Source of the DNA: Verrucomicrobiota bacterium
GTDB lineage: Bacteria; Verrucomicrobiota; Verrucomicrobiia; Limisphaerales; JADLHS01
Length of the DNA: 64,000 nucleotides
NCBI GenBank assembly: GCA_029573725.1
Contig: JAKQDQ010000178.1
Location: 124,001-188,000 of the forward strand
Reading direction: 5' to 3'
Below the pieces are notes generated by a model. It searched no databases and had not been told where the DNA came from. It saw nothing but the letters and a program-made list of their open reading frames with translations. Both the position numbers and the translations under genes were made by a program. Positions 1 to 64,000 of the stretch are shown here, piece by piece; position 1 is the first letter of the stretch, and every line of letters begins with the position of its first letter.

Positions 1-1
1 C

Positions 2-694
2 ATTGACTGCGATACGCGGCTCGTGCTGGTGAACGCGATCTATCTGAAAGCACCCTGGGAGCAGGAATTCTCCGAACACGCGACCAGGCCGCGTCCATTT
101 CACGTGAACGGCGGGGCGTTGCAGGACGTGCCGACGATGGAACGGCAGGCGCGTTTCGGTTACGCCGAACGCGACGGCTACCGCGTCGTCACGATTCCTT
201 ACAGCGGTGGGGATGTTCAGTTCCTGATTCTGCTCCCCGATCAGGTGAATGGGCTCGCGGCGCTGGAAAAGCGATTAACGCCAAAGGATTTGACCGCTGC
301 GGCCACTCCGGCCGTGACCGACGTGAAGCTGCAACTGCCCAAGTTCAAGCTGGAGCCGCCGTTGTTGCGTTTGAGCGAAGCATTGGTCGGGCTGGGGATG
401 AAGTCCGCCTTCGATAAACCCGTGGGCAGCGCGAATTTCGACCGCATGGCTCCGCGCCAGCGGGGGGATTACCTCAAGATCTCGGAAGTCTTTCACAAAA
501 CATTCCTGGCGTTGGACGAGAAAGGCACCGAGTCCGCGGCGGCCACAGCGGTTGTTATGATGCCGGCTGCTTCCATGGTTGGCGGAAAATCCGAGCCCAT
601 CGAAGTGCGCGTGGATCGCCCCTTCCTCTTCGCCATCCAACACCGGCCCAGCGGGACATGCCTTTTCCTGGGCCGCGTGACGAATCCGCTTTAG
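2..694 (+). CDS. Serpin family protease inhibitor, C-terminal part (5' end outside window)
   Basis: Only the C-terminal 230 residues are visible; the frame is open to the window edge, so the start lies upstream. The hinge of the reactive centre loop (EKGTESAAATAVV) and the closing serpin signature (PFLFAIQHRPSGTCLFLGRV) are both present and well formed. Serpins trap serine or cysteine proteases by inserting the cleaved loop into a beta-sheet. The alanine-rich, small-residue hinge is typical of inhibitory rather than storage serpins. Counting from the hinge, the scissile region falls in MMPAASMV, so small residues (Ala/Ser) probably occupy P1, suggesting an elastase-like target; this is inference. 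Export cannot be judged because the N-terminus is missing. Confidence 0.93.
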   Translation: MDCDTRLVLVNAIYLKAPWEQEFSEHATRPRPFHVNGGALQDVPTMERQARFGYAERDGYRVVTIPYSGGDVQFLILLPDQVNGLAALEKRLTPKDLTAAATPAVTDVKLQLPKFKLEPPLLRLSEALVGLGMKSAFDKPVGSANFDRMAPRQRGDYLKISEVFHKTFLALDEKGTESAAATAVVMMPAASMVGGKSEPIEVRVDRPFLFAIQHRPSGTCLFLGRVTNPL

Positions 695-825
695 CCGAAT
701 CGGTGTTGGCGCATCGTTCGAAAGCGTCGGCATCCTTGCCGGCGCGTGGCTGTTCACAACGTCCACACGCCAGCGTGGTGACCCCGGATAGTGCGCCGGC
801 TCACCGTGCCGCCGGCGCTGTGGGC

Positions 826-854
826 TTGGAATCGCTTGCGCCCTTGCTTACGTT
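826..854 (+). promoter_or_regulatory. Predicted promoter of the DUF4038 gene, leaderless geometry
   Basis: TTGGAA at 826-831, a 17-base spacer, then TACGTT at 849-854. The next six bases (gcggtc) lead directly into the ATG at 861, so the expected transcription start coincides with the start codon. The -10 box is weak (TA and final T match), so this is a prediction. Confidence 0.4.
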
Positions 855-860
855 GCGGTC

Positions 861-3023
861 ATGCGCTCGCATTTCTTCCAGGATTCAGCGATGGCGTCGG
901 TTGGGGGTTCGCGATTCGGCCCCGGCTGTGGCTGGCGACGGCTGACGTGGCGCTGCAGATTGTGGGTGGGTGGAGTGGCTGTGGTGTTCATGTTTCTTGC
1001 AGCGGCGCCAGCGGCAACTCCGACCACCCAATGGCAACGGTGGGAGCATCAACTCACCAGTGCCACGGAATATGCAAACCCCTGCACCGACGTGAAAGTC
1101 ACTGTGCGTTTCGACGGGCCAAACGGCCAAACGTGGACCGCATTGGGATGCTGGGATGGCGAGCGACGATTCTTGATCCGGGGTGTTTTCCCCACTGCGG
1201 GAGCGTGGCGCTGGCAAACCACCTGTTCCGACACCAACAATTCCGGACTGCACCACCAATCCGGTGTGGTGCAGGTAAAACGGGCCGACAGCAAGAATGC
1301 GCTGATGCGGCATGGCTATCTGCGCGTTTCCGAGGATGGCCGGTTGCTGGTTCATGCCGACGGCACGCCGTTTCTGTGGATCGGTGACACGTGTTGGGCG
1401 GCGCCGGTTCACGCTACGGATGAGGAATGGTCGCGCTACGTCGGCAACCGCAAGGCGCGTGGATACTCCGTATTGCAATTGTCCATCGCGCCGCACTGGG
1501 CGCTGGACCACGCTCCACACGATCTTCCGCCTCCCTTTCTGTCGAAGCTGCCGGACATCACCCGGCCCAACCCGGCTTATTTTCAACGCCTGGATCGGAT
1601 GCTGGCCCTGGCGAATGACCGGGGACTGGTGGTGATGATGTGCGGCCTGATGGAAACTCCGGACCGCTATCCACCGCCCGCGCAGATCGCTGTGTTCAGC
1701 CGCTATGTGGCGGCGCGATACAGTTCCTTCGAAGTGATTTTTTCACCGGGCTTCGACAGTCCGATCCGCAAGGCCGAGACGCTCGCGGCCGCCGGCGCCG
1801 TGCGGGAAGCCGCCCCCGCGAACCTCATGACCCTGCATTCAGGAACGGGGGTTGGCCCGGAGTTTCATACCGCCGACTGGCTGGCGTTCGACATGTACCA
1901 GAGCGGCCACAACGGCGGCGATCGCGCCCGGCAATCCGCGCGCGCCATCGGCATGGCGGCGGACATTCTGGCGTTGGCGCCGCGCAAGCCCCTCATCAAC
2001 GGGGAGGCGATCTACGAGGGCGAACTGGGCGGCGCCTACGATGTGCGCCGTACCGCGTGGTTGAGTTTCTTATCCGGGGCCGTGGGCTACACCGCCGGCA
2101 TCAATGAAGTCTATCGTTGGACCGATAAGGCCACGACGATGATGGATGTGCCTTCCAGCGACATGGTGGCCTTGCTGGCGCGAGTGCTGCGGGCCACGCC
2201 CTGGTGGCAGTTGGAAGCACAGCCCGCCCGGATTCTCAATCAGCCCAGGAATCGCGCCGCCTGGATGGCGTTTGCCCTCACCACCGACCACACGGTGGGA
2301 CTCGCCTATCTGCCGGAAAATGCCGAGCTGATGTTGAATCTGGACGGTCTCGCGCCCCGCTACGAGGTGCTGTGGATTAATCCAGCCACGGGCGAATCAA
2401 TTCCAGGCCACGTCGCCACCGCCGCGTCGGAGGTCCAACTGACCGCGCCCGACGCCCGGGACTGGGTCGTTTTGCTGGCTGCTCCCGGCCGACCGGCAGG
2501 GCGCCAGGTCAGGCAAACGCTCCAGCAGAATGCCCTTCACGATCCCCCGGCCACCGCCGGCATCCACTTCGGCCTGAACACCGCTCCGGCGGGTTTGGTG
2601 CGGAAATCTCCCCGCGACGGGATGTTCTCCAACGCCGTCTATCAAGGTGTGCCGTGCATTCTGAACGAGAACCCACAACGCAACCGTTATCTCTATCTGG
2701 ACCTGGACGATCGCATCGCCTGCCGCGGTGGAGTGAACCGGATGCGGGTCGAGGTTCGGCTGCAATCCGATGAACCATTGGAAAACCTGCAACTGCAATT
2801 CGATGCGCCGGGACCGGATCAGGTGGCGTACACCTACCGTTCGATCTCACCGACGTGGCTGAAGCGGGAGGGCGATTGGGGCACGGTGAGTTTCGAGGCG
2901 GAATCGCCTTATCTGGGCAACCGGCAGAATAGCGGCGCGGATTTCCGCGTGGATCTGGGGGGAGGCCAATGTCGGATTGCTTCGCTTCAAGTGTTCTTGG
3001 AGAAGGCGATGCCGGCGCGCTGA
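861..3023 (+). CDS. Secreted DUF5060/DUF4038 apiosidase-like glycoside hydrolase
   Basis: 720 residues. An Arg-rich N-terminus is followed by a hydrophobic stretch and an Ala cleavage region around residues 35-55, consistent with export. Residues about 60-140 resemble the DUF5060 beta-sandwich. Residues about 150-500 form a DUF4038-type (beta/alpha)8 domain with the characteristic GTPFLWIGDTCW and LINGEAIYEG segments; the latter carries a conserved acidic residue. The rest resembles the putative collagen-binding/beta-sandwich tail of these proteins. Relatives include apiosidases (GH140) and other plant-glycan hydrolases; the exact substrate cannot be read. The gene stands alone after the serpin and its start fits a predicted leaderless promoter. 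Confidence 0.8.
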   Translation: MRSHFFQDSAMASVGGSRFGPGCGWRRLTWRCRLWVGGVAVVFMFLAAAPAATPTTQWQRWEHQLTSATEYANPCTDVKVTVRFDGPNGQTWTALGCWDGERRFLIRGVFPTAGAWRWQTTCSDTNNSGLHHQSGVVQVKRADSKNALMRHGYLRVSEDGRLLVHADGTPFLWIGDTCWAAPVHATDEEWSRYVGNRKARGYSVLQLSIAPHWALDHAPHDLPPPFLSKLPDITRPNPAYFQRLDRMLALANDRGLVVMMCGLMETPDRYPPPAQIAVFSRYVAARYSSFEVIFSPGFDSPIRKAETLAAAGAVREAAPANLMTLHSGTGVGPEFHTADWLAFDMYQSGHNGGDRARQSARAIGMAADILALAPRKPLINGEAIYEGELGGAYDVRRTAWLSFLSGAVGYTAGINEVYRWTDKATTMMDVPSSDMVALLARVLRATPWWQLEAQPARILNQPRNRAAWMAFALTTDHTVGLAYLPENAELMLNLDGLAPRYEVLWINPATGESIPGHVATAASEVQLTAPDARDWVVLLAAPGRPAGRQVRQTLQQNALHDPPATAGIHFGLNTAPAGLVRKSPRDGMFSNAVYQGVPCILNENPQRNRYLYLDLDDRIACRGGVNRMRVEVRLQSDEPLENLQLQFDAPGPDQVAYTYRSISPTWLKREGDWGTVSFEAESPYLGNRQNSGADFRVDLGGGQCRIASLQVFLEKAMPAR

Positions 3024-3052
3024 CCTCAAGCGCGACAAAGTGCGCCCGCTCA

Positions 3053-3081
3053 TTGACGCCGCCGTGATACCAGAATAGCGT
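3053..3081 (+). promoter_or_regulatory. Predicted uvrB promoter, leaderless geometry
   Basis: TTGACG at 3053-3058 (five of six bases match the consensus -35), a 17-base spacer, and TAGCGT at 3076-3081. Six bases separate the -10 box from the GTG start at 3088, placing the predicted +1 at the start codon. No Shine-Dalgarno is visible, which agrees with leaderless translation. Confidence 0.45.
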
Positions 3082-3087
3082 GAGCCT

Positions 3088-5226
3088 GTGTCATTCAATC
3101 TTGTTTCCGAATACGCGCCCGCCGGGGATCAGCCGCAAGCGATTGCAACGCTGACCGCCGGCGTGCTGGCGGGCGCAAAGCATCAGGTGTTGCTGGGCGT
3201 CACCGGTTCGGGCAAGACGTTCACGATTGCCAACGTGATCAAAAACGTCAACAAACCCACGCTGGTCATTTCTCACAACAAAACGCTGGCCGCGCAGCTT
3301 TACGCCGAGTTCAAGGGCTTTTTTCCCCACAACGCCGTGGAATACTTTGTCAGCTACTTCGATTATTACCAGCCCGAAGCCTACATTCCGCGCACCGACA
3401 CGTTCATCGAAAAGGATTCGTCCACCAACGACGACATTGAGCGGTTGCGGCTTTCCGCGATGAGCAGTTTGTTCGCGCGGCGTGACGTGGTGGTGGTGGC
3501 CAGTGTCTCGTGCATTTACGGCATTGGCAGCCGCGAGGATTATGAGGCGATGCTGATTCATTTGCACGCCGGGCAACGGTTCACGCGCGAGCAACTGCTC
3601 GAAAAACTTGTGGCGCTCCAATACAACCGCAACGACATCACTTTCGAACGCGGTAATTTTCGCGTGCGCGGCGACACGGTCGAGTTGTGTCCAGCCTACA
3701 CGGAGGAGGGATTACGCATTGAGTTTTTCGGTGACGAGATCGAACGCATCACCCGCTTCGAGCCGCTGACCGGGAAAAAACTGACGCAGCTCGAAAGCGT
3801 GACGGTGTTTCCGGGCAAGCAATTCGTCACCACGCCGGACAAAATGAAGCGGGCGGTCGTGACCATCCGCGAAGAACTGGGCGAACGCATCCGCGAATTG
3901 GAGAAACAGGGCAAGCTGCTCGAAGCACAACGGATCAAGCAACGAACGGAATTCGATCTGGAGATGATGGAGGAAATGGGCTTCTGCTCGGGCATCGAAA
4001 ATTATTCGCGGCACATCGCCGGGCGTCCACCCGGTTCGCGCCCCTGCACGCTGCTGGATTTTTTGCCGGAGGATCATCTGCTGGTGATTGACGAATCGCA
4101 CGCCACCGTGCCGCAGCTCGGCGGCATGTATGAAGGCGATCGTTCGCGCAAGACGGTGCTGGTGGAATACGGCTTCCGGCTGCCCAGCGCGCTGGACAAC
4201 CGCCCCCTCCGGTTCACGGAGTTTCAAGCGATGCAGAACCAGACGATTTACGTCAGCGCCACGCCGGCGCCGCGGGAAATTGAATGGGCGCGGCAGAGTG
4301 CCGGCGGGGGGGCGGCCCCGCGTCCCCACCCGGACGGCCCGTCCCGGACTGCACCCCGCCCTCCACGACCCGGCGTCGTCGAACTGGTCGTGCGTCCGAC
4401 GGGCCTGGTGGACCCGCGGGTCACCCTCAAGCCGCTCCAGGGACAGATTGATGATCTGATTGAGGAATGCCGCCGCCGCGCCGATGCGCAGGAGCGCGTC
4501 CTGGTGACCACGCTCACCAAACGCACCGCCGAGGAACTGACGGATTACCTGCGCGACATCGGGGTGAGCGTGCGTTATCTACACAGTGAAATTGACGCCA
4601 TCGAGCGCGTGGAAATTTTACGCGCGCTGCGCAAAGGCGAGTTCGACGTGCTGGTGGGCATCAACCTGTTGCGCGAAGGATTGGACCTGCCTGAAGTTTC
4701 ACTCGTGGCGGTTCTGGATGCGGATAAGGAGGGCTTCCTGCGCAGCGAAACCAGTTTGATCCAAACCGCCGGTCGCGCGGCGCGACATCTGCACGGGGAA
4801 GTCATCCTTTATGCCGACGTGATGACCGACAGTATCAAGCGCTTTCTTGCCGTAACCGAGTACCGCCGCCAGAAACAACTGGCCTACAATGCCGAGCATC
4901 AGATCACGCCGCGCAGCGTGAAGCGGGCCGTCGAGGAGAGCTTGGTGGAACGCGAAGGAACGCGCCAGGAAGCGGCGGGGATGTTGCGTGACGCGAGGAT
5001 GGACGTGGACCTCACGGAAACCCTCCATGAACTCGAATCCGAAATGCTTGCGGCGGCGAACAATCTGGAATTCGAGAAAGCCGCCCTGCTGCGCGACCAA
5101 ATCAAGGAATTGAAACGCGCGACCGCTGGGGTATCATCCGGAGCGACGACGAAAACCGCGTCCGTCAATTACCCCCGAAGGGCACCAGTGAAACACCGGA
5201 AAACTACTCGAACCCATCAGGCATGA
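3088..5226 (+). CDS. uvrB: Excinuclease ABC subunit UvrB
   Basis: Damage-recognition helicase of nucleotide excision repair, acting with UvrA and UvrC. 712 residues with a GTG start. Seen: Walker A GVTGSGKT at about 37-44, the beta-hairpin element [12 protein letters not shown], the DESH box near 334, motif YVSATPAP near 387, helicase motifs of the second RecA domain ([21 protein letters not shown]), and a C-terminal UVR domain ([13 protein letters not shown]) that binds UvrC. It is longer than the usual ~670 residues, mainly because about 24 Gly/Pro/Arg-rich residues are inserted near 402-427, between the SATP motif and [10 protein letters not shown]. The last four bases (ATGA) overlap the start of the rhomboid gene, implying translational coupling. 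Confidence 0.98.
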
Positions 5227-6119
5227 GGGCCATTGCGCAACTGGCTAATGCGACTCAGGCTCGCACCTTTAGCGATTATCTGCTCACTCAAAAAATCCTC
5301 AACGAAGTGGAGGAAGACAGCGGTTCGTGGATCGTCTGGGTTTTGGATGAGGAACAAATCACTGAGGCCCAGACGCGACTCCAAAAATTTCTGGCCCAAC
5401 CCGGAGCGCCTGAATTTCAGGCGGCTGGCGCCCAGGCCGCCCAAATTCGGGCGGACGAAGCGAAAGCCCACGCCAAGTTTGTCCGGCGGCAGCGCGCGGC
5501 GCAGCAAGCGTTCGCCAGGGTTGGCGGAGCCGGCCTCGGTTATCTGACGGGGGCCCTGATCGCCGTATGCGTGTTGGTGGCCATTCTTTCGCGCTTGGGA
5601 GCGGATGGGGACTGGGTGCGCCGGCTGGTGCTGGCCGACCCGCTGCGCGCCGATGGAACATTTCTACCCGAGGTTCGCGCCGGTGAACTCTGGCGGCTGG
5701 TGACGCCGGTCTTTCTGCACTTCGGTCTGCTGCATCTGCTGTTCAACATGATGTGGTTGTTTCAATTGGGGAATATGATTGAAGCGCGGCGCGGCCCGGC
5801 GATGCTGGGCACGTTGGTGTTGGTCACTGGCACTCTGCCCATGCTGGCGCAGTACCTGGTCAGCGGCCCCGGCTTTGTGGGTGGCATGTCGGGAGTAATC
5901 TACGGCCTGGCGGGTTACGCTTGGATCTTGGGAAGAAATGATCCGGCTTCGGGCATCGGCCTGAATCCACAGGCCTGGCTGATTCTCCTCATCTGGCTGG
6001 GGTTGTGTTTTACAGGGATGCTGGGCCGTGTGGCCAACACCGCCCACGTTGTTGGATTACTGATCGGATTGGGCTGGGGGTGGCTGAGCATCTGGCTGGC
6101 GGGGCAGCGGCGCCGTTGA
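5223..6119 (+). CDS. Rhomboid family intramembrane serine protease
   Basis: 298 residues. An N-terminal cytoplasmic domain of about 110 residues (GlpG-like, ending in a basic linker) precedes roughly six membrane segments. The catalytic serine sits in GGMSG (about Ser223) and the catalytic histidine in NTAHVVGL (about His275). The loop motif with [14 protein letters not shown] before the active site is typical of the family. Rhomboids cleave transmembrane substrates within the inner membrane. The start codon overlaps the uvrB stop by 4 bp, so the two are probably co-translated, although no functional link between them is established. Confidence 0.93.
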
Positions 6120-6127
6120 CGTTGGGA

Positions 6128-7522
6128 TCAGACAGAACGACCGACCAGAAATTTCCAGACCGTCGTGCCAATGCTCCGTGCGCCGGCGGCGGGCCATTTC
6201 CAATAGTTGTACAACCAGCCCACCGCCAGCGGCGCGACTACGAATGCCTCCAGATCAAAGTGCGCCAGGCGGATGAGCAGGACGATGATGGTCAGGGTGG
6301 TGGCGTTGCTGATCAAGTACGGCCAGACCATGGGCAGCCGGTTTTCCGTGGCAATCAGGGTGGTCCAGAAAATGCAGCGCAACTCGAAAAATCCGTTCCC
6401 GGCCAGCAAGCAGAGCCAGAGCAGCGGCAGCAGCTCCTTGTCGGAGCGATACCAGCGCAACAAGGCTGGGACGATCACGATGACGGCGACGACCAACCCC
6501 AAATACGTCAGGTATTGCAACCAGACGCGCGGACGGAGCAATCTTTGCAGCGCCGGATAATCCTGTTTGACCCGCAGCTGTCCGACCAGCGGCCACTTCA
6601 CAGCGGTCCAGACCTGGGCCATGCCGGAACACACCGCGATCAGTTGGATCGAAAATCCATACCTGGCGCTGGCGCCCAATCCCAGCAACGGCAGACACAG
6701 CAAGGTCGCCGCCTGGCTGGTCAGGTAGCCGCCCAGGAAATGGACGCCGATCCGCCAAGTGTTGGGCCAGAGCGTGCGGAACAACTCGCGCACCGCCTGG
6801 ACGTTGCGCCCCGGATCCAGTTGCACGTCCAGCCGCCGCAGGACCACCCGCCGCGCCAGCAACCGTTGGAGTCCGCTGGCCAAGATTGTGGCCAGTGGCA
6901 CGCTCAACAAACCCACATTGACCAGCAGCAGACCGCAGGACAAAGCCAGCTTGAGCGCCTGTGCGTAAACTCCCTGGCGCGCGCTGACGAGCACCTGGTT
7001 CATGTTTCGCAGGTACGTACTCCACCATCCGCTGTAAACATCCCAGGCCATGGCGGCCACCGTAACACCCCAGGCCATCCACGTCAGCGACGGCGAGGTG
7101 GTTTGCGGCACCGAGGAGTGGATGAACCACGTGCCCCCCAGGCCCATCAGGCCAATCACCACGGCCGCTAAAATCCGGTACAGCTGCCGCGTAGTGTGCA
7201 ACAACTCCCACAACAGTTTCTGGTTGGGTGTGCCGCCCGCCTCCAGTTTCGGCGCGACGCCCCAGGCTTGCAGGCGCGTGGCACCGCCCATGGCATAATT
7301 TACCGCCCGCCCCAGACTTACCGAGAAGCCCAGATCCAATACCGGCGCCAACGCACTGAGGCTCAAAAAGACGAAATACATGCCGTAATCCGGCCGGGAC
7401 AATTTGATCACCAGCAGTGGCAACACCAGCAGGCCGGAGCTGAGACGCAAGCCATTGAAGACCCAAAACCAGAATACCGCCGTGCGGCTGAGGCGTAAGA
7501 GAGCTTCCCGTAATTTTCGCAT
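6128..7522 (-). CDS. Polysaccharide flippase-like (Wzx/MATE-type) membrane protein
   Basis: 464 residues with about a dozen hydrophobic segments spread over the whole length and short polar loops, the architecture of oligosaccharide flippases (RfbX/Wzx). The early sequence LPLLVIKLSRPDYGMYFVFL matches the conserved first-helix region of this superfamily. It would move lipid-linked sugar units across the inner membrane. The ATG at 7522 is chosen; a TTG two codons upstream is possible. It converges on the rhomboid gene with an 8-bp gap and lies beside methyltransferase, glycosyltransferase and acyltransferase genes, which supports a role in surface-glycan assembly. Confidence 0.8.
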   Translation of the reverse strand: MRKLREALLRLSRTAVFWFWVFNGLRLSSGLLVLPLLVIKLSRPDYGMYFVFLSLSALAPVLDLGFSVSLGRAVNYAMGGATRLQAWGVAPKLEAGGTPNQKLLWELLHTTRQLYRILAAVVIGLMGLGGTWFIHSSVPQTTSPSLTWMAWGVTVAAMAWDVYSGWWSTYLRNMNQVLVSARQGVYAQALKLALSCGLLLVNVGLLSVPLATILASGLQRLLARRVVLRRLDVQLDPGRNVQAVRELFRTLWPNTWRIGVHFLGGYLTSQAATLLCLPLLGLGASARYGFSIQLIAVCSGMAQVWTAVKWPLVGQLRVKQDYPALQRLLRPRVWLQYLTYLGLVVAVIVIVPALLRWYRSDKELLPLLWLCLLAGNGFFELRCIFWTTLIATENRLPMVWPYLISNATTLTIIVLLIRLAHFDLEAFVVAPLAVGWLYNYWKWPAAGARSIGTTVWKFLVGRSV

Positions 7523-7830
7523 TCGCAAGTTCCGACGACAGTTGAATGAACGCCCAGAATGCGGTCAAGCTTTGGCATGATTGCCCCGGGCACACTGTCG
7601 TCCGGGAGTCCGGGCCGCCGTGCCCGTCAAATGCCAGCAAACCCGGGACCGAATCCGGACGCCGGGCGGAACACCGTCTGCTCTCAACATACGTCATGAT
7701 GTGCCAGGCGGAGCGGATTGCGTTTGACTCGGTGTCTTGAGCTCCATCAACGTATGGACCGACGCTTGAACCTGAATGGGGAGGCGCCGCCACCCGGTCA
7801 ATGCGCGGGCTGGGTCGGCATGGCAGTTAA
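7523..7830. other. Intergenic region between divergent flippase and methyltransferase genes
   Basis: About 300 bases with no supportable gene. It must hold the divergent 5' signals for both flanking genes. A TTGACT hexamer is present at 7724-7729, but no well-spaced -10 partner is obvious. Confidence 0.5.
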
Positions 7831-8541
7831 ATGGCTGAGATCATGAACATTCAACATCTCCCATATGAAATTGACGAAACCGCCAACCGGTTTTTGTTCT
7901 ACGAAACACTCTGGAAGCGCCGCGCGCTGGAGTTGCTGCTCAAGCATTGCGCGCCCGCAGGGAAAACCCTGCTGGATTACGGTTCGGGGCGTGGGGAGAT
8001 GCTGCAGTTCGCCGCCGCCGCGGGGTTCCAGGTGCAGGGCACGGATCTGGACCCCAAATGCGTGGAGCTTTCCCAACGTCACGGTCCGACACGGCTCCTG
8101 GATGCGGCGAATCCGCTGCAACAATTTGGGGCAAAATCCTTCGATGTCGTCAGCTGTTTTCACGTCCTGGAACATGTGGACAACCCCAAGGCCGTGTTGG
8201 GAGCGCTGGCACAGATGGCCCGCGCGTATGTGTTGATCGCCGTGCCCAACCTCCGCTATCTGCATCGCACCTTCCGGCGCAGCTTCCGACGCAGCGAGGT
8301 CAATGCGGGCCACTTACAGGCCTGGGATCACTGGCACTTTTTGAATCTGGCAGAGACCCATTGTGGCCTGGAGTGGATCGAGTGGGGCACGGATGCCACA
8401 CAACTGCCGTTGTTGAGCAATCTCGCCCATAAGATTGCGGGCGACCGCTTCACGATCTGGTTGGAAACCGGCATTTTCCGGAAAGCGTTTCCGTATCACG
8501 GAATCTCCGTACTCGGCTTGTTCCGTCCCAAGCGGCAATAG
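7831..8541 (+). CDS. Class I SAM-dependent methyltransferase
   Basis: 236 residues. The SAM-binding motif I (LLDYGSGRGEML, residues about 47-58), the acidic residue ending beta-2 (GTDLDP) and the post-motif VVSCFHVLEHVDNP are clear, as in Methyltransf_11/UbiE-type enzymes. The 'FHVLEHV' form is common among methyltransferases in polysaccharide and O-antigen clusters. The substrate is unknown. It lies between the flippase and a GT4 glycosyltransferase, so a glycan or lipid-linked sugar acceptor is plausible. An in-frame ATG four codons later (7843) is an alternative start. Confidence 0.85.
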   Translation: MAEIMNIQHLPYEIDETANRFLFYETLWKRRALELLLKHCAPAGKTLLDYGSGRGEMLQFAAAAGFQVQGTDLDPKCVELSQRHGPTRLLDAANPLQQFGAKSFDVVSCFHVLEHVDNPKAVLGALAQMARAYVLIAVPNLRYLHRTFRRSFRRSEVNAGHLQAWDHWHFLNLAETHCGLEWIEWGTDATQLPLLSNLAHKIAGDRFTIWLETGIFRKAFPYHGISVLGLFRPKRQ

Positions 8542-8585
8542 AAAACCGGCTTTATTCGAGCCGCTCAATCCGGCATCGTGGAAAC

Positions 8586-9740
8586 ATGAACAACTGCTGG
8601 CTGTGGTTCCGAATTGTGTGTAGCGGCGCGCTTTTCGCCGCCCCGCAACTGGGCCGGGCCGTTGGCAAGCATTACGCCGTAACGAACCTCTGGCAGGCCG
8701 AAATCGGCCTCTACAACCAGTCCTCGCCCGCCCTGGGCGTGGAGGGGAGTCTCTACATCACCGGTTGGGGCGGACAGTTGCTGGCCCTCAATCCCGATGG
8801 TTCGGAAAAGTGGCGGTATTATTTCGGCGTGGACACCGTGTCCTCGCCTGCCGTTGGCGCCGCAGACACCGTGTATTTCGGTGCGCGCGATAAAAATATC
8901 TACGCGGTTTCCGCCAGTGGCAAAAAGCTCTGGAGCTTCAAAACCGGCGGCTGGGTTGACGCTTCTCCGGCTCTGGGCGCGGACGGAACCGTTTACTGCG
9001 GTTCCGCCGATGGAAAGTTCTATGCCGTGACGCCGGAGGGCCGGTTGCGATGGAGCTTCCCCACCGGACAACCCGTTGTTTCCTCGGCCGCCATAGACGG
9101 CGCTGGACACATTTACTTCGGCGCCAATGATGGCAAATTCCGCGCGCTGAATCCGGATGGAACAAAACGTTGGGATTATCCCACCGACGGCGCGATCATT
9201 TCCTCTCCAGCCATCGGCCGCCACGGGGAGCTTTATTTCACTTCCACCGACGGCAAACTCTATGCCGTCAATGCAGATGGAACGCCACGTTGGACGCTGC
9301 GCACCGGGGGCGTTTCCTCCTCCTCCCCCGTGCTCGGTCCGGACGGGACGATTTATCTTTCGGTGAACACGAATCATTGTGCGATTTCTGCAGAAGGGAA
9401 AATGCTCTGGCAACGCGGCTTTTGGAATTTGACCCAGCCCGACATGTTCGGCGAGAGCGCGGCGGCGGTTCTGGACAATAACACCGTCGTGTTCACGGGC
9501 CGCGACGGCTACGTGATGACGGTTCCGGACGATGAGGGTGGCAGGGAGTGGATCTGGAACTACTGGTTGTACGGCCCTTCCCACTCCTCTCCCTTGGTGG
9601 CGCCGGACGGGGTCATTTACGTCATGGGATTAGCGCGCGAATTGAGCGCCTTGCAACGCAATACCCCTCTGGCTCAGTCGCCCTGGCCCACCGCGCGTGG
9701 CAATTCGCAGCGCACGGGACGAATCACCAGCGCTTTTTGA
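8586..9740 (+). CDS. Secreted PQQ-type beta-propeller repeat protein
   Basis: 384 residues with an N-terminal signal-like segment (hydrophobic CSGALFAAPQL after a short head). The rest is built from repeats of about 36-40 residues with the pattern 'sSPA.g.dGt.Y.gs.DGk.yA....G...W.f.tG', characteristic of PQQ-like/BamB-like propellers. Six to seven blades can be counted. Many verrucomicrobial members have no known enzyme activity and may act as scaffolds or bind ligands outside the inner membrane. The glycosyltransferase gene starts 7 bp after its stop, so the two are probably co-transcribed. Confidence 0.82.
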   Translation: MNNCWLWFRIVCSGALFAAPQLGRAVGKHYAVTNLWQAEIGLYNQSSPALGVEGSLYITGWGGQLLALNPDGSEKWRYYFGVDTVSSPAVGAADTVYFGARDKNIYAVSASGKKLWSFKTGGWVDASPALGADGTVYCGSADGKFYAVTPEGRLRWSFPTGQPVVSSAAIDGAGHIYFGANDGKFRALNPDGTKRWDYPTDGAIISSPAIGRHGELYFTSTDGKLYAVNADGTPRWTLRTGGVSSSSPVLGPDGTIYLSVNTNHCAISAEGKMLWQRGFWNLTQPDMFGESAAAVLDNNTVVFTGRDGYVMTVPDDEGGREWIWNYWLYGPSHSSPLVAPDGVIYVMGLARELSALQRNTPLAQSPWPTARGNSQRTGRITSAF

Positions 9741-9747
9741 TCTGCGC

Positions 9748-10959
9748 ATGAGCTTGAAGTCATCCAGCGATTTGCCGGCGGGGGAACGTCCTTTGACGGT
9801 CGCCTGGTTTTCTTTCTTTCCGGTCGAATGGTTGCCGGATGCGCCGGAGGAAATCAAGCGGCTGCCCCGGCTGCACCCCGCTTCCTGGCAGCGTGTTTTG
9901 TTTGACCAATTTGCCGCCGATCATCGCCTGAAATTGCACATCATCATTTTACGCAAGCAATTTGCGCGGGATCAGACCTTCGAGGTGCGCGGAGTGACCT
10001 TTCATTTGCGCAAAGTGCAAGGGGGCACCAGAGCGCCATCATTCTTCTGGTTGGACACCTGGGTGATCCGACGCGTCTTGCGCGAGATCAAGCCCGACGT
10101 GGTTCATGCGTGGGGAACGGAGCAGGGAGCGGCGATCGTGGCCAACCGACTGGGCTACCCGCAGGTAGTGACGATCCAAGGCTTGATCAGCTGGTACGAA
10201 CAGGTCGTGCCGGTGCCGTGGATGGTCAAATTGGCGGGTCGGATTGAACGGGCTTCATTGCCGAACGCGAAAACACTTACGACCGAGGCGCGATTCACGG
10301 TGAACTGGTTGCAACAGCATTATCCGCGCGTTCGCGTTGAACAAATCGAGCACGCGCCCGATCCGGTATTTCACCAGTTGCGGCGGCAGCCATCGCTGCA
10401 ACCGCTGCGACTCATTTTTGTGGGCGCGCTGGATTATCGCAAAGGTGGCGACGTCTTGTTGCTCGCTTTGGATCAGCTTCGCACGGAATTTCAATTCGAA
10501 CTTATCGTCGTGGGCGGCCTGAAGCCGGATGTGCGGGAGTTAACCGCTGGATTGTCGCAGGAGCTTTGGTCGCGCGTGCAAATGAAAAGCAATCTGACGC
10601 ACGTAGAAATCGCGGCCGAACTTAACCAAGCCACGCTGGCGGTGTGTGCTTCGCGGGCGGATGTCAGCCCGAACGCAGTAAAGGAAGCCGTCGTGGCTGG
10701 AGTCCCGGTGGTGGCGACGGCGGTGGGTGGAATTCCCGATTACGTCATCCCCGGACGCAACGGCGTGCTGTGTCAACCGGGGCGCGTTGAAGAACTGGTG
10801 ACGGCCCTACGCACTGCCTTCACTGACCTTGAATTTTCCAAAGGCCGGGTGAATGTGGAAACACTCCAGAAGATGCGGATTTATTTGTCGCCGCAAACCA
10901 TGGCGCGCCGATTCTACGAGACTTATGTTTCGGTCGTACAAAAAACGGCGCGCGGATAA
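9748..10959 (+). CDS. Glycosyltransferase family 4 protein
   Basis: 403 residues from the ATG at 9748, chosen because it avoids overlap with the propeller gene; an upstream in-frame start at 9697 would overlap it by 44 bp. The C-terminal Rossmann domain has the GT4 signature: LIFVGALDYRKGGDVLL, then ASRADVSPNAVKEAVVAGVP followed by VVATAVGGIPDYV with the E-x7-type acidic residues and the glycine pair that bind the nucleotide-sugar. This is a retaining GT-B enzyme acting on the cytoplasmic face. Donor and acceptor cannot be inferred. Its 3' end overlaps a bidirectional hairpin shared with the converging acyltransferase gene. Confidence 0.9.
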   Translation: MSLKSSSDLPAGERPLTVAWFSFFPVEWLPDAPEEIKRLPRLHPASWQRVLFDQFAADHRLKLHIIILRKQFARDQTFEVRGVTFHLRKVQGGTRAPSFFWLDTWVIRRVLREIKPDVVHAWGTEQGAAIVANRLGYPQVVTIQGLISWYEQVVPVPWMVKLAGRIERASLPNAKTLTTEARFTVNWLQQHYPRVRVEQIEHAPDPVFHQLRRQPSLQPLRLIFVGALDYRKGGDVLLLALDQLRTEFQFELIVVGGLKPDVRELTAGLSQELWSRVQMKSNLTHVEIAAELNQATLAVCASRADVSPNAVKEAVVAGVPVVATAVGGIPDYVIPGRNGVLCQPGRVEELVTALRTAFTDLEFSKGRVNVETLQKMRIYLSPQTMARRFYETYVSVVQKTARG

Positions 10960-11002
10960 ATTCTGGGTTCAGTGCTCAGTTGAGGCGCGCGGGGCGTTTT
11001 TT
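10940..11002. terminator. Bidirectional terminator-like hairpin between convergent genes
   Basis: AAAAAACG (10940-10947) pairs with CGTTTTTT (10995-11002), and the adjoining GCGCGC (10948-10953) pairs with GCGCGC (10985-10990). A four-G bulge lies on one side and the loop is 31 nt. A-tract and T-tract flank the GC stem symmetrically, so both strands would carry a GC stem followed by U residues. The structure covers the stop codons of both the GT4 gene (10957) and the acyltransferase gene (10971). Confidence 0.5.
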
Positions 11003-11604
11003 GGCGACAGCACCTGAGCGGGATTGCCTACCGCAACGTGCCCCGCCGGAACCTCCCGACTGACCACGGCTCCAGCCCCGACAATCGCCCGTTCACCGAT
11101 CCGAACGCCCTTGAGAATAATCGCCCGGGCGCCAATAAAAACGCCCCGACCAATAATCACCGGTTTGGGATTGTCCGGTGCGGCCTCCCCCCAATGCCAT
11201 TCGCCGAGAGGAGAATGAAAATCGTTGTCGAAAATCATCGCATCAGCACCCACGAAAGTGCCCGTGCCGATTTCCACCCGCTTCGCCGCACAAATCGCCG
11301 CACTGCTCAGCCCCACGCCCGGCCCCAGCACGATCTCCGCACCGGAACGCGTGGTCACCAAGGACACCGGACGACTGCACCCGAGGGGGTTGCTGCGCAA
11401 GGTGCTATTGAGACAAACCCGATCCCCCAGGCAGATCCGCGAATTCGTAAACCGCTTGAGATATGGTCGCCCGGTAAATATCACCCCGCTCCCCAGTTCC
11501 AAACCGCGCGCCCGGGCCTCTGCCAGCCAGAGGCGGTTTAACATGCCGCGTCTGACCGCGTTGAGGGAGCGCAGCCAGCGGGACAACACACCGGTCGGTT
11601 GCAT
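10969..11604 (-). CDS. Hexapeptide-repeat acyltransferase (WcaF/LacA-like)
   Basis: 211 residues with a left-handed beta-helix pattern: repeated [LIV]-G-x4 turns from about residue 55 onward, ending in the classic IIGRGVFIGARAIILKGVRI segment, followed by VGAGAVVSREVPAGHVAVGNPA. The segment DNDFHSP carries the catalytic-type histidine of LacA/NodL-like acetyltransferases. These cytoplasmic trimers O-acetylate sugars from acetyl-CoA or another acyl-CoA. It belongs to the neighbouring polysaccharide cluster by content, but is transcribed towards the GT4 gene, with which it shares a 3' hairpin. Confidence 0.88.
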   Translation of the reverse strand: MQPTGVLSRWLRSLNAVRRGMLNRLWLAEARARGLELGSGVIFTGRPYLKRFTNSRICLGDRVCLNSTLRSNPLGCSRPVSLVTTRSGAEIVLGPGVGLSSAAICAAKRVEIGTGTFVGADAMIFDNDFHSPLGEWHWGEAAPDNPKPVIIGRGVFIGARAIILKGVRIGERAIVGAGAVVSREVPAGHVAVGNPAQVLSPKNAPRASTEH

Positions 11605-11812
11605 GCCGCAGTCTTGCGGGCCATCCGTCTGGACGCAAGTGTATTACCCAAACCGGTGACGGCCATCCTTTCTCCCGGGTGAATTCGTGACTCCCGGCGC
11701 CCCGTTTCTGAACAGAGGTGACGTTGCGCGGGAACACTGGGTGAAAAATAAGCTTGAATTCCACGGTCTCATGCCGACACCGTATGGTATAGGTCGTGCT
11801 GAAGGTGTCGCT

Positions 11813-11950
11813 ATGATTACCGCAATCGCCTTGTTAAGCGGCTTGCTCGCCGTCGGCTTCCTGATGGGGCTATGTATCGCCTATCGGGCACCGTTTGGTT
11901 ATCAGGATGAGAATGGATTTCACTTTGGCGTCCCTTTGCTCCCTCACTGA
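11813..11950 (+). CDS. Possible small single-pass membrane protein
   Basis: 45 codons from the ATG at 11813. The protein would have one hydrophobic helix (ITAIALLSGLLAVGFLMGL) followed by a short polar tail. No homolog is recognised. It could extend upstream in frame, but the ATG just before the helix is the natural start. Support is limited to the clean membrane segment and its position in an otherwise empty 500-bp gap. Confidence 0.3.
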   Translation: MITAIALLSGLLAVGFLMGLCIAYRAPFGYQDENGFHFGVPLLPH

Positions 11951-12128
11951 TTCCAGGTAACGGTTTGGGGGCCTTCACGTTGCGCCTTCGCCTCCATGAA
12001 CCATTTTGGCCCGCCCCCGCAGCGTTGGGGTCGGAAAACCAGAAACCAATCCCTCCGATCAGTTGCCCCGTCCACGGCCCTAGTCCGCTGTGGATGGAGA
12101 GTGCGATCGGGGGGATTTGTTTTCTGCT

Positions 12129-12644
12129 TCAATAGCCGAGTTTGGCCATTTCCTGCTCAAGCGCGAGCTGAAATGACTCAATATCGGTCGGCGTCGGTTT
12201 GTAACCGGCCTGTGGCGGCACCAAACCCAGCCGCCCGGTCTGGTCCAGATGCCACTCCGCTTTGACGCCGTCACTAAATGTGACTCCGCCACTGACCAGC
12301 GCTCCGGGACGGGCGATGCGGTCCACGGTGACCGCCACCTTGCCGCCGCCCGGCAACGGATGGTCTGCGGCGAAAGCCTTGGCTTCGCCCGGAGTCAACG
12401 GAGTGGTCTTCATCGCTGCGGCAGAACCGGTTAATGCGGCGGCGGCGGCGGGAGGTGTGGGATCGGCGTCTTTCAACCGCAGTTTCAAATCGTCCACCAA
12501 AAACCGGACCTCCATGTAGGTGAGCCGGATGCCAAACTCCTCCGCCAAACGCGTCTGCACCTCGGACAATTTGGCGCCATTGGCCACCCAGGCAGAAACC
12601 GCCTTTTGCTGGTCATCATTCAAATTCATATCAGCACGGGACAT
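12129..12644 (-). CDS. Conserved-looking hypothetical protein with HTH-like N-terminus
   Basis: 171 residues from the ATG at 12644; another ATG five codons later (12629) is equally possible. Residues about 8-50 (DDQQKAVSAWVANGAKLSE, then LAEEFGIRLTYMEVRFLVDD) look like a short helix-turn-helix or helical hairpin. An Ala/Pro-rich linker follows, then a small beta-rich domain containing VAVTVDRIARPGALVSGGVT and a predicted strand-rich HLDQTGRLGL. No enzyme motif is visible and the function is unknown. It lies downstream of the KamA-family gene on the same strand with a 124-bp gap. Confidence 0.6.
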   Translation of the reverse strand: MSRADMNLNDDQQKAVSAWVANGAKLSEVQTRLAEEFGIRLTYMEVRFLVDDLKLRLKDADPTPPAAAAALTGSAAAMKTTPLTPGEAKAFAADHPLPGGGKVAVTVDRIARPGALVSGGVTFSDGVKAEWHLDQTGRLGLVPPQAGYKPTPTDIESFQLALEQEMAKLGY

Positions 12645-12768
12645 TCTGCTGCGTTTATCCGGAATGGAAATGATTTTTTCATCAAGAACCCGCCGGCGCC
12701 CGGTGGCGGAATCCCCGGGGATCCTTACGCACAACCGCCGGCTCCGCCACCGCCGTGCGGGCGGCCGT

Positions 12769-14013
12769 TTACGTCAGTTTGGTGGAGGTCAATGGCCCGG
12801 CAGCGACGGGCGTGGGTGCGTCTTCCCTGGCCTCGGGATACTCGAAGATTTTGCCCTCGTAATTGCGAATGACCAGCCGGTCCGTATTCCGGCTCAGAAC
12901 ATAACCGGGACTTATCGGCACCTTGCCCCCGCCGCCTGGTGCATCAATGACATAGGTGGGCACTGCATACCCGCTCGTATGTCCTCGCAACTGTTCGATG
13001 ATCTGCAGACCCTTCTCCACGCTGGAACGCAGATGCGCCGAGCCCTTGATCAAATCACATTGATACAGGTAATAGGGCTTCACCCGGCACATGAGCAGCT
13101 TGTGCACCAGCGCGCGCATCGTGGTGACATCGTCATTCACCTGGCTCAACAACACGGACTGATTTCCCAGCGGAATGCCGGCGTCGGCCAGGCGCTCCAA
13201 CGCCGTACGGGCTTCCGTGGTCAGTTCGCGCGGATGATTTGAGTGGATGCTGATGAACAACGGATGAAACTGCTTCAGCATGGCACACAGTTCCGGCGTG
13301 ATGCGTTGCGGCAGAAAAATTGGAATGCGCGTGCCGATGCGCAGAAATTCCACATGGGGAATCGAGCGCAGCCGGTGGAGCAGGTACTCGATCTTCTCGT
13401 CGCTGAACAGCAACGGGTCGCCGCCGCTCATCAGCACATCGCGGATTTCCGGATGGCTTTCGATGTAGGCGATTTGCTTGTCAAACTCGGGATGGAAATC
13501 GTAACCAGACGCGTTGCTGACCAGTCGCGACCGCGTGCAATACCGGCAGTAGGCCGCGCACCGGTCGGTGACCAGGAACAGCACCCGGTCCGGATAACGA
13601 TGCACCAGTCCCGGCACCGGCGAATGCGCATCCTCGCCGCACGGATCGCTCATCTCCCAGGGTGCGGTGTGCGTTTCCTCAATGCGAGGAACGATCTGCC
13701 GGCGGATTGGACAGTTCTCGTTGCCAGGATCAATCAGGTTGAAAAAGTAGGGCGTGATCGCCAGGGCGAGCTTGTGATTCGCCAGTTGGGTGCCGGCCAA
13801 TTCCTCCGGCGTCAACGACGGAAGCAACTTCTGCAATTGCGCCAGTGTGGTGATCCGGTTGCGCAACTGCCACTTCCAATCATTCCAGTCCTTGTCCGGA
13901 ACCTCCTGCCAAAAACCCCGTCCGGCGGAGTGAAATTGTTTCAGCGCTAGAAATTCGGATTCGGTCGCGGGCCGGTCTGAAGTTGCCGACGAAGCCTGAT
14001 GATCACTATGCAT
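12769..14013 (-). CDS. kamA: KamA-family radical SAM protein, lysine 2,3-aminomutase type
   Basis: 414 residues. It carries the radical SAM cluster motif CAAYCRYC (Cys152, 156, 159), the PLP lysine in DAPGGGGK (about Lys364) and the two substrate-reading aspartates in YQCD and VIDAPGG that distinguish lysine from glutamate 2,3-aminomutases. The enzyme would interconvert L-alpha-lysine and L-beta-lysine using SAM, [4Fe-4S] and PLP. The C-terminal Cys cluster that binds zinc in the clostridial enzyme is not visible. The ATG at 14013 is preferred to one at 14028, because the latter lies inside a strong predicted -10 box. A beta-lysine acetyltransferase, which would indicate osmolyte synthesis, is not adjacent. 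Confidence 0.9.
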   Translation of the reverse strand: MHSDHQASSATSDRPATESEFLALKQFHSAGRGFWQEVPDKDWNDWKWQLRNRITTLAQLQKLLPSLTPEELAGTQLANHKLALAITPYFFNLIDPGNENCPIRRQIVPRIEETHTAPWEMSDPCGEDAHSPVPGLVHRYPDRVLFLVTDRCAAYCRYCTRSRLVSNASGYDFHPEFDKQIAYIESHPEIRDVLMSGGDPLLFSDEKIEYLLHRLRSIPHVEFLRIGTRIPIFLPQRITPELCAMLKQFHPLFISIHSNHPRELTTEARTALERLADAGIPLGNQSVLLSQVNDDVTTMRALVHKLLMCRVKPYYLYQCDLIKGSAHLRSSVEKGLQIIEQLRGHTSGYAVPTYVIDAPGGGGKVPISPGYVLSRNTDRLVIRNYEGKIFEYPEAREDAPTPVAAGPLTSTKLT

Positions 14014-14026
14014 TATACGTAAGGCC

Positions 14027-14054
14027 ACTATAGGTTCCGGGTTGACGGTGTCAA
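14027..14054 (-). promoter_or_regulatory. Strong predicted promoter of the kamA gene
   Basis: On the minus strand TTGACA (14054-14049, perfect consensus), a 16-base spacer, and TATAGT (14032-14027, five of six). The predicted +1 near 14020 leaves about seven untranslated bases before the ATG at 14013. It excludes the upstream ATG at 14028. Confidence 0.7.
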
Positions 14055-14078
14055 GTTACCCTCGAAACCCGGGAAAAA

Positions 14079-15434
14079 TCATGGCGGGCCGGCGGCGGCG
14101 GCGGTGTTTCCTGTGCCAGCGCCCACTCCATTGGTCCCCGCCAGCTCCCGCCGCTGCTGATCGAGGGCGTCGAGCTTTTGAATCGCGACCGTCGCCGCCT
14201 TTGCGGCGCTGGACGGCAACAACATCCGGCCGAACGTGCTCGTCGCCCGCGCGCGTTGTTTTGCAAATTCAGCCAGCACCTGCAGGTAATTGTCCACCAG
14301 TTCCAAATACGCGGGGGCCACCCGCGGCAGGAGCCGGCGCAAATCTTGCCCTTTCTCCTCCACCACCTGCAGTTGTTTGACCGTGTCCCACTCGCGCAGC
14401 ACCGTTTGCAACGGCACCTCAGTCCGCACGGGCAGCTCGCCGGGACGCGTGCGCACGGCGAGGGTGACCCGCAACAATTCATCCAATTTTTGCGCGCTTT
14501 CCCCGGGCGTCCACAGCTGCCGGTGGTCGTGGCCGACGAAGAACGCCACCTGCAAGGCCCACCATTTTTCCAGCGCCAACTGATTCGGAAAGGTGGCGTG
14601 ATAAGTTTCCAGAAAAGCCGATTGCCAGTTGAAATAGCGCGGCAGCGCCCGCACAAAGCGGCTCAACCCCTCGTCCCCATGCTGAAGCTGACGCAATTCC
14701 GTGACGAACAGTTGCGCACTCGCCTCAAAAAACCCGGCATCGGCCGGGGTGAAGTTTTCCGGCGCCGGCCAGCTTAATTCCGCCAGCGTGGGCGGGTGCC
14801 GGTGCTGGAGGATTTGCCGCGCGCGGGCCAGCGGGTCGGGATCCGTCACCTCCAGGTTTCTGGGCGTGACCCGCAGGCTGCCGATGCTCAAGGCGGGCGT
14901 GGGCAATACCAGTTCCACCTGTTGTGAACTCAGCAGTTTCTGGGTTAACCCCTCCGACAGCCAGAGCGGGATTTCCGCACTGCGTTCCGCACTGTCCCGA
15001 TTGGCGAGTTCCAGCAACAAAACCTGAATGATCGTCCGAAAATACACGGCGGATTTCATCTGCCGCGGCAGATCCACCCGGTACAGCCAGTGTCCCCCCA
15101 GGCGCTCCACCTTGATCAACGGCACAAAATTTTCCGCAGACGCCGGACGGATGATGACATGCACCAGATCCCGCCAGCCACTCCCCATCGCGATTTCCCG
15201 GGCCAACGCCTGCTTGATCCGCTCGCAGGACACCACCAGGAACGGCGCGGTGAGCGTCACCCGCTCCCCGGGCGACGGCCCCGGCGCCTGACTCGCCCCC
15301 GGGGTTGCCGCCTGGAAATCCGAAACCAGGAATTGTCCGGACACACTGCGGAGCGGCTGGATTCCGGCGGCGGCCGATCCCTGCGTCGCACCGCCCCCAA
15401 GCCCGAGCAGGAGAATGGCCAACCAGGCTTTCAT
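14079..15434 (-). CDS. Secreted protein resembling an inactive peptidase-MA-like domain
   Basis: 451 residues from ATG 15434, with a clear signal peptide (KAWLAILLLGLGGG then an Ala cleavage site). The central region has the layout of gluzincin peptidase-MA domains: a helix QVLLLELANRD where HExxH would be expected, followed by IPLWLSEGLTQKLL, matching the 'WL.EGL' third-ligand segment. The zinc histidines are replaced (LExxN), so it is probably non-catalytic. The C-terminal third is helical with an Ala/Gly-rich tail. The function is unknown. The FmdB-like gene ends 17 bp upstream on the same strand. Confidence 0.6.
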   Translation of the reverse strand: MKAWLAILLLGLGGGATQGSAAAGIQPLRSVSGQFLVSDFQAATPGASQAPGPSPGERVTLTAPFLVVSCERIKQALAREIAMGSGWRDLVHVIIRPASAENFVPLIKVERLGGHWLYRVDLPRQMKSAVYFRTIIQVLLLELANRDSAERSAEIPLWLSEGLTQKLLSSQQVELVLPTPALSIGSLRVTPRNLEVTDPDPLARARQILQHRHPPTLAELSWPAPENFTPADAGFFEASAQLFVTELRQLQHGDEGLSRFVRALPRYFNWQSAFLETYHATFPNQLALEKWWALQVAFFVGHDHRQLWTPGESAQKLDELLRVTLAVRTRPGELPVRTEVPLQTVLREWDTVKQLQVVEEKGQDLRRLLPRVAPAYLELVDNYLQVLAEFAKQRARATSTFGRMLLPSSAAKAATVAIQKLDALDQQRRELAGTNGVGAGTGNTAAAAGPP

Positions 15435-15451
15435 GGGAGCGGCCGCCGGGT

Positions 15452-15775
15452 TCAGGTTTTCGCGGCAGGCTTGGCCGGAGTGGCCGCGGACTTCGTCGCC
15501 GACTTGGTTGCTCCGTTGGTCGAGGCGGATTTGGCTTCGGCATCCTTCTTCGCCGCCTGTTTGTAGCCTTCGCTGCGATAGTCGGTGATGTAAAAACCGC
15601 TGCCCTTGAAAATCAGACCGGCCCCCGCGCCGATCAGGCGGTGTACGGGCCCGCCGCACCGCCGTTTCGTGCGCCCTGCGGGCAACTGACATTTCGTCAG
15701 CGGCTTGTCTTTCATGGACTGCCGTACTTCAAACTGACGTCCACACTTGCTGCATTGGTATTGATACGTAGGCAT
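15452..15775 (-). CDS. FmdB-family zinc ribbon protein
   Basis: 107 residues. It starts with MPTYQYQCSKCGRQFEV, the standard FmdB opening with the first CxxC knuckle, and contains the invariant LIFKGSGFYITDYR. FmdB-like proteins are small putative regulators of unknown mechanism. The second knuckle is unusual: where relatives have CxxC followed by GG, here C and CGG are separated by ten residues (CQLPAGRTKRRCGG), as if about eight residues were inserted. A Lys/Ala/Thr-rich tail follows. The start is the ATG at 15775. It lies in a minus-strand run with the DEAD-box gene. Confidence 0.85.
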   Translation of the reverse strand: MPTYQYQCSKCGRQFEVRQSMKDKPLTKCQLPAGRTKRRCGGPVHRLIGAGAGLIFKGSGFYITDYRSEGYKQAAKKDAEAKSASTNGATKSATKSAATPAKPAAKT

Positions 15776-15794
15776 AATGAAAGCGTCCCGTCCC

Positions 15795-17036
15795 TCAGCG
15801 GCGGCGGCGGCGGCCGCCGGGAGCAAAGTGATACCCGCCATGCACCCGCACGCCAATGGTCCGGCCGGGAAAACCGCCGGTCTGGCCCGGTTTGCCGGAC
15901 TCAAACAGCGCGGTGTAGCGGTAATCAAAGCCTTCCAATTTTACCCGCGCAACCTTCTTGGCAATGAAGCGCTCGATGGCCGCCACGGCCTGGGCATCTT
16001 CCGCCACCATGATGGTAAACGCCTCACCGCTGGACTCGGCCCGCCCGGTGCGACCAATGCGGTGGATGTAATCTTCGGGATGCTGCGGCACGTCGTAATT
16101 GATCACGTGGCTGACCGCCTCAATGTCCAGTCCCCGCGCGGCAATGTCCGTGGCCACCAGCATCTCATATTTGCCGTTCCGAAAACCGTCCAGAGCCTGT
16201 TCGCGCTCGCGCTGCGTGCGATTGGAATGCAGCACCGCCACGGCGTAGTTGTTTCGCTTGAGCGTGCGTGCCACCCGGTCCGCGCCGTGTTTGGTGCGGC
16301 AAAACACAATCACGGATTCGTATTGCACGTGGCTCAGGAGCGCCAGCAACAGGTCCGTTTTCTGTGTTTCCGCCACCGGATAGATGACGTGCTTGACCGT
16401 ATCCGCCGGCGAACGGCGCAGGCCGATTTCAACCGTCTGCGGCTGATGCATGGCCCAGCTGATCAACGTTTCGATCGCCGGGGGAATGGTGGCGGAAAAC
16501 AGCATGGTCTGCCGCTTGCGCGGACATTTTTCGATGATGCGGCGCACGTCGGGCAGAAACCCCATGTCCAGCATGCGATCGGCTTCGTCCAGCACGAGGT
16601 GCTGGATCCGATCCAGTTTACAATTGCCGTGCTCCAGGTGATCGAGCAATCGCCCCGGGGTGGCGACAATCACGTCCACACCGGTTTTCAACGCCTCCGT
16701 TTGACGTCCATAACCCACCCCGCCGAACACCACCGCCACCTTGAGGTCCGTGAAGCGCGCAAAATCCCGGATGGCGGTTTCCACCTGGGCGGCAAGTTCA
16801 CGCGTGGGTTCAAGCACCAACACCCGCGACTGCGGCTGATGGTTTCCCAATTTCGACAAAATCGGCAGGGCAAAGGCCGCGGTTTTGCCGGTGCCGGTCT
16901 GCGCGCTGCCAATGACATCCCGCCCGGCCAGCACCAACGGAATGGCCCGCAGCTGGATCGGTGTCGGTTCCGCATACCCCATCGCCTTGACTCCTTCAAG
17001 CAGTGACGGCGACAACCCTAAATTACTAAACGACAT
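15795..17036 (-). CDS. DEAD-box ATP-dependent RNA helicase (RhlE type)
   Basis: 413 residues from ATG 17036. All core motifs are visible: Q motif (PTPIQ, 24-28), Walker A AQTGTGKT (45-52), PTRELA, TPGRL, DEAD (150-153), SAT (181-183), ATDIAARGLDIE and HRIGRTGR. These remodel RNA and assist ribosome assembly or decay. The C-terminal extension is short and ends in GGRRRRR, a basic RNA-binding tail typical of RhlE/CsdA relatives. Upstream in-frame codons exist, but the predicted promoter ends 6 bp before 17036, which fixes this start and implies a leaderless mRNA. Confidence 0.95.
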   Translation of the reverse strand: MSFSNLGLSPSLLEGVKAMGYAEPTPIQLRAIPLVLAGRDVIGSAQTGTGKTAAFALPILSKLGNHQPQSRVLVLEPTRELAAQVETAIRDFARFTDLKVAVVFGGVGYGRQTEALKTGVDVIVATPGRLLDHLEHGNCKLDRIQHLVLDEADRMLDMGFLPDVRRIIEKCPRKRQTMLFSATIPPAIETLISWAMHQPQTVEIGLRRSPADTVKHVIYPVAETQKTDLLLALLSHVQYESVIVFCRTKHGADRVARTLKRNNYAVAVLHSNRTQREREQALDGFRNGKYEMLVATDIAARGLDIEAVSHVINYDVPQHPEDYIHRIGRTGRAESSGEAFTIMVAEDAQAVAAIERFIAKKVARVKLEGFDYRYTALFESGKPGQTGGFPGRTIGVRVHGGYHFAPGGRRRRR

Positions 17037-17042
17037 ATAGGC

Positions 17043-17072
17043 ATTATGGTGACATTTCGGCTTGAATGTCGA
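17043..17072 (-). promoter_or_regulatory. Predicted promoter of the DEAD-box gene, leaderless geometry
   Basis: On the minus strand TCGACA (17072-17067, five of six), an 18-base spacer, CATAAT (17048-17043, five of six), then six bases to the ATG at 17036. The predicted +1 is the A of the ATG. Confidence 0.55.
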
Positions 17073-17264
17073 AGCGGAAGTTTTCCTGCACCGGCTGGCG
17101 CCCGGCAGAGTCGGACGCCCAGCACAGGCAACCAGGACCGCTTCTCTAAAAATCATCGCGGCGTTAAGGCCCGAATTGGTTTTTATAACCATCTGCTCCG
17201 CAGCTAATTATATGCTGACGCATAATCCAAAAGGGGAGATGCGCCCATCTCCGACCACCCATGC

Positions 17265-17293
17265 TCGACGCTTCATTGCGGGTTTTGTATGCT
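17265..17293 (+). promoter_or_regulatory. Predicted promoter of the M42 peptidase gene, leaderless geometry
   Basis: TCGACG at 17265-17270, a 17-base spacer, TATGCT at 17288-17293, and then the six bases gcggtc before the ATG at 17300. The same gcggtc-ATGCG arrangement occurs at the DUF4038 gene near 855. Confidence 0.45.
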
Positions 17294-17299
17294 GCGGTC

Positions 17300-18370
17300 A
17301 TGCGAGAAGGCTCATTGAATTTTCTTCGAACCCTGGTCAACACTCCCAGTCCGGTCGGATACGAAACCCGCGGCCAGCGGGTCTGGCTCGATTATGCGAA
17401 AAATTACGCGGACGAAACCTTTTCCGACGCCTACGGCAATTGCGTGGCCGTGCTGAACAAGGGCGGCACTCCCCGCATCATGCTGGCGGGTCACGCCGAC
17501 GAAATTGCCATGTCCGTTAATTACATTGATGAGAAGGGCTTCATCTACGTGCGTCGCATGGGTGGTGTGGATGCCGCCATAACCAAGGCTCAACGTGTCA
17601 CCATCCACGCCCGGTCCGGCCCGGTGCGTGGCGTGGTCGGAAATGTCGCGCCGCATCTCACCAAACAGGACGGCGAACCCAAACCACCCAAAATTCACGA
17701 TCTGTTCATTGACATCGGCGCCCAGTCACGCGAAGCAGCGGAGAAACGGGTGCGGATCGGCGACCCCCTCACGCTCGTGGACGAATTCGAATTGCTGACC
17801 AATGACCTGGCCATCGCCCGCGCGTTTGACAACCGCATCGGTACATGGGCGGTGATTGAAGCTCTCCGTCTGCTCAAGGGTTCCGGCCGCAAACTGAAGG
17901 CGGAAGTATGTGCCGTTTCGAACGTGCAGGAGGAGGTTGGACTGCTGGGCGCGCGGCAAATCGCCTACGCTTTGCATCCCAACGTGGCAATCGTTGTGGA
18001 CGTCACGCATGCCACGGATTATCCCACGGTCAACAAGGCCCAGCACGGTGACGTTAAAATCGGCGGCGGTCCCACGCTGACTCACGGCGGTTGCAACCAT
18101 GCTGAGGTGGTTGCGCGGTTGGAAGCCGTGGCGGCCGAGGCCAAAATTCCCCTGCAGCACGAGGCCATGTCGAATACCAGCGGCACCGACACCGACGCCA
18201 TTTTCTGGACGCGCGGCGGTATTCCGAGCGCGTTGATCAGTCTGCCCAACCGTTACATGCATTCGCCGGTGGAATTGGTCAGCCTGAAGGATTTGGAGCA
18301 AATCCCCCGGTTGCTGGCGGCTTTTGCGCTGTCGGTGAAGCCGGGCGAACAGTTCAAGGTGAAAATTTAA
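17300..18370 (+). CDS. M42 family metallopeptidase (aminopeptidase/endoglucanase-type)
   Basis: 356 residues from ATG 17300. The dinuclear metal-binding residues of M42 peptidases are all recognisable: His65 in AGHADE, the bridging Asp177 in RAFDNR, the catalytic Glu211 and metal Glu212 in VQEEVG, Asp234 in VVDVTHATD and His321 in YMHSPVE. These cytosolic tetrahedral assemblies remove N-terminal residues from short peptides. The longer reading from 17261 is rejected because a predicted promoter ends six bases before 17300. It is divergent from the DEAD-box helicase and followed by a membrane protein. Confidence 0.95.
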   Translation: MREGSLNFLRTLVNTPSPVGYETRGQRVWLDYAKNYADETFSDAYGNCVAVLNKGGTPRIMLAGHADEIAMSVNYIDEKGFIYVRRMGGVDAAITKAQRVTIHARSGPVRGVVGNVAPHLTKQDGEPKPPKIHDLFIDIGAQSREAAEKRVRIGDPLTLVDEFELLTNDLAIARAFDNRIGTWAVIEALRLLKGSGRKLKAEVCAVSNVQEEVGLLGARQIAYALHPNVAIVVDVTHATDYPTVNKAQHGDVKIGGGPTLTHGGCNHAEVVARLEAVAAEAKIPLQHEAMSNTSGTDTDAIFWTRGGIPSALISLPNRYMHSPVELVSLKDLEQIPRLLAAFALSVKPGEQFKVKI

Positions 18371-18461
18371 GTGGTGCGCTCCCCTTGCGGGCGTCGCTCC
18401 AGAATTTTCCATAAATTGTAACTGCGAGCCGCCGTCCATCGGCTAGACTCGAATCGCAATA

Positions 18462-19661
18462 ATGAATCACTCCCTCATGAAGAACCGATGGGTTTGGCTG
18501 TGGTTGGTGCTGCTGCTCGGCGTGCACGGGGGGAACGCTGCAGCCCAAGCGCAGCCCGCACCGCCCGCGCCCTCCCAGGCCCCGGGCGCGGCGGTCGCCC
18601 AGCAAATTTCCGTGCTGACCGGCATGGCCATCAGTCCGTTGCTTGGAGCGAGTGCCTACGGCGGTTATCGCTGGTATCAATGGCGCAAAGCTCCGGAAGC
18701 CGCGCGGAAACCGTTGCCGTGGTTTGCGCACCCGTGGTTTTGGGTGACCGGCCTGGTCATTGTCGGCGCCTGCTTCCTCAAGGACACGCTGGGCAACGCC
18801 ATGCCGGCAGCGATCAAGAAGCCGTTTGATGTCCTCGAGGCTTTGGAAAACAAATTCAGCGGTTTGCTCGCTACGGGGGCCGTCGTGCCGTTTCTCATCC
18901 TGTTGACTGGAGATTCAGAGTCATCCCAGGCGGTGTGGAGCGCCATGGGGGTGGCGATGGTGGATCTGACGTGGCTTTACAAGCTGCTTGTAATTCCCGT
19001 GGCCATGCTGGCGTTTTTCTTCGTGTTCCTGGCGGCCAACTCCATCAACGTGCTGATTCTGCTCAGCCCCTTCACTACTGTGGATACGCTATTGAAAGGC
19101 ATCCGACTGGCCCTGCTCGGCTCCGTGGCCGGCTCGGCTTTTCTGAACCCCTGGATTGGTGCGGCATGGGCGCTGGTTATCATCATCGGCTCCTACCTTA
19201 TCGCCGGCTGGTCCTTCCGGCTGTCGCACTATGGCGCGGTGTATTTGTGGGACTTTCTCACGCTGCGGAACAAACGGTTCAAGCCCAAACCGGATCGGAA
19301 CCGGCTGTTTCTGGGGCGCTCCATCAACAAAGTCCCCGCGCGTACTTACGGGGTACTGCGGCGCAACGATGCGGGCCAATTAACCCTCCACTACCGTCCT
19401 TGGCTGATTTTCCATCGTCAAACCCTGACCCTGCCTTCGGGCACTTACGCTGTGGGCCGGGGGGCGATCAATTCGGAAATTTTGAAAGTGGACGGGGAAA
19501 AAACGCAGACGACGCTGCTGTTGCCGCCGCGTTATCGCGGACACGAAGCGGAATTGTCCAACCTCTATGGTTTGCTGGGAGTGCGCCCCGTCGGTCTGCA
19601 CGCCGCGCTCAAATGGTTGAAGGAGTTGTTCAGCCGCAAGGCCCCGGCCCTCACGGGATGA
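18462..19661 (+). CDS. Integral membrane protein of unknown function
   Basis: 399 residues. A signal-like or first membrane segment (WLWLVLLLGVHGGNAAAQA) and a Pro/Ala/Gln linker are followed by about seven hydrophobic helices to residue ~260. After these comes a soluble C-terminal part with beta character (TLHYRPWLIFHRQTLTLP) and a final amphipathic helix. No transporter or enzyme signature is recognised. A second in-frame ATG at 18477 could be the start. The gene follows the M42 peptidase on the same strand with a 91-bp gap and converges on the gamma carbonic anhydrase gene with a 3-bp gap. Confidence 0.7.
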   Translation: MNHSLMKNRWVWLWLVLLLGVHGGNAAAQAQPAPPAPSQAPGAAVAQQISVLTGMAISPLLGASAYGGYRWYQWRKAPEAARKPLPWFAHPWFWVTGLVIVGACFLKDTLGNAMPAAIKKPFDVLEALENKFSGLLATGAVVPFLILLTGDSESSQAVWSAMGVAMVDLTWLYKLLVIPVAMLAFFFVFLAANSINVLILLSPFTTVDTLLKGIRLALLGSVAGSAFLNPWIGAAWALVIIIGSYLIAGWSFRLSHYGAVYLWDFLTLRNKRFKPKPDRNRLFLGRSINKVPARTYGVLRRNDAGQLTLHYRPWLIFHRQTLTLPSGTYAVGRGAINSEILKVDGEKTQTTLLLPPRYRGHEAELSNLYGLLGVRPVGLHAALKWLKELFSRKAPALTG

Positions 19662-19664
19662 GCT

Positions 19665-20219
19665 TCAGCCCGGCAGCGGCCCGCCCACGTTGATCCCGTG
19701 CTTCAAACAATACGCGCTGTTCGCCACGTATTTTGTCGCCCAATGCTTTAATCCAGCCCGCTCCGCGGGCGTCAAGCTGCGGACGACTTTCGCCGGCGCG
19801 CCCAACACCAGCGATCCTGGTGGAATTTTCATTCCCTGCTTCACCAGCGCCTTCGCGCCAATCAGCGACTGTCGCCCCACGACCGCGCCATCCAGAATAA
19901 TTGCGCCCATGCCAATCAACACCTCGCTCCCAATCCGGCAGGCATGCACCACAGCGGCATGTCCCACGGTGACATAATTGCCAATTGAACACGGATAATC
20001 ATCCGCCAGATGCAGCACCGCGTTGTCCTGGATGTTCGAGTGGTGGCCCACGATGATTTTGTTGATGTCCCCCCGCAACACCGCGCCAAACCATACGCTC
20101 GAATGCGCGCCGATTTTGACGTCGCCCAGCACGTGTGCCCCTTTGGCGATATAGACGGCCCGGCCCAGCCGCGGCCGCCGGCGTAGAAATGTGTCCAATT
20201 GTCGCTCCAACTTGTTCAT
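19665..20219 (-). CDS. Gamma carbonic anhydrase family protein
   Basis: 184 residues of left-handed beta-helix. The three zinc histidines of the gamma class are present: His70 (NAVLH), His87 (VGHAAV) and His92 (VVHAC). The conserved VWFGAVLRGD and IGMGAIILDGA segments also match. These trimeric proteins (YrdA/CaiE/Cam relatives) hydrate CO2 or serve as scaffolds; activity cannot be assumed because many bacterial members lack the acidic proton-shuttle loop seen in Cam. The gene is preceded on the same strand by a run of hairpins ending in a terminator-like stem 41 bp before its ATG, suggesting attenuation or a separate small RNA. Confidence 0.93.
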   Translation of the reverse strand: MNKLERQLDTFLRRRPRLGRAVYIAKGAHVLGDVKIGAHSSVWFGAVLRGDINKIIVGHHSNIQDNAVLHLADDYPCSIGNYVTVGHAAVVHACRIGSEVLIGMGAIILDGAVVGRQSLIGAKALVKQGMKIPPGSLVLGAPAKVVRSLTPAERAGLKHWATKYVANSAYCLKHGINVGGPLPG

Positions 20220-20259
20220 GGGAGTGTTTTACCGGTTCGGGATCGAAAGAAAATAAGAA

Positions 20260-20289
20260 AACCCGCCGCAGTAGCCGCTGCGGCGGGTT
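20260..20289 (-). terminator. Perfect 12-bp GC hairpin with U-rich tail (minus strand)
   Basis: AACCCGCCGCAG at 20260-20271 is the exact reverse complement of CTGCGGCGGGTT at 20278-20289, with a 6-nt loop. Read on the minus strand, the stem is followed by TTTTCTTATTTTC, the form of an intrinsic terminator. It lies 41 bp before the carbonic anhydrase start, so readthrough versus termination could control that gene. Confidence 0.7.
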
Positions 20290-20411
20290 ACCCAACCCAA
20301 ATCCCTTTCGGGATTTCAACCACAACCGCCGGAACCTCAAGACCGGCGACTGTAAACGAACCGCTTCCACCCCACTTGGAAACTGGTCCGTCAAACCCAA
20401 CAATTCGTTGG
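20260..20411 (-). ncRNA. Candidate structured RNA or attenuator leader upstream of gamma carbonic anhydrase
   Basis: On the minus strand five perfect stem-loops occur in a row. In transcript order they are CCAAC/GTTGG (20411-20397), TTCCA/TGGAA (20381-20365), CGCCGG/CCGGCG (20348-20327), AAATCCC-GAAA-GGGATTT (20316-20299, with a GNRA tetraloop), and the 12-bp terminator hairpin (20289-20260) with its U-rich tail. The density of short perfect stems, the GAAA loop and the terminal hairpin are what a cis-regulatory leader or small RNA would show. No known riboswitch class is recognised. A short open frame also crosses the region, so a coding explanation is not excluded. Confidence 0.5.
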
Positions 20412-20468
20412 ACCACTTACTTTCCATTTTATTCAAACAATGTTTTTCGCTAGAGTGTCGGCGTCGTT

Positions 20469-21395
20469 ATGGCCAAAGCTCCTGTCCGCCCTGCCGCACC
20501 CCGAAAACGGCTGCCGAAATCCTTTAAAGATCTCACCCCGGCCCAGCATTTTAATCCCACCTCGTTCTTTCATGAACTGATCTGGAAAGCCCTCCTGACA
20601 CGCCGCCATGGCGAGCCGCAAAAGCCCGTGTTTCCCGAGTTGCAGCCCGGCCAGGTCGCGATCACCTGGATTGGCCATGCCTCGTTTTTGATTCAGTTCA
20701 CGGACTTGAACGTGCTGGTGGACCCCAACTTCGCCAACTGGTTGTTTCTGCTAAAACGCATCAAGCGCTCCGGCTTGCGCCTCAAGGACCTGCCGCCGAT
20801 TGACCTGGTCCTGCTGTCGCACGCGCACTTCGACCATTTCCACAAACCCACCCTCCGCCGCCTCTCCCGGCCGAAAATTGGCATCATGCCTTGGGGCGTG
20901 GGGGAATTGGCGCAGAACCTCGGATTTGAACGGGTGATCGAACTCGATTGGTGGGAGAGCTTCAGTCAGCCAGACGTGAAAGTCACGCTGACCCCGAGCC
21001 GGCATTGGGGCGCCCGGGTTTTGCACGATCACCACCGCGGCTATGGCGGCTTTGTATTGGAACATCAGGGACGCCGGATTTATCATGCGGGCGACACCGC
21101 CTACTTTGACGGATTCAAGGAGATTGGTGAAAAGCTGCAGCCGGACATCGCGCTCCTGCCGATTGGCGCCTACTACCCGGACAGCTTCCGCAAGGTTCAC
21201 ATGGGGCCGGACGAAGCCGTGAAAGCCTTTATTGACCTGGGCTCGCGCTGGTTGATTCCCATGCACTATGGGGCCTTCAAACTCTCCTTCGAAGACCTGG
21301 ACGAACCCCCGCGCTGGCTGCGGAAGCTCGCGACCGAACAAGGTATCAGCGCGAAGGTCCAGATTCTGAACGAGGGCATTCCAGCGACGTTTTGA
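20469..21395 (+). CDS. MBL-fold metal-dependent hydrolase (NAPE-PLD/UlaG-like)
   Basis: 308 residues. The metallo-beta-lactamase metal motif HxHxDH is seen as SHAHFDH (His118, His120, Asp122, His123), with later ligands in TPSRHWGAR, YHAGDTAYF and PMHYGAF. The order 'WIGHASFLIQ' early and 'GDTAYFDGF' later matches the N-acyl-phosphatidylethanolamine phospholipase-D-like branch. The substrate is probably a phosphodiester or a lactone, but is not determinable here. It is transcribed divergently from the structured region upstream of the carbonic anhydrase gene and is followed by tRNA-Gly. A TAGAGT hexamer at 20451-20456 may be its -10 box. Confidence 0.9.
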   Translation: MAKAPVRPAAPRKRLPKSFKDLTPAQHFNPTSFFHELIWKALLTRRHGEPQKPVFPELQPGQVAITWIGHASFLIQFTDLNVLVDPNFANWLFLLKRIKRSGLRLKDLPPIDLVLLSHAHFDHFHKPTLRRLSRPKIGIMPWGVGELAQNLGFERVIELDWWESFSQPDVKVTLTPSRHWGARVLHDHHRGYGGFVLEHQGRRIYHAGDTAYFDGFKEIGEKLQPDIALLPIGAYYPDSFRKVHMGPDEAVKAFIDLGSRWLIPMHYGAFKLSFEDLDEPPRWLRKLATEQGISAKVQILNEGIPATF

Positions 21396-21454
21396 GCAAA
21401 CAAAACCTTGCCTTGCCCGGCAACTGACGTAGTATTTGGACGCTTTGCTAGGAA

Positions 21455-21530
21455 GCGAGCGTAGCTCAGTTGGTAGAGCATCACCTTGCCAAGGTGAACG
21501 TCGAGGGTTCGAATCCCTTCGCTCGCTCCA
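21455..21530 (+). tRNA. tRNA-Gly (anticodon GCC)
   Basis: A complete cloverleaf can be folded: acceptor stem GCGAGCG/CGCTCGC, D-arm with AGTTGGTA, anticodon stem TCACC/GGTGA with loop TTGCCAA (anticodon GCC), and T-arm with TTCGAAT. The discriminator base is T and the 3' CCA is encoded (21528-21530). Confidence 0.98.
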
Positions 21531-21931
21531 TCTCCCCACTGGAGTTTGATCCAAAATGACACTCCGGCTCAAGTGCGCTCACCCTGCTTGACGCACTGCG
21601 CGACCCGGTTGCTTGCCCGTTCGTCACGCTCGACTCCCCCCCGCCCATTCCGACGGAAACTGAGGCCATGACAGCCGCAATCTGCAACCCGGGTTTCACT
21701 CCAGCCGACGCGGTGATTCGCCGCTGACCGACTGAAACACTTCGAGCAGCACACACGGAAGTGGTTGCCACGCAACCGTCAATTCCTTGAATGCAGTGCC
21801 GACGCCGGTCCTGCCCCGTCTGCGGAAGTCACAAAAAATTCCGTCGGCGGACGGACGGAGCCGCGAAATTTTGGTTGCCAGCGGGTGGGTGTGGAAATCA
21901 AATTCAAGCGCCAGCGTTGCAGAATTCGATT
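21531..21931. other. Intergenic region downstream of tRNA-Gly
   Basis: About 400 bases with no gene that can be supported. Apparent minus-strand frames crossing into the tRNA give the peptide patterns well known from antisense reading of tRNA genes. A homopolymer-rich patch occurs near 21640. No clear promoter for the following hydrolase gene is visible. Confidence 0.5.
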
Positions 21932-24172
21932 ATGAAACCAAAACACCAACCGCGTACGTCCCGGGTCAGCCTTCAATGGTTTCGTGGCCTTTGTGGCACC
22001 ATGCTGGGCCTTGCTTGTCTTGGACCAGAGGTAACCGCGCGGGCGGAAACACCGCGCGTGCTGCCCCCGGGGCAACTGCCCCAGGACCGGCGGCTGGCGC
22101 CGTTGAAGGATCTGGACGGTTATTTCCCCTTCACGCCGCCGGCAAACGCTGCCGAATGGAAAGCTCGCGCCGCCCGCGTGCGCCTGGAGTTGTCCGTGGC
22201 CCTGGGGCTGTGGCCGATGCCGGAAAAGACCCCGCTCCAGGCCGTCATCCACGGACGGATCGAACAGCCGGATTACACGGTCGAGAAGGTTTATTTCGAG
22301 AGCCTGCCGGGATTTTTCGTGACGGGAAATCTCTATCGCCCCAAGGGACGAACCGGAAAACTCCCCGGCGTGTTGTGTCCGCACGGGCATTGGTCCGATG
22401 GACGCTTCACGGACAGCGGCCTCGAGGCAGTCAAAAAGGAGATCGCGGACGGCGGCGAGAAATATGAGGACGGCGGACGCAGCCCGCTGCAATCCCGGTG
22501 TGTGCAGCTCGCCCGGATGGGTTGCGTGGTGTTTCACTACGACATGATCGGGTATGCGGACAGCGTGCAGATTCCGTTTGCCCTGGCGCACGGGTTTGCC
22601 AAACAGCGTCCGGAGATGAACGCCCCGGGTGGTTGGGGGTTGTTCAGCCCGCGCGCCGAGTCGCATTTGCAAAGCGTGATGGGCCTGCAAACCTGGAATT
22701 CCATCCGCGCCCTGGATTTTCTGACGAGCCTCCCCGACGTGGACGCGCGCCGAATCGGCGTGACCGGCGCGAGCGGTGGCGGCACGCAGACCTTCATTCT
22801 GGGCGCCGTGGACGACCGGCCGGCGGTCGCGTTTCCGGCCGTGATGGTCGGGACGGCGATGCAGGGAGGTTGCACTTGCGAGAACGCCTGTCTGCTGCGC
22901 GTGGACACGGGCAACGTGGAGATCGCCGGATTGTTTGCGCCGAAACCTCTGGGCCTGACCGCTGCCGACGACTGGACGAAGGAGATGGCTACGAAAGGAT
23001 TTCCAGAGTTGCAGCGGCTTTATGCGTTGCTCGGCGCGCCGGATCGCGTTCAACTCACGCCGTTGCTCCAGTTCCCGCACAACTACAATTACGTCAGCCG
23101 CGCGGCAATGTACGAGTGGATGAACCGGTATCTGGGGTTGAAGTTTTCAACTCCGCCGGTGGAGCGGGATTACCACCGGCTGACCGCGAAGGAATTATCG
23201 GTCTGGGACGATGCGCATCCCAAACCCCAGGGCGGCGTGGATTTCGAGAAGCATCTGCTCCAATGGATCACGCAGCGCGACCAGCGCGCGCTGACGGCGG
23301 ACCAGAGTTCTCTCAAGAAATTCCGCGAGGTTTATGGTTCGGCGTTGGAAGTAATCATCGGTCGCACGCTGGCGTCCGCCGGAAATGTCGCGTATCGCTG
23401 CACACAAACGAACCAGGCCGCAGGTTTTTCCATCGAGGCCGGATTGCTGCGCAACGAGACGCATCAGGAGGAGATTCCGGTGCTCCGGCTCGTGCCTGCG
23501 CGCAGCCGGAACCACGTCGTGCTCTGGGTGGACGGCGATGGGAAGTCCGGACTGTGGGCGGCGGGTGGTGAAGGGGAATTGCGGCCCAGGCCCGCGGTGC
23601 AAAAACTACTGGAGACGGGCGTGACGGTGATCGGGGCCGATCTGTTCGAGCAGGGTGAATTCCGGGCGGATGGCAAACCGCTGTTGCGCGCACGTAAAGT
23701 CGCCAACCCCCGCGAGGCGGCGGCCTACACGTTCGGCTACAACCCCACGCTGTTCGCCCAGCGAGTGCATGATGTGCTCAGCCTGGTGCGATGGACACAA
23801 ACGACTGGAGACAATCGTCGCCGGATGGATCTGGTGGGCGTGAACGGCGGGGCCGCTTGGGTGGCCGCCGCGCGCGCATTGGCCCGGGACGTCGTTCACA
23901 GCGCGGCGGTGGACACCAGGGGATTTCGATTCGAGGCCGTGCCGGACATTTACGATGTCAATTTTCTACCCGGCGCCGCGAAATACGGCGATCTACCGGG
24001 GATGCTGGCTCTGGGCGCGCCGGGCCGGTTGTGGGTGACCGGCGAAGGCCCGACCTCGCCGGCCTTGGTGCAGACGATTTACAAGAAAGCGCGCGGGACC
24101 CGGAATCTCACCGCAGTCGCCGAATCGGATGACGCGGAAATGCAGGCGGCGAGATGGGTGTTGGCCAGGTAA
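21932..24172 (+). CDS. Secreted alpha/beta hydrolase, acetylxylan-esterase-like
   Basis: 746 residues from ATG 21932. A basic head and a hydrophobic stretch (GTMLGLACLGPEVTARAE) indicate export. The first half has an alpha/beta-hydrolase fold with nucleophile elbow GASGGG (Ser281), preceded by LPGVLCPHGHWSDG, which provides the oxyanion strand, and followed by FPHNYN, which may carry the histidine. The second half resembles another hydrolase-like domain with VGVNGGAAW in place of a serine elbow, so it is probably non-catalytic. Such large proteins are common in Verrucomicrobiota and Planctomycetota near glycan genes; the true substrate is unknown. Starts upstream of 21932 lack a signal peptide. 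Confidence 0.8.
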   Translation: MKPKHQPRTSRVSLQWFRGLCGTMLGLACLGPEVTARAETPRVLPPGQLPQDRRLAPLKDLDGYFPFTPPANAAEWKARAARVRLELSVALGLWPMPEKTPLQAVIHGRIEQPDYTVEKVYFESLPGFFVTGNLYRPKGRTGKLPGVLCPHGHWSDGRFTDSGLEAVKKEIADGGEKYEDGGRSPLQSRCVQLARMGCVVFHYDMIGYADSVQIPFALAHGFAKQRPEMNAPGGWGLFSPRAESHLQSVMGLQTWNSIRALDFLTSLPDVDARRIGVTGASGGGTQTFILGAVDDRPAVAFPAVMVGTAMQGGCTCENACLLRVDTGNVEIAGLFAPKPLGLTAADDWTKEMATKGFPELQRLYALLGAPDRVQLTPLLQFPHNYNYVSRAAMYEWMNRYLGLKFSTPPVERDYHRLTAKELSVWDDAHPKPQGGVDFEKHLLQWITQRDQRALTADQSSLKKFREVYGSALEVIIGRTLASAGNVAYRCTQTNQAAGFSIEAGLLRNETHQEEIPVLRLVPARSRNHVVLWVDGDGKSGLWAAGGEGELRPRPAVQKLLETGVTVIGADLFEQGEFRADGKPLLRARKVANPREAAAYTFGYNPTLFAQRVHDVLSLVRWTQTTGDNRRRMDLVGVNGGAAWVAAARALARDVVHSAAVDTRGFRFEAVPDIYDVNFLPGAAKYGDLPGMLALGAPGRLWVTGEGPTSPALVQTIYKKARGTRNLTAVAESDDAEMQAARWVLAR

Positions 24173-24716
24173 ATCCACCTTCCAGTTGACCGCTGCCTGG
24201 TGCATCGCCTCGTGAGTGGCGGCAGGCCGTCGCGCGGCGCATTGAACTTCCGGTTCTTAAGTTGCCGCGCGACAACTGGCCACCTAATCCACATCGGAGT
24301 GGTGTGGTTGCGTTGGGCATCGGGAAATGGGACGGCCAGCCTTGCCAGAGAACTTCATCCTGGCAACAAAGAACTGCCCTGCGACGATCTGGCTGTGGAA
24401 GAAACCTGCGCATTCCGGGCATCGCAGCTGCGACCCGGCGGCAACCGCAACGGTTCAAACCGGGACAACACGATCACGGGTCAGGCCCAATGGCCCCCTC
24501 GCTGCGCACCACCAAGGCGACCGCCGGATGCAGGTGCGCTCGAACCACCGTCAAGCCGGTTGCCGGCCCAATATCCAGCGCTCCCGGATTGCAAATTTTC
24601 ATCCCGCACCGTTTTCCGCAACACCTTGCCCGCACGTTTGAGTTCAAGTGCGTTGAGGCGGGATTCCTCCGCGGTCCGTCACTCCGCACTCCGCCGGCAC
24701 GTTGCGGGTGAACGCA
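24173..24716. other. 543-bp gene-free gap
   Basis: No supportable gene, RNA or repeat is seen between the hydrolase and miaA. Several frames stay open for 60-110 codons on both strands, which is expected at this GC content. A minus-strand segment around 24474-24620 reads like ordinary protein (PGALDIGPATGLTVVRAH) and might be the remnant of a lost gene, but no family is recognised. Confidence 0.4.
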
Positions 24717-25658
24717 TCACCGGAGCGGCGTAATCAAGTTCAGGGTCTCGGCCACGCCGTCTCCCGGCCGCAATTCCACCCATTGCGCGGCAAGGTGCTT
24801 GCGAAACCAGGTCAGCTGGCGCTTGGCCAATTGCCGGGTGCGGGTTTTGACCAGTTCGATCGTCTCGGCCAGACCGTGCTCGCCGCGCAGATGCGCGATT
24901 ACCTGCCGATATCCGATGGCCTGCAGGGCGGTTTTATTCCGGGCCAACCCACGCGCCTGCAACCGGCGTGTTTCCTCCACCAAACCCGCCGCAAACATTC
25001 CCTCCACGCGCGCATCAATGCGGGCGCGCAAATCCGCCGCCGGCCGCGTCAAACAAAAGCAGCGCGGCCCGTCCGCCGCCAGGGACGCGGCCGAACGCCA
25101 CTCCGCGCGCTGGTCGGAAAACGGCCTTCCCGTAAGACGGATCACTTCAACGGCTCGCACCACGCGCCGGAGGTTGTGCCGGTCGATCCGCGCCAAGGTG
25201 ATGGGATCGCGCTCGGCCAGTTCGTGCAGCAACACCGGGAGCGGCAGCATTTCCAGCTCCCGGCGCAACGCCGTCACTGACGCCGGCGCGGAGCCCAGTC
25301 CTTCCAGGTAGGCCTTGAAATACAACCCGGTGCCGCCGCAGAAAATGGGGCGGCGCCCGCGGGCTTGAATATCCGCGACGGCCTGCTGCGCGGCCGCGAC
25401 GAATCTGGCTGCATCAAAGGTTTCGGTAAGTTCCGCAACATCCAGCAAATGATGGGGCACGCGGGCGCGCTCCGCTGCCGAAGGTTTGGCCGTGCCGATG
25501 TCAAGGCCGCGATAGACCTGCATGGAATCCACTGAAATGATTTCGCCGTTGTCCCGTTCGGCGAGCGCCAGGGCGAGGTCGGATTTGCCCACGGCGGTGG
25601 GACCGGCAATGTACAGCGGTGCCGGGCCCGCGGCCGGATCTGGGGACGACCGGCTCAT
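24717..25658 (-). CDS. miaA: tRNA dimethylallyltransferase MiaA
   Basis: 313 residues, the usual family length. It has the P-loop GPTAVGKS (19-26), then DSMQVYRGLDIGTAKPS and VPHHLLDV, all diagnostic for MiaA, and a later RRVVRAVEVIRLTG. The enzyme transfers a dimethylallyl group from DMAPP to A37 of tRNAs reading UNN codons. It lies 4 bp downstream of lgt on the same strand, so the two are probably co-transcribed. Confidence 0.98.
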   Translation of the reverse strand: MSRSSPDPAAGPAPLYIAGPTAVGKSDLALALAERDNGEIISVDSMQVYRGLDIGTAKPSAAERARVPHHLLDVAELTETFDAARFVAAAQQAVADIQARGRRPIFCGGTGLYFKAYLEGLGSAPASVTALRRELEMLPLPVLLHELAERDPITLARIDRHNLRRVVRAVEVIRLTGRPFSDQRAEWRSAASLAADGPRCFCLTRPAADLRARIDARVEGMFAAGLVEETRRLQARGLARNKTALQAIGYRQVIAHLRGEHGLAETIELVKTRTRQLAKRQLTWFRKHLAAQWVELRPGDGVAETLNLITPLR

Positions 25659-25662
25659 CGCG

Positions 25663-26448
25663 TCATTTGGCCGGCAGTGATTGCGGCCGCGCTTGTCGCA
25701 ATACCTGGAAAAGGATCACGCCGGTGACGAAAACTCCGATGCTGATCAAATGTGCCGGTGTCAAGCCATTGTGGAGGTGCCCGTCCGGATAATCGCCCCG
25801 GAACATTTCCACCACCGAGCGGGTGACCGCGTAACCCAGCAAATAAATTGCAAAAATTTGCCCGTCGAATTTGCGGCGGAAGCGGAAGCACCACGCCAAA
25901 CCAAGGTAGAGCATCAGATTCAGCAGCGCGTCGTAAATTTGAGTGGGATGCACCGCCACGCCGCGTGTGGCGTGATCGGCGGGAAAATGCACCGCCCACG
26001 CCAAATCACAGGCCCGGCCAAAACAGCAGCCGTTCATCAAACAGCCGATGCGCCCGAAGACCGAACCCAGGGCGATGCTCGGGGCCAGAATGTCCGCCAG
26101 CTGCCAAAGGGAGATTTTCCTGATGCGGGCAAACGCCATGACCGTGATGGCGGCGCCGATCAGGCCGCCATAAAACACCAGACCGCCCCGTTGAATCATG
26201 AAGACCTCCCACCAGGGCCGGCCGGCGAACTCGTCCGACCAATAGGTGGTGACGAACATGATTCGCGCCCCCAGCACGCTGCCGAGCAGCAACCAAGGCA
26301 CGACGAGATCGGCAATCAGTTCTCCAGCCACGCCAATGCGCGGAGCCCGGCGCACGGCAGTCCACATGCCCGCCAGAAACGCCGCGGCAATGCAGAGTCC
26401 GAACCAGTGAACGGGGAACGGCCCCAAATGAAAGGCAATTGGTCGCAC
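25663..26448 (-). CDS. lgt: Prolipoprotein diacylglyceryl transferase
   Basis: 261 residues with about seven membrane helices. The Lgt signature is present as GRIGCLMNGCCFG, and the N-terminal FPVHWFGLCIAAAF holds the conserved HWFGL-type motif. Lgt transfers diacylglycerol from phosphatidylglycerol to the lipobox cysteine of prolipoproteins in the inner membrane, which fits the several lipoproteins encoded in this window. The start codon is GTG at 26448. It precedes miaA with a 4-bp gap. Confidence 0.97.
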   Translation of the reverse strand: MRPIAFHLGPFPVHWFGLCIAAAFLAGMWTAVRRAPRIGVAGELIADLVVPWLLLGSVLGARIMFVTTYWSDEFAGRPWWEVFMIQRGGLVFYGGLIGAAITVMAFARIRKISLWQLADILAPSIALGSVFGRIGCLMNGCCFGRACDLAWAVHFPADHATRGVAVHPTQIYDALLNLMLYLGLAWCFRFRRKFDGQIFAIYLLGYAVTRSVVEMFRGDYPDGHLHNGLTPAHLISIGVFVTGVILFQVLRQARPQSLPAK

Positions 26449-26512
26449 AGCCCCATCAGCCTAGCAGCAAAGAATCCGGTTGAAAAATTGATTTCCGCCG
26501 CCCTTCCCACCC

Positions 26513-27304
26513 CTAACGCCCGCACAAGGCCGCCCGCCGCGCCTCCCAGTCCAGCCAGTCTCCCGCCCAGGCCACACCGACAAAATTCGTCCGCGCCGCC
26601 GGCCAGATCCGCTCCAGGGCCGCGCACTGGTTCGTGACCAGCGCAGGATCCTTCCACGCCACGCCCGCCTCGGCGAGATTCAACCGGTTTTCCGGATAAT
26701 CTCCGGCCAGGTCCACTGCGCGTTGCAGGTGCTGGCGCGCGAGCTTTTTGCTCCCGACGCTCAACGGCCAGCCCGGCGCCTCCCGATAGAGCAGGCCCAA
26801 ATTTCGATCCGGGCCGGCGTGGGAAAACCGTTCGTCCAGACGCCGGGCCTGCTCAAAGCAGCGCTCCACTTCGCGCACCATGCCCAGGGCCGCGAGGTTG
26901 CGTTTCAGGTCGGCGATTTTTCCCAAATTCATGCCGAGATAATAAAACGCCGGCGCCGCGTTCGAATGCAGTGCCAAACTGCGGCGGCACGCGGCGACAC
27001 CCTCGGCAAAAATGGTTTCCCGCTGGATGCGGTTTGTTTGCAAATCGCCCCAGGCAAAACAGGCCCGGCCCAGTTGCCAGGCAGCCACGCTGCTGGTGGG
27101 GGCGTGGAAGTAATGACTCCGGGCGGTGATCCAGCTCTGTTCGGCATAATTTGCAATTTCGGCCGGAACCGGGGACGCCGGGCTCCCGCTGCCCGCGCCA
27201 ACCCCCGACGCCGCCAAGCCGGTCCAAACCAGAGCGCCGAGCCGGCCCCGGACGGAGCGGAGCGGCCGCCACCGGCGGGACCTCATAAAATATTCTTTGT
27301 TCAT
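26513..27304 (-). CDS. Secreted TPR-like protein of unknown function
   Basis: 263 residues from the ATG at 27304; a second start at 27286 is possible. An Arg-rich head and hydrophobic stretch (LGALVWTGLAASGVGAG) suggest a signal peptide. The mature part is alpha-helical with TPR-like helix pairs, e.g. GVAACRRSLALHSNAAPAFY and RNLGLLYREAPG, and resembles tetratricopeptide lipoprotein-like proteins without a clear consensus. It is divergent from the small lipoprotein gene with only 33 bp between the starts; the predicted -35 of that gene overlaps this start codon. Confidence 0.6.
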   Translation of the reverse strand: MNKEYFMRSRRWRPLRSVRGRLGALVWTGLAASGVGAGSGSPASPVPAEIANYAEQSWITARSHYFHAPTSSVAAWQLGRACFAWGDLQTNRIQRETIFAEGVAACRRSLALHSNAAPAFYYLGMNLGKIADLKRNLAALGMVREVERCFEQARRLDERFSHAGPDRNLGLLYREAPGWPLSVGSKKLARQHLQRAVDLAGDYPENRLNLAEAGVAWKDPALVTNQCAALERIWPAARTNFVGVAWAGDWLDWEARRAALCGR

Positions 27305-27325
27305 TGGCGCGTGGCGGCCTATACT
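27297..27325 (+). promoter_or_regulatory. Predicted promoter of the lipoprotein-hpnH-like operon
   Basis: TTGTTC at 27297-27302, a 17-base spacer, and TATACT at 27320-27325 (five of six). The predicted +1 lies about six bases before the ATG at 27338. The -35 box overlaps the start of the divergent TPR-like gene. Confidence 0.55.
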
Positions 27326-27337
27326 CAAGGCCGAGTG

Positions 27338-27541
27338 ATGGCGAAGCGGAATCTCGTCCGGTGGGCGGCTGGCCTGGCGCTGTTGGCGGGCACCGCCGGC
27401 TGCGGCGGCATCAGCGCCACGAAGAGCATCTCACCCCTGGATTTCTTCCTGCCGGGTTTGATTCAAAATCAACCGGCGCCTGTGCCGCCCAGCGGGACGA
27501 ACACGAACGCCCCGGCGCACCTCGCCCGTCTCGGTCACTAA
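27338..27541 (+). CDS. Small putative lipoprotein
   Basis: 67 residues. A basic start (MAKRNLVR) and a hydrophobic core end in the lipobox-like LLAGTAGC, so Lgt/Lsp processing at Cys22 is likely. The mature part has the pattern GGISATKSISPLDFFLPGLI, followed by a Pro/Thr/Asn-rich tail. The function is unknown. The spacing to the radical SAM gene is 6 bp, so the two are expected to be translated from one message. The start is supported by the promoter at 27297-27325. Confidence 0.7.
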   Translation: MAKRNLVRWAAGLALLAGTAGCGGISATKSISPLDFFLPGLIQNQPAPVPPSGTNTNAPAHLARLGH

Positions 27542-27547
27542 TACACT

Positions 27548-28927
27548 ATGCGATTCCCCCTGGTCCTGTCGGTAAAAATCGCCGCGCACATCATCAAACA
27601 CAAAATCAAGCGCACCCCCAAGTTTGCGATGGTGCTGCAGTTGGAACCGCTCCACACCTGCAACCTGTCCTGTACCGGCTGCGGACGCATCCGCGAATAT
27701 TCCACCTCGCTCAAAAACATGGTGCCGCTGGAGCGTTGTCTGGCGGCCGCGGCGGAATGTGACGCGCCCATGGTCTCCATCTGTGGCGGCGAACCGCTGA
27801 TTTATCCGCAGATTGAGGAACTGGTCCTCGGTCTGCGCCGGCAGCGCCGCATCGTTTACATTTGCACGAATGGGGTGTTTATGCGGAAGAAATTGCGCGA
27901 GTACCTTGCGGCAGTCTATACGCCCGGCCACGAACCCCGGCTCCAGGAACTGTTGCGCGAGCAGCTCGTAACCGCGGCGGAGGCGGAGGCGATTCGCAAC
28001 GCGGACGCGGCAGCCCGACGCAAAACCGTCATCCGCCCCAGCAAATGGCTCTATTGGAACGTTCACGTGGACGGCCCGGAATACATTCACGACCTGATTG
28101 TCGAGCGCGAGGGCGTGTTCAAGGAGTGCATCGCCGCCATAAAGATGGCCAAGCTGCTGGGCTTCCAAGTGGCCACCAATACGACGGTTTACATCGAGAC
28201 CAACATGCAGGAGGTGGAGGACACGTTCAAATATCTCAGCTCGCTGCATGTGGACGGTCACACCATCTCGCCCGGCTACGATTACGACGCGGCCAAAAAG
28301 GACATGGTCAAGCGCCTCGGCAAGGACCCGAAGGATTTCTTTCTGACGCGCGAAATGACGCGCAAGAAATTTGCCAACATTCTCGAATGGGGCCGGCGTT
28401 TCACGATTTTCGGTACGCCCGTGTACCAGGAGTTCCTGGCCGGCAAGCGCGACCTGACCTGCACGGCCTGGGCGATTCCCACCTACAATATTCAAGGCTG
28501 GAAAGCCCCCTGTTATTTGATGACCGACGGGCATTACAAGGGGTATCAGGAAATGCTGGCCAAGGTGAAATGGGAAAACTACGGCGTCGTGAACGGCGTG
28601 GCGCGGGATCCCCGGTGCGAAAACTGCATGGTGCATTGTGGTTACGATCCCAGCGGGGCGCTGGGCACGAACTACCAGCGCGGCGACAACTGGAAAAATT
28701 TCAAATACAACTTTGGCGCCAAACCGCGCGCCTTTGCCGGCAGCGCGGAACTGGCCCGGCGCGTGTTCAACGGAGTGAGCATTGGCAAAGGACATCAGGC
28801 GGCGAAGAAGGTCCAGGCCAGCCCGGCCACGACCAGCACCGGGGGCACCATTGCCCCCCACCGACACCCCCAGCCCGCGGGGATTCCCGGCGCGCCGGCA
28901 GCGGCCACTGCGAAGTCGGCCCACTGA
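27548..28927 (+). CDS. HpnH-like radical SAM protein
   Basis: 459 residues. The cluster motif is CNLSCTGC (Cys38, 42, 45), followed by ICGGEPLIYP. The pattern of HpnH (adenosylhopane synthase) continues through VDGHTISPGYDYD, CTAWAIPTYNIQGWKAPCYL and CENCMVHCGYDPSG. HpnH joins a 5'-deoxyadenosyl radical to diploptene to start extended hopanoid side-chain synthesis. Two differences from typical HpnH are visible: an insertion of about 45 residues near 120-163 between the TNG strand and the WNVHVDG segment, and a Pro/Ala/His-rich C-terminal extension from about 420. An HpnG-like gene (39900-40559) and a squalene/phytoene synthase gene (53395-54561) lie in the same window. A related function on another polyprenoid remains possible. 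Confidence 0.8.
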   Translation: MRFPLVLSVKIAAHIIKHKIKRTPKFAMVLQLEPLHTCNLSCTGCGRIREYSTSLKNMVPLERCLAAAAECDAPMVSICGGEPLIYPQIEELVLGLRRQRRIVYICTNGVFMRKKLREYLAAVYTPGHEPRLQELLREQLVTAAEAEAIRNADAAARRKTVIRPSKWLYWNVHVDGPEYIHDLIVEREGVFKECIAAIKMAKLLGFQVATNTTVYIETNMQEVEDTFKYLSSLHVDGHTISPGYDYDAAKKDMVKRLGKDPKDFFLTREMTRKKFANILEWGRRFTIFGTPVYQEFLAGKRDLTCTAWAIPTYNIQGWKAPCYLMTDGHYKGYQEMLAKVKWENYGVVNGVARDPRCENCMVHCGYDPSGALGTNYQRGDNWKNFKYNFGAKPRAFAGSAELARRVFNGVSIGKGHQAAKKVQASPATTSTGGTIAPHRHPQPAGIPGAPAAATAKSAH

Positions 28928-28995
28928 ATCCGGCGCCGCGCACAATTAGTTTCTCACGAAGGCCTTCAAGCGCCGCTTATTCCGCGCGAAAATCA

Positions 28996-29024
28996 TTGCC
29001 CCGGAGTGCGGCCGCTCCTAGACT
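28996..29024 (+). promoter_or_regulatory. Predicted promoter of the sdh operon
   Basis: TTGCCC at 28996-29001, a 17-base spacer, and TAGACT at 29019-29024. The leader to the sdhC ATG at 29071 would be about 40 bases, unlike the leaderless promoters elsewhere in the window. Confidence 0.45.
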
Positions 29025-29070
29025 GCCCCACCGTCGCGCGCGTTTTCCGACGGCGTAGATTTTTGCGTTC

Positions 29071-29853
29071 ATGAGCTCAATGTCTGGCATCTTCAAATCC
29101 TCCCTTGGCAAAAAATATCTCATGGCAGGTACGGGCGTGGTGCTGCTGTCCTTCGTGGTCGGCCATTTGATCGGCAACCTTCAAGTGTTCGGTCCGCCCG
29201 AGCTGATCAATCGCTACGCCTATTTTCTGCACAGCAAACCGGCGCTGTTGTGGTCGGCCCGGATCGGCCTGCTGGCGGCGCTGGTCATTCACGTCAGCAC
29301 CGCCGCGCGGCTCACCATGGAAAACCGGGCCGCGCGCCCCATCGGTTACGCCGGCGGGGTGGCCTTTGGCTCCACCTGGCAATCCCGGCACATGTTTTTG
29401 AGCGGCGCCGTGATCCTGGCGTTTGTGGCATACCATCTGGCGCACTTCACCTGGCGGCTGCCCGCCGTCAATGGTCTGGGGGATTTCACCAAGCTCCAAA
29501 CGGTCCTCGACGGCAAAACGGTGCCGGACGTTTACGGCATGATGATTCTCGGGTTTCAGGTTTGGTGGGTGGTGCTGCTTTATCTAATCGCGCAAGTCTT
29601 GCTCCTGGCGCATTTAAGTCACGGCATCGCCAGCGCCTTCTTTTCGCTGGGCCTGCGCAACCACGTCTGGGCCCCGCACCTCCAGCGGGCCGGGCTGGCG
29701 CTGAGTGTCGCCCTGTTTCTCGGCTTCGTGTCCATCCCGGCGGCCATTTTCACCCGCGTCATCGGCGCCGATTACGCGGAAAAGACCCGGATGGAATTGC
29801 GCGCTGCCACTCAATTCGAAGCCGCGCTCGTCCGCGGAAAGGAGGCAAGGTAA
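29071..29853 (+). CDS. sdhC: Succinate dehydrogenase cytochrome b558 subunit
   Basis: 260 residues with five hydrophobic helices, the architecture of the single-subunit di-heme anchor of b558-type succinate:quinone oxidoreductases. Histidines suitable as heme ligands lie in [27 protein letters not shown] and [10 protein letters not shown]. It anchors SdhAB to the inner membrane and passes electrons to the quinone pool. The sdhA ATG starts 2 bp after its stop, with a strong AGGAGG inside the sdhC 3' end serving sdhA. An in-frame ATG at 29080 is an alternative start. Confidence 0.95.
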
Positions 29854-29854
29854 T

Positions 29855-31819
<1,965 letters not shown>

Positions 31820-32043
31820 GACTCCGGCCCAGGATTGAAAGTTGGAAACCAGCAACATGACAGCGCCACTCGCCGGACGAAGCCAACCGCCCGGCGCGAT
31901 CGCACCGGACCCCTTCCGGGTGCCCGGTCACGGTCTCGAGGCCACAACTCTTCCGGCGCACGCCGGAAACTCATCATTCCGAAAGCGCCAGCCGCGGCGG
32001 TCCGTGTGCCGACGCCGGCGGCTTTCGGCCGGCAACCTTCGAC
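31820..32043 (+). other. Structured sdhA-sdhB intercistronic spacer
   Basis: A 224-bp gap within an otherwise tight operon. It contains three short perfect stem-loops: CCGGA/TCCGG (31905-31919), TTCCGGC/GCCGGAA (31951-31968) and GCCGGC/GCCGGC (32014-32033). No convincing gene is seen. The stems could be a processing or stability element, or a partial terminator. Confidence 0.4.
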
Positions 32044-32817
32044 ATGAAAATCAAACTTAAAGTCTGGCGGCAGAAGAATCGCGACACTCCGGGCCAGTTC
32101 AAAACTTACGATTCGCCCGAGCTGAACGAGCACATGTCCTTTCTGGAAATGCTCGACGTGATCAACGAAGACCTGGCCAACAAAGGCGAGGAACCGATTG
32201 CGTTCGACCACGATTGTCGCGAAGGGATCTGCGGCACGTGTTCCTGCGTGATCAACGGTAAACCGCACGGGCCGAACCGGGGGGTGGCCACCTGCCAGAC
32301 CTACATGCGCAGCTTCAAAGACGGGGACACCATTGTGGTGGAACCCTGGCGCGCAAAGGCTTTCCCGATCATCAAGGACCTGGTCGTGGATCGCACCGCG
32401 TTCGACCGCATTCAACACGCCGGAGGCTACATCAGCGTCCGCACCGGTGCCGCGCCGGATGCCAACGCCATTTTGGTCCCCAAAAAGGATGCGGATCTGG
32501 CCATGGACGCCGCGCAATGCATCGGTTGTGGTGCCTGCGTGGCAGCGTGCAAAAATGCCAGCGCCATGCTGTTCGTGGCGGCAAAGGTTTCGCATCTGGG
32601 ATTGTTGCCACAAGGTCAACCCGAGCGCGAAAAGCGCGTGCTGGCGATGGTGAAACAAATGGATGAAGAAGGCTTCGGCGCCTGCACCGCCACCGGTTCC
32701 TGCCAGGCCGTTTGTCCCAAGGAAATCAGCATTGCGTTCATCGCCCGGATGAATCACGACTACGGCAAGGCGCTGCTGAAAGGCGATCCGCACGCCGCCC
32801 CCGGCCAGGCGGGTTGA
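32044..32817 (+). CDS. sdhB: Succinate dehydrogenase iron-sulfur subunit
   Basis: 257 residues. The N-terminal ferredoxin-like domain has [11 protein letters not shown] for the [2Fe-2S] cluster with a later Cys in GVATCQ. The C-terminal domain carries [13 protein letters not shown] and [10 protein letters not shown] for the [4Fe-4S] and [3Fe-4S] clusters. It carries electrons from the SdhA flavin to the SdhC hemes. It follows sdhA on the same strand after a 224-bp spacer, which is unusual for this operon. Confidence 0.98.
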
Positions 32818-32894
32818 AGGGCGTGGAGGTGGCCGCACCGGCCCCACCCGGGGGACCGGGTGTTGCGCGGCACCGCCGGCCGGAGTTTCGGTCC

Positions 32895-34271
32895 TTACAG
32901 CACCCGGGTGATGCCGGGCCGGGCCACGGGATATTGGCCGTGCGCGTCCGGCAGCACCGGTGGACTGGAATCACTGGTGAAGCCCTCCAGTCCCGGGGCC
33001 AATTCCAGGTTGGAATTGAAGGCGTCCTCCCAGGAAATCATCTGGCCCGATTCACAAGCCATTCGCCCCATGATGGCAGTCATGCAGGATTTGACGCTGC
33101 GCTCGGTTTCGTTGTACGGCCGGTCGTTGCGGATGGCGTCAAAGAAAAGATCGTGTTCGCGCTGGTATTGCTGACACGGCGCGCCGGTGTACTGCCAGAG
33201 CAAATTGGCCGAGGCCGGTTTGTGTCCCTTGAAAATCCGCGGCTTGGGTTGCCCCTCGCCCAGCAGCGCGCAGCCGGTGGCGCCTTGAATGAAATTGCCA
33301 AAGAAATCGTACGCCTTCGTGATGTGCCGCCCCTGCGCCAGCATTTTTGTGCCGTCGGCAAAGGTATATTCCGCCGTGTAATGGTCAAAGAGCTGATCCG
33401 GCGCCGTACGCACCTGACGTCCGCCGATGCCCTGTACTGAAACCGGCCAGCCGTTCTTGATCCAGCAGCACACGTCAATGTTGTGAATCAACCAGTCCAC
33501 GAAGAAGGTGCCGTTGAGCCAGGTGAAGTTGCTGTAGTTGTTGATCTGGTGGGCCAGCTCCGTCATCCCGGGGGCGCGCGGCTTGAAGTCCACCGGACCG
33601 TGCATGCGATTGGCCCAGCAGGTGATCACCTCGCCGATCAAGCCCCGGTGGATTTGCTCGACAGCCTGCTCCAGCGGCACGTAGTGGCGGCTCATCAGTC
33701 CACTGGCAATCTTGAGATTTTTTTGCGCGGCAAGTTGTCCCGCCTTGAGCACGCGACGAATCCCCGGCGCGTCCACGGCGAAAGATTTTTCCATGAAAAC
33801 ATGCACGCCCTTGGCGACCGCGTATTCCACGTGAATCGGACGAAACGCCGGTGGCGTGGCCAACAGCACGACGTCGCCTTGGTCCAACGCATCAATCGCC
33901 TGTTTGAAACCCTCCAGTCCGGCGAACTGTCGTTCCAGCGGCACATCCAGTTGCGCGGCAAACTTGGGGTTTAGTTGGTTGAGCGTCCGCGACATCCGAT
34001 CCGCAAAAAAATCCGCCATGGCCCAGAGCTTGACCGGGCCAGTCGTGGAGAGGGCTTGCGCGGTTGCGCCCGTGCCGCGATCGCCACAGCCCACCAGCGC
34101 CAGTTTGATGGTGTTGTTTTCCGCGGCGTAGGCCCGGGTGGCAATGGCACTGGCCAGGGCGGCGCCGGCGGCCGCCCGGGCGGAGGTGGATAGAAATTCA
34201 CGTCGCGTGGACGCGCTGGGAGTTCCGGTTGAAGTTGTTTTCATCTTGCCATTCGAGTCCATGTTCATCAT
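32895..34271 (-). CDS. Tat-exported Gfo/Idh/MocA-family oxidoreductase
   Basis: 458 residues. A twin-arginine signal (STRREFLSTSARAAAGAALA) directs folded export. The Rossmann domain begins with IKLALVGCGDRGTGA, followed by VLLATPPAFRPIHVEYAV and KGVHVFMEKSFAVD, where the 'EK' lysine is the family's catalytic-type residue. Such periplasmic NAD(P)-dependent sugar dehydrogenases are abundant in Verrucomicrobiota and Planctomycetota. The substrate is unknown. It is the last gene of a minus-strand group with DUF6807 and GH38 genes (24-bp gap to DUF6807), suggesting work on a released sugar. An internal ATG at 34244 just before the Tat motif could be the start. Confidence 0.88.
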   Translation of the reverse strand: MMNMDSNGKMKTTSTGTPSASTRREFLSTSARAAAGAALASAIATRAYAAENNTIKLALVGCGDRGTGATAQALSTTGPVKLWAMADFFADRMSRTLNQLNPKFAAQLDVPLERQFAGLEGFKQAIDALDQGDVVLLATPPAFRPIHVEYAVAKGVHVFMEKSFAVDAPGIRRVLKAGQLAAQKNLKIASGLMSRHYVPLEQAVEQIHRGLIGEVITCWANRMHGPVDFKPRAPGMTELAHQINNYSNFTWLNGTFFVDWLIHNIDVCCWIKNGWPVSVQGIGGRQVRTAPDQLFDHYTAEYTFADGTKMLAQGRHITKAYDFFGNFIQGATGCALLGEGQPKPRIFKGHKPASANLLWQYTGAPCQQYQREHDLFFDAIRNDRPYNETERSVKSCMTAIMGRMACESGQMISWEDAFNSNLELAPGLEGFTSDSSPPVLPDAHGQYPVARPGITRVL

Positions 34272-34295
34272 CCCCGCTCAAAACCCGGCGGCGGG

Positions 34296-35264
34296 TCATT
34301 CGTCCGACCACTGTGCCGCCCGTTGCGCCATAAACGCCCGCGACTTGTTTTCCGCATAGACCGTCAACAGGTACCGCACACCGAACCGCTCCCCGTTACG
34401 GTACTCGAGCGGCTTCCCGTCCAAGCCCTGGGTAGCGGCCAGATAAGCAAATGGCCGGGTCATCGTGAAAAACCGCGCGCGCCCGTTCGCGTTCTCGTCG
34501 CGCGCAAAAAGCGCCAGGGCAATGTCCTGTCCTGCCACCGTTCCGGACACGCCCGTCCAGCGGGCGGGAGTCACGGACGGCGGATGGTCCGCCGCGAAGG
34601 CCGTACCTGCCGAATTCACGAACCGCGCGACCTGGTCGAGCGATTCCGGCAGGCGCAAGCCAAGCCCGTTGTAATTCGCTCCGTGCAGCCGCACGCGGGG
34701 AGTGTTGGGTCCCAGTTCGAACCGCGCCTCCCACACCAGCGCCACCTCGCCGGCGGCGGCATCCACCGTCAACGTCAAGGTGCGGTTTTCGATCAACAGG
34801 GCGACCGCCGCCGAGTCGGCCGTTTTCCGATGCGGAAATGCGACCCAGTGGATCGTTTGCGTGAAAGCGGCTTCCGGGCGGCCGGCGGCATTCCGCCCCA
34901 TTCTGCCCGGCACCAGGCGGATGGATTTCTCTATCCCCGGCTCATCGCCTTCCTCCCAGAAATTGATTCCGTTCACCTGCACGGCATACATGAGGCCGTG
35001 ATGGTGCAAATGATCGGCGGGGGCATCACGCAGCACATTCTCGCCGCGCAATGTGTATAGCTCGCGCACGTAGGGTTTGAACTGGTTGTCGGCGAAGGCA
35101 TAAACCAACAAGGGTTTTCCGCGATACTCCCATTGGAGCTCGCCTTTCGCCATGTTCAACACCTGGCGCAATGGTGCGACCACCGGCTTCCTCAAACGGT
35201 CCGCCGCCAGCAGCGGATGGCTCAGGCCTCCGCAGACGAACCAGATTAACCAGCGCCGGCGCAT
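34296..35264 (-). CDS. Secreted DUF6807 (PmoA-like) family protein
   Basis: 322 residues from ATG 35264, which gives a proper signal peptide (RRRWLIWFVCGGLSHPLLAA); longer readings lack one. The family landmarks are DHLHHHGLMYAVQVNGINFW and the following beta-rich domain with FARDENAN and FFTMTRPFAYLA. DUF6807 proteins are beta-sandwich proteins found in polysaccharide-use loci, and no reaction has been assigned with certainty. Its position between GH38 and a Gfo/Idh oxidoreductase suggests a role in sugar breakdown in the periplasm. Confidence 0.8.
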   Translation of the reverse strand: MRRRWLIWFVCGGLSHPLLAADRLRKPVVAPLRQVLNMAKGELQWEYRGKPLLVYAFADNQFKPYVRELYTLRGENVLRDAPADHLHHHGLMYAVQVNGINFWEEGDEPGIEKSIRLVPGRMGRNAAGRPEAAFTQTIHWVAFPHRKTADSAAVALLIENRTLTLTVDAAAGEVALVWEARFELGPNTPRVRLHGANYNGLGLRLPESLDQVARFVNSAGTAFAADHPPSVTPARWTGVSGTVAGQDIALALFARDENANGRARFFTMTRPFAYLAATQGLDGKPLEYRNGERFGVRYLLTVYAENKSRAFMAQRAAQWSDE

Positions 35265-35416
35265 GATTCCCTTCAGATGATTTTGCTCGCGGGCAGTATG
35301 CCTGAGGCCGCGGCACTGAAAACCAGAAAATGCACGGATGGGCCGCGCTTCAGATCGCGTCACGGCGCCGGCCCATCAACCGCCCGGCCTGGCCGGGGCG
35401 GCAAAAGCGCCGTCCG

Positions 35417-38400
35417 TCAGCGGGCCGCCCGGGGTGCCGGCGGCGCAGCTTTCATCCGGATGGTCGTAAACGCATTGGGCTGGTAGGGCACCCGCACCGC
35501 ACCGTCCCGAACCGTCAGTTTTTGTTTGTTCTCCTCGACGCCATTGCACAGCCAGGCCGATTGCAAGCGGAACGCTTTCGAATGTACTTTCGCTTCACCC
35601 GTGCGGCCGGCCACTTCCCGTACGCGCAGGATGAACCCGTCCCCGTCCTCCGCCGCTTTCAGCATCACAATCTCCAGATTGGCGGCATCCAGGGTGAAAA
35701 ACGAGCCGCCGCGCGCCGGCAGCGGACGCCCGGCCTGCGAGATGGCCGCCGAGAATGAAGAAAGGTGCGGGTAACCCAGCACCGGGGTGCGCGTGTCTTC
35801 ATCGAACCGCGCCAGCGCTTCACGATTCAATCCGCGCCCGCTGGTGAGGGCGTAACGGAACACAAACGTGCCGCCCTGTTGCGCGCGATAGTTGGTGAAC
35901 CAGTAATTGTTCAGCGCGTAGGAATACACGTGACCGTTGTTGATCGGAAGATGCGCGAGCCACAGGCCGCGGTTGATGTCGGTGAGCGTGACCAGCGGCG
36001 CATCGACCGTGGACCACGCCACCGAAAAATCCCCATCGCGCACGTGCACCAGGTTCTGCGGCGTGAACCACTCGCGGCACGCGCCAGGCATCTGATCCTC
36101 GTTCGGGCGCACCCAACCATTTTGAATCTGGTATTCCAGGGCCGGATGCGACGCGGCAAACGGGAACGCGAAGTAAACCGCCTCCTTGTCCCGTGTTGCC
36201 ACCTTCTCGATGGTATTCACCATATCCACGCGCTTGAGCTCGTCGTACAGCAGATATTCACTCTGCACCCGCGGCGTGTGCTTGGATTTGGTTTGCACGA
36301 GCAAACGCTGCCCGAGCGGGGTGCGCTGGAGCTTGACGTCGGTGACGCCTTCCGGTTCGTGGATGGTCAGGCTGGCCGGTGGCGTGCCGAAGTTGCAGTT
36401 TAGAATCTGCGAATTTTCGCCCCCGCTGACGTAAAGGTACTCGTTCAGCTTGTATGCCGCCTGCGGATCGAGCAGCTCGCGATTGGCCTGCTTGTCAAAC
36501 AAACTCCGCAACCCGCCGGTGCGCCGGTCCACCACCAGCCGGTAGAAGGCGTTCTCCAGCGTGTCGCCGGTTGCGGACACGTTGGGGCGGTGTGCATTGG
36601 CCTGCCAGCCGCGGATGCCGTAGGCCTTGTAGCCGAGCGCGGGCACCTCCTGCGCGAGGAAGCGCACTTTGCGCCAGCCATCCTGCTCGGCGTAAATGTC
36701 CATCGGGATGATGCGATCATCAGCCAAGTCCACGAGTTGTTCATTGCTGTTCAACTCGGTTTCAATCACCGCGGTGCGCGCCCGGTTCTGCCAGTTGAAC
36801 GCGATAATGCTGCTGCCGTCCACTTCGATGACTTGCGCCAGCCGGTTGTTGGCGCGAGCCAGCAGGGTGCGCGCATCCAGATTGGCGCGGGTGGCGTAAC
36901 TTTCCTTGATTTCCCATTGCCGCTCGACGAATTGCCGGCCCGGCTGGGAGATGCTGTTGTGCGCGCCCCAGGTGTGTTCGTTGTAAAACATCACGTTGCG
37001 CCAGGCGGCCCAAAAATCCTCCGCGGGATAGCGGTTGCGCGGTTCGAACAAACTGGCCAGCGCCGCCGCCGTCTCGGCAACGGGCAGAATTTGCTGCGTC
37101 TGCCGGTTGAGCGCCGTGGCCTGCGCCGTCGAGCCGACGCCATCCTCCCAATAGGCGCCGCAATCGCCGCGATACACCGGCAACCGATCGGCGAAATGCC
37201 GTTGCACGTAACTGAAGTATTCACAATCCGTGGCCACGATCAGCTTGGGAAACTCGAATTCCCGGTTCCAGGCGGCAATGGTGTCGGCATCGCCGGTGTC
37301 CGGGATGGCGGCGTTGTCCACATACGCGCCGTAAATCATCACCGCATCCGGCGCGTAATCCGCCCGCGCGTAGCGCACGAGAAACTGCGGCACACTGCTC
37401 TTGAGATAGGCCACACTGGAAACGTCCCGCCCCCAACCCGGCCCCACCAGCCGCTTGAGCTGCACGTAACTGCGCGCGTACCACATGAAAATGCGCTCCC
37501 CATTCATGCCCTCCCACCAATACGGCGAATCTTCATTCAGGCGGCTGTGGTGCAAAATCGGCGCGCGCGTCTGGTTTGCGCCGTTGGAAAATCCCCGGAT
37601 GCCCGCGTCGCGGAACAGGGTCGGCAAAAACCAGCTGTGGGAGGGGGCATCCGTGATGCAGGCGAAATCAAAATTCCCGTCCCGCTCGCGATGCAGCCGG
37701 TGCGTGAAGTACATGGCCCGATACAGCTCTTCTCCGGAACAGATGCCGGTCATCAGATTCAGATACAGCGCGTTCACACCAAGACGCTGCTGTTTGAGCC
37801 GGGTGTAAAACTCCTTTTGGTAGGGCGCAGTGCGGCAATCGAGAAAATTGTCCACCAGCCAGGCGGTTTCAAAATTGAATTTGTAGAACGGGAACTCCCG
37901 GAGAATGTTGAGCACCTGATCCGAATTCCGGTTGTCCAGCTCGTTCACGTGCGGTTGCAGGTCGGTGTAGCCCACGTCGTTATGCACCTTGGGGCACACG
38001 AACACCCGCCATTGTTTCGCGGGCTGGAAGGAACAGGCCGCTTCCTGCTGCCGGCCGTCCAGCGCCACCGTCAGCCGGGCGGTCCCGGCGGGCACGCTGG
38101 CCGGCACCAGCACCGGTCCGGTCAACATGCCGAAGTCACAAGGACTGGCCAGGGCGCACTCAAAGACGCGCTTGCCGAGTTGCAATTTGGCGGTGCCGTT
38201 CGTGAATGGGGTTTGGAATGGCACAACCACATGGCAGAGCTCCGCCAGTTGGCCGTCCCGCTTCTTGAAGAAAATGGTCGGCTCAAGGCGCGGACTTAAA
38301 TCGGGCGGTTGGGCCACCGCCTGGAAGGTGAGGGCATCGTAAGCCAGATTGCCCACACCCAGTGGAATCAGTGTGAGTTGATTGCCTTGAGTCCGCAACC

Positions 38401-38917
38401 ACTCCCCCTTGATGGGGACGACCAGCCGTTGTTCCGCCAGCAGCATGTCATTGCCCTGCTCGCCCCACACGGAGTGTTTGGGCGCGGGGCGGATGGGGAA
38501 GATGCCCGTCCTCCCGTTCACCTGCACCTTGAACTCCTGCGGTGCGCCGGTGGTGAAAATCAGGTCCAGCACCAGCTCGTAATTTGCGCTGGCAACATCC
38601 GCCAAATCGAACTTGATGACGTAGGGCCGTTCGGTGATCTGGCCGTCAAAGCCGGTCGCTCCTTCGTGTTGCCCGGCGAAATCCCGGCTCGGCGTGCTTT
38701 GTCCCACCGTGTACGTCAGTTCGGCGCGGCCACCCGGAGCGAACTCGATGCCGAGACCATCCGGCTGACCCAGGGACCAGACCGGCGCGGCGGCGCACGC
38801 GCCGGGCTGAAAGCCGCCGATTAACACAGCCCCTCCGAGGAGCCCCGCCAAAACGCGCCGTCGAACCTGCAGCCGGCGGCCGTGCTGAATGAACAGGGAA
38901 CGGATCATGACCTTCAA
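35417..38917 (-). CDS. Large secreted glycoside hydrolase family 38-type protein
   Basis: 1166 residues with an Arg-rich signal peptide (VRRRVLAGLLGGAVLIGG). Residues about 50-170 resemble the beta-sandwich carbohydrate-binding domain of rhamnogalacturonan lyases (FKVQVNGRTGIFPI). From about 290 a GH38-type (beta/alpha) barrel starts with VFCPKVHNDVGYTDLQ, in place of the usual 'HTHWD'. It continues with SHSWFLPTLFRDAGIRGF, WWEGMNGERIFMWY and YNEHTWGAHNS, the last being a typical alpha-mannosidase segment. The remainder is the GH38 C-terminal beta domain. It probably cleaves alpha-mannosides or related linkages; the altered first metal-site motif (HND) deserves attention. It overlaps the upstream EF-hand gene by 4 bp. 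Confidence 0.8.
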   Translation of the reverse strand: MKVMIRSLFIQHGRRLQVRRRVLAGLLGGAVLIGGFQPGACAAAPVWSLGQPDGLGIEFAPGGRAELTYTVGQSTPSRDFAGQHEGATGFDGQITERPYVIKFDLADVASANYELVLDLIFTTGAPQEFKVQVNGRTGIFPIRPAPKHSVWGEQGNDMLLAEQRLVVPIKGEWLRTQGNQLTLIPLGVGNLAYDALTFQAVAQPPDLSPRLEPTIFFKKRDGQLAELCHVVVPFQTPFTNGTAKLQLGKRVFECALASPCDFGMLTGPVLVPASVPAGTARLTVALDGRQQEAACSFQPAKQWRVFVCPKVHNDVGYTDLQPHVNELDNRNSDQVLNILREFPFYKFNFETAWLVDNFLDCRTAPYQKEFYTRLKQQRLGVNALYLNLMTGICSGEELYRAMYFTHRLHRERDGNFDFACITDAPSHSWFLPTLFRDAGIRGFSNGANQTRAPILHHSRLNEDSPYWWEGMNGERIFMWYARSYVQLKRLVGPGWGRDVSSVAYLKSSVPQFLVRYARADYAPDAVMIYGAYVDNAAIPDTGDADTIAAWNREFEFPKLIVATDCEYFSYVQRHFADRLPVYRGDCGAYWEDGVGSTAQATALNRQTQQILPVAETAAALASLFEPRNRYPAEDFWAAWRNVMFYNEHTWGAHNSISQPGRQFVERQWEIKESYATRANLDARTLLARANNRLAQVIEVDGSSIIAFNWQNRARTAVIETELNSNEQLVDLADDRIIPMDIYAEQDGWRKVRFLAQEVPALGYKAYGIRGWQANAHRPNVSATGDTLENAFYRLVVDRRTGGLRSLFDKQANRELLDPQAAYKLNEYLYVSGGENSQILNCNFGTPPASLTIHEPEGVTDVKLQRTPLGQRLLVQTKSKHTPRVQSEYLLYDELKRVDMVNTIEKVATRDKEAVYFAFPFAASHPALEYQIQNGWVRPNEDQMPGACREWFTPQNLVHVRDGDFSVAWSTVDAPLVTLTDINRGLWLAHLPINNGHVYSYALNNYWFTNYRAQQGGTFVFRYALTSGRGLNREALARFDEDTRTPVLGYPHLSSFSAAISQAGRPLPARGGSFFTLDAANLEIVMLKAAEDGDGFILRVREVAGRTGEAKVHSKAFRLQSAWLCNGVEENKQKLTVRDGAVRVPYQPNAFTTIRMKAAPPAPRAAR

Positions 38918-39588
38918 GGGTGCTGCGGGCGGTGTGTCGCCGCCTGCTTTGGGGGTGGTGGACCGGAGGGTTTGCCGTTGCCGGGTTTGAAGGTGGCCTG
39001 TTTGGAACGCGCATCCAGTTGTCGCAACTGCGGCGTCCCGTGATTGATGAATTTCACCTGCGTCAGATGCGACGACCCCAGAATTTCGGGCAACTTGGAT
39101 TGCAGCGTGATCGTGGCCTCCCGGGCCAGGACCCGATAGTGGGCGCGCAGGGTGGCATGATGTCCGTCCAGTTCGGGAAAAATGCCGGAGGTTTCCGCCG
39201 CCACCGGTTTGCCGTCCACGCTCAACGTCAGATGTTCCAGCAATTGTCGGGCAATCTTTCCACCGTGCACCGCGACTTCCGCCGGGTCAAGCCGTCCATT
39301 TCTGTTCGTGTCCACCGCGCTGAAATCGGCCATTTCAAACGGATTAAAATTCAAATCCAGATGCACGTAATCATCGTTCACCACCACTGAAAGATAACTG
39401 ATGGGCAACTGATGTGCGCGGCTGGAGACCACCTGCCCGAGCCATCCCAGACCCAGCAACCCAAGCCCAAGATATTGCCGGAATCGGCAGCGAAAGCGCC
39501 GGATTCCGCTGTGTCCCGGAGCGGCAGCGGGCGCTGTTGCCCCGGGAGCATCCATGGGGTTCGTCGGATCTGACGGTTGTCTTGTCAT
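38914..39588 (-). CDS. Exported EF-hand protein with HupE/UreJ-like N-terminal domain
   Basis: 224 residues from ATG 39588. A hydrophobic helix (YLGLGLLGLGWLGQVVSS) precedes AHQLPISYLSVVVNDDYVHL, the opening seen in the extracytoplasmic domain of HupE/UreJ_2-like proteins. A canonical EF-hand loop DTNRNGRLDPAE follows (about 106-117), so calcium binding is likely. The C-terminus is a basic, Pro-rich tail with no membrane helices, so it is not a full HupE-type protein. Its TGA overlaps the GH38 ATG (4 bp), making it the first gene of a translationally coupled operon. Function unknown. Confidence 0.65.
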   Translation of the reverse strand: MTRQPSDPTNPMDAPGATAPAAAPGHSGIRRFRCRFRQYLGLGLLGLGWLGQVVSSRAHQLPISYLSVVVNDDYVHLDLNFNPFEMADFSAVDTNRNGRLDPAEVAVHGGKIARQLLEHLTLSVDGKPVAAETSGIFPELDGHHATLRAHYRVLAREATITLQSKLPEILGSSHLTQVKFINHGTPQLRQLDARSKQATFKPGNGKPSGPPPPKQAATHRPQHP

Positions 39589-39899
39589 GCTGATGTACGC
39601 TTTCCGACGGCGCACCGCGCCGGGTCGTCTCCTGACCCAACACTTCGCCGGCACGAACTGCACCGGCCCCTCGCCGTCCGGTCCACCCCACCGGGCGGTT
39701 TGCCGGCGGGCAATGCCCGGACCATTTCAGTCAAAATCCGCTGCGAGTGCAACAACCTTCACGGCCGTGCCGCCCGGGCGGAGCAGGGGACTGCTGCCGC
39801 CGTCCGCCAACCAAATCGCGTCCACCGGCGCGTCTGCGGCAGCAGCCATCGGGCTGGGTCCCGTTGGCGGGCCACGGCGGTGCGCGCTCCCGGCACTGG
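39589..39899. other. 311-bp gap between HpnG-like and EF-hand genes
   Basis: No firm gene. A 40-codon minus-strand frame at 39727-39849 has natural-looking composition (DAIWLADGGSSPLLRPGGTA), but no family is recognised and no ribosome-binding site is apparent. Confidence 0.35.
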
Positions 39900-40559
39900 T
39901 CAAACCACCTGCATCAACACCGCCGCCAGCCGCATCGCGGCCCGCTTCGTTTTTGCCTGCAATTGCAACAGCGCCGGAATCACGCCGGGCGATTTGAGGA
40001 CCGCCCACACCAGCCGGCCATAGTGGAGACGGTGATCCGGGTGGGAAAGCTGGTTGAAGTCCAGCGGCAGCTCTTCGTCCGCAGGGTCGGAAATCACCCG
40101 CACCGTGGCGCAGGGGATTTGCCGTTCCCGACAGATGGAATGAATTTCCGCCGACTCCATCTCGACGGCATCCGCGCGGGTCGCCGCATAGAGACCCTGT
40201 TTTTCCGCGCGGGTTATGGCGATCCGGTCCGCACACGTGAATGTGGCGGGCACCGCCCCGGTTGCGGCCAGAAGCCCGGTCAGTTCCGCATCCGACGTGT
40301 GGAACAGCACTTGACCGGTCGCAAACCCGGGATTGAGGCCGCCGGCAAATCCACAAGTGAAAACCCGCCGCGGCCGCGTGGCTCGCAAAACCGCGAGCAG
40401 GCGCTGTCGTGAATTCCGACGGCCCATGCCGGTAACCAGCAGGATCGTCCCCACGCGGGCGCCCAGTCGCTTCCGGAAGGGGGCGGCTTCTTCCTTCAGG
40501 GCGAAACACACGAGGGTGGGGCCGGTTGCAGTCCGGTCGCGGCCGTCCGAATGGTTCAT
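39900..40559 (-). CDS. HpnG-like nucleoside phosphorylase
   Basis: 219 residues of the PNP/MTA-SAH nucleosidase superfamily. Seen: the glycine-rich TCGFAGGLNPGF, the purine/ribose contact segment DAVEMESAEIHSICRE and VRVISDPADEELPLDF, whose 'DPAD..LP' form is characteristic of the hopanoid-associated phosphorylase HpnG. HpnG removes adenine from adenosylhopane to give ribosylhopane, the step after HpnH. An HpnH-like gene lies 11 kb away. A generic 5'-methylthioadenosine/SAH nucleosidase role is the main alternative. Its start overlaps the stop of the upstream exonuclease gene by 4 bp (ATGA). Confidence 0.75.
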   Translation of the reverse strand: MNHSDGRDRTATGPTLVCFALKEEAAPFRKRLGARVGTILLVTGMGRRNSRQRLLAVLRATRPRRVFTCGFAGGLNPGFATGQVLFHTSDAELTGLLAATGAVPATFTCADRIAITRAEKQGLYAATRADAVEMESAEIHSICRERQIPCATVRVISDPADEELPLDFNQLSHPDHRLHYGRLVWAVLKSPGVIPALLQLQAKTKRAAMRLAAVLMQVV

Positions 40560-41275
40560 TTAATGCCGGCCAGTCGCTCCTTCCAGATGCGGTAGAGCTC
40601 CACCGTGGCGCGCACGTCCCGCAGGCAGTACTCGGCAATTTCGCGGAATTGGCCCGCCTGGATCAGTTGCGTGACATCCATGCCGGTGATGCCCTGGGCC
40701 TTGGGGGATTCCACGCCAAAGGCCTTGCAGTAAAAATCGAGATTGAATTTTCGCGCCGCCCCGTCACGGCCGCTCACGCCATAAAACGTCAATTGTTCGG
40801 CCAGATCACAATGCGGTTCAGTGGCGTAACGGTAGCCCAGCCAGTTCTTTTTGCTGATGGGCACGTTCAACACGGCCGAACGCAGATAAAGGAAGGGCAC
40901 ATCAAAACCGCGGCCGTTGAACGTGACAATTTCGTCATAATGCTTCACCACATCCCAGAAGGCGGTGAGCAGTTCCACCTCGTCGGCACAAGGCATGAAT
41001 TCAACCGGGCCGCCCTCCGCGGCGTCCTCCTCATAGTCGTCCGCGGTGTATAGCACCTGGCCGCGCAGGGAATCGGCATTCAACATGGCGACGCACACGA
41101 TCTGGCCGGTGAACGGCCAGAGCGCGAACATCCGTTGCAACTCGGCGCGTCTGGTTTCGCGTTCCGTTTCGGTGGGCAGCCGTTCCGCTTCGCGCAACAG
41201 GTATTCCCGTTGCACTTCATCGAAGTACTCGAGGGGCTGTGCTGAAGTTTCAATGTCGAAAACCAGTCGGGCCAT
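40556..41275 (-). CDS. PolB-type 3'-5' exonuclease domain protein
   Basis: 239 residues from ATG 41275; an upstream frame would run through a large inverted repeat and is rejected. The three exonuclease motifs of the DnaQ/PolB fold are visible: Exo I VFDIETS, Exo II VTFNGRGFDVPFL and Exo III EYCLRDVRATVELY. The set matches the 'predicted 3'-5' exonuclease related to PolB' family, which stands alone without a polymerase. A role in DNA repair or RNA trimming is inferred. It is coupled by a 4-bp overlap to the HpnG-like gene. Confidence 0.88.
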   Translation of the reverse strand: MARLVFDIETSAQPLEYFDEVQREYLLREAERLPTETERETRRAELQRMFALWPFTGQIVCVAMLNADSLRGQVLYTADDYEEDAAEGGPVEFMPCADEVELLTAFWDVVKHYDEIVTFNGRGFDVPFLYLRSAVLNVPISKKNWLGYRYATEPHCDLAEQLTFYGVSGRDGAARKFNLDFYCKAFGVESPKAQGITGMDVTQLIQAGQFREIAEYCLRDVRATVELYRIWKERLAGIK

Positions 41276-41301
41276 GATGGGCAGGGGGGCTGGGGAGATG
41301 G

Positions 41302-41349
41302 AACCAGGATGGAAAACCGGGTTCATACAGCGGGTTTTCCATCCCGGTT
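41302..41349. repeat. 19-bp near-perfect inverted repeat (hairpin)
   Basis: The arm at 41302-41320 pairs with the arm at 41331-41349 over 19 positions with two mismatches, around a 10-nt loop. On the minus strand it lies 11 bp after the stop of the lysine-rich micro-ORF and before the exonuclease gene. No U-tract follows on that strand, so it is not a standard intrinsic terminator; it may act as a factor-independent pause or a stabiliser. Confidence 0.6.
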
Positions 41350-41359
41350 GCTTAGCAAG

Positions 41360-41404
41360 TTACTTTTTCTTCTTCGCTGCTTTCTTCTTCTTCTTGGCGG
41401 CCAC
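41360..41404 (-). CDS. Lysine-rich micro-ORF (14 aa or longer)
   Basis: GTG at 41404 begins a 14-codon frame (MAAKKKKKAAKKKK, then stop). It is preceded by CGGAGGTG with a 6-nt spacer, one of the best Shine-Dalgarno matches in the window. The same frame stays open upstream to a stop at 41528-41530, so a 53-residue version starting at TTG 41518 and ending in this Lys/Ala tail is possible. That upstream part has markedly AT-rich codons (AGA, GTA, CTA, ACA) unlike its neighbours. Lys/Ala tails of this kind occur in histone-H1-like and nucleic-acid-binding proteins. Whether the 14-residue peptide or the longer form is made cannot be decided from sequence. Confidence 0.35.
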   Translation of the reverse strand: MAAKKKKKAAKKKK

Positions 41405-41588
41405 GCGTCTCACCTCCGATCCGATACGGGTTGTTTTTAGTTCGGTGTTCTCAGGCAAAATTTTGGGTACATCTCTGGAACAAATTGGTTTGTATGTGAA
41501 AGTAGGAGTCCAACGCAAATGTTTTTTTTACTTTCCACGCCTCGCCCGTTTCGGCGCGCGCTCGACTTGAAAAGAAAATTCCGGTGAA

Positions 41589-42728
41589 ATGTCAGCGATG
41601 CCAGTGACATCACCGCAACAATTCATCCGGCCGCTCGTCAAACGATTGCACGCTTATGTGCCGGGCGAACAACCCCAAATCCCGGATCTCGTCAAACTCA
41701 ACACCAATGAAAATCCCTATCCTCCCGCAAGGCCGGTGCTCAGATTGACCCGCGCCGCCGTGGATGGCCGTCTGCGGCTTTATCCCGATCCGACCGCCGC
41801 GCGGCTTCGCGCCAGGCTGGCCAGGCTGCATCGGTGCCGGCCGGAAAACATCCTCATCGGCAACGGCTCGGATGAAGTGCTGGCGCTGGCGGTGCGCGCC
41901 TTCGTCGAACCGGCGTCGCGCCGATCCCGCAAGCCGCAGGTGAAATCCCTGGTGCAATACTTTACTCCGAGCTATTCGCTTTATCCGGTGCTGGCGGAGG
42001 CGCACGGCGCGGCCCATAACCCCGTGCCGTTGCCCCCGGATTTCGATCTGCCCGGACTGGGCACGCTGCGCCGCGGGCGCCGCTGGCGGTTCAACGCGGC
42101 GCTCACCTTCGTCACCACCCCCCATGCTCCCAGCGGACGCGGCTACGCGACGCGCACTCTGGAACAATTTTGCCGCGCCCAACAAGGCCTCCTGGTACTG
42201 GACGAGGCCTACGTGGATTTCGCCGCCGAACATGCGCTGGAACTCGCGTTGCGTTATCCGCATGTCCTTGTCGCCCGCACGTTTTCCAAGGCCTATTCGC
42301 TGTGCTTTCAACGGGTTGGCTACATGGTCGGTCATGCGGAATTGATCGCCGCCTTGCACAAGATCCGCGACAGCTACAACGTGAACGGTCTGGGTCAGAT
42401 TGCCGCCGAGGCCACCCTGGACCATCTGCCGTATTATCGCGCAAATTTCCGCCGCATTATCGCCACCCGCGAAAAATTGAGCCGTGATCTGACCCGGCTC
42501 GGCTTCCGCGTATTGCCGAGCCAGACCAACTTCCTTCTCGTCCAGCCGCCCCGCTACCCGGCGGAGGACTGGCTCAAACGGCTGCGGGATCGAAAAGTTC
42601 TCGTGCGCTGGTTCCGCACCCCGGACGTGAGCCGTTATCTGCGCATCACGATCGGCACGGCATCCGAGGCGGCAATATTGGTCCGGGCCGCGCGGGCGGT
42701 GCTGGCGGGCCACAGTTCGCCTGGTTGA
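41589..42728 (+). CDS. hisC: Histidinol-phosphate aminotransferase-like enzyme
   Basis: 379 residues, fold-type I PLP aminotransferase. Early VKLNTNENPYPP is diagnostic for HisC, the PLP lysine is in ARTFSKAYSL (about Lys234), and the phosphate-binding LDEAYVDFA and C-terminal LRITIGTASE match. HisC converts imidazole-acetol phosphate to histidinol phosphate in histidine synthesis. The motif normally read as NPNNPTG or NPNAPTG is TPHAPSG here, changing conserved residues near the PLP. No other his genes are adjacent. The ATG at 41598 is an alternative start. Confidence 0.88.
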   Translation: MSAMPVTSPQQFIRPLVKRLHAYVPGEQPQIPDLVKLNTNENPYPPARPVLRLTRAAVDGRLRLYPDPTAARLRARLARLHRCRPENILIGNGSDEVLALAVRAFVEPASRRSRKPQVKSLVQYFTPSYSLYPVLAEAHGAAHNPVPLPPDFDLPGLGTLRRGRRWRFNAALTFVTTPHAPSGRGYATRTLEQFCRAQQGLLVLDEAYVDFAAEHALELALRYPHVLVARTFSKAYSLCFQRVGYMVGHAELIAALHKIRDSYNVNGLGQIAAEATLDHLPYYRANFRRIIATREKLSRDLTRLGFRVLPSQTNFLLVQPPRYPAEDWLKRLRDRKVLVRWFRTPDVSRYLRITIGTASEAAILVRAARAVLAGHSSPG

Positions 42729-42926
42729 TTCACACACACGCGTGTCCGTTTTCGGTCCACGCGGCGTCCCGCGCGGGAGTCGGCGCAGCCGGCGGCGACA
42801 AGGCACTTCTTTTGCTGGAATTTCCCGAGGGCGAAGCATTTTCCACCGGAGCTGCCCACGTGTCGTTGCGTCCGCCGCTCCGGAGGCCGCTCGGTTTCGT
42901 CCCAACACGCACAGGCAATCCAAGTT

Positions 42927-43448
42927 ATGAACAAGCACGACCAGGCTGACCAGGAAACCGCCAGGATTCCGGCCGACACTTCGCCTCCGGGAGAGGGAAC
43001 AACCGGCGGCGAATCGCCGTCCGCCCACAGGCCCTGGTATCGGAACGCCGAATTGCTGTATGGCGGGGCAACGGTGCTGGGCGTCCTGGCTGTTTTTTTC
43101 TGGGTGGTGGGCCGACTCAACAACAATCCGCTGCCCGTGGATGCACGACCGCTGACGCCGCCAGTGGCGCCGCCGCCCGCCGTTGCGCCCCCGCCGAGCA
43201 TCATCGAGCATCCGGACGAACCGGACACCAACAGTTATCCGGTCATGGCCGTTGCCGTGCCGGGACCGCAATTCAAGCTGCAGGGCATCTTTTACCACCC
43301 GCAAAATCCATCGGTGATTCTGGACGGACGCACGGTCTTCCCGGGGGATCGGGTCGCCGGCGGCTTCCGCGTCGGCATCATTACGTCCACGAATGTCACG
43401 CTGGTCAGCCCCACGGCGACGAATGTTTTGAGTTTGTCGGGCCGCTGA
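42927..43448 (+). CDS. Single-pass membrane protein with PulC/GspC-like C-terminal domain
   Basis: 173 residues. An N-terminal cytoplasmic tail is followed by one membrane helix (YGGATVLGVLAVFFWVVG, about 46-63), a Pro-rich linker (PPVAPPPAVAPPPS) and a small beta domain. This starts with FKLQGIFYHPQNPSVILDG and continues with VFPGDRVAGGFRV, the pattern of type II secretion GspC/PulC homology regions and similar assembly proteins. It may help assemble an envelope machine; no other secretion genes are nearby. The next gene begins 24 bp downstream. Confidence 0.65.
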   Translation: MNKHDQADQETARIPADTSPPGEGTTGGESPSAHRPWYRNAELLYGGATVLGVLAVFFWVVGRLNNNPLPVDARPLTPPVAPPPAVAPPPSIIEHPDEPDTNSYPVMAVAVPGPQFKLQGIFYHPQNPSVILDGRTVFPGDRVAGGFRVGIITSTNVTLVSPTATNVLSLSGR

Positions 43449-43472
43449 TTTCCCGGCACTCTGCGCGCCGCA

Positions 43473-44162
43473 ATGATCGCCACCTTACGGGAGTATTTGG
43501 GGAAATCGCCCGAACACGCGCGGTTCCTGCCATTCGCCATCTGGGTCGGCATCACGGCGCTGGGCATCGGAGGTGGCGACATGAAATTCTGGTCCTACGC
43601 CATCAAAGTGTTTGTCGGCCTCTGGGTGGTGTGGGAGATGCGCCGGTTCGTGCCGGAAATCCGCTGGACGTTCAGCTGGCCGGCGGTGGCGATGGGGCTG
43701 CTGGTCTTTGGTCTGTGGGTGGGGCTGGACCCGTTTTATCCCAAGAACCACTTGTTGATGCAGGACACTCCGGAGAGCATCTGGAATCCGTTCGCGCGTT
43801 TCGGCGACACCTCCGTGATGGCGTGGGGACTGATTGTCATTCGCATTTTTGGCATGACCGTGCTCGTGCCTCCCATTGAAGAGGCCTTTTATCGCTCCCT
43901 CGTTTATCGCTACCTGATCAAGTACGATTTCACCCGGGTGGCGCTGAATCATTTTGACGGACTGGCGATGGTGATGTGTGCGGTGCTGTTTGGTTTCATG
44001 CACTTTCAATGGTTGCCGGGAATTCTTTGCGGGCTGGCGTACCAATGGCTGGTGCTTCGTCGCGGTCATCTCGGCGACGCGATCACCGCTCACGCCATCA
44101 CCAACTTTTTGCTTGGAGTGTACGTGGTGTGGCAGGGAGGCGAAGCCTGGAAATTTTTCTAA
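43473..44162 (+). CDS. CAAX prenyl protease-related membrane protein (CPBP family)
   Basis: 229 residues, about six helices. The CPBP metal motif EEAFYR (in PPIEEAFYRSLVYR) and the two histidine motifs GFMHFQW and AHAITNF are present. The overall form matches the 'CAAX prenyl protease-related' proteins that travel with exosortase/PEP-CTERM systems, suggesting that such a sorting system exists elsewhere in the genome. It is a predicted glutamate-type intramembrane protease. It follows the PulC-like gene by 24 bp, so they may form an operon. Confidence 0.85.
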   Translation: MIATLREYLGKSPEHARFLPFAIWVGITALGIGGGDMKFWSYAIKVFVGLWVVWEMRRFVPEIRWTFSWPAVAMGLLVFGLWVGLDPFYPKNHLLMQDTPESIWNPFARFGDTSVMAWGLIVIRIFGMTVLVPPIEEAFYRSLVYRYLIKYDFTRVALNHFDGLAMVMCAVLFGFMHFQWLPGILCGLAYQWLVLRRGHLGDAITAHAITNFLLGVYVVWQGGEAWKFF

Positions 44163-44176
44163 TCGCGCCGCCGGGA

Positions 44177-44205
44177 TTGAGTCCGCCCCTTCCGTGCCCT
44201 AACTT
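44177..44205 (+). promoter_or_regulatory. Predicted promoter of the RluA-methyltransferase fusion gene
   Basis: TTGAGT at 44177-44182, a 17-base spacer, and TAACTT at 44200-44205. Five bases then lead to the GTG at 44211, the leaderless arrangement seen at several other genes in the window. Both boxes are imperfect. Confidence 0.35.
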
Positions 44206-44210
44206 CCGCG

Positions 44211-45866
44211 GTGTCAACAAGGCGTAATCCGCGCCGTGTCATGCTGCCAATCGCGTCAACCCCGCCGCCGTGCGTGCTGTTTGAGGACGAACATCTTCTC
44301 GTCGTGAACAAGCCCGCCGGCTGGAACACGCACGCGCCCGACCGCTTCGCGGGTGAAGGCATTTACGACTGGCTGAAACATCGCGAGCCACGCTGGGCAC
44401 ACCTGGCCATCGTCCAGCGGCTGGATGGTGCCACCAGCGGCGTGCTGGTTTTTGGGAAAACCGCGCTGGCCAACCGGTCCCTGACGGCACAATTCACGCA
44501 ACGCTCCGTGCGAAAGAAATACTTGTTGCTGACCGACCGTCAACCCGCGCAGACCCGGTTCACCGTTCACGCCAGAATCCTGCGCGCGGGCGACCACTAC
44601 ATCACCGCTCCCCACGGGTTGGCCGCGGAAACCCGCTTTACCGGGCAAGTGGACCCGCAATGGCTGAAACGGATCAGTCCGGGGCTGATCCGCCCCGCCC
44701 TGCCGCGCCTGCATGTGTTGATCGGCGAACCCTTGACGGGCCGCACGCATCAGATCCGCGTTCACGCCGCCGCCCGGGGCATCCCCATCCTGGGTGACAC
44801 GCGCTATGGCGGCACTCCGTTTCCGCGCCTGGCCCTGCACGCCGCCGAGCTGGGTTTGCTGCATCCCGCCACCCAACAGCCGCTCACGTTCACCGCGCCG
44901 GTGGATTTCCCGACCGACCCCGCCGCGGCACTGCGGGCAGCCTTCATCGCCCCGACGGAAAGCGACAGCTTCCGGCTGATCCACGGCGCCGGGGACGGCT
45001 GGCCCGGCTGCCATGTGGACCAGTTGGGCGCGTTTCAATTGTCCCAAAGCGAAGGGCAGCTGCCACTGCCATTGTCGCAGCGATTAGGATCGCGACGCTA
45101 CCATAAAACTCTGGTGCGGCACCTGCGCGGGACCGCGGGGCAACTGTCGCCCCAATGCATGGCCGGACCACCAGCCCCGGAGCGGTTCGCGATTCAGGAA
45201 AACAGGGTGAAGTTTGAATTGAGCTTTACCGAGGGGTACTCCGTGGGTCTGTTCCTGGATCAACGCGACAACCGGCGCCGCCTGCTTACCGGGCACATTG
45301 CCGCCGACTTTGCTCCGCTCACGGTCCCCGGCCGGACGACACCGCCCGAGATGTTGAATGCGTTTGCCTACACGTGCGCCTTTTCCGTGTGCGCAGCCCT
45401 GGCGGGGGCGCGCACGACCAGCCTGGATTTGTCAAAAAAATACCTCGCATGGGGCCGGCGCAATTTTGTGCTGAATGGCCTCCACCCCGAGCCACATGAA
45501 TTCGTGTACGGCGACGCGTTTGATTGGCTGCGGCGCTGGGCCCGACGCGGACGGACGTTTGAGGTGGTGGTGCTTGATCCGCCGACGTTTTCCCAATCGA
45601 AAGCCCACGGCGTTTTCCGGGCGGAAAAGGATTACGGCGAACTGGTGGCCGCCGCGTTGCCGGTTTTAGCGCGCGGTGGCGTCTTGCTGGCCTCAACGAA
45701 TGCCGCGCGACTGGAGCCGCAAAAATTTCTCGACCAGATTGCAGGCGCGATTCGCGCAGCGCGGCGCAAGGTCGCGCAACAGCATTATGTGCCCCAGCCG
45801 CCGGATTTCCCGATCTGCCGCGCGGAGCCGGCCTATTTGAAAACCGTGTGGCTGCGCGTGGAATGA
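44211..45866 (+). CDS. RluA-type pseudouridine synthase fused to an RlmI-like methyltransferase
   Basis: 551 residues in one frame. Residues about 20-245 are an RluA-family pseudouridine synthase: LLVVNKPAGWNTHA, the catalytic AIVQRLDGATSGVLVFGKT (Asp in RLD) and GRTHQIRVHAAARGIPILGD. Residues about 330-551 are a class I methyltransferase of the RlmI/RlmK kind: GLFLDQRDNRR, LNAFAYTCAFSVCAALAGA and VVVLDPPTFSQSK. The linker of about 80 residues resembles a degenerate OB or PUA-like segment. The protein could pseudouridylate and methylate rRNA at neighbouring sites; this is inference. GTG 44211 is chosen for its promoter fit; ATG 44241 is the alternative. It converges on the vWA-like gene with a 2-bp gap. 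Confidence 0.88.
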   Translation: MSTRRNPRRVMLPIASTPPPCVLFEDEHLLVVNKPAGWNTHAPDRFAGEGIYDWLKHREPRWAHLAIVQRLDGATSGVLVFGKTALANRSLTAQFTQRSVRKKYLLLTDRQPAQTRFTVHARILRAGDHYITAPHGLAAETRFTGQVDPQWLKRISPGLIRPALPRLHVLIGEPLTGRTHQIRVHAAARGIPILGDTRYGGTPFPRLALHAAELGLLHPATQQPLTFTAPVDFPTDPAAALRAAFIAPTESDSFRLIHGAGDGWPGCHVDQLGAFQLSQSEGQLPLPLSQRLGSRRYHKTLVRHLRGTAGQLSPQCMAGPPAPERFAIQENRVKFELSFTEGYSVGLFLDQRDNRRRLLTGHIAADFAPLTVPGRTTPPEMLNAFAYTCAFSVCAALAGARTTSLDLSKKYLAWGRRNFVLNGLHPEPHEFVYGDAFDWLRRWARRGRTFEVVVLDPPTFSQSKAHGVFRAEKDYGELVAAALPVLARGGVLLASTNAARLEPQKFLDQIAGAIRAARRKVAQQHYVPQPPDFPICRAEPAYLKTVWLRVE

Positions 45867-45868
45867 GG

Positions 45869-46930
45869 TCAGCGGGGACGCGGCCGGGTTGAACGGGCAA
45901 AGACTGCGGTGCGGGATCTGCGCTGCCGCCGGCGCCGCAAGCTCATGATCACCAGCAGAAAAACCAGCAGCCCACCCACCTGAAAAACGGTTCGCCGCAG
46001 CCGCAGCTGCGGGGCATCCACCTGCTGGGGGCGCGCCGGCGACGCGTGGGCGGCCTGGGCGTTGGTCGCCACTGGCGGAGGAGTACCGGGGGCCGGTGCG
46101 GCGACTGAAGGAGAACGCTCCTGGTTGGTCCGTGCCGGCGTCAGCGCGGTTTGATTGCTGAAGGCATCCGGCGCCATCGGCAGGTAATAGGAAAAGTCTG
46201 CGGGTGGCGGAGCCAGGTCAGTTTGTTTGATGATCAGCGGCGGAGCCGTCGCGGGCGGCGGACGGACGGGCGGGCGGTCCGTCGCCAGGGGCAGGCGATC
46301 GGCCTCGGGGTATTCGGGAATCTCCAACGGCCAGGGTGGAGTGCTGACCGAGCAAGCGACGATCCGGCCCTTGACTGCGCGCAGGATGATCACGAAGGGC
46401 ATCTCCGTCTGACGTTGCTGGTCGCGATTCTCCTTGAAGGTGGCCGCGATCGTTTCGTCGCACGGGGTTCCGCGAACCGCATTTTCACCGGAGGTGACCA
46501 GCAACAAGGTAAGATGATCGGACTTGCTGATGATGGTGGTTGCCGCCTCCCAGATCACGGAAAGCTGCGGGGCATGTTCGTGTCGTTGTTGTTGCAGCAC
46601 CTGGGCAAATGTCCGGGCCAGCAACGGACTCGTGGCGGGCGTCCAGGTTTGTGCGGGCAGGGTGCCGGTCACCAACCGGTCGTTGAACAACCACAGGCCC
46701 AAAGAGGCGCGCGAACCCATCTGGCCGTTCAGTCCGGAGGCGATGATGTGGGCCACAAGTTTTTGAGTGTTTTCCGCGCGACTTTGCATCGGGGCGGAGG
46801 TTTCCACCACAAATAAAAACCGTTCGACCGGCGCAGAGGCGGCGCCGGTTTCCGGCCCGGCCCGGACGGCGGAACCGACCAGGACCAGCTGCAGCGGGAC
46901 GACCAGCAGGAAAAGACGGGAGGGCGACAT
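45869..46930 (-). CDS. Membrane-anchored vWA-like protein with degenerate metal site
   Basis: 353 residues. A signal peptide (LFLLVVPLQLVLVGSAVRA) is followed by a von Willebrand A-like domain: RFLFVVETSAPM where DxSxS would be expected, then ASLGLWLFNDRL and LTLLLVTSGENA. The metal-site residues are not conserved. A long Pro/Ala/Thr linker leads to a C-terminal membrane helix (VGGLLVFLLVIMSL) and an Arg-rich cytoplasmic end. It may sense or tether a partner outside the membrane. The ATG shares one base with the stop of the NYN-domain gene (TGATG), implying coupling. Confidence 0.6.
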   Translation of the reverse strand: MSPSRLFLLVVPLQLVLVGSAVRAGPETGAASAPVERFLFVVETSAPMQSRAENTQKLVAHIIASGLNGQMGSRASLGLWLFNDRLVTGTLPAQTWTPATSPLLARTFAQVLQQQRHEHAPQLSVIWEAATTIISKSDHLTLLLVTSGENAVRGTPCDETIAATFKENRDQQRQTEMPFVIILRAVKGRIVACSVSTPPWPLEIPEYPEADRLPLATDRPPVRPPPATAPPLIIKQTDLAPPPADFSYYLPMAPDAFSNQTALTPARTNQERSPSVAAPAPGTPPPVATNAQAAHASPARPQQVDAPQLRLRRTVFQVGGLLVFLLVIMSLRRRRQRRSRTAVFARSTRPRPR

Positions 46931-47394
46931 CAGCTTTGGCGGTAGCGTTTTTGTTCGTTGCGGTTGTATTCTCTCACACTTTCCCGCAGGGTCCGCAATG
47001 CACTTTCGACCAGCGCAATGAAATGGGAACAGGAAACCGCGCTGCCGCCGGCGGCGCTCACCGTGTCGCGTTCCGCATGGTCGTTGGTCACCACCAGCAC
47101 TTCACCGTATTCCTGGAAGCGATGTGTGACGCGCTCAATCAAATCGTCGGCGGTGCGCCCGCCGCTCGAAAACAGGACTTCCACGGCCGGAGTTCCGTCT
47201 TTCGGAACATGGGGCGGCGCACCGCTCCCGTCGAAAAAAATGGTGACGGGTGTGCCGACCGCATCCTGGTACTGGGTGAGGATCCGCACCAGTTCGTTCC
47301 GCGCGGCAGCAGAATGGGGCGGCGCGCCGCGTCTCAGGGCCGGCCAGTGATGCAACAGACTGTAGCCGTCAACCAGGATCCTTACCCAAGCCAT
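46930..47394 (-). CDS. NYN/YacP-like ribonuclease domain protein
   Basis: 154 residues. The NYN (PIN-like) fold opens with ILVDGYSLLHHWP, has the central FFDGSGAPP and GRTADDLIERV acidic motifs and the VVTNDHAERD strand. All four acidic positions expected for metal binding are visible. Relatives include Rae1/YacP, a ribosome-associated mRNA endonuclease of Bacillus. Its stop overlaps the vWA-like start, and a predicted promoter ends six bases before its ATG. Confidence 0.88.
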   Translation of the reverse strand: MAWVRILVDGYSLLHHWPALRRGAPPHSAAARNELVRILTQYQDAVGTPVTIFFDGSGAPPHVPKDGTPAVEVLFSSGGRTADDLIERVTHRFQEYGEVLVVTNDHAERDTVSAAGGSAVSCSHFIALVESALRTLRESVREYNRNEQKRYRQS

Positions 47395-47400
47395 GGAGGC

Positions 47401-47429
47401 AGTCTAATCACCCACCCCGGCACGGACAA
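47401..47429 (-). promoter_or_regulatory. Predicted promoter of the NYN gene, leaderless geometry
   Basis: On the minus strand TTGTCC (47429-47424), a 17-base spacer, TAGACT (47406-47401), then six bases to the ATG at 47394. Confidence 0.5.
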
Positions 47430-47506
47430 CTCCGGCACCCACCGGCCCGGCGAGGGCCGGGTCTGGACGCTTGCTGCGCCGGAGTGGCTGGTCTAGTTTG
47501 GCAGGC

Positions 47507-48379
47507 ATGGCGCGGCGCCTCGGGATTAAAAAGACCTACAAACTTTACATCGGCGGCAAGTTTCTGCGAAGCGAAAGCGGTCGCTATCTCGCCGCCCGGT
47601 CGGCCCGGGGATTGCACCTCGACAATTACAGCCATGCCTCGCGCAAAGACTTGCGTGACGCGGTTGTCGCCGCCCGCCACGCGCTGCCCGGCTGGAGCGG
47701 GGCCAGCGCCTATAACCGCGGCCAGATTCTCTATCGCGCTGCGGAGATGTTGCAGCACCGCGCGGGGGAGCTGACGACCGAGATTGCGCGGACGACTGGT
47801 GGCCGCCAGGCCGCAGCGCGACGCGAAGTGGTGCTGGCGATTGACCGACTGGTCCATTTTGCCGGCTGGGCGGACAAATACCCGCAGGTCTTCGGCAGCG
47901 TGAATCCGGTGGCGAGTGCACATTTTAATTTTTCAACGCTGGAGCCCACCGGGGTCGTCGCGGTCCTGCCTCCCGACGAGCCGGCTTTGCTGGCGTTGGT
48001 CTCCCTTCTCGCGCCCGTGCTGTTGAGCGGCAACACAACCGTCGTGATCGCCTCCGAAAGCTTTCCCCTGCCCGCCGTCACGTTCAGCGAAATCCTGGCC
48101 ACCAGCGATTTGCCCGGGGGGGCGGTGAATCTCCTCACCGGCCGGCGCACGGAATTGGCCCCGCATCTCGCTTCACACCTGGATGTAAACGCGATCGTGG
48201 ACGGCACGGGCGAGCCCGCATTGCGCGCGGTGCTGCAGGGGGGCACGGCGGTCAATTTGAAGCGCTACGTCCAGCGCGCGCTGCCCGCCAAGGCCTGGCA
48301 GACCGCCCGCGGCGAGGAGGCTTACGCCATCCTGGAGACGGTGGAATTGAAAACCACCTGGCATCCAATCGGACTGTAG
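47507..48379 (+). CDS. Half-length aldehyde dehydrogenase-like protein lacking the catalytic half
   Basis: 290 residues from ATG 47507. It aligns with the N-terminal, NAD-binding half of ALDHs: KLYIGGKFLRSESGRY, ASAYNRGQILYRAAEML, LEPTGVVAVLPPDEPALLAL and PGGAVNLLTGRRTELAP. The sequence then ends without the region carrying the catalytic Cys and Glu, so it is probably not an active dehydrogenase. Short ALDH-like proteins are known as partners next to full-length ALDHs, but none is adjacent here. It may be a stable accessory subunit or a decayed gene; the frame is intact. Confidence 0.75.
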   Translation: MARRLGIKKTYKLYIGGKFLRSESGRYLAARSARGLHLDNYSHASRKDLRDAVVAARHALPGWSGASAYNRGQILYRAAEMLQHRAGELTTEIARTTGGRQAAARREVVLAIDRLVHFAGWADKYPQVFGSVNPVASAHFNFSTLEPTGVVAVLPPDEPALLALVSLLAPVLLSGNTTVVIASESFPLPAVTFSEILATSDLPGGAVNLLTGRRTELAPHLASHLDVNAIVDGTGEPALRAVLQGGTAVNLKRYVQRALPAKAWQTARGEEAYAILETVELKTTWHPIGL

Positions 48380-48529
48380 CGGCGGCCGGGAGATCTCGTG
48401 CGGACGTCGCGCCTGCGCGAACCGACCCTGCCCCGGAATCCACGGGAAATCGTCCCGGGCAGACTCGGGAAAGGGTAACGCTCCCGGTGCCGGCGGAAAC
48501 CGCCGCTGGCGTCATTGAATGTTTGCGAC

Positions 48530-48535
48530 TATAAT
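48530..48535 (+). promoter_or_regulatory. Consensus -10 box upstream of the tail-specific protease gene
   Basis: A perfect TATAAT at 48530-48535, about 30 bases before the ATG at 48565. The -35 region (TGGCGT at 48507-48512) is weak, so activator dependence is possible. Confidence 0.45.
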
Positions 48536-48564
48536 CGGTCGAAATATCGCTTGGTTCATTCATT

Positions 48565-50931
48565 ATGCTCAAGTCACGACAGGTCAGGATGTTTATCGGG
48601 TTGTTGCTGGTGATGCTCATACCGGCGGGCCAGGGCGCGCGGGCCGATCAGATCGGACCTGCGCCGGCCCCGACGGAAAGGCGATCGCTGGCCCCCACCC
48701 CGGACGATGGCGAAATTGCGTATGTCACGGCGCGCGTGCTCGAGCAGGGACATTATCGCCAGCATCCGTTCGACGATGCTTATTCGGAGAAGTTTCTGCA
48801 AATGTACCTGCAGGCGCTTGATCCGCAACGATTGTATTTTACGCAAGCCGATCTGGCGGAATTCGCCCTGTATCGGGACCGGCTGGACAACCTGACCTTG
48901 GGACGGCGTCTGGCGGCGGACACCAAACCGGCCTACCGCATCTTCAACCGGTTCTTGGAGCGCCTCGATCAACGGGTCGCCTACGTTCAGGAGTTGCTGC
49001 AGCAGGAACAGTTCACCTTTGCGACGGATGAAAGCATCGTGGCCAATCGCAAGGAAGAACCCTACCCTGTTGACCTGGCCGAGGCGCGCCACCTCTGGCG
49101 GCAGCGCCTGCGCAGTGAATACCTGCAGGAAGTCATCGCCAAGTATGCCGAACGACAGAAGGCGGCCCGGGACGCCAGGAAAAAGGGAACGGCGGCCGGC
49201 CAGTCCACAACCCAGACCAACGCCGTGCCGGCGCCACCGGCAGACGTCCCGCCGGAGGCTGATGCCGCGGCAATCGTGGAGAAGTTGAACAAGCGGTACA
49301 CGCGCAACCAACACATCTACCATGAGCTCGACCAGCAGGATGTATTGGAGTTTTATCTGACGTCGCTGGCCCATGTGTACGATCCGCACTCCGATTATTT
49401 CAACCCGCGGCAGGCGGATAATTTCGCCATCGGCATGAATCTCTCGTTGTTCGGCATCGGCGCCGTCCTGCAGGCGGATGGTGAGGGATATTGCAAAATC
49501 GCCGACCTGAAGCCCGGCCCGGCCTCCAAAAGCGGCAAGATCAAGCGCGGCGACCGCATCGTCGCCGTCGCGCAAAGCAACGCGCCGCCGGTGGATGTGG
49601 TGGACATGAATCTCAACAAGATCGTGCAACTGGTGCGCGGGCCAAAAGGCTCGGAGGTCCGGCTCACCATGGTGTCCGCGGACAATACTTCGGATCGCTG
49701 GGAGGTGACGCTGATCCGCGAGGAGATCAAGCTCGATGATCAGGCGGCCAAGGCAAAAATCATTGATTTGCCGGACGCGGCGGGAAACATCGTGCGGATT
49801 GGGATCATTGATCTGCCTTCATTCTATGTGCCGATGGATTTGGGCAGAAACTCCCACAGCACGGACAAGGACAACGATGCGCACTACACTTCGCGGGATG
49901 TCGCGCGGCTGCTGACCAAGCTGAAGGCGGAAAAAGTCCAGGGAATCATCCTGGACTTGCGCCGGAACGGGGGCGGCTCACTGGAGGAGTGCGTCAAGCT
50001 GACGGGGTTGTTCATCAAGGATGGCCCCGTGGTGCAGGTGCGTGGTCCGGGGGGGGATCCCTTTATTGACAAGGACGACGACCGCTCCTTGCTCTATGAC
50101 GGTCCGCTCATCGTGCTGACCAGCCGGTTCAGCGCCTCGGCCTCGGAGATTCTGGCCGGCGCCCTGCAGGATTACAACCGGGCCCTCATCGTGGGCGATC
50201 TCTCCACGCACGGCAAAGGCACCGTGCAACAATTGAATCCCTTGCGCATGTTCATCTCCGAAGCGGACATGACCAACAATCCCGGCACGTTGAAGATCAC
50301 CAAGGCGAAATTTTACCGCGCCAGCGGGGCGTCCACGCAGTTGAAGGGGGTCAGTTCGGACATTGTGCTGCCATCCAAGTTGAATTACGCGAAGGACATT
50401 GGCGAAGCGGCACTGGAGAACGCGCTGCCGTGGGATGTCATCCGCAGCGCGCGCTACGAAAAGTTCAACCTGGTGCAACCCTACCTGGCGGAATTGCTGG
50501 CGCAGTCGAGCCAGCGGTTGAGCACCAACCAGGAATACATTTACATCCGCGAAGACATCGAACAATTCCGCAAAGCGCAGGCGGCAAACTCGGTCTCCTT
50601 GAACGAACAGCAGCGCATCCAGGAATGGGAGGAGGACGATGCACGACAGCGGGCGCGGGACCGCGAACGGCGGGCGCGCAAAACCACCCCGCCGACGGTT
50701 TACGAGTTGACGCTCAAACAGGTTGACCTGCCCGGACTGCCGCCGCCAGTGGCCTGGACCAACCTCGTGAATTCCACGGTGGCGGAGGATTTGCCCCCGG
50801 AGGAATTCGCACCGGACGCGCCCCCGGCCATTGACGCGCCGCTGGAGGAGACCCAGCAAATTTTGTTGGATTACATCCGGCTGCTTTCGCGAACCGACGT
50901 CGCGCTGCGCACGCCCGAGTCCGCTCCGTAA
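48565..50931 (+). CDS. prc: Carboxy-terminal (tail-specific) processing protease Prc
   Basis: 788 residues. A signal peptide (RMFIGLLLVMLIPAG) targets the periplasm. A helical N-terminal domain, a PDZ domain (about 290-385, with LKPGPASKSGKIKRGDRIVAV) and the S41 catalytic domain follow. The catalytic serine lies in SRFSASASEILAGAL and the lysine in STHGKGTVQQ. The C-terminal DUF3340-like region completes the E. coli Tsp/Prc architecture. Prc degrades or trims envelope proteins, including peptidoglycan hydrolases. An insertion with KKGTAAGQSTTQTNAVPAPP near 205-230 looks like a flexible linker. It heads a tight plus-strand run with the next three genes. Confidence 0.95.
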   Translation: MLKSRQVRMFIGLLLVMLIPAGQGARADQIGPAPAPTERRSLAPTPDDGEIAYVTARVLEQGHYRQHPFDDAYSEKFLQMYLQALDPQRLYFTQADLAEFALYRDRLDNLTLGRRLAADTKPAYRIFNRFLERLDQRVAYVQELLQQEQFTFATDESIVANRKEEPYPVDLAEARHLWRQRLRSEYLQEVIAKYAERQKAARDARKKGTAAGQSTTQTNAVPAPPADVPPEADAAAIVEKLNKRYTRNQHIYHELDQQDVLEFYLTSLAHVYDPHSDYFNPRQADNFAIGMNLSLFGIGAVLQADGEGYCKIADLKPGPASKSGKIKRGDRIVAVAQSNAPPVDVVDMNLNKIVQLVRGPKGSEVRLTMVSADNTSDRWEVTLIREEIKLDDQAAKAKIIDLPDAAGNIVRIGIIDLPSFYVPMDLGRNSHSTDKDNDAHYTSRDVARLLTKLKAEKVQGIILDLRRNGGGSLEECVKLTGLFIKDGPVVQVRGPGGDPFIDKDDDRSLLYDGPLIVLTSRFSASASEILAGALQDYNRALIVGDLSTHGKGTVQQLNPLRMFISEADMTNNPGTLKITKAKFYRASGASTQLKGVSSDIVLPSKLNYAKDIGEAALENALPWDVIRSARYEKFNLVQPYLAELLAQSSQRLSTNQEYIYIREDIEQFRKAQAANSVSLNEQQRIQEWEEDDARQRARDRERRARKTTPPTVYELTLKQVDLPGLPPPVAWTNLVNSTVAEDLPPEEFAPDAPPAIDAPLEETQQILLDYIRLLSRTDVALRTPESAP

Positions 50932-50951
50932 ACCACAAGATGAGGTGTTAG

Positions 50952-51524
50952 ATGAAGACGCTGGTTCTCTTGGGAATGATCACCGGCCTGGTCTGCTCCA
51001 GCTGGGGACAGGCGGGCCAGGCCCTGCGCCGCGCCCGGGAAATCTCCAATCAAAACAACGTCCGCCAGGGCGTGCCGTCTCCCGCTCCACAGCCGGCGGC
51101 GCCGCTGCCTGCGGGGGCGGGCACGAACCATGCCGTCGCAACCCAGCAGCAAAGTCTCGCGGCGCTGCAGGCGGATTTGGCCGGATTCAAGACGGGTGCC
51201 GTGGCCAGCGACGCGCAAAAGCAACAATTCACCGTGCATCTGGCCCGGGCGGTGCGCGGCCATAAACCGTCGCTGCCCAGCGTCCGGAAACTGGTGAATT
51301 CTCTTACCGCCGGTCTGAGCGGGGCGACGTTGACGGATGAGCAACGGGGCCGGCTCGCGCTGGATTTGGATGCCGTGTTGAACAGCCGCGACCAGTCGGC
51401 GGCTCAGTTCGATAAAATCATCGCTGACGTGCAGGCCATTCTGGAAGTCGGCACGTTGAAACGGAATCAGGCGGCAGGCATCGCCAATGATCTGAAACAA
51501 GTCGGCATGGAAATCCGTCGTTAA
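50952..51524 (+). CDS. Secreted protein of unknown function
   Basis: 190 residues with a signal peptide (KTLVLLGMITGLVCSSWG). A Pro/Ala linker precedes a helical domain in which two segments (SLAALQADLAGFKTG and GRLALDLDAVLNSRD) have a similar amphipathic pattern. No family is recognised. It starts 20 bp after prc and ends 12 bp before yacG. Confidence 0.6.
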   Translation: MKTLVLLGMITGLVCSSWGQAGQALRRAREISNQNNVRQGVPSPAPQPAAPLPAGAGTNHAVATQQQSLAALQADLAGFKTGAVASDAQKQQFTVHLARAVRGHKPSLPSVRKLVNSLTAGLSGATLTDEQRGRLALDLDAVLNSRDQSAAQFDKIIADVQAILEVGTLKRNQAAGIANDLKQVGMEIRR

Positions 51525-51536
51525 GCTGCCCCCGTC

Positions 51537-51782
51537 ATGGCCAACCCCCGGATCAAATGCCCCACCTGCCGGAAGACCGGTGACTGGTTTGCGGGGACGT
51601 ATGGCCCGTTTTGTTCGCAGCGCTGTCAACTGATTGATCTCGGGAAATGGCTGGAGGAAGAGCACCGCGTCAGCGTACCGGCCACCCCCGAAATGCCTGG
51701 AACGGCAGTCGAGGCGGCGACCAGCGAACATTTGGGGTCTGGAGGGGCTCCGGACCCTGGAAACTTGGGCCCGCTCTCCTGA
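51537..51782 (+). CDS. yacG: DNA gyrase inhibitor YacG-like zinc protein
   Basis: 81 residues. The zinc ribbon CPTCRKTGDWF followed by PFCSQRCQLIDLGKWLEE is the YacG signature, with four cysteines binding one zinc. E. coli YacG binds GyrB and inhibits gyrase. The C-terminal half here is a variable acidic/Gly-rich tail. msrA begins 4 bp downstream. Confidence 0.93.
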   Translation: MANPRIKCPTCRKTGDWFAGTYGPFCSQRCQLIDLGKWLEEEHRVSVPATPEMPGTAVEAATSEHLGSGGAPDPGNLGPLS

Positions 51783-51786
51783 CGCC

Positions 51787-52428
51787 ATGAAACATTGGCT
51801 CGGTCTGTCCTGGCTGGTCGCACTATTGTGCGGAATGGGGTGCCGGCCCGATCCCGCCCCGGTATTGTCACCATCTATGAAAATGCCTGCTCCGCCCAAC
51901 CGCTCCCTGGAATATGCCACGCTGGGAGGGGGATGTTTTTGGTGTACCGAAGCCGTGTTTCAGCTGCTTCCCGGCGTGATCGCCATCACGAACGGTTACG
52001 CCGGGGGGACCACTGCCAATCCGACCTACGAGGAGGTGTGTTCTGGTAAAACGGGACACGCGGAAGTTATCCAGGTTGAATTTGATCCCACCCGGGTCAG
52101 TTACGAAAAGATTCTGGAAACATTCTGGGAGGCACACGATCCCACCACCTTGAACCGGCAGGGCAACGATGTCGGCACACAATACCGCTCCATCATTCTC
52201 TATCACGATGCCCGGCAAAAAGCGGTGGCGGAACAATCCAAAACGGCGGCGCAGCGGCTTTTCGTGCAACCGATTTTAACGGAGATCGTTCCGTTTACCA
52301 CGTTTTACCCGGGCGAGGATTACCACCAAAACTACTACCGCTCGAATCCCAACCAGCCTTACTGCCGGGCAGTCATCCGCCCGAAAGTGGAAAAATTCCG
52401 GGCACAATTCCGTCCACCGCCCCAATGA
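51787..52428 (+). CDS. msrA: Lipoprotein peptide-methionine (S)-S-oxide reductase MsrA
   Basis: 213 residues from ATG 51787. The catalytic GCFWCTEAVF and the conserved GYAGGTTANPTYEEVCSG, HAEVIQVEFDP and TFYPGEDYHQNYY are all present. MsrA reduces S-methionine sulfoxide in proteins. Unlike the usual cytoplasmic enzyme, it has a lipoprotein-type signal (LSWLVALLCGMGC) and should be anchored to the envelope. The start chosen is 4 bp after yacG; longer readings overlap yacG and lose the signal. A minus-strand terminator hairpin begins 3 bp after its stop. Confidence 0.95.
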   Translation: MKHWLGLSWLVALLCGMGCRPDPAPVLSPSMKMPAPPNRSLEYATLGGGCFWCTEAVFQLLPGVIAITNGYAGGTTANPTYEEVCSGKTGHAEVIQVEFDPTRVSYEKILETFWEAHDPTTLNRQGNDVGTQYRSIILYHDARQKAVAEQSKTAAQRLFVQPILTEIVPFTTFYPGEDYHQNYYRSNPNQPYCRAVIRPKVEKFRAQFRPPPQ

Positions 52429-52430
52429 AA

Positions 52431-52453
52431 AGCCCGCCTGGAAATGGCGGGCT
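52431..52453 (-). terminator. Intrinsic terminator of the repeat-protein gene
   Basis: AGCCCGCC (52431-52438) pairs perfectly with GGCGGGCT (52446-52453) around a 7-nt loop. On the minus strand it is followed by TTTTCATT, and it lies 20 bp after the stop of the gene at 52473-53225. Confidence 0.65.
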
Positions 52454-52472
52454 GATGGGCAAAAAACTGCGG

Positions 52473-53225
52473 TTACGGAGCGGCAATGATTTCGGCGCGC
52501 TGCCGATGATATTCCTGCGGGGTGATCTGATCGGCTTTGTAACGGCTCAACAGGGCGTCCAATTTTTGTTGCTGGGCCGCCGAGAACGGCGAGGGGATCA
52601 GAGCCGCTGCCGGTGTGAGCCGGGGCGATGGCTGGGTGCTGACGACCCGCCGGTCCGGACCGGCGGGTGGGACGACGGGTTGCGCAGCCATTGCGCTACG
52701 AAGCGCTTCCTCCAGTTTCGCGGGGGTCTCATCCGCCGGCGCAGCCGGCACGTCGGCAAAACGGCGGTTGTCCGGCGCGGGCACGGACGGGGCGACTTCC
52801 ACGGGAGCAGAGATCACCGGCGTGGCGGGTGTCGCCACTGTCGCGGCAGCGGGTGTCTGTGTTCCCAAGGATTGACGTAACGCCTCTCTCAGCCGCGCGG
52901 TATTGGCATCGTCCTCCGGTTCGGTCCAGGCCGGGAAGGCTGGCTGGTGTTGCGGCGTCCCTTTGGCGGCAGGCGCTTCCACCGGGATCGGCACGACAAC
53001 AGTGGGTGTGGCGGCTGGCTTTGTCTCCGGCGTTGGGGGCGGGGTTGCCGGCTGGGGTTTTGCTGGAGCACTCGCGGGAGCGGATGCGCCCGGTTGACCC
53101 ATGGCCTGCCGCAGCGCTTCCCGCAGCCTGGCCTGTTCATCCGTGTCCGGTCCGGCCTGCGACAGGGTGGCGATCAAACCAACGGCAGCGACGCTCAGAA
53201 CCGCGAGAAATTTGGTGTTTTGCAT
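52473..53225 (-). CDS. Secreted protein with three LREALR repeats and a SHOCT-like end
   Basis: 250 residues from ATG 53225, with a signal peptide (FLAVLSVAAVGLIATLSQA). Three short helical motifs recur: ARLREALRQAMGQ, ARLREALRQSLGT and AKLEEALRSAMAA, separated by long Pro/Ala/Thr/Val linkers. The C-terminus (DALLSRYKADQITPQEYHRQ) looks like a SHOCT-type short helical hairpin. Such repeats could bind a partner in multiple copies or the cell wall. No known family covers the whole. It has its own terminator at 52431-52453 and converges on msrA. Confidence 0.65.
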   Translation of the reverse strand: MQNTKFLAVLSVAAVGLIATLSQAGPDTDEQARLREALRQAMGQPGASAPASAPAKPQPATPPPTPETKPAATPTVVVPIPVEAPAAKGTPQHQPAFPAWTEPEDDANTARLREALRQSLGTQTPAAATVATPATPVISAPVEVAPSVPAPDNRRFADVPAAPADETPAKLEEALRSAMAAQPVVPPAGPDRRVVSTQPSPRLTPAAALIPSPFSAAQQQKLDALLSRYKADQITPQEYHRQRAEIIAAP

Positions 53226-53394
53226 ACGATTCAACGATCTCCAGCTTTTCCTTACGTTTACGTGATATTGACGCAATGCGCAATAGGTTTCCCGCAGTTT
53301 TGCTTCCCGGATTATACGTTCCCTTCCGATCCCGGAAGATCGTTTCCACCTTAAACCTGCTGACCGCCGGCCGATTTCAGGCGCTGGTCGTTCT

Positions 53395-54561
53395 TTAACG
53401 CCCGGACTTTGGTGCTGCCGGCCGGGTCTCGTGGGCGGAGCCGGCCAAGTTCCGCCAGAGACCTGCGAAGGGGTAGTAAATGATCGTCTGCGCAACGATT
53501 CTGCGCACCTCGGATCGGGGCACCTTGACCCGCCCGCCGGTCAAAATCGTTCCGCAGCGCAAGCGCGTCAAAGTTTTCAAGCCGATGAGAATCGGCCAGG
53601 CACAGGCGAGGCGCACCCGTATTTGGCAGCGTGGAATCGAGTTGGTATAAGCCCATCCGGCGCGCAACTGCGATTCCGCCCGATCCAGCCAATGGTGGTA
53701 AACCGGACGCAATTTTTCCTCCTGGGCCGGTGACAGCAGGTCGTCCGGCTGCAATCCCCGGGCGGCCAACTGGTCGGCAGGCACGTAGCAGCGGCCATTC
53801 TGCAAATCGCCGGGGAGATCGCGCAGGATGTTGACGAGTTGCAGGCCCTGGCCGAATTGCACCGCTTGCGCCAGCAATTGGTCGTCATCCAAACGGGCAT
53901 GGGGAAACAGGTGTGCCCGGCACATTGTTGTCCAAAACTCCCCAACGCAGCCGGCCACCCGATAGGTGTAATCTTCCAGTGCCGCGGCATTGGGCAGGGG
54001 AATGATATTTGCGCGGGACGCACCCTCAAAGCGGCGCAAATCCAACTCCTGACCGCTGATGATGATTGCCAGCACCTGGCGCACGCGGCCCAGATCGGCG
54101 TCGGTCAGTTCCTGCAAAGCGCCGAGAGTAAACTCCACTTCGGCCAGCAATCGGCGCTCGGCGGGATTGCCTGTCCACGGCTCCGGGAACTCCAACCGCA
54201 ACGGCGTGGCGGCGGCGGTCAAAATCCGGGCGCGCAGCTGTCGCAGGATTTCGAGCCGTTGATTCACCGGCACGATTTCCGTGTCGGCAATTGTGTCGGT
54301 GGTGCGCGCCAGCAGGTAGGCGAGACTGATCGGAAACCGGATGGCGCGCGGCAGCACCCGCAGCGTCAAATGGAACGAGCGGGAGGTTTGTTGGAGCAGC
54401 GTGTTAAACTGTCGCCCGCCGGCGGTCGCGATTTCAGACACCCCGGGACTATCTTGAATGTGGCGGAAAAAATCCAGCGCGGAGCCGTTCCGGCAGCCGC
54501 CCGCACCCGGCGGGGTGCGGCTCCCAGCCTGTCGGAACAACGCGCGTGGAGCAACATTCAC
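53395..54561 (-). CDS. Squalene/phytoene synthase family protein
   Basis: 388 residues of the trans-isoprenyl head-to-head synthase fold. The two Asp-rich motifs are visible as RTTDTIADTE and QLVNILRDLPGD, with RFPISLAYLLARTTD before the first and GRCYVPADQLAARG after the second. These enzymes condense two farnesyl or geranylgeranyl diphosphates. The second motif is DLPGD rather than DxxED, and closely related families (squalene synthase, HpnC/HpnD, phytoene synthase) cannot be separated by eye. With HpnH- and HpnG-like genes in the window, a hopanoid or squalene role is plausible. It follows the DUF2959 gene by 19 bp. Confidence 0.85.
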   Translation of the reverse strand: MNVAPRALFRQAGSRTPPGAGGCRNGSALDFFRHIQDSPGVSEIATAGGRQFNTLLQQTSRSFHLTLRVLPRAIRFPISLAYLLARTTDTIADTEIVPVNQRLEILRQLRARILTAAATPLRLEFPEPWTGNPAERRLLAEVEFTLGALQELTDADLGRVRQVLAIIISGQELDLRRFEGASRANIIPLPNAAALEDYTYRVAGCVGEFWTTMCRAHLFPHARLDDDQLLAQAVQFGQGLQLVNILRDLPGDLQNGRCYVPADQLAARGLQPDDLLSPAQEEKLRPVYHHWLDRAESQLRAGWAYTNSIPRCQIRVRLACAWPILIGLKTLTRLRCGTILTGGRVKVPRSEVRRIVAQTIIYYPFAGLWRNLAGSAHETRPAAPKSGR

Positions 54562-54580
54562 GGTCCCTGGTCCGGGTCCG

Positions 54581-55252
54581 TCACTTGGGCAACGATTGGA
54601 TGAACCGGTCCGATTCCGCGATGCTGGCGTTCATTTGTCGCAGCAATTCTTCGATCTGCTGTTGGATGCCGGCCGCCTCGCCCTGCAGGGCGCCGATCGC
54701 CGAGGCGTTCAGGTTGTGCTTGAGGAACAATACATTGTCCTTGAGCTGACCGAGCACCGGCTGCATGGCCGCTTCCGCCGCGCGGACGGTCTGCGACAAT
54801 TGGGTGTAACGTTCCCGTGTCTGCTGCAATTGCGCACGACTGGCGGCCGCAAGGTTGGCATTGCGATATTCCTGCAGCTCCGATTCCCATTCGGCAAACA
54901 TGGACCGGGCGATCTTCTCCATTTTCTCGATACGCGACTGGACCTCCCGGGCCTGGCGCTCACAACGCTCGTGGGAAGTTTTTACCTTGCCGTAAAACGA
55001 CTCCAGTTCGCCGCCATCAAAACCGTACAACGCCTTGAGCTGGGTCAGGGCATCCGTGAACTCCGCCTGGGCGTCCTTCTGCTCCTCCTGTAGCGCGGCC
55101 ACGGATTTCTTGAGCAGCTCGCGTTTTTCGTAGCCAAACACATGTTCCATCGTGGCGTTGTAGACCGAGGAGCAGCCGGTCAACAACCAGAAGCCCATCA
55201 CGCCCAAAGCCAGCACCGGCGGCGTCCGCAACATCCGAAATCGATTTCTCAT
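54581..55252 (-). CDS. DUF2959 family lipoprotein
   Basis: 223 residues from ATG 55252. The signal ends in the lipobox-like FWLLTGC, so it should be lipidated. The mature protein is almost entirely helical and coiled-coil-like (e.g. EKMEKIARSMFAEWESELQE and QQIEELLRQMNASIAESDRF), the form of DUF2959. The YNATMEHVFGYEKRELL start of the mature part matches the family. Function unknown; probably a periplasmic coiled-coil protein. Same strand as argH and the squalene/phytoene synthase. Confidence 0.85.
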   Translation of the reverse strand: MRNRFRMLRTPPVLALGVMGFWLLTGCSSVYNATMEHVFGYEKRELLKKSVAALQEEQKDAQAEFTDALTQLKALYGFDGGELESFYGKVKTSHERCERQAREVQSRIEKMEKIARSMFAEWESELQEYRNANLAAASRAQLQQTRERYTQLSQTVRAAEAAMQPVLGQLKDNVLFLKHNLNASAIGALQGEAAGIQQQIEELLRQMNASIAESDRFIQSLPK

Positions 55253-55386
55253 AATAGACGGGCTTGTGGCCACAAAACGAACCTGCAGAGGATAATGCGC
55301 CGGTTTCCACGTTTGAAAGCGAAAATCCCCGGCGTGGCTTGCGCCATCACCACCCGCTCCAGCGCCCGAGACGGCGGGCCCGCGCT

Positions 55387-56790
55387 TCAGGACCCCAAGA
55401 TCCGCTGCCAGCGCGCCAGCTGGCGGGCCACCTCCCTGGTGCCCGGGGCGCCTGGAAAATTTCGTTTGGCCAGGGCCCGTTGCAGGTTGAACACCTCGAG
55501 CGCCTCGCGTTGAAAAGTTTTATCCACCGCCTGCAAATCCGCGAGCGTCAGTTGATTCAACGGCTTGTGCCGACTTTCCGCCCGGGCTACGACGGCGCCC
55601 ACCACATGGTGCGCCTGGCGGAACGGCATGCCCTTTTCCACCAGGTAATCGGCCAGATCGGTGGCGAGCAGGGCCGGATCACTGGCCGCCGCCAGGCACA
55701 CCGGGTGGTTGAGGGTGATGTGGCGGAACATCGCGTCCATCAAGCGCACGCCGGCGCGCACGGTGTCCGCCGTGTCGAACAGCCGTTCCTTGTCCTCCTG
55801 CAAATCCCGATTGTAAGTCATGGGCAGGCCCTTGAGCAGGGTGAGCAACGCCAGCAAATTGCCATACACCCGCGCGGTTTTGCCGCGGGTTAGCTCGGCC
55901 ACGTCGGGATTTTTTTTCTGCGGCATGAGCGAGGAGCCGGTCGTGTAGGCGTCGGCGATCTTGATGAAGTTGAACTCCGCGCTGGCCCAGAGAATCACGT
56001 CTTCCGCCAGGCGCGACAGATGCATGGCCAGCACGGCGGCGGCGGCGCAAAATTCAATGGCAAAATCACGGTCGCTCACGGCATCCATCGAGTTTTGCGT
56101 CAGTTGCACCCGGCCGTCGGCGGCCACGAAATCCAGTTGCCGTGCCACCGCTTCACGATCCAACCGGAGGGTGGACCCGGCAATCGCGCCGCTGCCGAGC
56201 GGGCAGACGTTCACGCGCGAATGACAATCCCAAAGCCGCTCGCAATCGCGTTCGAGCATTTCGACGTAGGCGAGCAGATGGTGTGCGAAATAAACGGGCT
56301 GGGCGCGTTGCAGGTGGGTGTAGCCGGGTATGACCACCTCCAAATTTTTTTCGCCGAGGGCGACCAGGGCGCGTTGCAGACCGACGATCTCACCCAGCAG
56401 CAGCGTGATTTCCTCGCGCAGCCAGAGGCGCATGTCCAGCGCGATCTGATCATTACGCGACCGGGCGGTGTGGAGTTTTGCCCCGGCGGGCACGCGCTCG
56501 GTGAGCGCAGATTCGATGTTCATGTGCACGTCCTCGAGTTCGGCCTTCCAGACGAAAGTGCCGGCCGCAATTTCCCGGGCGATCTGATTCAGCCCGGCGG
56601 TGATGGCCCGGGCTTCGGCCTTGGTGAGGACGCCGATCTTGTGCAACATCGCGGCATGCGCCATCGAGCCGGCAATGTCGTGCTTCCATAAACGCCAGTC
56701 GAACGAGACGGATTCCGAGAACGTGGCGACATCCGCGCCCGGCCCGGAATGGAACCGGCCACTGCGCGACACTGGAGATTTCTTCGTCAT
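55387..56790 (-). CDS. argH: Argininosuccinate lyase
   Basis: 467 residues from ATG 56790; the longer upstream frame has no family similarity. The fumarase-superfamily signature is GSSLMPQKKNPD, with the substrate-binding ARSRNDQIALDMRLWL and GYTHLQRAQPV also present. It cleaves argininosuccinate to arginine and fumarate, the last step of arginine synthesis. It is the first gene of a minus-strand run ending with the squalene/phytoene synthase; the 134-bp gap after it suggests a separate transcript. Confidence 0.97.
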   Translation of the reverse strand: MTKKSPVSRSGRFHSGPGADVATFSESVSFDWRLWKHDIAGSMAHAAMLHKIGVLTKAEARAITAGLNQIAREIAAGTFVWKAELEDVHMNIESALTERVPAGAKLHTARSRNDQIALDMRLWLREEITLLLGEIVGLQRALVALGEKNLEVVIPGYTHLQRAQPVYFAHHLLAYVEMLERDCERLWDCHSRVNVCPLGSGAIAGSTLRLDREAVARQLDFVAADGRVQLTQNSMDAVSDRDFAIEFCAAAAVLAMHLSRLAEDVILWASAEFNFIKIADAYTTGSSLMPQKKNPDVAELTRGKTARVYGNLLALLTLLKGLPMTYNRDLQEDKERLFDTADTVRAGVRLMDAMFRHITLNHPVCLAAASDPALLATDLADYLVEKGMPFRQAHHVVGAVVARAESRHKPLNQLTLADLQAVDKTFQREALEVFNLQRALAKRNFPGAPGTREVARQLARWQRILGS

Positions 56791-57069
56791 AAAAGCAGTC
56801 CGAATTTGGGGCGAAACCCGGGCGAAGTCACGCGGGGAATTGCGCCGGAGGTGAATTGCCATTGTTGTCACCAGTGATACTTGATCGCTCAAGCAGCTGG
56901 CAGCCGTAGAATGGTTCCGCTCGAGCTCCGGGTAAGGCTGAGCCGGCAAATCCGGCTTGCGCGGGTGAGGATTCGCACGATCAATGACGTCGTGGCGCGA
57001 CGGCAGCCCCTCAGTGCGGCCGGATGCCGGTTGAAATTCTTTTATGCCACGCAGGTGAGGCAGGCGCCG

Positions 57070-57278
57070 CCGGCGTTCTTGTTGTTTGTGAATCGCGACG
57101 ACTCGTTTGCCGAGCCGTACAAGAAACACCCGGCAGGCGGTTTGACGTCGGCACGGCGGTGCAGCAAGTGCATCCGTGCGGCGTGGATGTGTCCAGCGGC
57201 GGCGCATCCGTGTCCGGGAAAAATGGTGCGGCCAAAGTGCGGGCGTTCATCCAAAACGCCAAACAGGCCGGGAATTAA
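57070..57278 (+). pseudogene. trpF: Frameshifted 3' remnant of trpF (phosphoribosylanthranilate isomerase)
   Basis: The C-terminal signature of TrpF is recognisable but split between two frames. One frame gives AFLLF near 57090 and PAGGLT at 57130-57147; the next frame, starting at 57141, gives DVGTAVQQVHPCGVDVSSG and then KVRAFIQNAKQ to a stop at 57276. The expected run is 'LAGGLTP.NV..A..QV.P.GVDVSSG', so a few bases were lost at about 57144-57150, plus about 20 codons earlier. No N-terminal half is present. The remnant ends where a truncated transposase begins, so the gene was probably destroyed by an insertion-deletion event. Confidence 0.7.
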
Positions 57279-57505
57279 GCGCTGAAAGACGCCAGCGCCT
57301 TGCGGCGCGAGCCGGGCCGGCCGCGCAACCAATGCACCAGCTCCGCGTCCCCGGCGGCCTGATACCGTCGCCCCACGCGCCTGGTTTGTCGGCAGCTCAG
57401 CCCCAGTACTGCGGCGGCGTCCACCCAGTTGAGTTCTCTCGCTTGCACACCGGCCAAGATCACGGCCCGGCGCCGTGCTTTCGCACTCATGGTTAATGTT
57501 CGCAT
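57275..57505 (-). pseudogene. Truncated transposase N-terminus (ISNCY/IS481-like)
   Basis: About 76 codons read MRTLTMSAKARR, then a helix-turn-helix with ELNWVDAAAVLGLSCRQTRR and GDAELVHWLRGRPGSRRK, matching the N-terminal DNA-binding domain of ISNCY-type transposases. The catalytic DDE core is missing: the frame runs into a stop at 57275 inside the trpF remnant. An alternative internal start is at 57490. It marks an IS element that has lost most of its length. Confidence 0.75.
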
Positions 57506-57590
57506 CGTGGCGGCAGGGGCTGCCGCCACCGCCGCTCCAGGGGGACATTTTCATCGAGTCCAAAAGGGGCAGTCTCAAGGAATCGCGCCA
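57275..57590 (-). mobile_element. Insertion sequence remnant
   Basis: The region comprises the truncated transposase and about 85 bases upstream of it. GGGGGACATTTTCAT (57540-57554) resembles the terminal sequence of many ISNCY-like elements. The opposite end is lost in the junction with the trpF remnant. The exact boundary near the PSD1-gene promoter (57606) is uncertain. Confidence 0.5.
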
Positions 57591-57605
57591 TGGACGGCGC
57601 GGCCT

Positions 57606-57634
57606 TTGACTCTCCCGGCTGTGTCCGTTACCCT
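57606..57634 (+). promoter_or_regulatory. Predicted promoter of the PSD1-LysM-DUF1501 operon
   Basis: TTGACT at 57606-57611 (five of six), a 17-base spacer, TACCCT at 57629-57634, then nine bases to the ATG at 57644. It lies directly beside the IS remnant. Confidence 0.45.
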
Positions 57635-57643
57635 TCAAAACGT

Positions 57644-59587
57644 ATGAACCCTGGGTTGTCTCAACTGAGTGTCTTGCTGCTGGCTGCCAGTTTGACGCCG
57701 AGCTTTGCCGACCTGACTCCGGCACAACTCGGCCAATTGCCTCCGCCCGCCGCGTCACCAGTCCATTTCACGAAGGACATCAAACCCATCCTCGAAGCCC
57801 GTTGCATCAATTGTCACGGGCGGGGCAAGAACAAAGGCGGTTTCCGCATGGATTCACGCGAGACCCTGCTCGAAGGAGGCGACTCCGGTCCGGCCATTGT
57901 CCTGGGGAAAAGCGCCGAGAGTTATTTGATCGAACTGGTCATGGGTTTTGACCCCGATAGTGTGATGCCGCAGAAGGGAACGAAACTCACTCACGAGCAA
58001 GTCGCCGCGCTGCGCGGCTGGATTGACCAAGGTGCGCCGTGGGATGCGGGCGTAAGTTTCGGCAAACTCGAACCCATCAATCTGCTGCCGCGGCGCCCCG
58101 AACTGCCGCGCCGGACCAGTGAGACGACCCACCCCGTGGATCGCTTCATGGAGGCCTACTTTGCAGCACAGAAAATCAAATGGCCCAAGCTCGTTGACGA
58201 CCGGGTGTTTGCCCGGCGCGTGTACCTCGATGTAATCGGCCTGCTGCCGCCGCCCGAGGAGCTGCAGCGATTCGTGGCCGACCGCGGCCGTGACAAGCGC
58301 GCCCAACTCGTCCGCCGTCTGTTGGCCGACCAGGAAAACTATACGTTGCATTGGATGACGTTCTGGAACGACATGCTGCGCAATGATTATCGCGGGACGG
58401 GTTATATTGACGGGGGCCGCAAACCGATCACGCAATGGTTGTACGCCGCGCTGGAAAACAATCTGCCGTATGACCGTTTCGTGGCGGAATTGATCAATCC
58501 CCGGCCCGAAGCCGAGGGGTTCACCAAAGGCATCGTTTGGCGTGGCGTGGTGAATGCCAGTCAGACGCCGCAGATGCAGGCTGCGCAAAACATCTCGCAG
58601 ATCTTCATGGGCGTGAATCTCAAATGCGCTTCCTGCCATGACAGTTTCATCAACGACTGGACGCTGGCCGATGCCTACGGGCTGGCCGGCATCTACAGTG
58701 ACGAACCGCTGGAGATGGTGCATTGCGACAAACCGACCGGCACCACCGCACCGTTGCGGTTCATTTATCCGCAACTTGGCGACATTGACCCGCACGCCGC
58801 CAAAGCGGAGCGCCTGGAGCAACTGGCCCAATTGATCACCCATCGCCGGGATGGCCGGCTCACGCGCACGCTCGTGAATCGCCTCTGGCAGAAATTTTTT
58901 GGCCGGGGACTGATTGAACCCGTGGACGAAATGGAAAAGCCGGCGTGGAACGTGGACCTGCTTGATTGGCTGGCGGAAGACTTTGCCGACCGGGGTTATG
59001 ATGTGAAGAAGTTGATTGAACGCCTGCTCACTTCACGCGCCTATCAATTGCCGGCCGTGCCGGCAGAAGAACAGACGCGCGACGATTTTGTCTTCCGCGG
59101 CCCGCAGGTGCGCCGGATGTCGGCGGAACAATTCCGCGATGCCATCGGAGAGTTGACCGGCGTCTGGTACGCAAAACCCGCCCCCCAAATCATCCACGCC
59201 GACGGCGCGACGAACCGATTTGCCGTGGTGCGCGCCGCGCTGGTGCCCGCCGACGAATTGCAGGTCGCGCTCGGCCGCCCCAATCGCGAACAAGTCATCA
59301 CCGTGCGGGCGTCCGTCGCCACCACGTTGCAGGCATTGGAACTGACCAATGGCGCCGAGTTGTCCCACCTCCTGCAAAACGGCGCGGAGAAATTCCTCGC
59401 CGCGCGAAACGGCGACTCAAGCCACGCGCTGGCGGAGGCCCTGTACCAGAAAGCGTTGGGTCGGAAACCAACGGCGCCGGAGGCCCACGCGGCGGCGGAG
59501 ATTCTTGGTCAACCGGCGCAAAAAGCCGGCGTCGAAGACTTGATGTGGGCATTGGCCATGTTGCCGGAGTTTCAGTTGATTTATTGA
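57644..59587 (+). CDS. Secreted c-type-cytochrome (PSD1) DUF1549/DUF1553 protein
   Basis: 647 residues from ATG 57644, with a signal peptide (LSVLLLAASLTPSFA). A PSD1 cytochrome-like domain carries the heme site CINCH in IKPILEARCINCHGRG. DUF1549 follows (HPVDRFMEAYFAAQK to FMGVNLKCASCHDSFI, with a second CxxCH), then DUF1553 (RTLVNRLWQKFFGRGLIEP). It is shorter than the usual 800-1000 residues. These proteins are hugely expanded in Planctomycetota and Verrucomicrobiota, often paired with DUF1501 proteins as here; they are thought to work on sulfated or complex glycans, but no activity is proven. The LysM gene begins 1 bp after its stop. Confidence 0.9.
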   Translation: MNPGLSQLSVLLLAASLTPSFADLTPAQLGQLPPPAASPVHFTKDIKPILEARCINCHGRGKNKGGFRMDSRETLLEGGDSGPAIVLGKSAESYLIELVMGFDPDSVMPQKGTKLTHEQVAALRGWIDQGAPWDAGVSFGKLEPINLLPRRPELPRRTSETTHPVDRFMEAYFAAQKIKWPKLVDDRVFARRVYLDVIGLLPPPEELQRFVADRGRDKRAQLVRRLLADQENYTLHWMTFWNDMLRNDYRGTGYIDGGRKPITQWLYAALENNLPYDRFVAELINPRPEAEGFTKGIVWRGVVNASQTPQMQAAQNISQIFMGVNLKCASCHDSFINDWTLADAYGLAGIYSDEPLEMVHCDKPTGTTAPLRFIYPQLGDIDPHAAKAERLEQLAQLITHRRDGRLTRTLVNRLWQKFFGRGLIEPVDEMEKPAWNVDLLDWLAEDFADRGYDVKKLIERLLTSRAYQLPAVPAEEQTRDDFVFRGPQVRRMSAEQFRDAIGELTGVWYAKPAPQIIHADGATNRFAVVRAALVPADELQVALGRPNREQVITVRASVATTLQALELTNGAELSHLLQNGAEKFLAARNGDSSHALAEALYQKALGRKPTAPEAHAAAEILGQPAQKAGVEDLMWALAMLPEFQLIY

Positions 59588-59588
59588 A

Positions 59589-60221
59589 GTGAAAAAGTCG
59601 CGCGCCAATCGGTTTGTTTTCTGTTGCCGCTCGTGGGGGACGGTTGCGACGGCTGTATTTTGGTCGGTCACGGCGGAGTTGTGTCCGGCACAAACCCAAA
59701 ATAGGCCCGCGCCGGACAAGGATGTGCTCGGCCATCCCAATGATCCCGCCAAGGCGCGGGAGGTAGGACAGACCGCCACGCGGCGCGAGTTGAGCAACGG
59801 CGTGATGCAGGTGACAAGCGCGGGGATGCCCGTGCCCGGCTTCGGCGAATATGCGCAACTGTGGAAAGAGCGTTGCAACGTGGAATTGACTTCCGGCGGG
59901 TGCCTTGTCCGCGAAGGGTTTTCGGCTTATCGGCGCGGTTACCACGAAGTACCCAAAACCGCCATCCAGCAGAAATTGGGGACAAACGTTTTCGACCCGC
60001 TCAACAAGGAGGCGGAAGCGCGATGGGAGAAAAAACGCGCAATGGCAGTTCCGCCCGCCGGCAAAGGCGCGCATCTGGTAAACAGCGGCGACACGCTGAC
60101 GAAAATCGCCCGTGTTCACGGCGTAACATTGAACGATGTGATGCGGGCGAATCCCCGCGTCAATCCCACCGGTTTGCAAGTGAAGCAACAAATCATCATC
60201 CCCAGAAAGAAACAGCCATGA
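59589..60221 (+). CDS. LysM-domain secreted protein
   Basis: 210 residues with a GTG start at 59589. A signal-like N-terminus (FVFCCRSWGTVATAVFW) is followed by a novel middle region containing CNVELTSGGC, with two cysteines that may form a disulfide. The C-terminal LysM domain (about 162-206) has the hallmark VNSGDTLTKIARVHGVTLND and QVKQQIIIP. LysM binds peptidoglycan or chitin-like chains, so this protein may tether the neighbouring PSD1 and DUF1501 proteins to the wall. The stop overlaps the DUF1501 start by 4 bp. LysM between these two families is unusual. Confidence 0.85.
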   Translation: MKKSRANRFVFCCRSWGTVATAVFWSVTAELCPAQTQNRPAPDKDVLGHPNDPAKAREVGQTATRRELSNGVMQVTSAGMPVPGFGEYAQLWKERCNVELTSGGCLVREGFSAYRRGYHEVPKTAIQQKLGTNVFDPLNKEAEARWEKKRAMAVPPAGKGAHLVNSGDTLTKIARVHGVTLNDVMRANPRVNPTGLQVKQQIIIPRKKQP

Positions 60222-61714
60222 AAACATTTGCCGCCCAATCCCGCCGCGACTTCCTGAAAACCGCCAGCGCGGCCACGCTTTCCGCCCTGGCGGCCGGCTT
60301 CCCGCGCGCCGTCTTCTCCGACGAGGTGAAAAAGATCAAAGCCAGTGCGGACACGGTCATCGTGCTCTGGATGGGCGGCGGCATGGCGCACACGGAAACG
60401 TTCGATCCCAAGCGCTACACGCCATTCAGCAAGGGCATGGCGCCGGATTCATTCCTGAGCACGTTTCCCAGCATTGATACCGCAGTGGATCACATCAAGT
60501 TTTCCCAGGGACTGGAAAAGACCGGCCAGGTGATGGACCGCGGCACCCTGATCCGCACCTACACGGCAGGCGATTTGGGTTTTATTCTCCACTCGCGCCA
60601 TCAATATCAATGGCACACGGGTTACGCCCCGCCGCAAACCGTCGCCGCGCCGCATATCGGCGCCATCATCGCGCGTACGCTCGGTCCCTTGAATCCCGCC
60701 GTGCCGGCATTCATCAACATCGGCCAGCGCTTCGATGTCGGGGAAGGCGAAGAGTTGAAGGCTTTCACCACGGCGGGGTTTTTGGGCAGCGAATACGGTC
60801 CGTTCAACATCCCGTTCCCCGACCAGGCCGCCGAAACGGTGCGGCCCCCGGGCGGCATGACCCCGGGGCGGTTTGCAGACCGCAACCAATTCTACAAGCG
60901 ATTGCTCGCCGCCAGCCCCCTCGGCGAGGCGGGCAGTGATTATCAAAAGGAATCGTTGCTGCGCTCGTTTGACAACGCCCACCGCCTGCTGAGCTCACCG
61001 GCCGCCAAGGCGTTTGACCTTTCGCTCGAACCCCTCGAAAGCATTCGCAAATATGTTCCGGGCTACGAACCGGGCCGGCGTTTTGACGCCAAGCAGGATC
61101 GGTTTGGCGCCAAATATGAGGAGCAGATGGTCGGGCGTTTTGGCCTGGGCTGCCTCCTGGCACGGCGTCTGACGGAAGTGGGCGCGCGCTTCATCGAGGT
61201 CAGCACCGAATACATCCCCTTTCTGAACTGGGACACGCACGAAAACGGCCACACGCGCGTTGCCGCCATGAAACAGCAGATTGACTCGCCGCTTTCGCAG
61301 TTGGTCCTGGACCTGGAAGCGCGCGGATTGTTGAACCGCACGCTGATCGTGCTGGCCAGCGAGTTCAGCCGCGACGCCATGATCGAAGGCAAGCCCGACA
61401 AACGGATCAAGGACCAGGTGGAAGTGCCGGATCGAGTCGAAGACCCCAAACACTATGGCATGCACCGGCACTTCACCGACGCAGGCAGTGTACTGCTCTT
61501 CGGTGGCGGCATGAAGCGGGGTTACCTGCACGGACTAACGGCCGAGGAACGTCCCTGCAAGACCCTCAGCGACCGGGTGATCATCGAGGATTTGCACGCG
61601 AGCATCTTCCACGCAATGGGGATTTCACCAAAACTTGCCTATGAGATCGAGAAACGGCCGTTCTACGTCACCCGCGACGGGGAAGGGAAAGTCATCCCCG
61701 AGCTTTTTGGGTAA
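60218..61714 (+). CDS. Tat-exported DUF1501 family protein
   Basis: 498 residues from ATG 60218. The twin-arginine signal is SRRDFLKTASAATLSALAAG. The alkaline-phosphatase/sulfatase-like fold of DUF1501 shows ADTVIVLWMGGGMAHTETFD, the LIRTYTAGDLGF metal-region segment, NWDTHENGH and VLASEFSRDAM. The metal-site residues Asp and His look conserved. It is translationally coupled to the LysM gene and lies downstream of a PSD1/DUF1549 protein, the usual partner. It is probably a periplasmic sulfatase-like hydrolase; the substrate is unknown. Confidence 0.9.
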   Translation: MKTFAAQSRRDFLKTASAATLSALAAGFPRAVFSDEVKKIKASADTVIVLWMGGGMAHTETFDPKRYTPFSKGMAPDSFLSTFPSIDTAVDHIKFSQGLEKTGQVMDRGTLIRTYTAGDLGFILHSRHQYQWHTGYAPPQTVAAPHIGAIIARTLGPLNPAVPAFINIGQRFDVGEGEELKAFTTAGFLGSEYGPFNIPFPDQAAETVRPPGGMTPGRFADRNQFYKRLLAASPLGEAGSDYQKESLLRSFDNAHRLLSSPAAKAFDLSLEPLESIRKYVPGYEPGRRFDAKQDRFGAKYEEQMVGRFGLGCLLARRLTEVGARFIEVSTEYIPFLNWDTHENGHTRVAAMKQQIDSPLSQLVLDLEARGLLNRTLIVLASEFSRDAMIEGKPDKRIKDQVEVPDRVEDPKHYGMHRHFTDAGSVLLFGGGMKRGYLHGLTAEERPCKTLSDRVIIEDLHASIFHAMGISPKLAYEIEKRPFYVTRDGEGKVIPELFG

Positions 61715-61817
61715 GCTCATTTCCGCTTTGCGCTTGCGTCGCCTCGCCGGGTTAATCGGCGCCGCCTGAAAATTGCCGGAGCCTGTTCATGGAGCCGGTT
61801 TCATCAGTCTATCTTCC

Positions 61818-62231
61818 ATGTCGCCCGCCTCCTCATCGCACGCAGACACTTGTGAAACCGCTTCTACGCTGGCAGGCATGGAGCGCAGCGGACCGGCGCT
61901 GACGCCGCAAAACTGGGGTGCTGGCGCGCGTGATTTTGGGTTGTGGTCAGCAGGTGGCGCCGCCAGGCACTCCATCAAGATCCCCATAACCCACAGTGCC
62001 CTGGCCGCCAGCGTTGATGCGCCAACCATCGAACTTACCCACGACAATGAAATCCTGACACTGAGCTGGGCGGATTGGGCTGATCCTTTACAATTGATGG
62101 CGGCGATCAATCTCGTCGCTCCCGTAACCTGGCACTCCATAACAACTTCGGTTTGCTCAATCCCCGGCGGTTACGAAGTCCGGCTGCCCCTGCAGGAGGC
62201 GCAACAGTTCTTCCGGTCGCAAGCGTTGTGA
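61818..62231 (+). CDS. Hypothetical protein with verrucomicrobial C-terminal pattern
   Basis: 137 residues from ATG 61818; a TTG start at 61773 would add 15. The C-terminal half reads NEILTLSWADWADPLQLMAA and later VRLPLQEAQQFFRS. This resembles the short beta-rich 'LTLSW...LQ.A...Q.FFRL' tail found at the end of many large secreted Verrucomicrobiota proteins. The first 60 residues have no signal peptide and look unstructured. It may be the surviving end of a larger gene or a small free-standing module. Confidence 0.45.
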   Translation: MSPASSSHADTCETASTLAGMERSGPALTPQNWGAGARDFGLWSAGGAARHSIKIPITHSALAASVDAPTIELTHDNEILTLSWADWADPLQLMAAINLVAPVTWHSITTSVCSIPGGYEVRLPLQEAQQFFRSQAL

Positions 62232-62356
62232 GGCCATACGGACCGGCCCGTCAGGTGGATATTGCTATCCGTGCTCCCGGGTGCCCGGTAGTCTGATCCG
62301 GGATTGAACGCGCATGATGAGACCGTCCACGGCGTGTGCGTCACCTGACCAGAATC

Positions 62357-63763
62357 ATGAGAAAAACAAAGATCGTCGCCACACTTGGTCCGGCCAGTGG
62401 TACCTCCGAAATGATCGGCGCGCTGATCGACGCCGGCGTCAACATTTTCCGCCTGAACATGTCGCACGCTGCGCACGCATGGACGCGGGAGGTGGTAGCC
62501 GCCATTCGCGCGGGCCAGGCGGCCCGCCAGCGGGAGATCGGCATTTTGATGGACACCCAGGGACCGGCGATCCGGACTGGCGACCTGCCCGTGCCGCTGC
62601 CGTTGCAGCCTGGAGAGCGCTTCACCCTGACGGTGCGGGGCGAGCGCAGTGAAGAGGAACATTCCGTGGATGTGAACTACGAAAATTTTATCAACGACAT
62701 CAACGTGGGCGACGTGGTGTTGCTGGACAACGGGATGATTCAGATGAAGGTGCTGGCGAAGGTGGGCAACAAGGTGGAGTGCGAGGTGCTTACCGCCGGA
62801 ACCCTGGGCAGCCGACGGCACATCAATCTGCCCGGGGTAAAGGTCAGTCTGCCCGCGTTGACCACCAAGGATATTGCCGACGTCAAACTGGGCCTGGAGC
62901 TGGGAGTGGATTTCATCGCGTTGTCCTTCGTGCGCAAGGTGGAAGATTTGCGGGAGTTAAAAAAACAATTTCCTGCCGGCGGAGTGCGCCCCCACGTCAT
63001 TGCCAAAATCGAGGATCAGGAAGCCATCGCCCATCTGGAGGCGATCATTGTCGAAGCGGATGGCATCATGGTGGCCCGCGGCGATCTGGGGATTGAAATT
63101 CCATACGAGGAATTGCCCATTGCCCAGCGGCGCATTGTGAAAACCTGTTTGCATCACGGCAAGCCGGTGATCGTGGCCACCCACATGCTGGAGAGCATGA
63201 TCAACATGCCCATGCCCACCCGGGCGGAAGTCACCGACGTGGCCAATGCCGTTTATGAGCAGGCAGATGCCATCATGCTCAGCGGCGAAACCACCGTGGG
63301 CAAGTATCCGGTCAAGTGCATCGAGGTGTTCGATCGGATTGCCCGACGCATCGAGCGCAGCGGGGGGGCCAATTTCCAGGCACAGGCGCAGTTGACCCGG
63401 GTCCGCCAAAAGATTGTAAAAAGCGCGGTGGTCATGGCCGATGAATTGCGGGCGGCGGCGATCCTGGTCTTTACACGCCACGGAAACATGGCCCGTTACA
63501 CGAGCTGGATGCGGCCCCGTTATTCAGCGGTTTATGCGCTCTGCGCGCAGGAGGAGGTGGCGCGGAAGCTCTGCTTGAGCTGGGGCGTCACGCCGGTCGT
63601 CATTCCTTTTGATGTCATCAATCCGCAAAACACCATTGAAGAAGCGCTCGGACATTTGCGCCGGCGCGGCTGCCTGCAAAAGGATCAGACGGTGGTGATC
63701 ATCGGCTCGACCCTTTCCGGCGATCAAATCATTGATGCCGTGCAAATGCGGGTGGTGGAGTGA
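62357..63763 (+). CDS. pyk: Pyruvate kinase
   Basis: 468 residues from ATG 62357. The N-terminal RKTKIVATLGPAS, the substrate region MDTQGPAIRTGDLP and the family signature IMVARGDLGIEIPYEELP are all present; the C-terminal allosteric domain is complete (LVFTRHGNMARYTSWMRP). It transfers phosphate from phosphoenolpyruvate to ADP, giving pyruvate and ATP in glycolysis. The residues between Asn (RLNMSH) and the signature match the type II bacterial enzyme. It stands alone; an ATG at 62314 is out of frame. Confidence 0.97.
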   Translation: MRKTKIVATLGPASGTSEMIGALIDAGVNIFRLNMSHAAHAWTREVVAAIRAGQAARQREIGILMDTQGPAIRTGDLPVPLPLQPGERFTLTVRGERSEEEHSVDVNYENFINDINVGDVVLLDNGMIQMKVLAKVGNKVECEVLTAGTLGSRRHINLPGVKVSLPALTTKDIADVKLGLELGVDFIALSFVRKVEDLRELKKQFPAGGVRPHVIAKIEDQEAIAHLEAIIVEADGIMVARGDLGIEIPYEELPIAQRRIVKTCLHHGKPVIVATHMLESMINMPMPTRAEVTDVANAVYEQADAIMLSGETTVGKYPVKCIEVFDRIARRIERSGGANFQAQAQLTRVRQKIVKSAVVMADELRAAAILVFTRHGNMARYTSWMRPRYSAVYALCAQEEVARKLCLSWGVTPVVIPFDVINPQNTIEEALGHLRRRGCLQKDQTVVIIGSTLSGDQIIDAVQMRVVE

Positions 63764-63797
63764 GGGGGGCGCACGGGCCGGGTGTTGCGGTCTCCCT

Positions 63798-64000
63798 TCA
63801 ACGGATTGCCCGGATCACCCCGTTGGTGATGCACAACGTATTGGTGGTGCCTGCGGAGGTTAGAATCTCCAGGTTGGCGGTGAGCCCGCCCGTGATCGCG
63901 TCGGCGGAAAGCGAGGACAAACCGGCTCCGTTCCCCTGAAACACCCCCTGAAAATCGCCCAAAAACGTCCCCTGGAGGCTCCCATTTTGATGCACTTCCT
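63798..64000 (-). CDS. C-terminal end of an unrecognised protein (5' end outside window)
   Basis: About 67 codons are visible and the frame is open at the window edge. The sequence has Gly/Asn/Ser-rich beta-helix-like character (GDFQGVFQGNGAGLSSL) and ends with LEILTSAGTTNTLCITNGVI, as in the tails of large verrucomicrobial surface or phage-tail-like fibre proteins. The family cannot be named from this fragment. Confidence 0.55.
   Translation of the reverse strand, partial: EVHQNGSLQGTFLGDFQGVFQGNGAGLSSLSADAITGGLTANLEILTSAGTTNTLCITNGVIRAIR

What the first reader, a model, noticed from the sequence alone, without database searches (positions are those of the whole stretch)
20260..20411. Run of five perfect stem-loops ending in a terminator, upstream of gamma carbonic anhydrase
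Within 152 nt of the minus strand there are five consecutive perfect hairpins (5, 5, 6, 7 and 12 bp). One is closed by a GAAA tetraloop, and the last has a U-rich tail 41 bp before the carbonic anhydrase ATG. Seen directly. This is the form of an attenuator/riboswitch-type leader or a small RNA; sensing bicarbonate, pH or a metal would fit the downstream gene but is speculation. No known riboswitch class is recognised.
Basis: partly seen in the sequence, partly recalled or inferred. Interest (0 to 1): 0.72.

Follow-up and report, generated by a model that had tools for sequence, protein, structure and literature searches.

The report
Stress-sigma-factor small RNA beside carbonic anhydrase
The string of RNA hairpins is most likely not a switch for the carbonic anhydrase gene but a separate small regulatory RNA with its own stress-type promoter and terminator, sitting where related bacteria instead encode a small secreted protein from the same promoter.

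Summary
In detail: five perfect hairpins (5, 5, 6, 7, 12 bp), far beyond chance even without the terminator. The attenuator/riboswitch reading does not hold; the alternative guess, a small RNA, is well supported. Just upstream lies TGAATA-N15-GGTC (20435-20411, minus). The same ECF-sigma-type promoter precedes 27 of 30 orthologues of an autoregulated ECF sigma factor and lies in 21 of 28 homologous intergenic slots, against 0 hits in 206 kb of flanking sequence. In 13 slots the promoter drives a small secreted Pro/Tyr-rich protein; in 8, the window included, there is no protein, only a short stretch that nearly always ends in a terminator. Carbonic anhydrase appears to have its own leaderless promoter after the terminator. 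The RNA's 3' end, GGTTGGGTA plus terminator arm, recurs exactly in only one other family among 320 genomes (marine f25). There it marks two noncoding RNAs with ECF-type promoters: one in the same slot, 94-99% identical while carbonic anhydrase third codon positions are 63-84% identical, and one with a covarying 5' hairpin. Neither matches Rfam. Best reading: an ECF-sigma-dependent small RNA with a conserved 3' seed. Its expression, targets and lineage-specific 5' hairpins are untested.

The parts
20411..20435 (-). ECF-sigma-type promoter TGAATA(-35, 20435-20430)-N15-GGTC(-10, 20414-20411)
   Evidence: Same element in 21 of 28 homologous slots and before 27 of 30 ECF sigma orthologues; 0 matches in 206 kb of flanking sequence; only 3 matches to TGAATAAA-N14-GTC in the own 4.28-Mb genome, one of them before the ECF sigma gene. 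The -10 here is GGTC, not the consensus CGTC.
20250..20404 (-). Predicted small RNA (about 150 nt; start at about 20404 inferred from the -10, end in the U-tract)
   Evidence: Inferred from promoter and terminator; no ORF matching the neighbouring protein family; MFE z = -5.4. No transcript evidence available.
20397..20411 (-).
20355..20392 (-).
   Evidence: no homologue in 146 genomes by covariance model
20321..20354 (-).
20299..20316 (-). Stem-loop C, AAATCCC-GAAA-GGGATTT; aligned by the f25 type-2 model with its 5' hairpin
20281..20297 (-). Conserved linker and first terminator bases GGTTGGGTAACCCGCCG; candidate seed GGTTGGGTA (20297-20289)
   Evidence: Exact 17-mer GGTTGGGTARCCCGYCG found only in this genome and 16 genomes of family f25 among 320; invariant in two f25 RNA groups
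20260..20289 (-). Rho-independent terminator stem (12 bp, 6-nt loop), followed by the T-rich tract 20261-20246
   Evidence: a terminator ends 33-46 nt before the CA ATG in 20 of 28 slots, and one lies within 150 nt in 21 (control 8 of 56 pieces)
20226..20231 (-). Likely -10 of the carbonic anhydrase gene (TAAAAC, 6 nt before ATG; leaderless mRNA inferred)
   Evidence: Such a hexamer 9-16 nt before ATG in 18 of 28 slots, against 1 of 28 in the adjacent window 20-27 nt
19665..20219 (-). Gamma-carbonic-anhydrase-like hexapeptide protein (184 aa)
   Evidence: NF050158 180.7 bits, below its cut-off of 250
20469..21395 (+). Divergent metallo-beta-lactamase-fold hydrolase that marks the other side of the slot

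Best explanation
The hairpin run is the body of a stand-alone noncoding RNA gene on the minus strand, transcribed from an ECF-sigma-type promoter at 20435-20411 and ended by the intrinsic terminator at 20289-20260. The sigma factor is most likely the ECF sigma/anti-sigma pair encoded elsewhere in the genome, which carries the same promoter before its own gene. When that envelope-type stress system is active, an RNA of about 150 nt would be made: stable 5' stem-loops, an unpaired linker GGTTGGGTA and the terminator. By analogy with other ECF-dependent small RNAs it would act on other mRNAs through the linker. Shown here: hairpins, promoter-like element and its association with the ECF gene, terminator, conserved slot, conserved 3' module, purifying selection on the same-slot RNA in f25. 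Inferred: transcription, sigma dependence, base-pairing mode, targets. In relatives the same promoter-terminator unit encodes a small secreted Pro/Tyr-rich protein, so the locus has switched between coding and noncoding products.
For: Structure beyond chance. ECF-type promoter in 21 of 28 slots against 0 in 206 kb elsewhere, and before 27 of 30 ECF sigma genes including the own genome's; Pfam and NCBIfam name the ECF sigma and, below its cut-off, the anti-sigma. Thirteen slots carry the small protein with that promoter; eight, the window included, carry the promoter without it, and the own genome has no copy of the protein. Terminators sit 33-46 nt before CA in most slots. The 3' 17-mer is found only here and in family f25. 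The f25 same-slot RNA is 94-99% identical while CA third positions are 63-84% and the promoter spacer 46-77%. The f25 second RNA has a covarying 5' stem (0 of 500 shuffles; 90.9% of cells paired against 33-50% when slid). A model of the second RNA finds the window unit as its best hit in the own genome (27.9 bits, E 1.9e-5; next 17 bits, E 0.12). No Rfam family reaches its gathering score.
Against: No transcript data. The window's -10 is GGTC, not CGTC. Stem-loops A and B have no homologue in any genome searched, so no covariation supports them. Congeners G002 and G004 kept promoter and terminator around what look like ORF-deleted remnants, and the window interior has a weak sense-strand likeness to the protein genes (p = 0.02), which also fits decay. 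The f25 set was collected with the window's own 17-mer, so likeness in the linker is partly by selection (L028, L077 and L079 were fetched before that, by CA protein). RNA chaperones and targets were not tested.
Confidence: 0.64

Rival explanations
1. Decaying remnant: the small secreted-protein gene lost its reading frame in this lineage; promoter and terminator persist and the transcript, if made, has no function.
For: G002, G004 (L010, L011) and G009 (L038) keep promoter or 5' UTR and terminator around a deleted ORF; the gene in G003 starts with ACG instead of ATG; weak sense-strand likeness of the window interior to the coding genes, p = 0.02, antisense p = 0.38.
Against: Neutral decay does not predict a 117-nt interior with MFE z = -4.8 and four perfect hairpins; the ORF-less units of relatives lack such structure outside the terminator (z from +0.9 to -1.8). 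Decay does not explain the exact 3' linker shared with conserved f25 RNAs or the strong conservation of the same-slot RNA there.
Confidence: 0.22
2. Attenuator or riboswitch-type leader of the carbonic anhydrase gene, with regulated read-through of the terminator.
For: The hairpin series ends in a terminator 40 nt before the ATG.
Against: A terminator at that place is conserved in relatives where the upstream transcript is an unrelated protein gene; CA has a conserved -10-like hexamer 12-14 nt before ATG, after the terminator; a related unit, the gene with its terminator, occurs without CA in G003; the second f25 RNA with the same 3' end is not next to CA; no Rfam riboswitch match.
Confidence: 0.05
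3. A small peptide gene in the hairpin region.
For: A 42-aa GTG frame (20288-20416) and a 145-aa TTG frame that overlaps CA out of frame are open.
Against: Both run into or through the terminator stem; no match to the neighbouring protein family's profile; no homologue of the DNA in 95 relatives.
Confidence: 0.03
4. A palindromic mobile or repeated element that landed in the slot.
For: The 5' stem-loops are lineage-specific and structured.
Against: Single copy in the genome by DNA search and by covariance model.
Confidence: 0.03

Closest known systems
Sigma-E-dependent sRNAs FoxI and FoxJ of Fusobacterium nucleatum (PMC11005410)
   Same: ECF-sigma-dependent sRNAs in a phylum far from Proteobacteria; FoxJ is about 156 nt and had been misannotated as the 5' UTR of ylmH; the paper has a section on FoxI and FoxJ having similar seed regions. 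The window unit likewise looked like a leader, and f25 has two RNAs with an identical linker.
   Different: No sequence relation was tested or claimed. FoxI and FoxJ are shown experimentally; here expression and targets are not. No coding version of the FoxJ locus is claimed in the abstract.
Sigma-E-dependent sRNAs MicA, RybB and MicL of enteric bacteria (own knowledge)
   Same: Small RNAs with an ECF promoter and intrinsic terminator forming the noncoding arm of an envelope stress response.
   Different: Different sequences and phylum; Hfq dependence known there, not tested here.
LOOT RNA, Rfam RF03000
   Same: Weak alignment over hairpins including the GAAA hairpin: 18.6 bits, E = 0.25 in a 371-nt search.
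   Different: Far below its gathering score of 46.4; chance level.

Membership tests
ECF-sigma-dependent small RNA | ECF-type promoter directly upstream | tested here: met
   TGAATA-N15-GGTC at 20435-20411; the element recurs before the ECF sigma gene and in homologous slots; -10 has one deviation
ECF-sigma-dependent small RNA | Intrinsic terminator at the 3' end | tested here: met
   12-bp stem plus T-rich tract
ECF-sigma-dependent small RNA | No conserved reading frame | tested here: met
   No match to the slot's protein family; frames run through the terminator
ECF-sigma-dependent small RNA | Conserved unpaired seed | tested here: inconclusive
   GGTTGGGTA is invariant in the window and f25 RNAs, but no target has been shown
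ECF-sigma-dependent small RNA | Transcript present and dependent on the sigma factor | not testable with these tools
   Needs RNA-seq and a sigma mutant
ECF-sigma-dependent small RNA | RNA chaperone (Hfq or ProQ) or Csr-type protein binding | not tested
Riboswitch or attenuator leader of gamma-carbonic anhydrase | Hairpins lie in the 5' UTR of the regulated gene | tested here: not met
   Indirect: separate conserved -10 after the terminator, and a conserved terminator of a separate upstream unit in relatives
Riboswitch or attenuator leader of gamma-carbonic anhydrase | Conserved aptamer upstream of the orthologous gene | tested here: not met
   No DNA or covariance-model match to the 5' hairpins upstream of CA in relatives; no Rfam family
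LOOT RNA (RF03000) | Covariance-model score at or above gathering (46.4 bits) | tested here: not met
   18.6 bits

The most novel reading that the evidence does not exclude
One ECF-sigma-controlled promoter-terminator unit beside gamma-carbonic anhydrase alternates across a bacterial order between an mRNA for a small secreted Pro/Tyr-rich protein and a regulatory RNA, with a seed (GGTTGG..) already present in the 3' UTR of the coding version. Protein and sRNA would then be interchangeable or successive outputs of the same stress sigma factor, caught in intermediate states: ORF deleted, start codon lost, structured RNA gained.
Probability: 0.33. Interest if true: 0.72.

Novelty: new member of a known kind. 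Interest (0 to 1): 0.56.

Why it matters
ECF-dependent small RNAs are known in Proteobacteria and Fusobacteria; my literature searches found none described in Verrucomicrobiota. The two f25 RNAs match no Rfam family and come with a candidate sigma factor, promoter and seed, so they are directly testable. The locus also offers a natural series, from intact protein gene through ORF-deleted relics to conserved RNA, for asking how a regulatory RNA arises from an mRNA or the reverse. It also shows how a run of hairpins before a metabolic gene can be mistaken for a riboswitch.

Tried and rejected
Rfam at gathering score and, for 371 nt, at E up to 10: only chance-level matches. DNA similarity of the whole 181 nt in 95 relatives: only a terminator fragment in G035. 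A covariance model of the window's 5' hairpins in 146 genomes: only the window itself. A protein profile of the slot's secreted protein against the window unit: nothing. Alignment of the window interior to the coding genes: weak, p = 0.02, not decisive. The reverse complement of the candidate seed in the window: only the RNA's own locus. Literature: no small RNA of Verrucomicrobiota with this linker; the linker string returned only unrelated papers, such as aptamers and other sequence lists, among the ten of 59 shown.

Full report
Observation. Dinucleotide shuffles give 1.2 such hairpins on average and none of 500 gave five; the folding z-score is -5.5 for the whole and about -4.8 without the terminator. 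The tips extend to stems of 15 and 12 bp (20392-20355 and 20354-20321).

Surroundings. The hairpins lie between a divergent metallo-beta-lactamase-fold hydrolase (20469-21395, +) and a gamma-CA-like hexapeptide protein (19665-20219, -). This pair is adjacent in many members of the order. In 28 loci with the pair adjacent, 13 encode, between them and in the direction of CA, a small secreted Pro/Tyr-rich protein (MKKIILAVTLLA..AGDREWATAGKILTGV..), which has no Pfam or NCBIfam match. The own genome has no copy of this protein.

Promoter. Twenty-one of the 28 slots, the window included, carry TGAATA-N14-18-GTC on the strand towards CA, while the same pattern does not occur in 206 kb of flanking sequence. 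In the own 4.28-Mb genome TGAATAAA-N14-GTC occurs three times: here, directly before an ECF sigma factor gene on contig 145, and once more on contig 57. Of 30 ECF sigma orthologues (the own genome's and 29 in relatives) 27 have TGAATA..CGTC a few nucleotides before their start codon. The gene after the sigma factor resembles an anti-sigma factor (34.8 bits, below cut-off). I infer that this is the autoregulated promoter of that sigma factor and that the slot is another of its targets. The window's -10 reads GGTC where most have CGTC; L027, L028, L076 and L082 also deviate there.

Terminator and CA start. A terminator lies within 150 nt before CA in 21 of 28 slots, ending 33-46 nt before the ATG in 20 of them; interior control pieces gave 8 of 56. 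Where the protein gene is present it is that gene's terminator. Between terminator and ATG, 18 of 28 slots have a -10-like hexamer 9-16 nt before the ATG, mostly at 12-14, against 1 of 28 in the adjacent window; windows further upstream also match because of the T-tracts. So CA is probably transcribed from its own promoter as a leaderless mRNA, and the hairpins are not in its leader.

Slots without the protein. Eight MBL-adjacent slots have the promoter but no protein, and three further CA loci without the hydrolase (L028, L077, L079) have the unit too. Two congeners (L010, L011) retain stretches like the 5' and 3' UTRs of the coding version around a missing ORF, and G009 (L038) keeps 5' UTR and terminator with the ORF gone. 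In G003 the gene is present with ACG in place of ATG. Loss of the ORF has therefore probably happened repeatedly. The window interior shows only a weak sense-strand likeness to the coding genes (p = 0.02).

A conserved noncoding RNA in the slot. L077 and L079, fetched by CA protein, differ by one substitution over about 100 nt from the -10 to the T-tract, while CA third codon positions are 78% identical. Both, and L028, share with the window AGGTTGGGTARCCCGYCG or GGGTTGGGTAACCCGCCG at the start of the terminator. A search for GGTTGGGTARCCCGYCG in 320 genomes of the order found it only in the own genome and in 16 genomes of one marine family (f25), one or two copies each; the reversed control pattern gave one hit, in another genome. 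In f25 the copies fall into two groups. Group 1 stands before CA with the TGAATA..CGTC promoter; in five loci its RNA is 94-99% identical while CA third positions are 63-84%, the promoter spacer 46-77% and the 60 nt upstream 71-86%. Group 2 stands at varying places, mostly with a TGAAAC/GGAACT-N16-CGTC promoter, and has a 5' hairpin, often with GGAGGAG in its loop, then ACAGGTTGGGTARCCCG and the terminator. Its 5' stem covaries: 90.9% of cells paired against 33-50% when slid, 12 double-sided changes against 3.5 in shuffles, score reached by 0 of 500 shuffles. None of the eight loci scanned matches an Rfam family at this place at gathering score.

Link to the window. A covariance model of group 2, built without the window, finds 20324-20256 minus as its best hit in the own genome (27.9 bits, E 1.9e-5; the next own-genome hits, at 17 bits, are a bare palindrome). 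It aligns the GAAA hairpin, the linker and the terminator with the model. Caution: the group was collected with the window's own 17-mer, so the linker match is partly by construction; the independent part is that the loci so collected proved to be conserved noncoding RNAs with ECF promoters, many of them in the same slot. Congeners have GGTTGGTT..CCCG at the same place, consistent with common descent.

Mechanism. The best-supported reading is an ECF-sigma-dependent small RNA of about 150 nt, starting near 20404, with lineage-specific 5' stem-loops, a conserved unpaired linker that is the obvious candidate for target pairing, and a terminator. The first of the five hairpins overlaps the -10 and start region and is probably not fully part of it. 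Transcription, sigma dependence and targets are inferred. The closest working parallel is Fusobacterium FoxI/FoxJ: sigma-E-dependent sRNAs, FoxJ about 156 nt and previously misannotated as the 5' UTR of ylmH (PMC11005410). The main rival is a transcribed but functionless relic of the protein gene; the strong structure and the exact 3' module argue against it, the absence of any close relative for comparison keeps it open.

Novelty. ECF-dependent small RNAs are a known kind; the RNAs here are new members, with no Rfam family, in a phylum for which I found no such report. What would be more than that is the apparent exchange of a secreted protein for an RNA behind one conserved stress promoter.

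Noticed in passing
L190:2211-3301 (own genome G000:C145:108710 onward); orthologues L191-L220: A highly conserved ECF sigma factor gene (one close orthologue per genome) followed by a likely anti-sigma gene, with TGAATA-N15/16-CGTC a few nt before the start codon in 27 of 30 orthologues, implying an autoregulated leaderless mRNA; it lies after a hisB-like gene.
   Followed up: yes
L229-L251 (family f25): Two paralogous noncoding RNAs with identical linker ACAGGTTGGGTARCCCG before the terminator, one before gamma-CA, one at scattered places, with different ECF-type promoters; GGAGGA recurs in both, in the hairpin loop of the second. No Rfam family.
   Followed up: partly
L005, L007, L009, L013, L014, L018, L025, L027, L031, L008 (slot between hydrolase and gamma-CA): Uncharacterised small secreted Pro/Tyr-rich protein family, often ending in His/Arg-rich residues, behind the ECF-type promoter; no Pfam or NCBIfam match.
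   Followed up: partly
L171 (G003), L151 (G029), L158 (G031): Signs of decay of that protein gene: ACG in place of ATG in G003; the search reported a stop inside the matches in G029 and G031.
   Followed up: partly
window 52645-52668: A short, very G+C-rich palindrome that the terminator part of the RNA model hits on both strands.
   Followed up: no
window 21455-21530: tRNA-Gly (gcc), next to the hydrolase gene.
   Followed up: no
L184 (G021:C90:40455): Another copy of the TGAATAAA..CGTC element just before an apparent outer-membrane-type protein gene, a possible further member of the ECF regulon.
   Followed up: no

Follow-up and report, generated by a model that had tools for sequence, protein, structure and literature searches.

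The closest described relatives of the protein considered here are enzymes that modify 23S rRNA. Among the methyltransferases, RlmI forms m5C1962, with the Cys of its S-C-S motif acting as the m5C nucleophile, RlmK forms m7G2069, and RlmQ (YwbD of B. subtilis) reportedly forms m7G2574. Pseudouridine synthases of the RluA family carry an HRLD motif, the His of which is non-catalytic. E. coli RlmKL unites two rRNA-modifying enzymes in one chain, RlmK and RlmL, the latter making m2G2445. According to a portion of PMC11194073, the halves of this fused enzyme cooperate, and RluC makes Psi955, Psi2504 and Psi2580. A section of PMC12149560 gives m7G2574 as modelled in helix H90, and a section of PMC3714255 treats a different PUA-methyltransferase fusion.

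The window, a stretch of 64,000 nucleotides from a Verrucomicrobiota genome, carries a gene that brings two known enzyme families together in a new combination. The gene occupies positions 44211-45866 of the plus strand as a single uninterrupted open reading frame of 551 codons. The claim of the sequence-only reading that one protein fuses an RluA synthase and a methyltransferase is borne out: the frame matches PF00849 at residues 28-188 (79.7 bits, cut-off 26.8) and PF10672 at residues 316-539 (69.4 bits, cut-off 27). The protein has 551 residues if it starts at GTG 44211 and 541 if it starts at ATG 44241; the latter may be the true start, because alignments with homologues begin only at about residue 14-20 and residues 1-18 of the AlphaFold2 model have pLDDT below 50. 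No NCBIfam model attains its own cut-off with the fusion protein. From Pfam, structure and tree, residues 19-236 (44265-44918, plus strand) are assigned to an RluC-like catalytic domain of the RluA family without S4, and from profiles and structure, residues 236-551 (44916-45863, plus strand) to a PF10672/COG1092-type methyltransferase without PUA, made up of a linker domain (about 250-330) and a SAM-binding Rossmann domain. The catalytic motifs that had been read in both halves are present: QRLDGATSG, with its Asp at residue 72 (QRLD, residues 69-72, 44415-44426), and LDPPTFSQSK, with its Asp at residue 456 (motif IV D-P-P-T-F, residues 456-460, 45576-45590). A further motif, S-T-N-A-A, lies at residues 495-499 (45693-45707).

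The AlphaFold2 model, built on 22 sequences (pLDDT 80.5, pTM 0.75), separates into the same two parts. Residues 16-236 match RluC and RluA with Z 23.7-24.5 and rmsd 2.4-2.7 over 200-205 residues; in VIA-align, the synthase half gives Z 24.0 and rmsd 2.4 over 201 residues with RluC (1v9k), and Z 24.5 and rmsd 2.5 over 200 residues with RluA (2i82). The alignment begins at residue 89-93 of the RluC chain, past the N-terminal part that we take to be S4. Residues 235-551 match 3vse, 3ldf, 2b78 and RlmI (Z 27.7-31.5, rmsd 2.3-3.1 over 284-294 residues), the best being 3vse (Z 31.5, rmsd 2.3 over 289 residues), which is aligned from chain residue 83. Profile and structure matches alike enter the methyltransferase chains about 80 residues in, the skipped N-terminal stretch presumably being PUA. 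No chain listed by Foldseek spans both halves, and the best query-normalised TM is 0.48. A trypanosome mitoribosome assembly intermediate (PDB 6yxx, chains EC and E4) contains an RluA-like protein and, as a separate protein, one folded like the methyltransferase half (Z 22.4, rmsd 3.0 over 279 residues).

The joining of an RluA-type synthase and a methyltransferase, enzymes mostly found as separate proteins, in one chain is genuine and widespread across the Verrucomicrobia group to which the source genome belongs. Among 57 genomes, comprising the window's own and its relatives and classified by manual reading, 44 have both halves in one open frame; the remainder have a frame-split gene (1), a gene split or cut at contig ends (6), the methyltransferase alone (3) or neither half, with other family members only (3). 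The class sample of 384 genomes lists 74 from the window's own order, 64 of which match at E 1e-75 or better, with 60 one-frame fusions by manual reading; other families of the class add 18 matching genomes, and all nine loci examined among these have both halves. A phylum sample of 387 genomes gave 43 matches at E 1e-45, mostly to the methyltransferase half only and in one family, which appears to be the Akkermansia group. The 26 loci of a scan of named genomes are mostly from Verrucomicrobia, from which the order is taken to be Limisphaerales (subdivision 3); three (L054, L055, L059) are labelled Chromatiales, Gammaproteobacteria or Rheinheimera, and two loci from Chloroflexi have the methyltransferase half only. 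The domain-architecture search that the sequence-only reading had proposed places the fusion in the window's order, in further families of its class and in Gammaproteobacteria, where nine of 40 genomes around the carrier G442 (locus L055) have it, one copy being truncated where its contig ends. Of 201 Chloroflexota genomes sampled, six have it, as frames of 564-586 aa that profiles of both halves confirm, so that all three phyla sampled are represented. In a broad sample of the class of G442, the fusion occurs in 1 of 274 genomes, namely G442 itself. Contamination of metagenome-assembled genomes was considered as the source of the gammaproteobacterial copies and rejected: the neighbours of L055 and L059 look gammaproteobacterial from manual reading of their translations, and G729 and G736 carry the gene deep in long contigs, more than 2.3 million and more than 3.1 million bases into a single contig. 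None of the 26 matching records in a plasmid collection spans 80% of the query. The fusion being a common known architecture, which had been named as grounds against the observation, applies in part: it is common within the class, but no account of it was found in the literature searched, which leaves out most subscription papers. One Chloroflexota locus (L168, 1341-2979, minus strand, reverse-complement coordinates) has a frame of 546 aa whose methyltransferase half is of S-S-C type; the approximately 250 N-terminal residues gave no match to the profile of the fusion synthase.

Judged by its sequence, the N-terminal half is an RluA-family pseudouridine synthase whose closest E. coli relative is RluC. 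Asp72, Tyr104 and Arg183 are invariant across 71 aligned fusions (54 from the window's order, including its own, nine from other Verrucomicrobia and eight from Gammaproteobacteria). The replacement of HRLD by QRLD, to which the sequence-only reading drew attention, is present in the window but is no hallmark: residue 69 is His in 66 of the 71 and Gln in five, the window among them. All six Chloroflexota fusions have QRLD. The assignment to the RluA family is kept despite Gln69, because the His of HRLD is non-catalytic. The N-terminal halves from Verrucomicrobia and Gammaproteobacteria group in a single clade with support 100/98, and its sister (96/88) comprises E. coli RluC and a gammaproteobacterial RluC-like protein; those from Chloroflexota fall elsewhere in the tree. 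The half thus shares with RluC its catalytic domain, fold and place in the tree, but it lacks S4, is joined to a methyltransferase and, in the window, reads QRLD. The cut-off of the subfamily model TIGR00005 is missed (142.6 vs 192.7 bits), model positions 1-71 being absent from the fusion. RluC proper, the enzyme for Psi955/2504/2580, was rejected as an identity, given the absence of S4 and a score of 92.1 bits against 378 for the RluC equivalog. At least one gammaproteobacterial carrier, G442, retains a separate RluC-like gene (L124), so its fusion is not simply its RluC. The window's own genome has seven PF00849 matches, including the fusion.

The C-terminal half had been called RlmI-like, a label that does not hold in detail. 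It resembles E. coli RlmI in belonging to PF10672 and in its linker and Rossmann domains, but RlmI has an extra N-terminal (PUA) domain, an S-C-S motif and a place in another clade. Motifs, profiles and tree instead indicate a PF10672/COG1092-type methyltransferase without PUA, distinct from RlmI, and its product is most likely m7G, as for RlmK or RlmQ, rather than m5C. S-C-S or C-C-S is found in the C-terminal region of RlmI, PH1915, TTHA1280 and two proteins of the window's own genome (L002 and L006). The fusions mostly have S-T-N, with D-Y following motif IV; 2b78, 3vse and the stand-alone enzymes without PUA show the same, and RlmK has S-N-N and R-D-H at the corresponding motifs. Asn together with [KR]-D-[YH] is therefore common to the fusion and to the m7G-type enzymes, RlmK and the RlmQ-like proteins of Firmicutes. 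D456, P457, P458, F460 and Asn497 are invariant in all 71 fusions; residue 496 is T, S or A in 69 and C in two, and the Chloroflexota fusions read C-C-N, so Asn is a better mark than the absence of Cys. In the tree, the C-terminal half lies outside the m5C clade of RlmI, PH1915 and TTHA1280 (support 100/98), in company with RlmK, the Firmicutes chains and the stand-alone enzymes without PUA. The Firmicutes relatives form a separate clade in this non-m5C region; the label RlmQ-like, under which we place 3vse, 2b78 and a Priestia sequence (WP_043977586), is one that we infer.

Whether RlmK or the RlmQ-like enzymes stand nearer could not be ranked with confidence, as profile scores favour the Firmicutes proteins and some motifs favour RlmK. 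Against the profile of the fusion C-terminal half, the Firmicutes chains score 199-221 bits, E. coli RlmI 182 and E. coli RlmK 134, and the fusion consensus has 30 positions in common with Firmicutes and not RlmK, against 14 with RlmK and not Firmicutes. The RlmK half shares D-P-P-T-F-S-x-S-K and S..YL.W..RN with the fusion; the tree position of E. coli RlmK is not trusted because its branch is long. The best solved relatives are 3vse and 2b78/3ldf. RlmQ and its likely relatives have the PF10672-type fold, the T-N motif and an F..xKDY motif, with 35-40% identity between the window's protein and the RlmQ-like relatives over residues 324-502, but unlike the fusion they have about 80 extra N-terminal residues, presumably PUA, and no synthase. 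Membership in RlmKL or RlmK was rejected: the fusion scores 132.4-133.1 bits against a cut-off of 466 for NF008748, over model positions 502-665 only, and the RlmL partner is absent. Methyltransferases that stand alone without PUA exist, so the loss of PUA need not follow from fusion. In the window's order, the methyltransferase stands alone in L110, L111, L112 and L113, of 333-335 aa except for one of 450 aa with an N-terminus of unknown kind; their synthase was either lost or never acquired.

Trees of both halves bear on a single or repeated origin. A single clade of all fusion N-terminal halves is not rejected (AU p 0.07). In the C-terminal tree, a clade of all fusions with the four stand-alone enzymes of the window's order is rejected (AU p 0.001), as is one of the Verrucomicrobia and gammaproteobacterial fusions alone (p 0.009), and a clade of the latter with the four stand-alones is not (p 0.24). 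These tests point either to more than one fusion event or to an ancient one after which the N-terminal half was lost several times. The pairing may have arisen twice, once in Verrucomicrobia/Gammaproteobacteria and once in Chloroflexota.

A model can be proposed, by analogy with RlmKL, in which the protein is a bifunctional 23S rRNA enzyme whose two marks, a pseudouridine and probably an m7G, lie close to the peptidyl transferase centre; we consider the chances of this to be about even. The RluC-like domain would isomerise one or more uridines to pseudouridine, and the C-terminal domain would use SAM to methylate a base, N7 of a guanine being the most likely position. Both halves would act while the large subunit is being assembled, on 23S rRNA domain V close to the peptidyl transferase centre. 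Since S4 (as in RluC) and PUA (as in RlmI and the RlmQ-like enzymes) are both missing, each catalytic domain could serve as an RNA anchor for the other, as in the cooperating halves of E. coli RlmKL. Activity, the m7G product, the target in domain V and the cooperation of the halves are what we infer from the enzyme families concerned. As guesses from family membership, the candidate sites would be pseudouridine 2580 (or 2504) paired with m7G2574 (or m7G2069). Six nucleotides separate G2574 from U2580, and the 23S rRNA gene of the window's genome has G2069, U2504, G2574 and U2580, a weak check since such nucleotides are conserved. Complementarity with RlmKL was uninformative: RlmKL is absent from all eight gammaproteobacterial carriers searched, but also from four of five gammaproteobacterial non-carriers.

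Coupled modification of one RNA is a plausible, and in our view the best, reading of the fusion, although the coupling would not be obligatory, because some members of the window's order (3 of 57 genomes, manual reading) carry the methyltransferase alone. These lone enzymes, together with those of Akkermansia-type genomes, indicate that the methyltransferase half can work by itself, and so lend weight to a different account, in which the halves have unconnected target positions or act on different RNAs and the fusion provides only equal dosage or shared recruitment to the ribosome. The RluC sites, too, are far apart, 955 against 2504/2580, in the relevant portion of PMC11194073. Against this account, the fusion is kept over most of the order, it recurs in Chloroflexota, where the N-terminal halves group elsewhere, and both halves are without the RNA-binding modules of RluC and of the RlmI and RlmQ-like enzymes; we regard it as possible without thinking it probable. 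A still tighter coupling, in which the halves act in sequence on the same or a neighbouring nucleotide, is highly doubtful. The pseudouridine made by the synthase, or a base next to it, would then be methylated by the attached methyltransferase; the resulting hypermodified spot, for instance an N-methylpseudouridine, would lie close to the peptidyl transferase centre, where we know of none.

That the enzyme would make m5C1962 in the manner of RlmI, in addition to pseudouridine, is improbable. Membership in PF10672 and the higher profile score of E. coli RlmI relative to E. coli RlmK speak for it, but the fusions have S-T-N in place of S-C-S, with Asn497 throughout, lie outside the m5C clade and lack PUA. 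The score against the RlmI equivalog is 97.7 bits where the cut-off is 712, and the window's genome, with four PF10672 matches including the fusion, encodes elsewhere a separate, full-length RlmI homologue of m5C type (L002, a 425-aa frame). There is also little reason to think that one half has lost its activity and is kept for RNA binding or assembly alone. Inactive RlmL(N309A) still helps 50S assembly, as a portion of PMC11194073 reports, and the window has Gln for the His of HRLD; this Gln, however, recurs in other intact fusions (five of 71 in all, and all six from Chloroflexota), and neither half looks decayed, because Asp72, Tyr104, Arg183, the D-P-P of motif IV and Asn497 are without exception in the 71 fusions. 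A frameshift or sequencing error, named in the sequence-only reading as what would undo the fusion, or a chimeric assembly, could be suspected from the seven of 57 drafts in which contig ends or a change of frame divide the gene (manual reading); for the window's own gene, no sign of this was found. The same junction is nevertheless found in 44 of the 57 relatives and in 60 of the 74 genomes of the order (manual reading), and the fusion lies on chromosome-sized contigs in G882, G729, G736 and G1102. Orthologues 53-68% identical cross the junction in many independent assemblies, so it is due neither to chance nor to artefact; an origin by error or misassembly is very unlikely, to the point of being negligible.

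If both halves do target one and the same part of 23S rRNA, the gene would reveal which methyl mark goes with which pseudouridine. In phyla where rRNA modifications are, to our knowledge, largely unmapped, it could then show where two marks are placed and which comes first. It would parallel RlmKL with another partner, as a case of a second catalytic domain taking the place of S4 and PUA.

In three gammaproteobacterial loci (L054, L055, L059), a dbpA-like helicase gene, named from its translation, directly precedes the fusion; none was found in the short flanks of L087-L092. In the window, a gene for a CPBP/Rce1-like membrane protease (PF02517) lies directly upstream on the same strand (43473-44162), and in 8 of 24 loci (L037-L060, some of them short) a relative accompanies the fusion, a weak context. 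The nuclease YacP/Rae1 is ribosome-linked, and a gene with a YacP-type NYN domain (PF05991, 98 bits) is found nearby at 46930-47394; relatives of it lie near the fusion in 4 of the same 24 loci, again a weak context.
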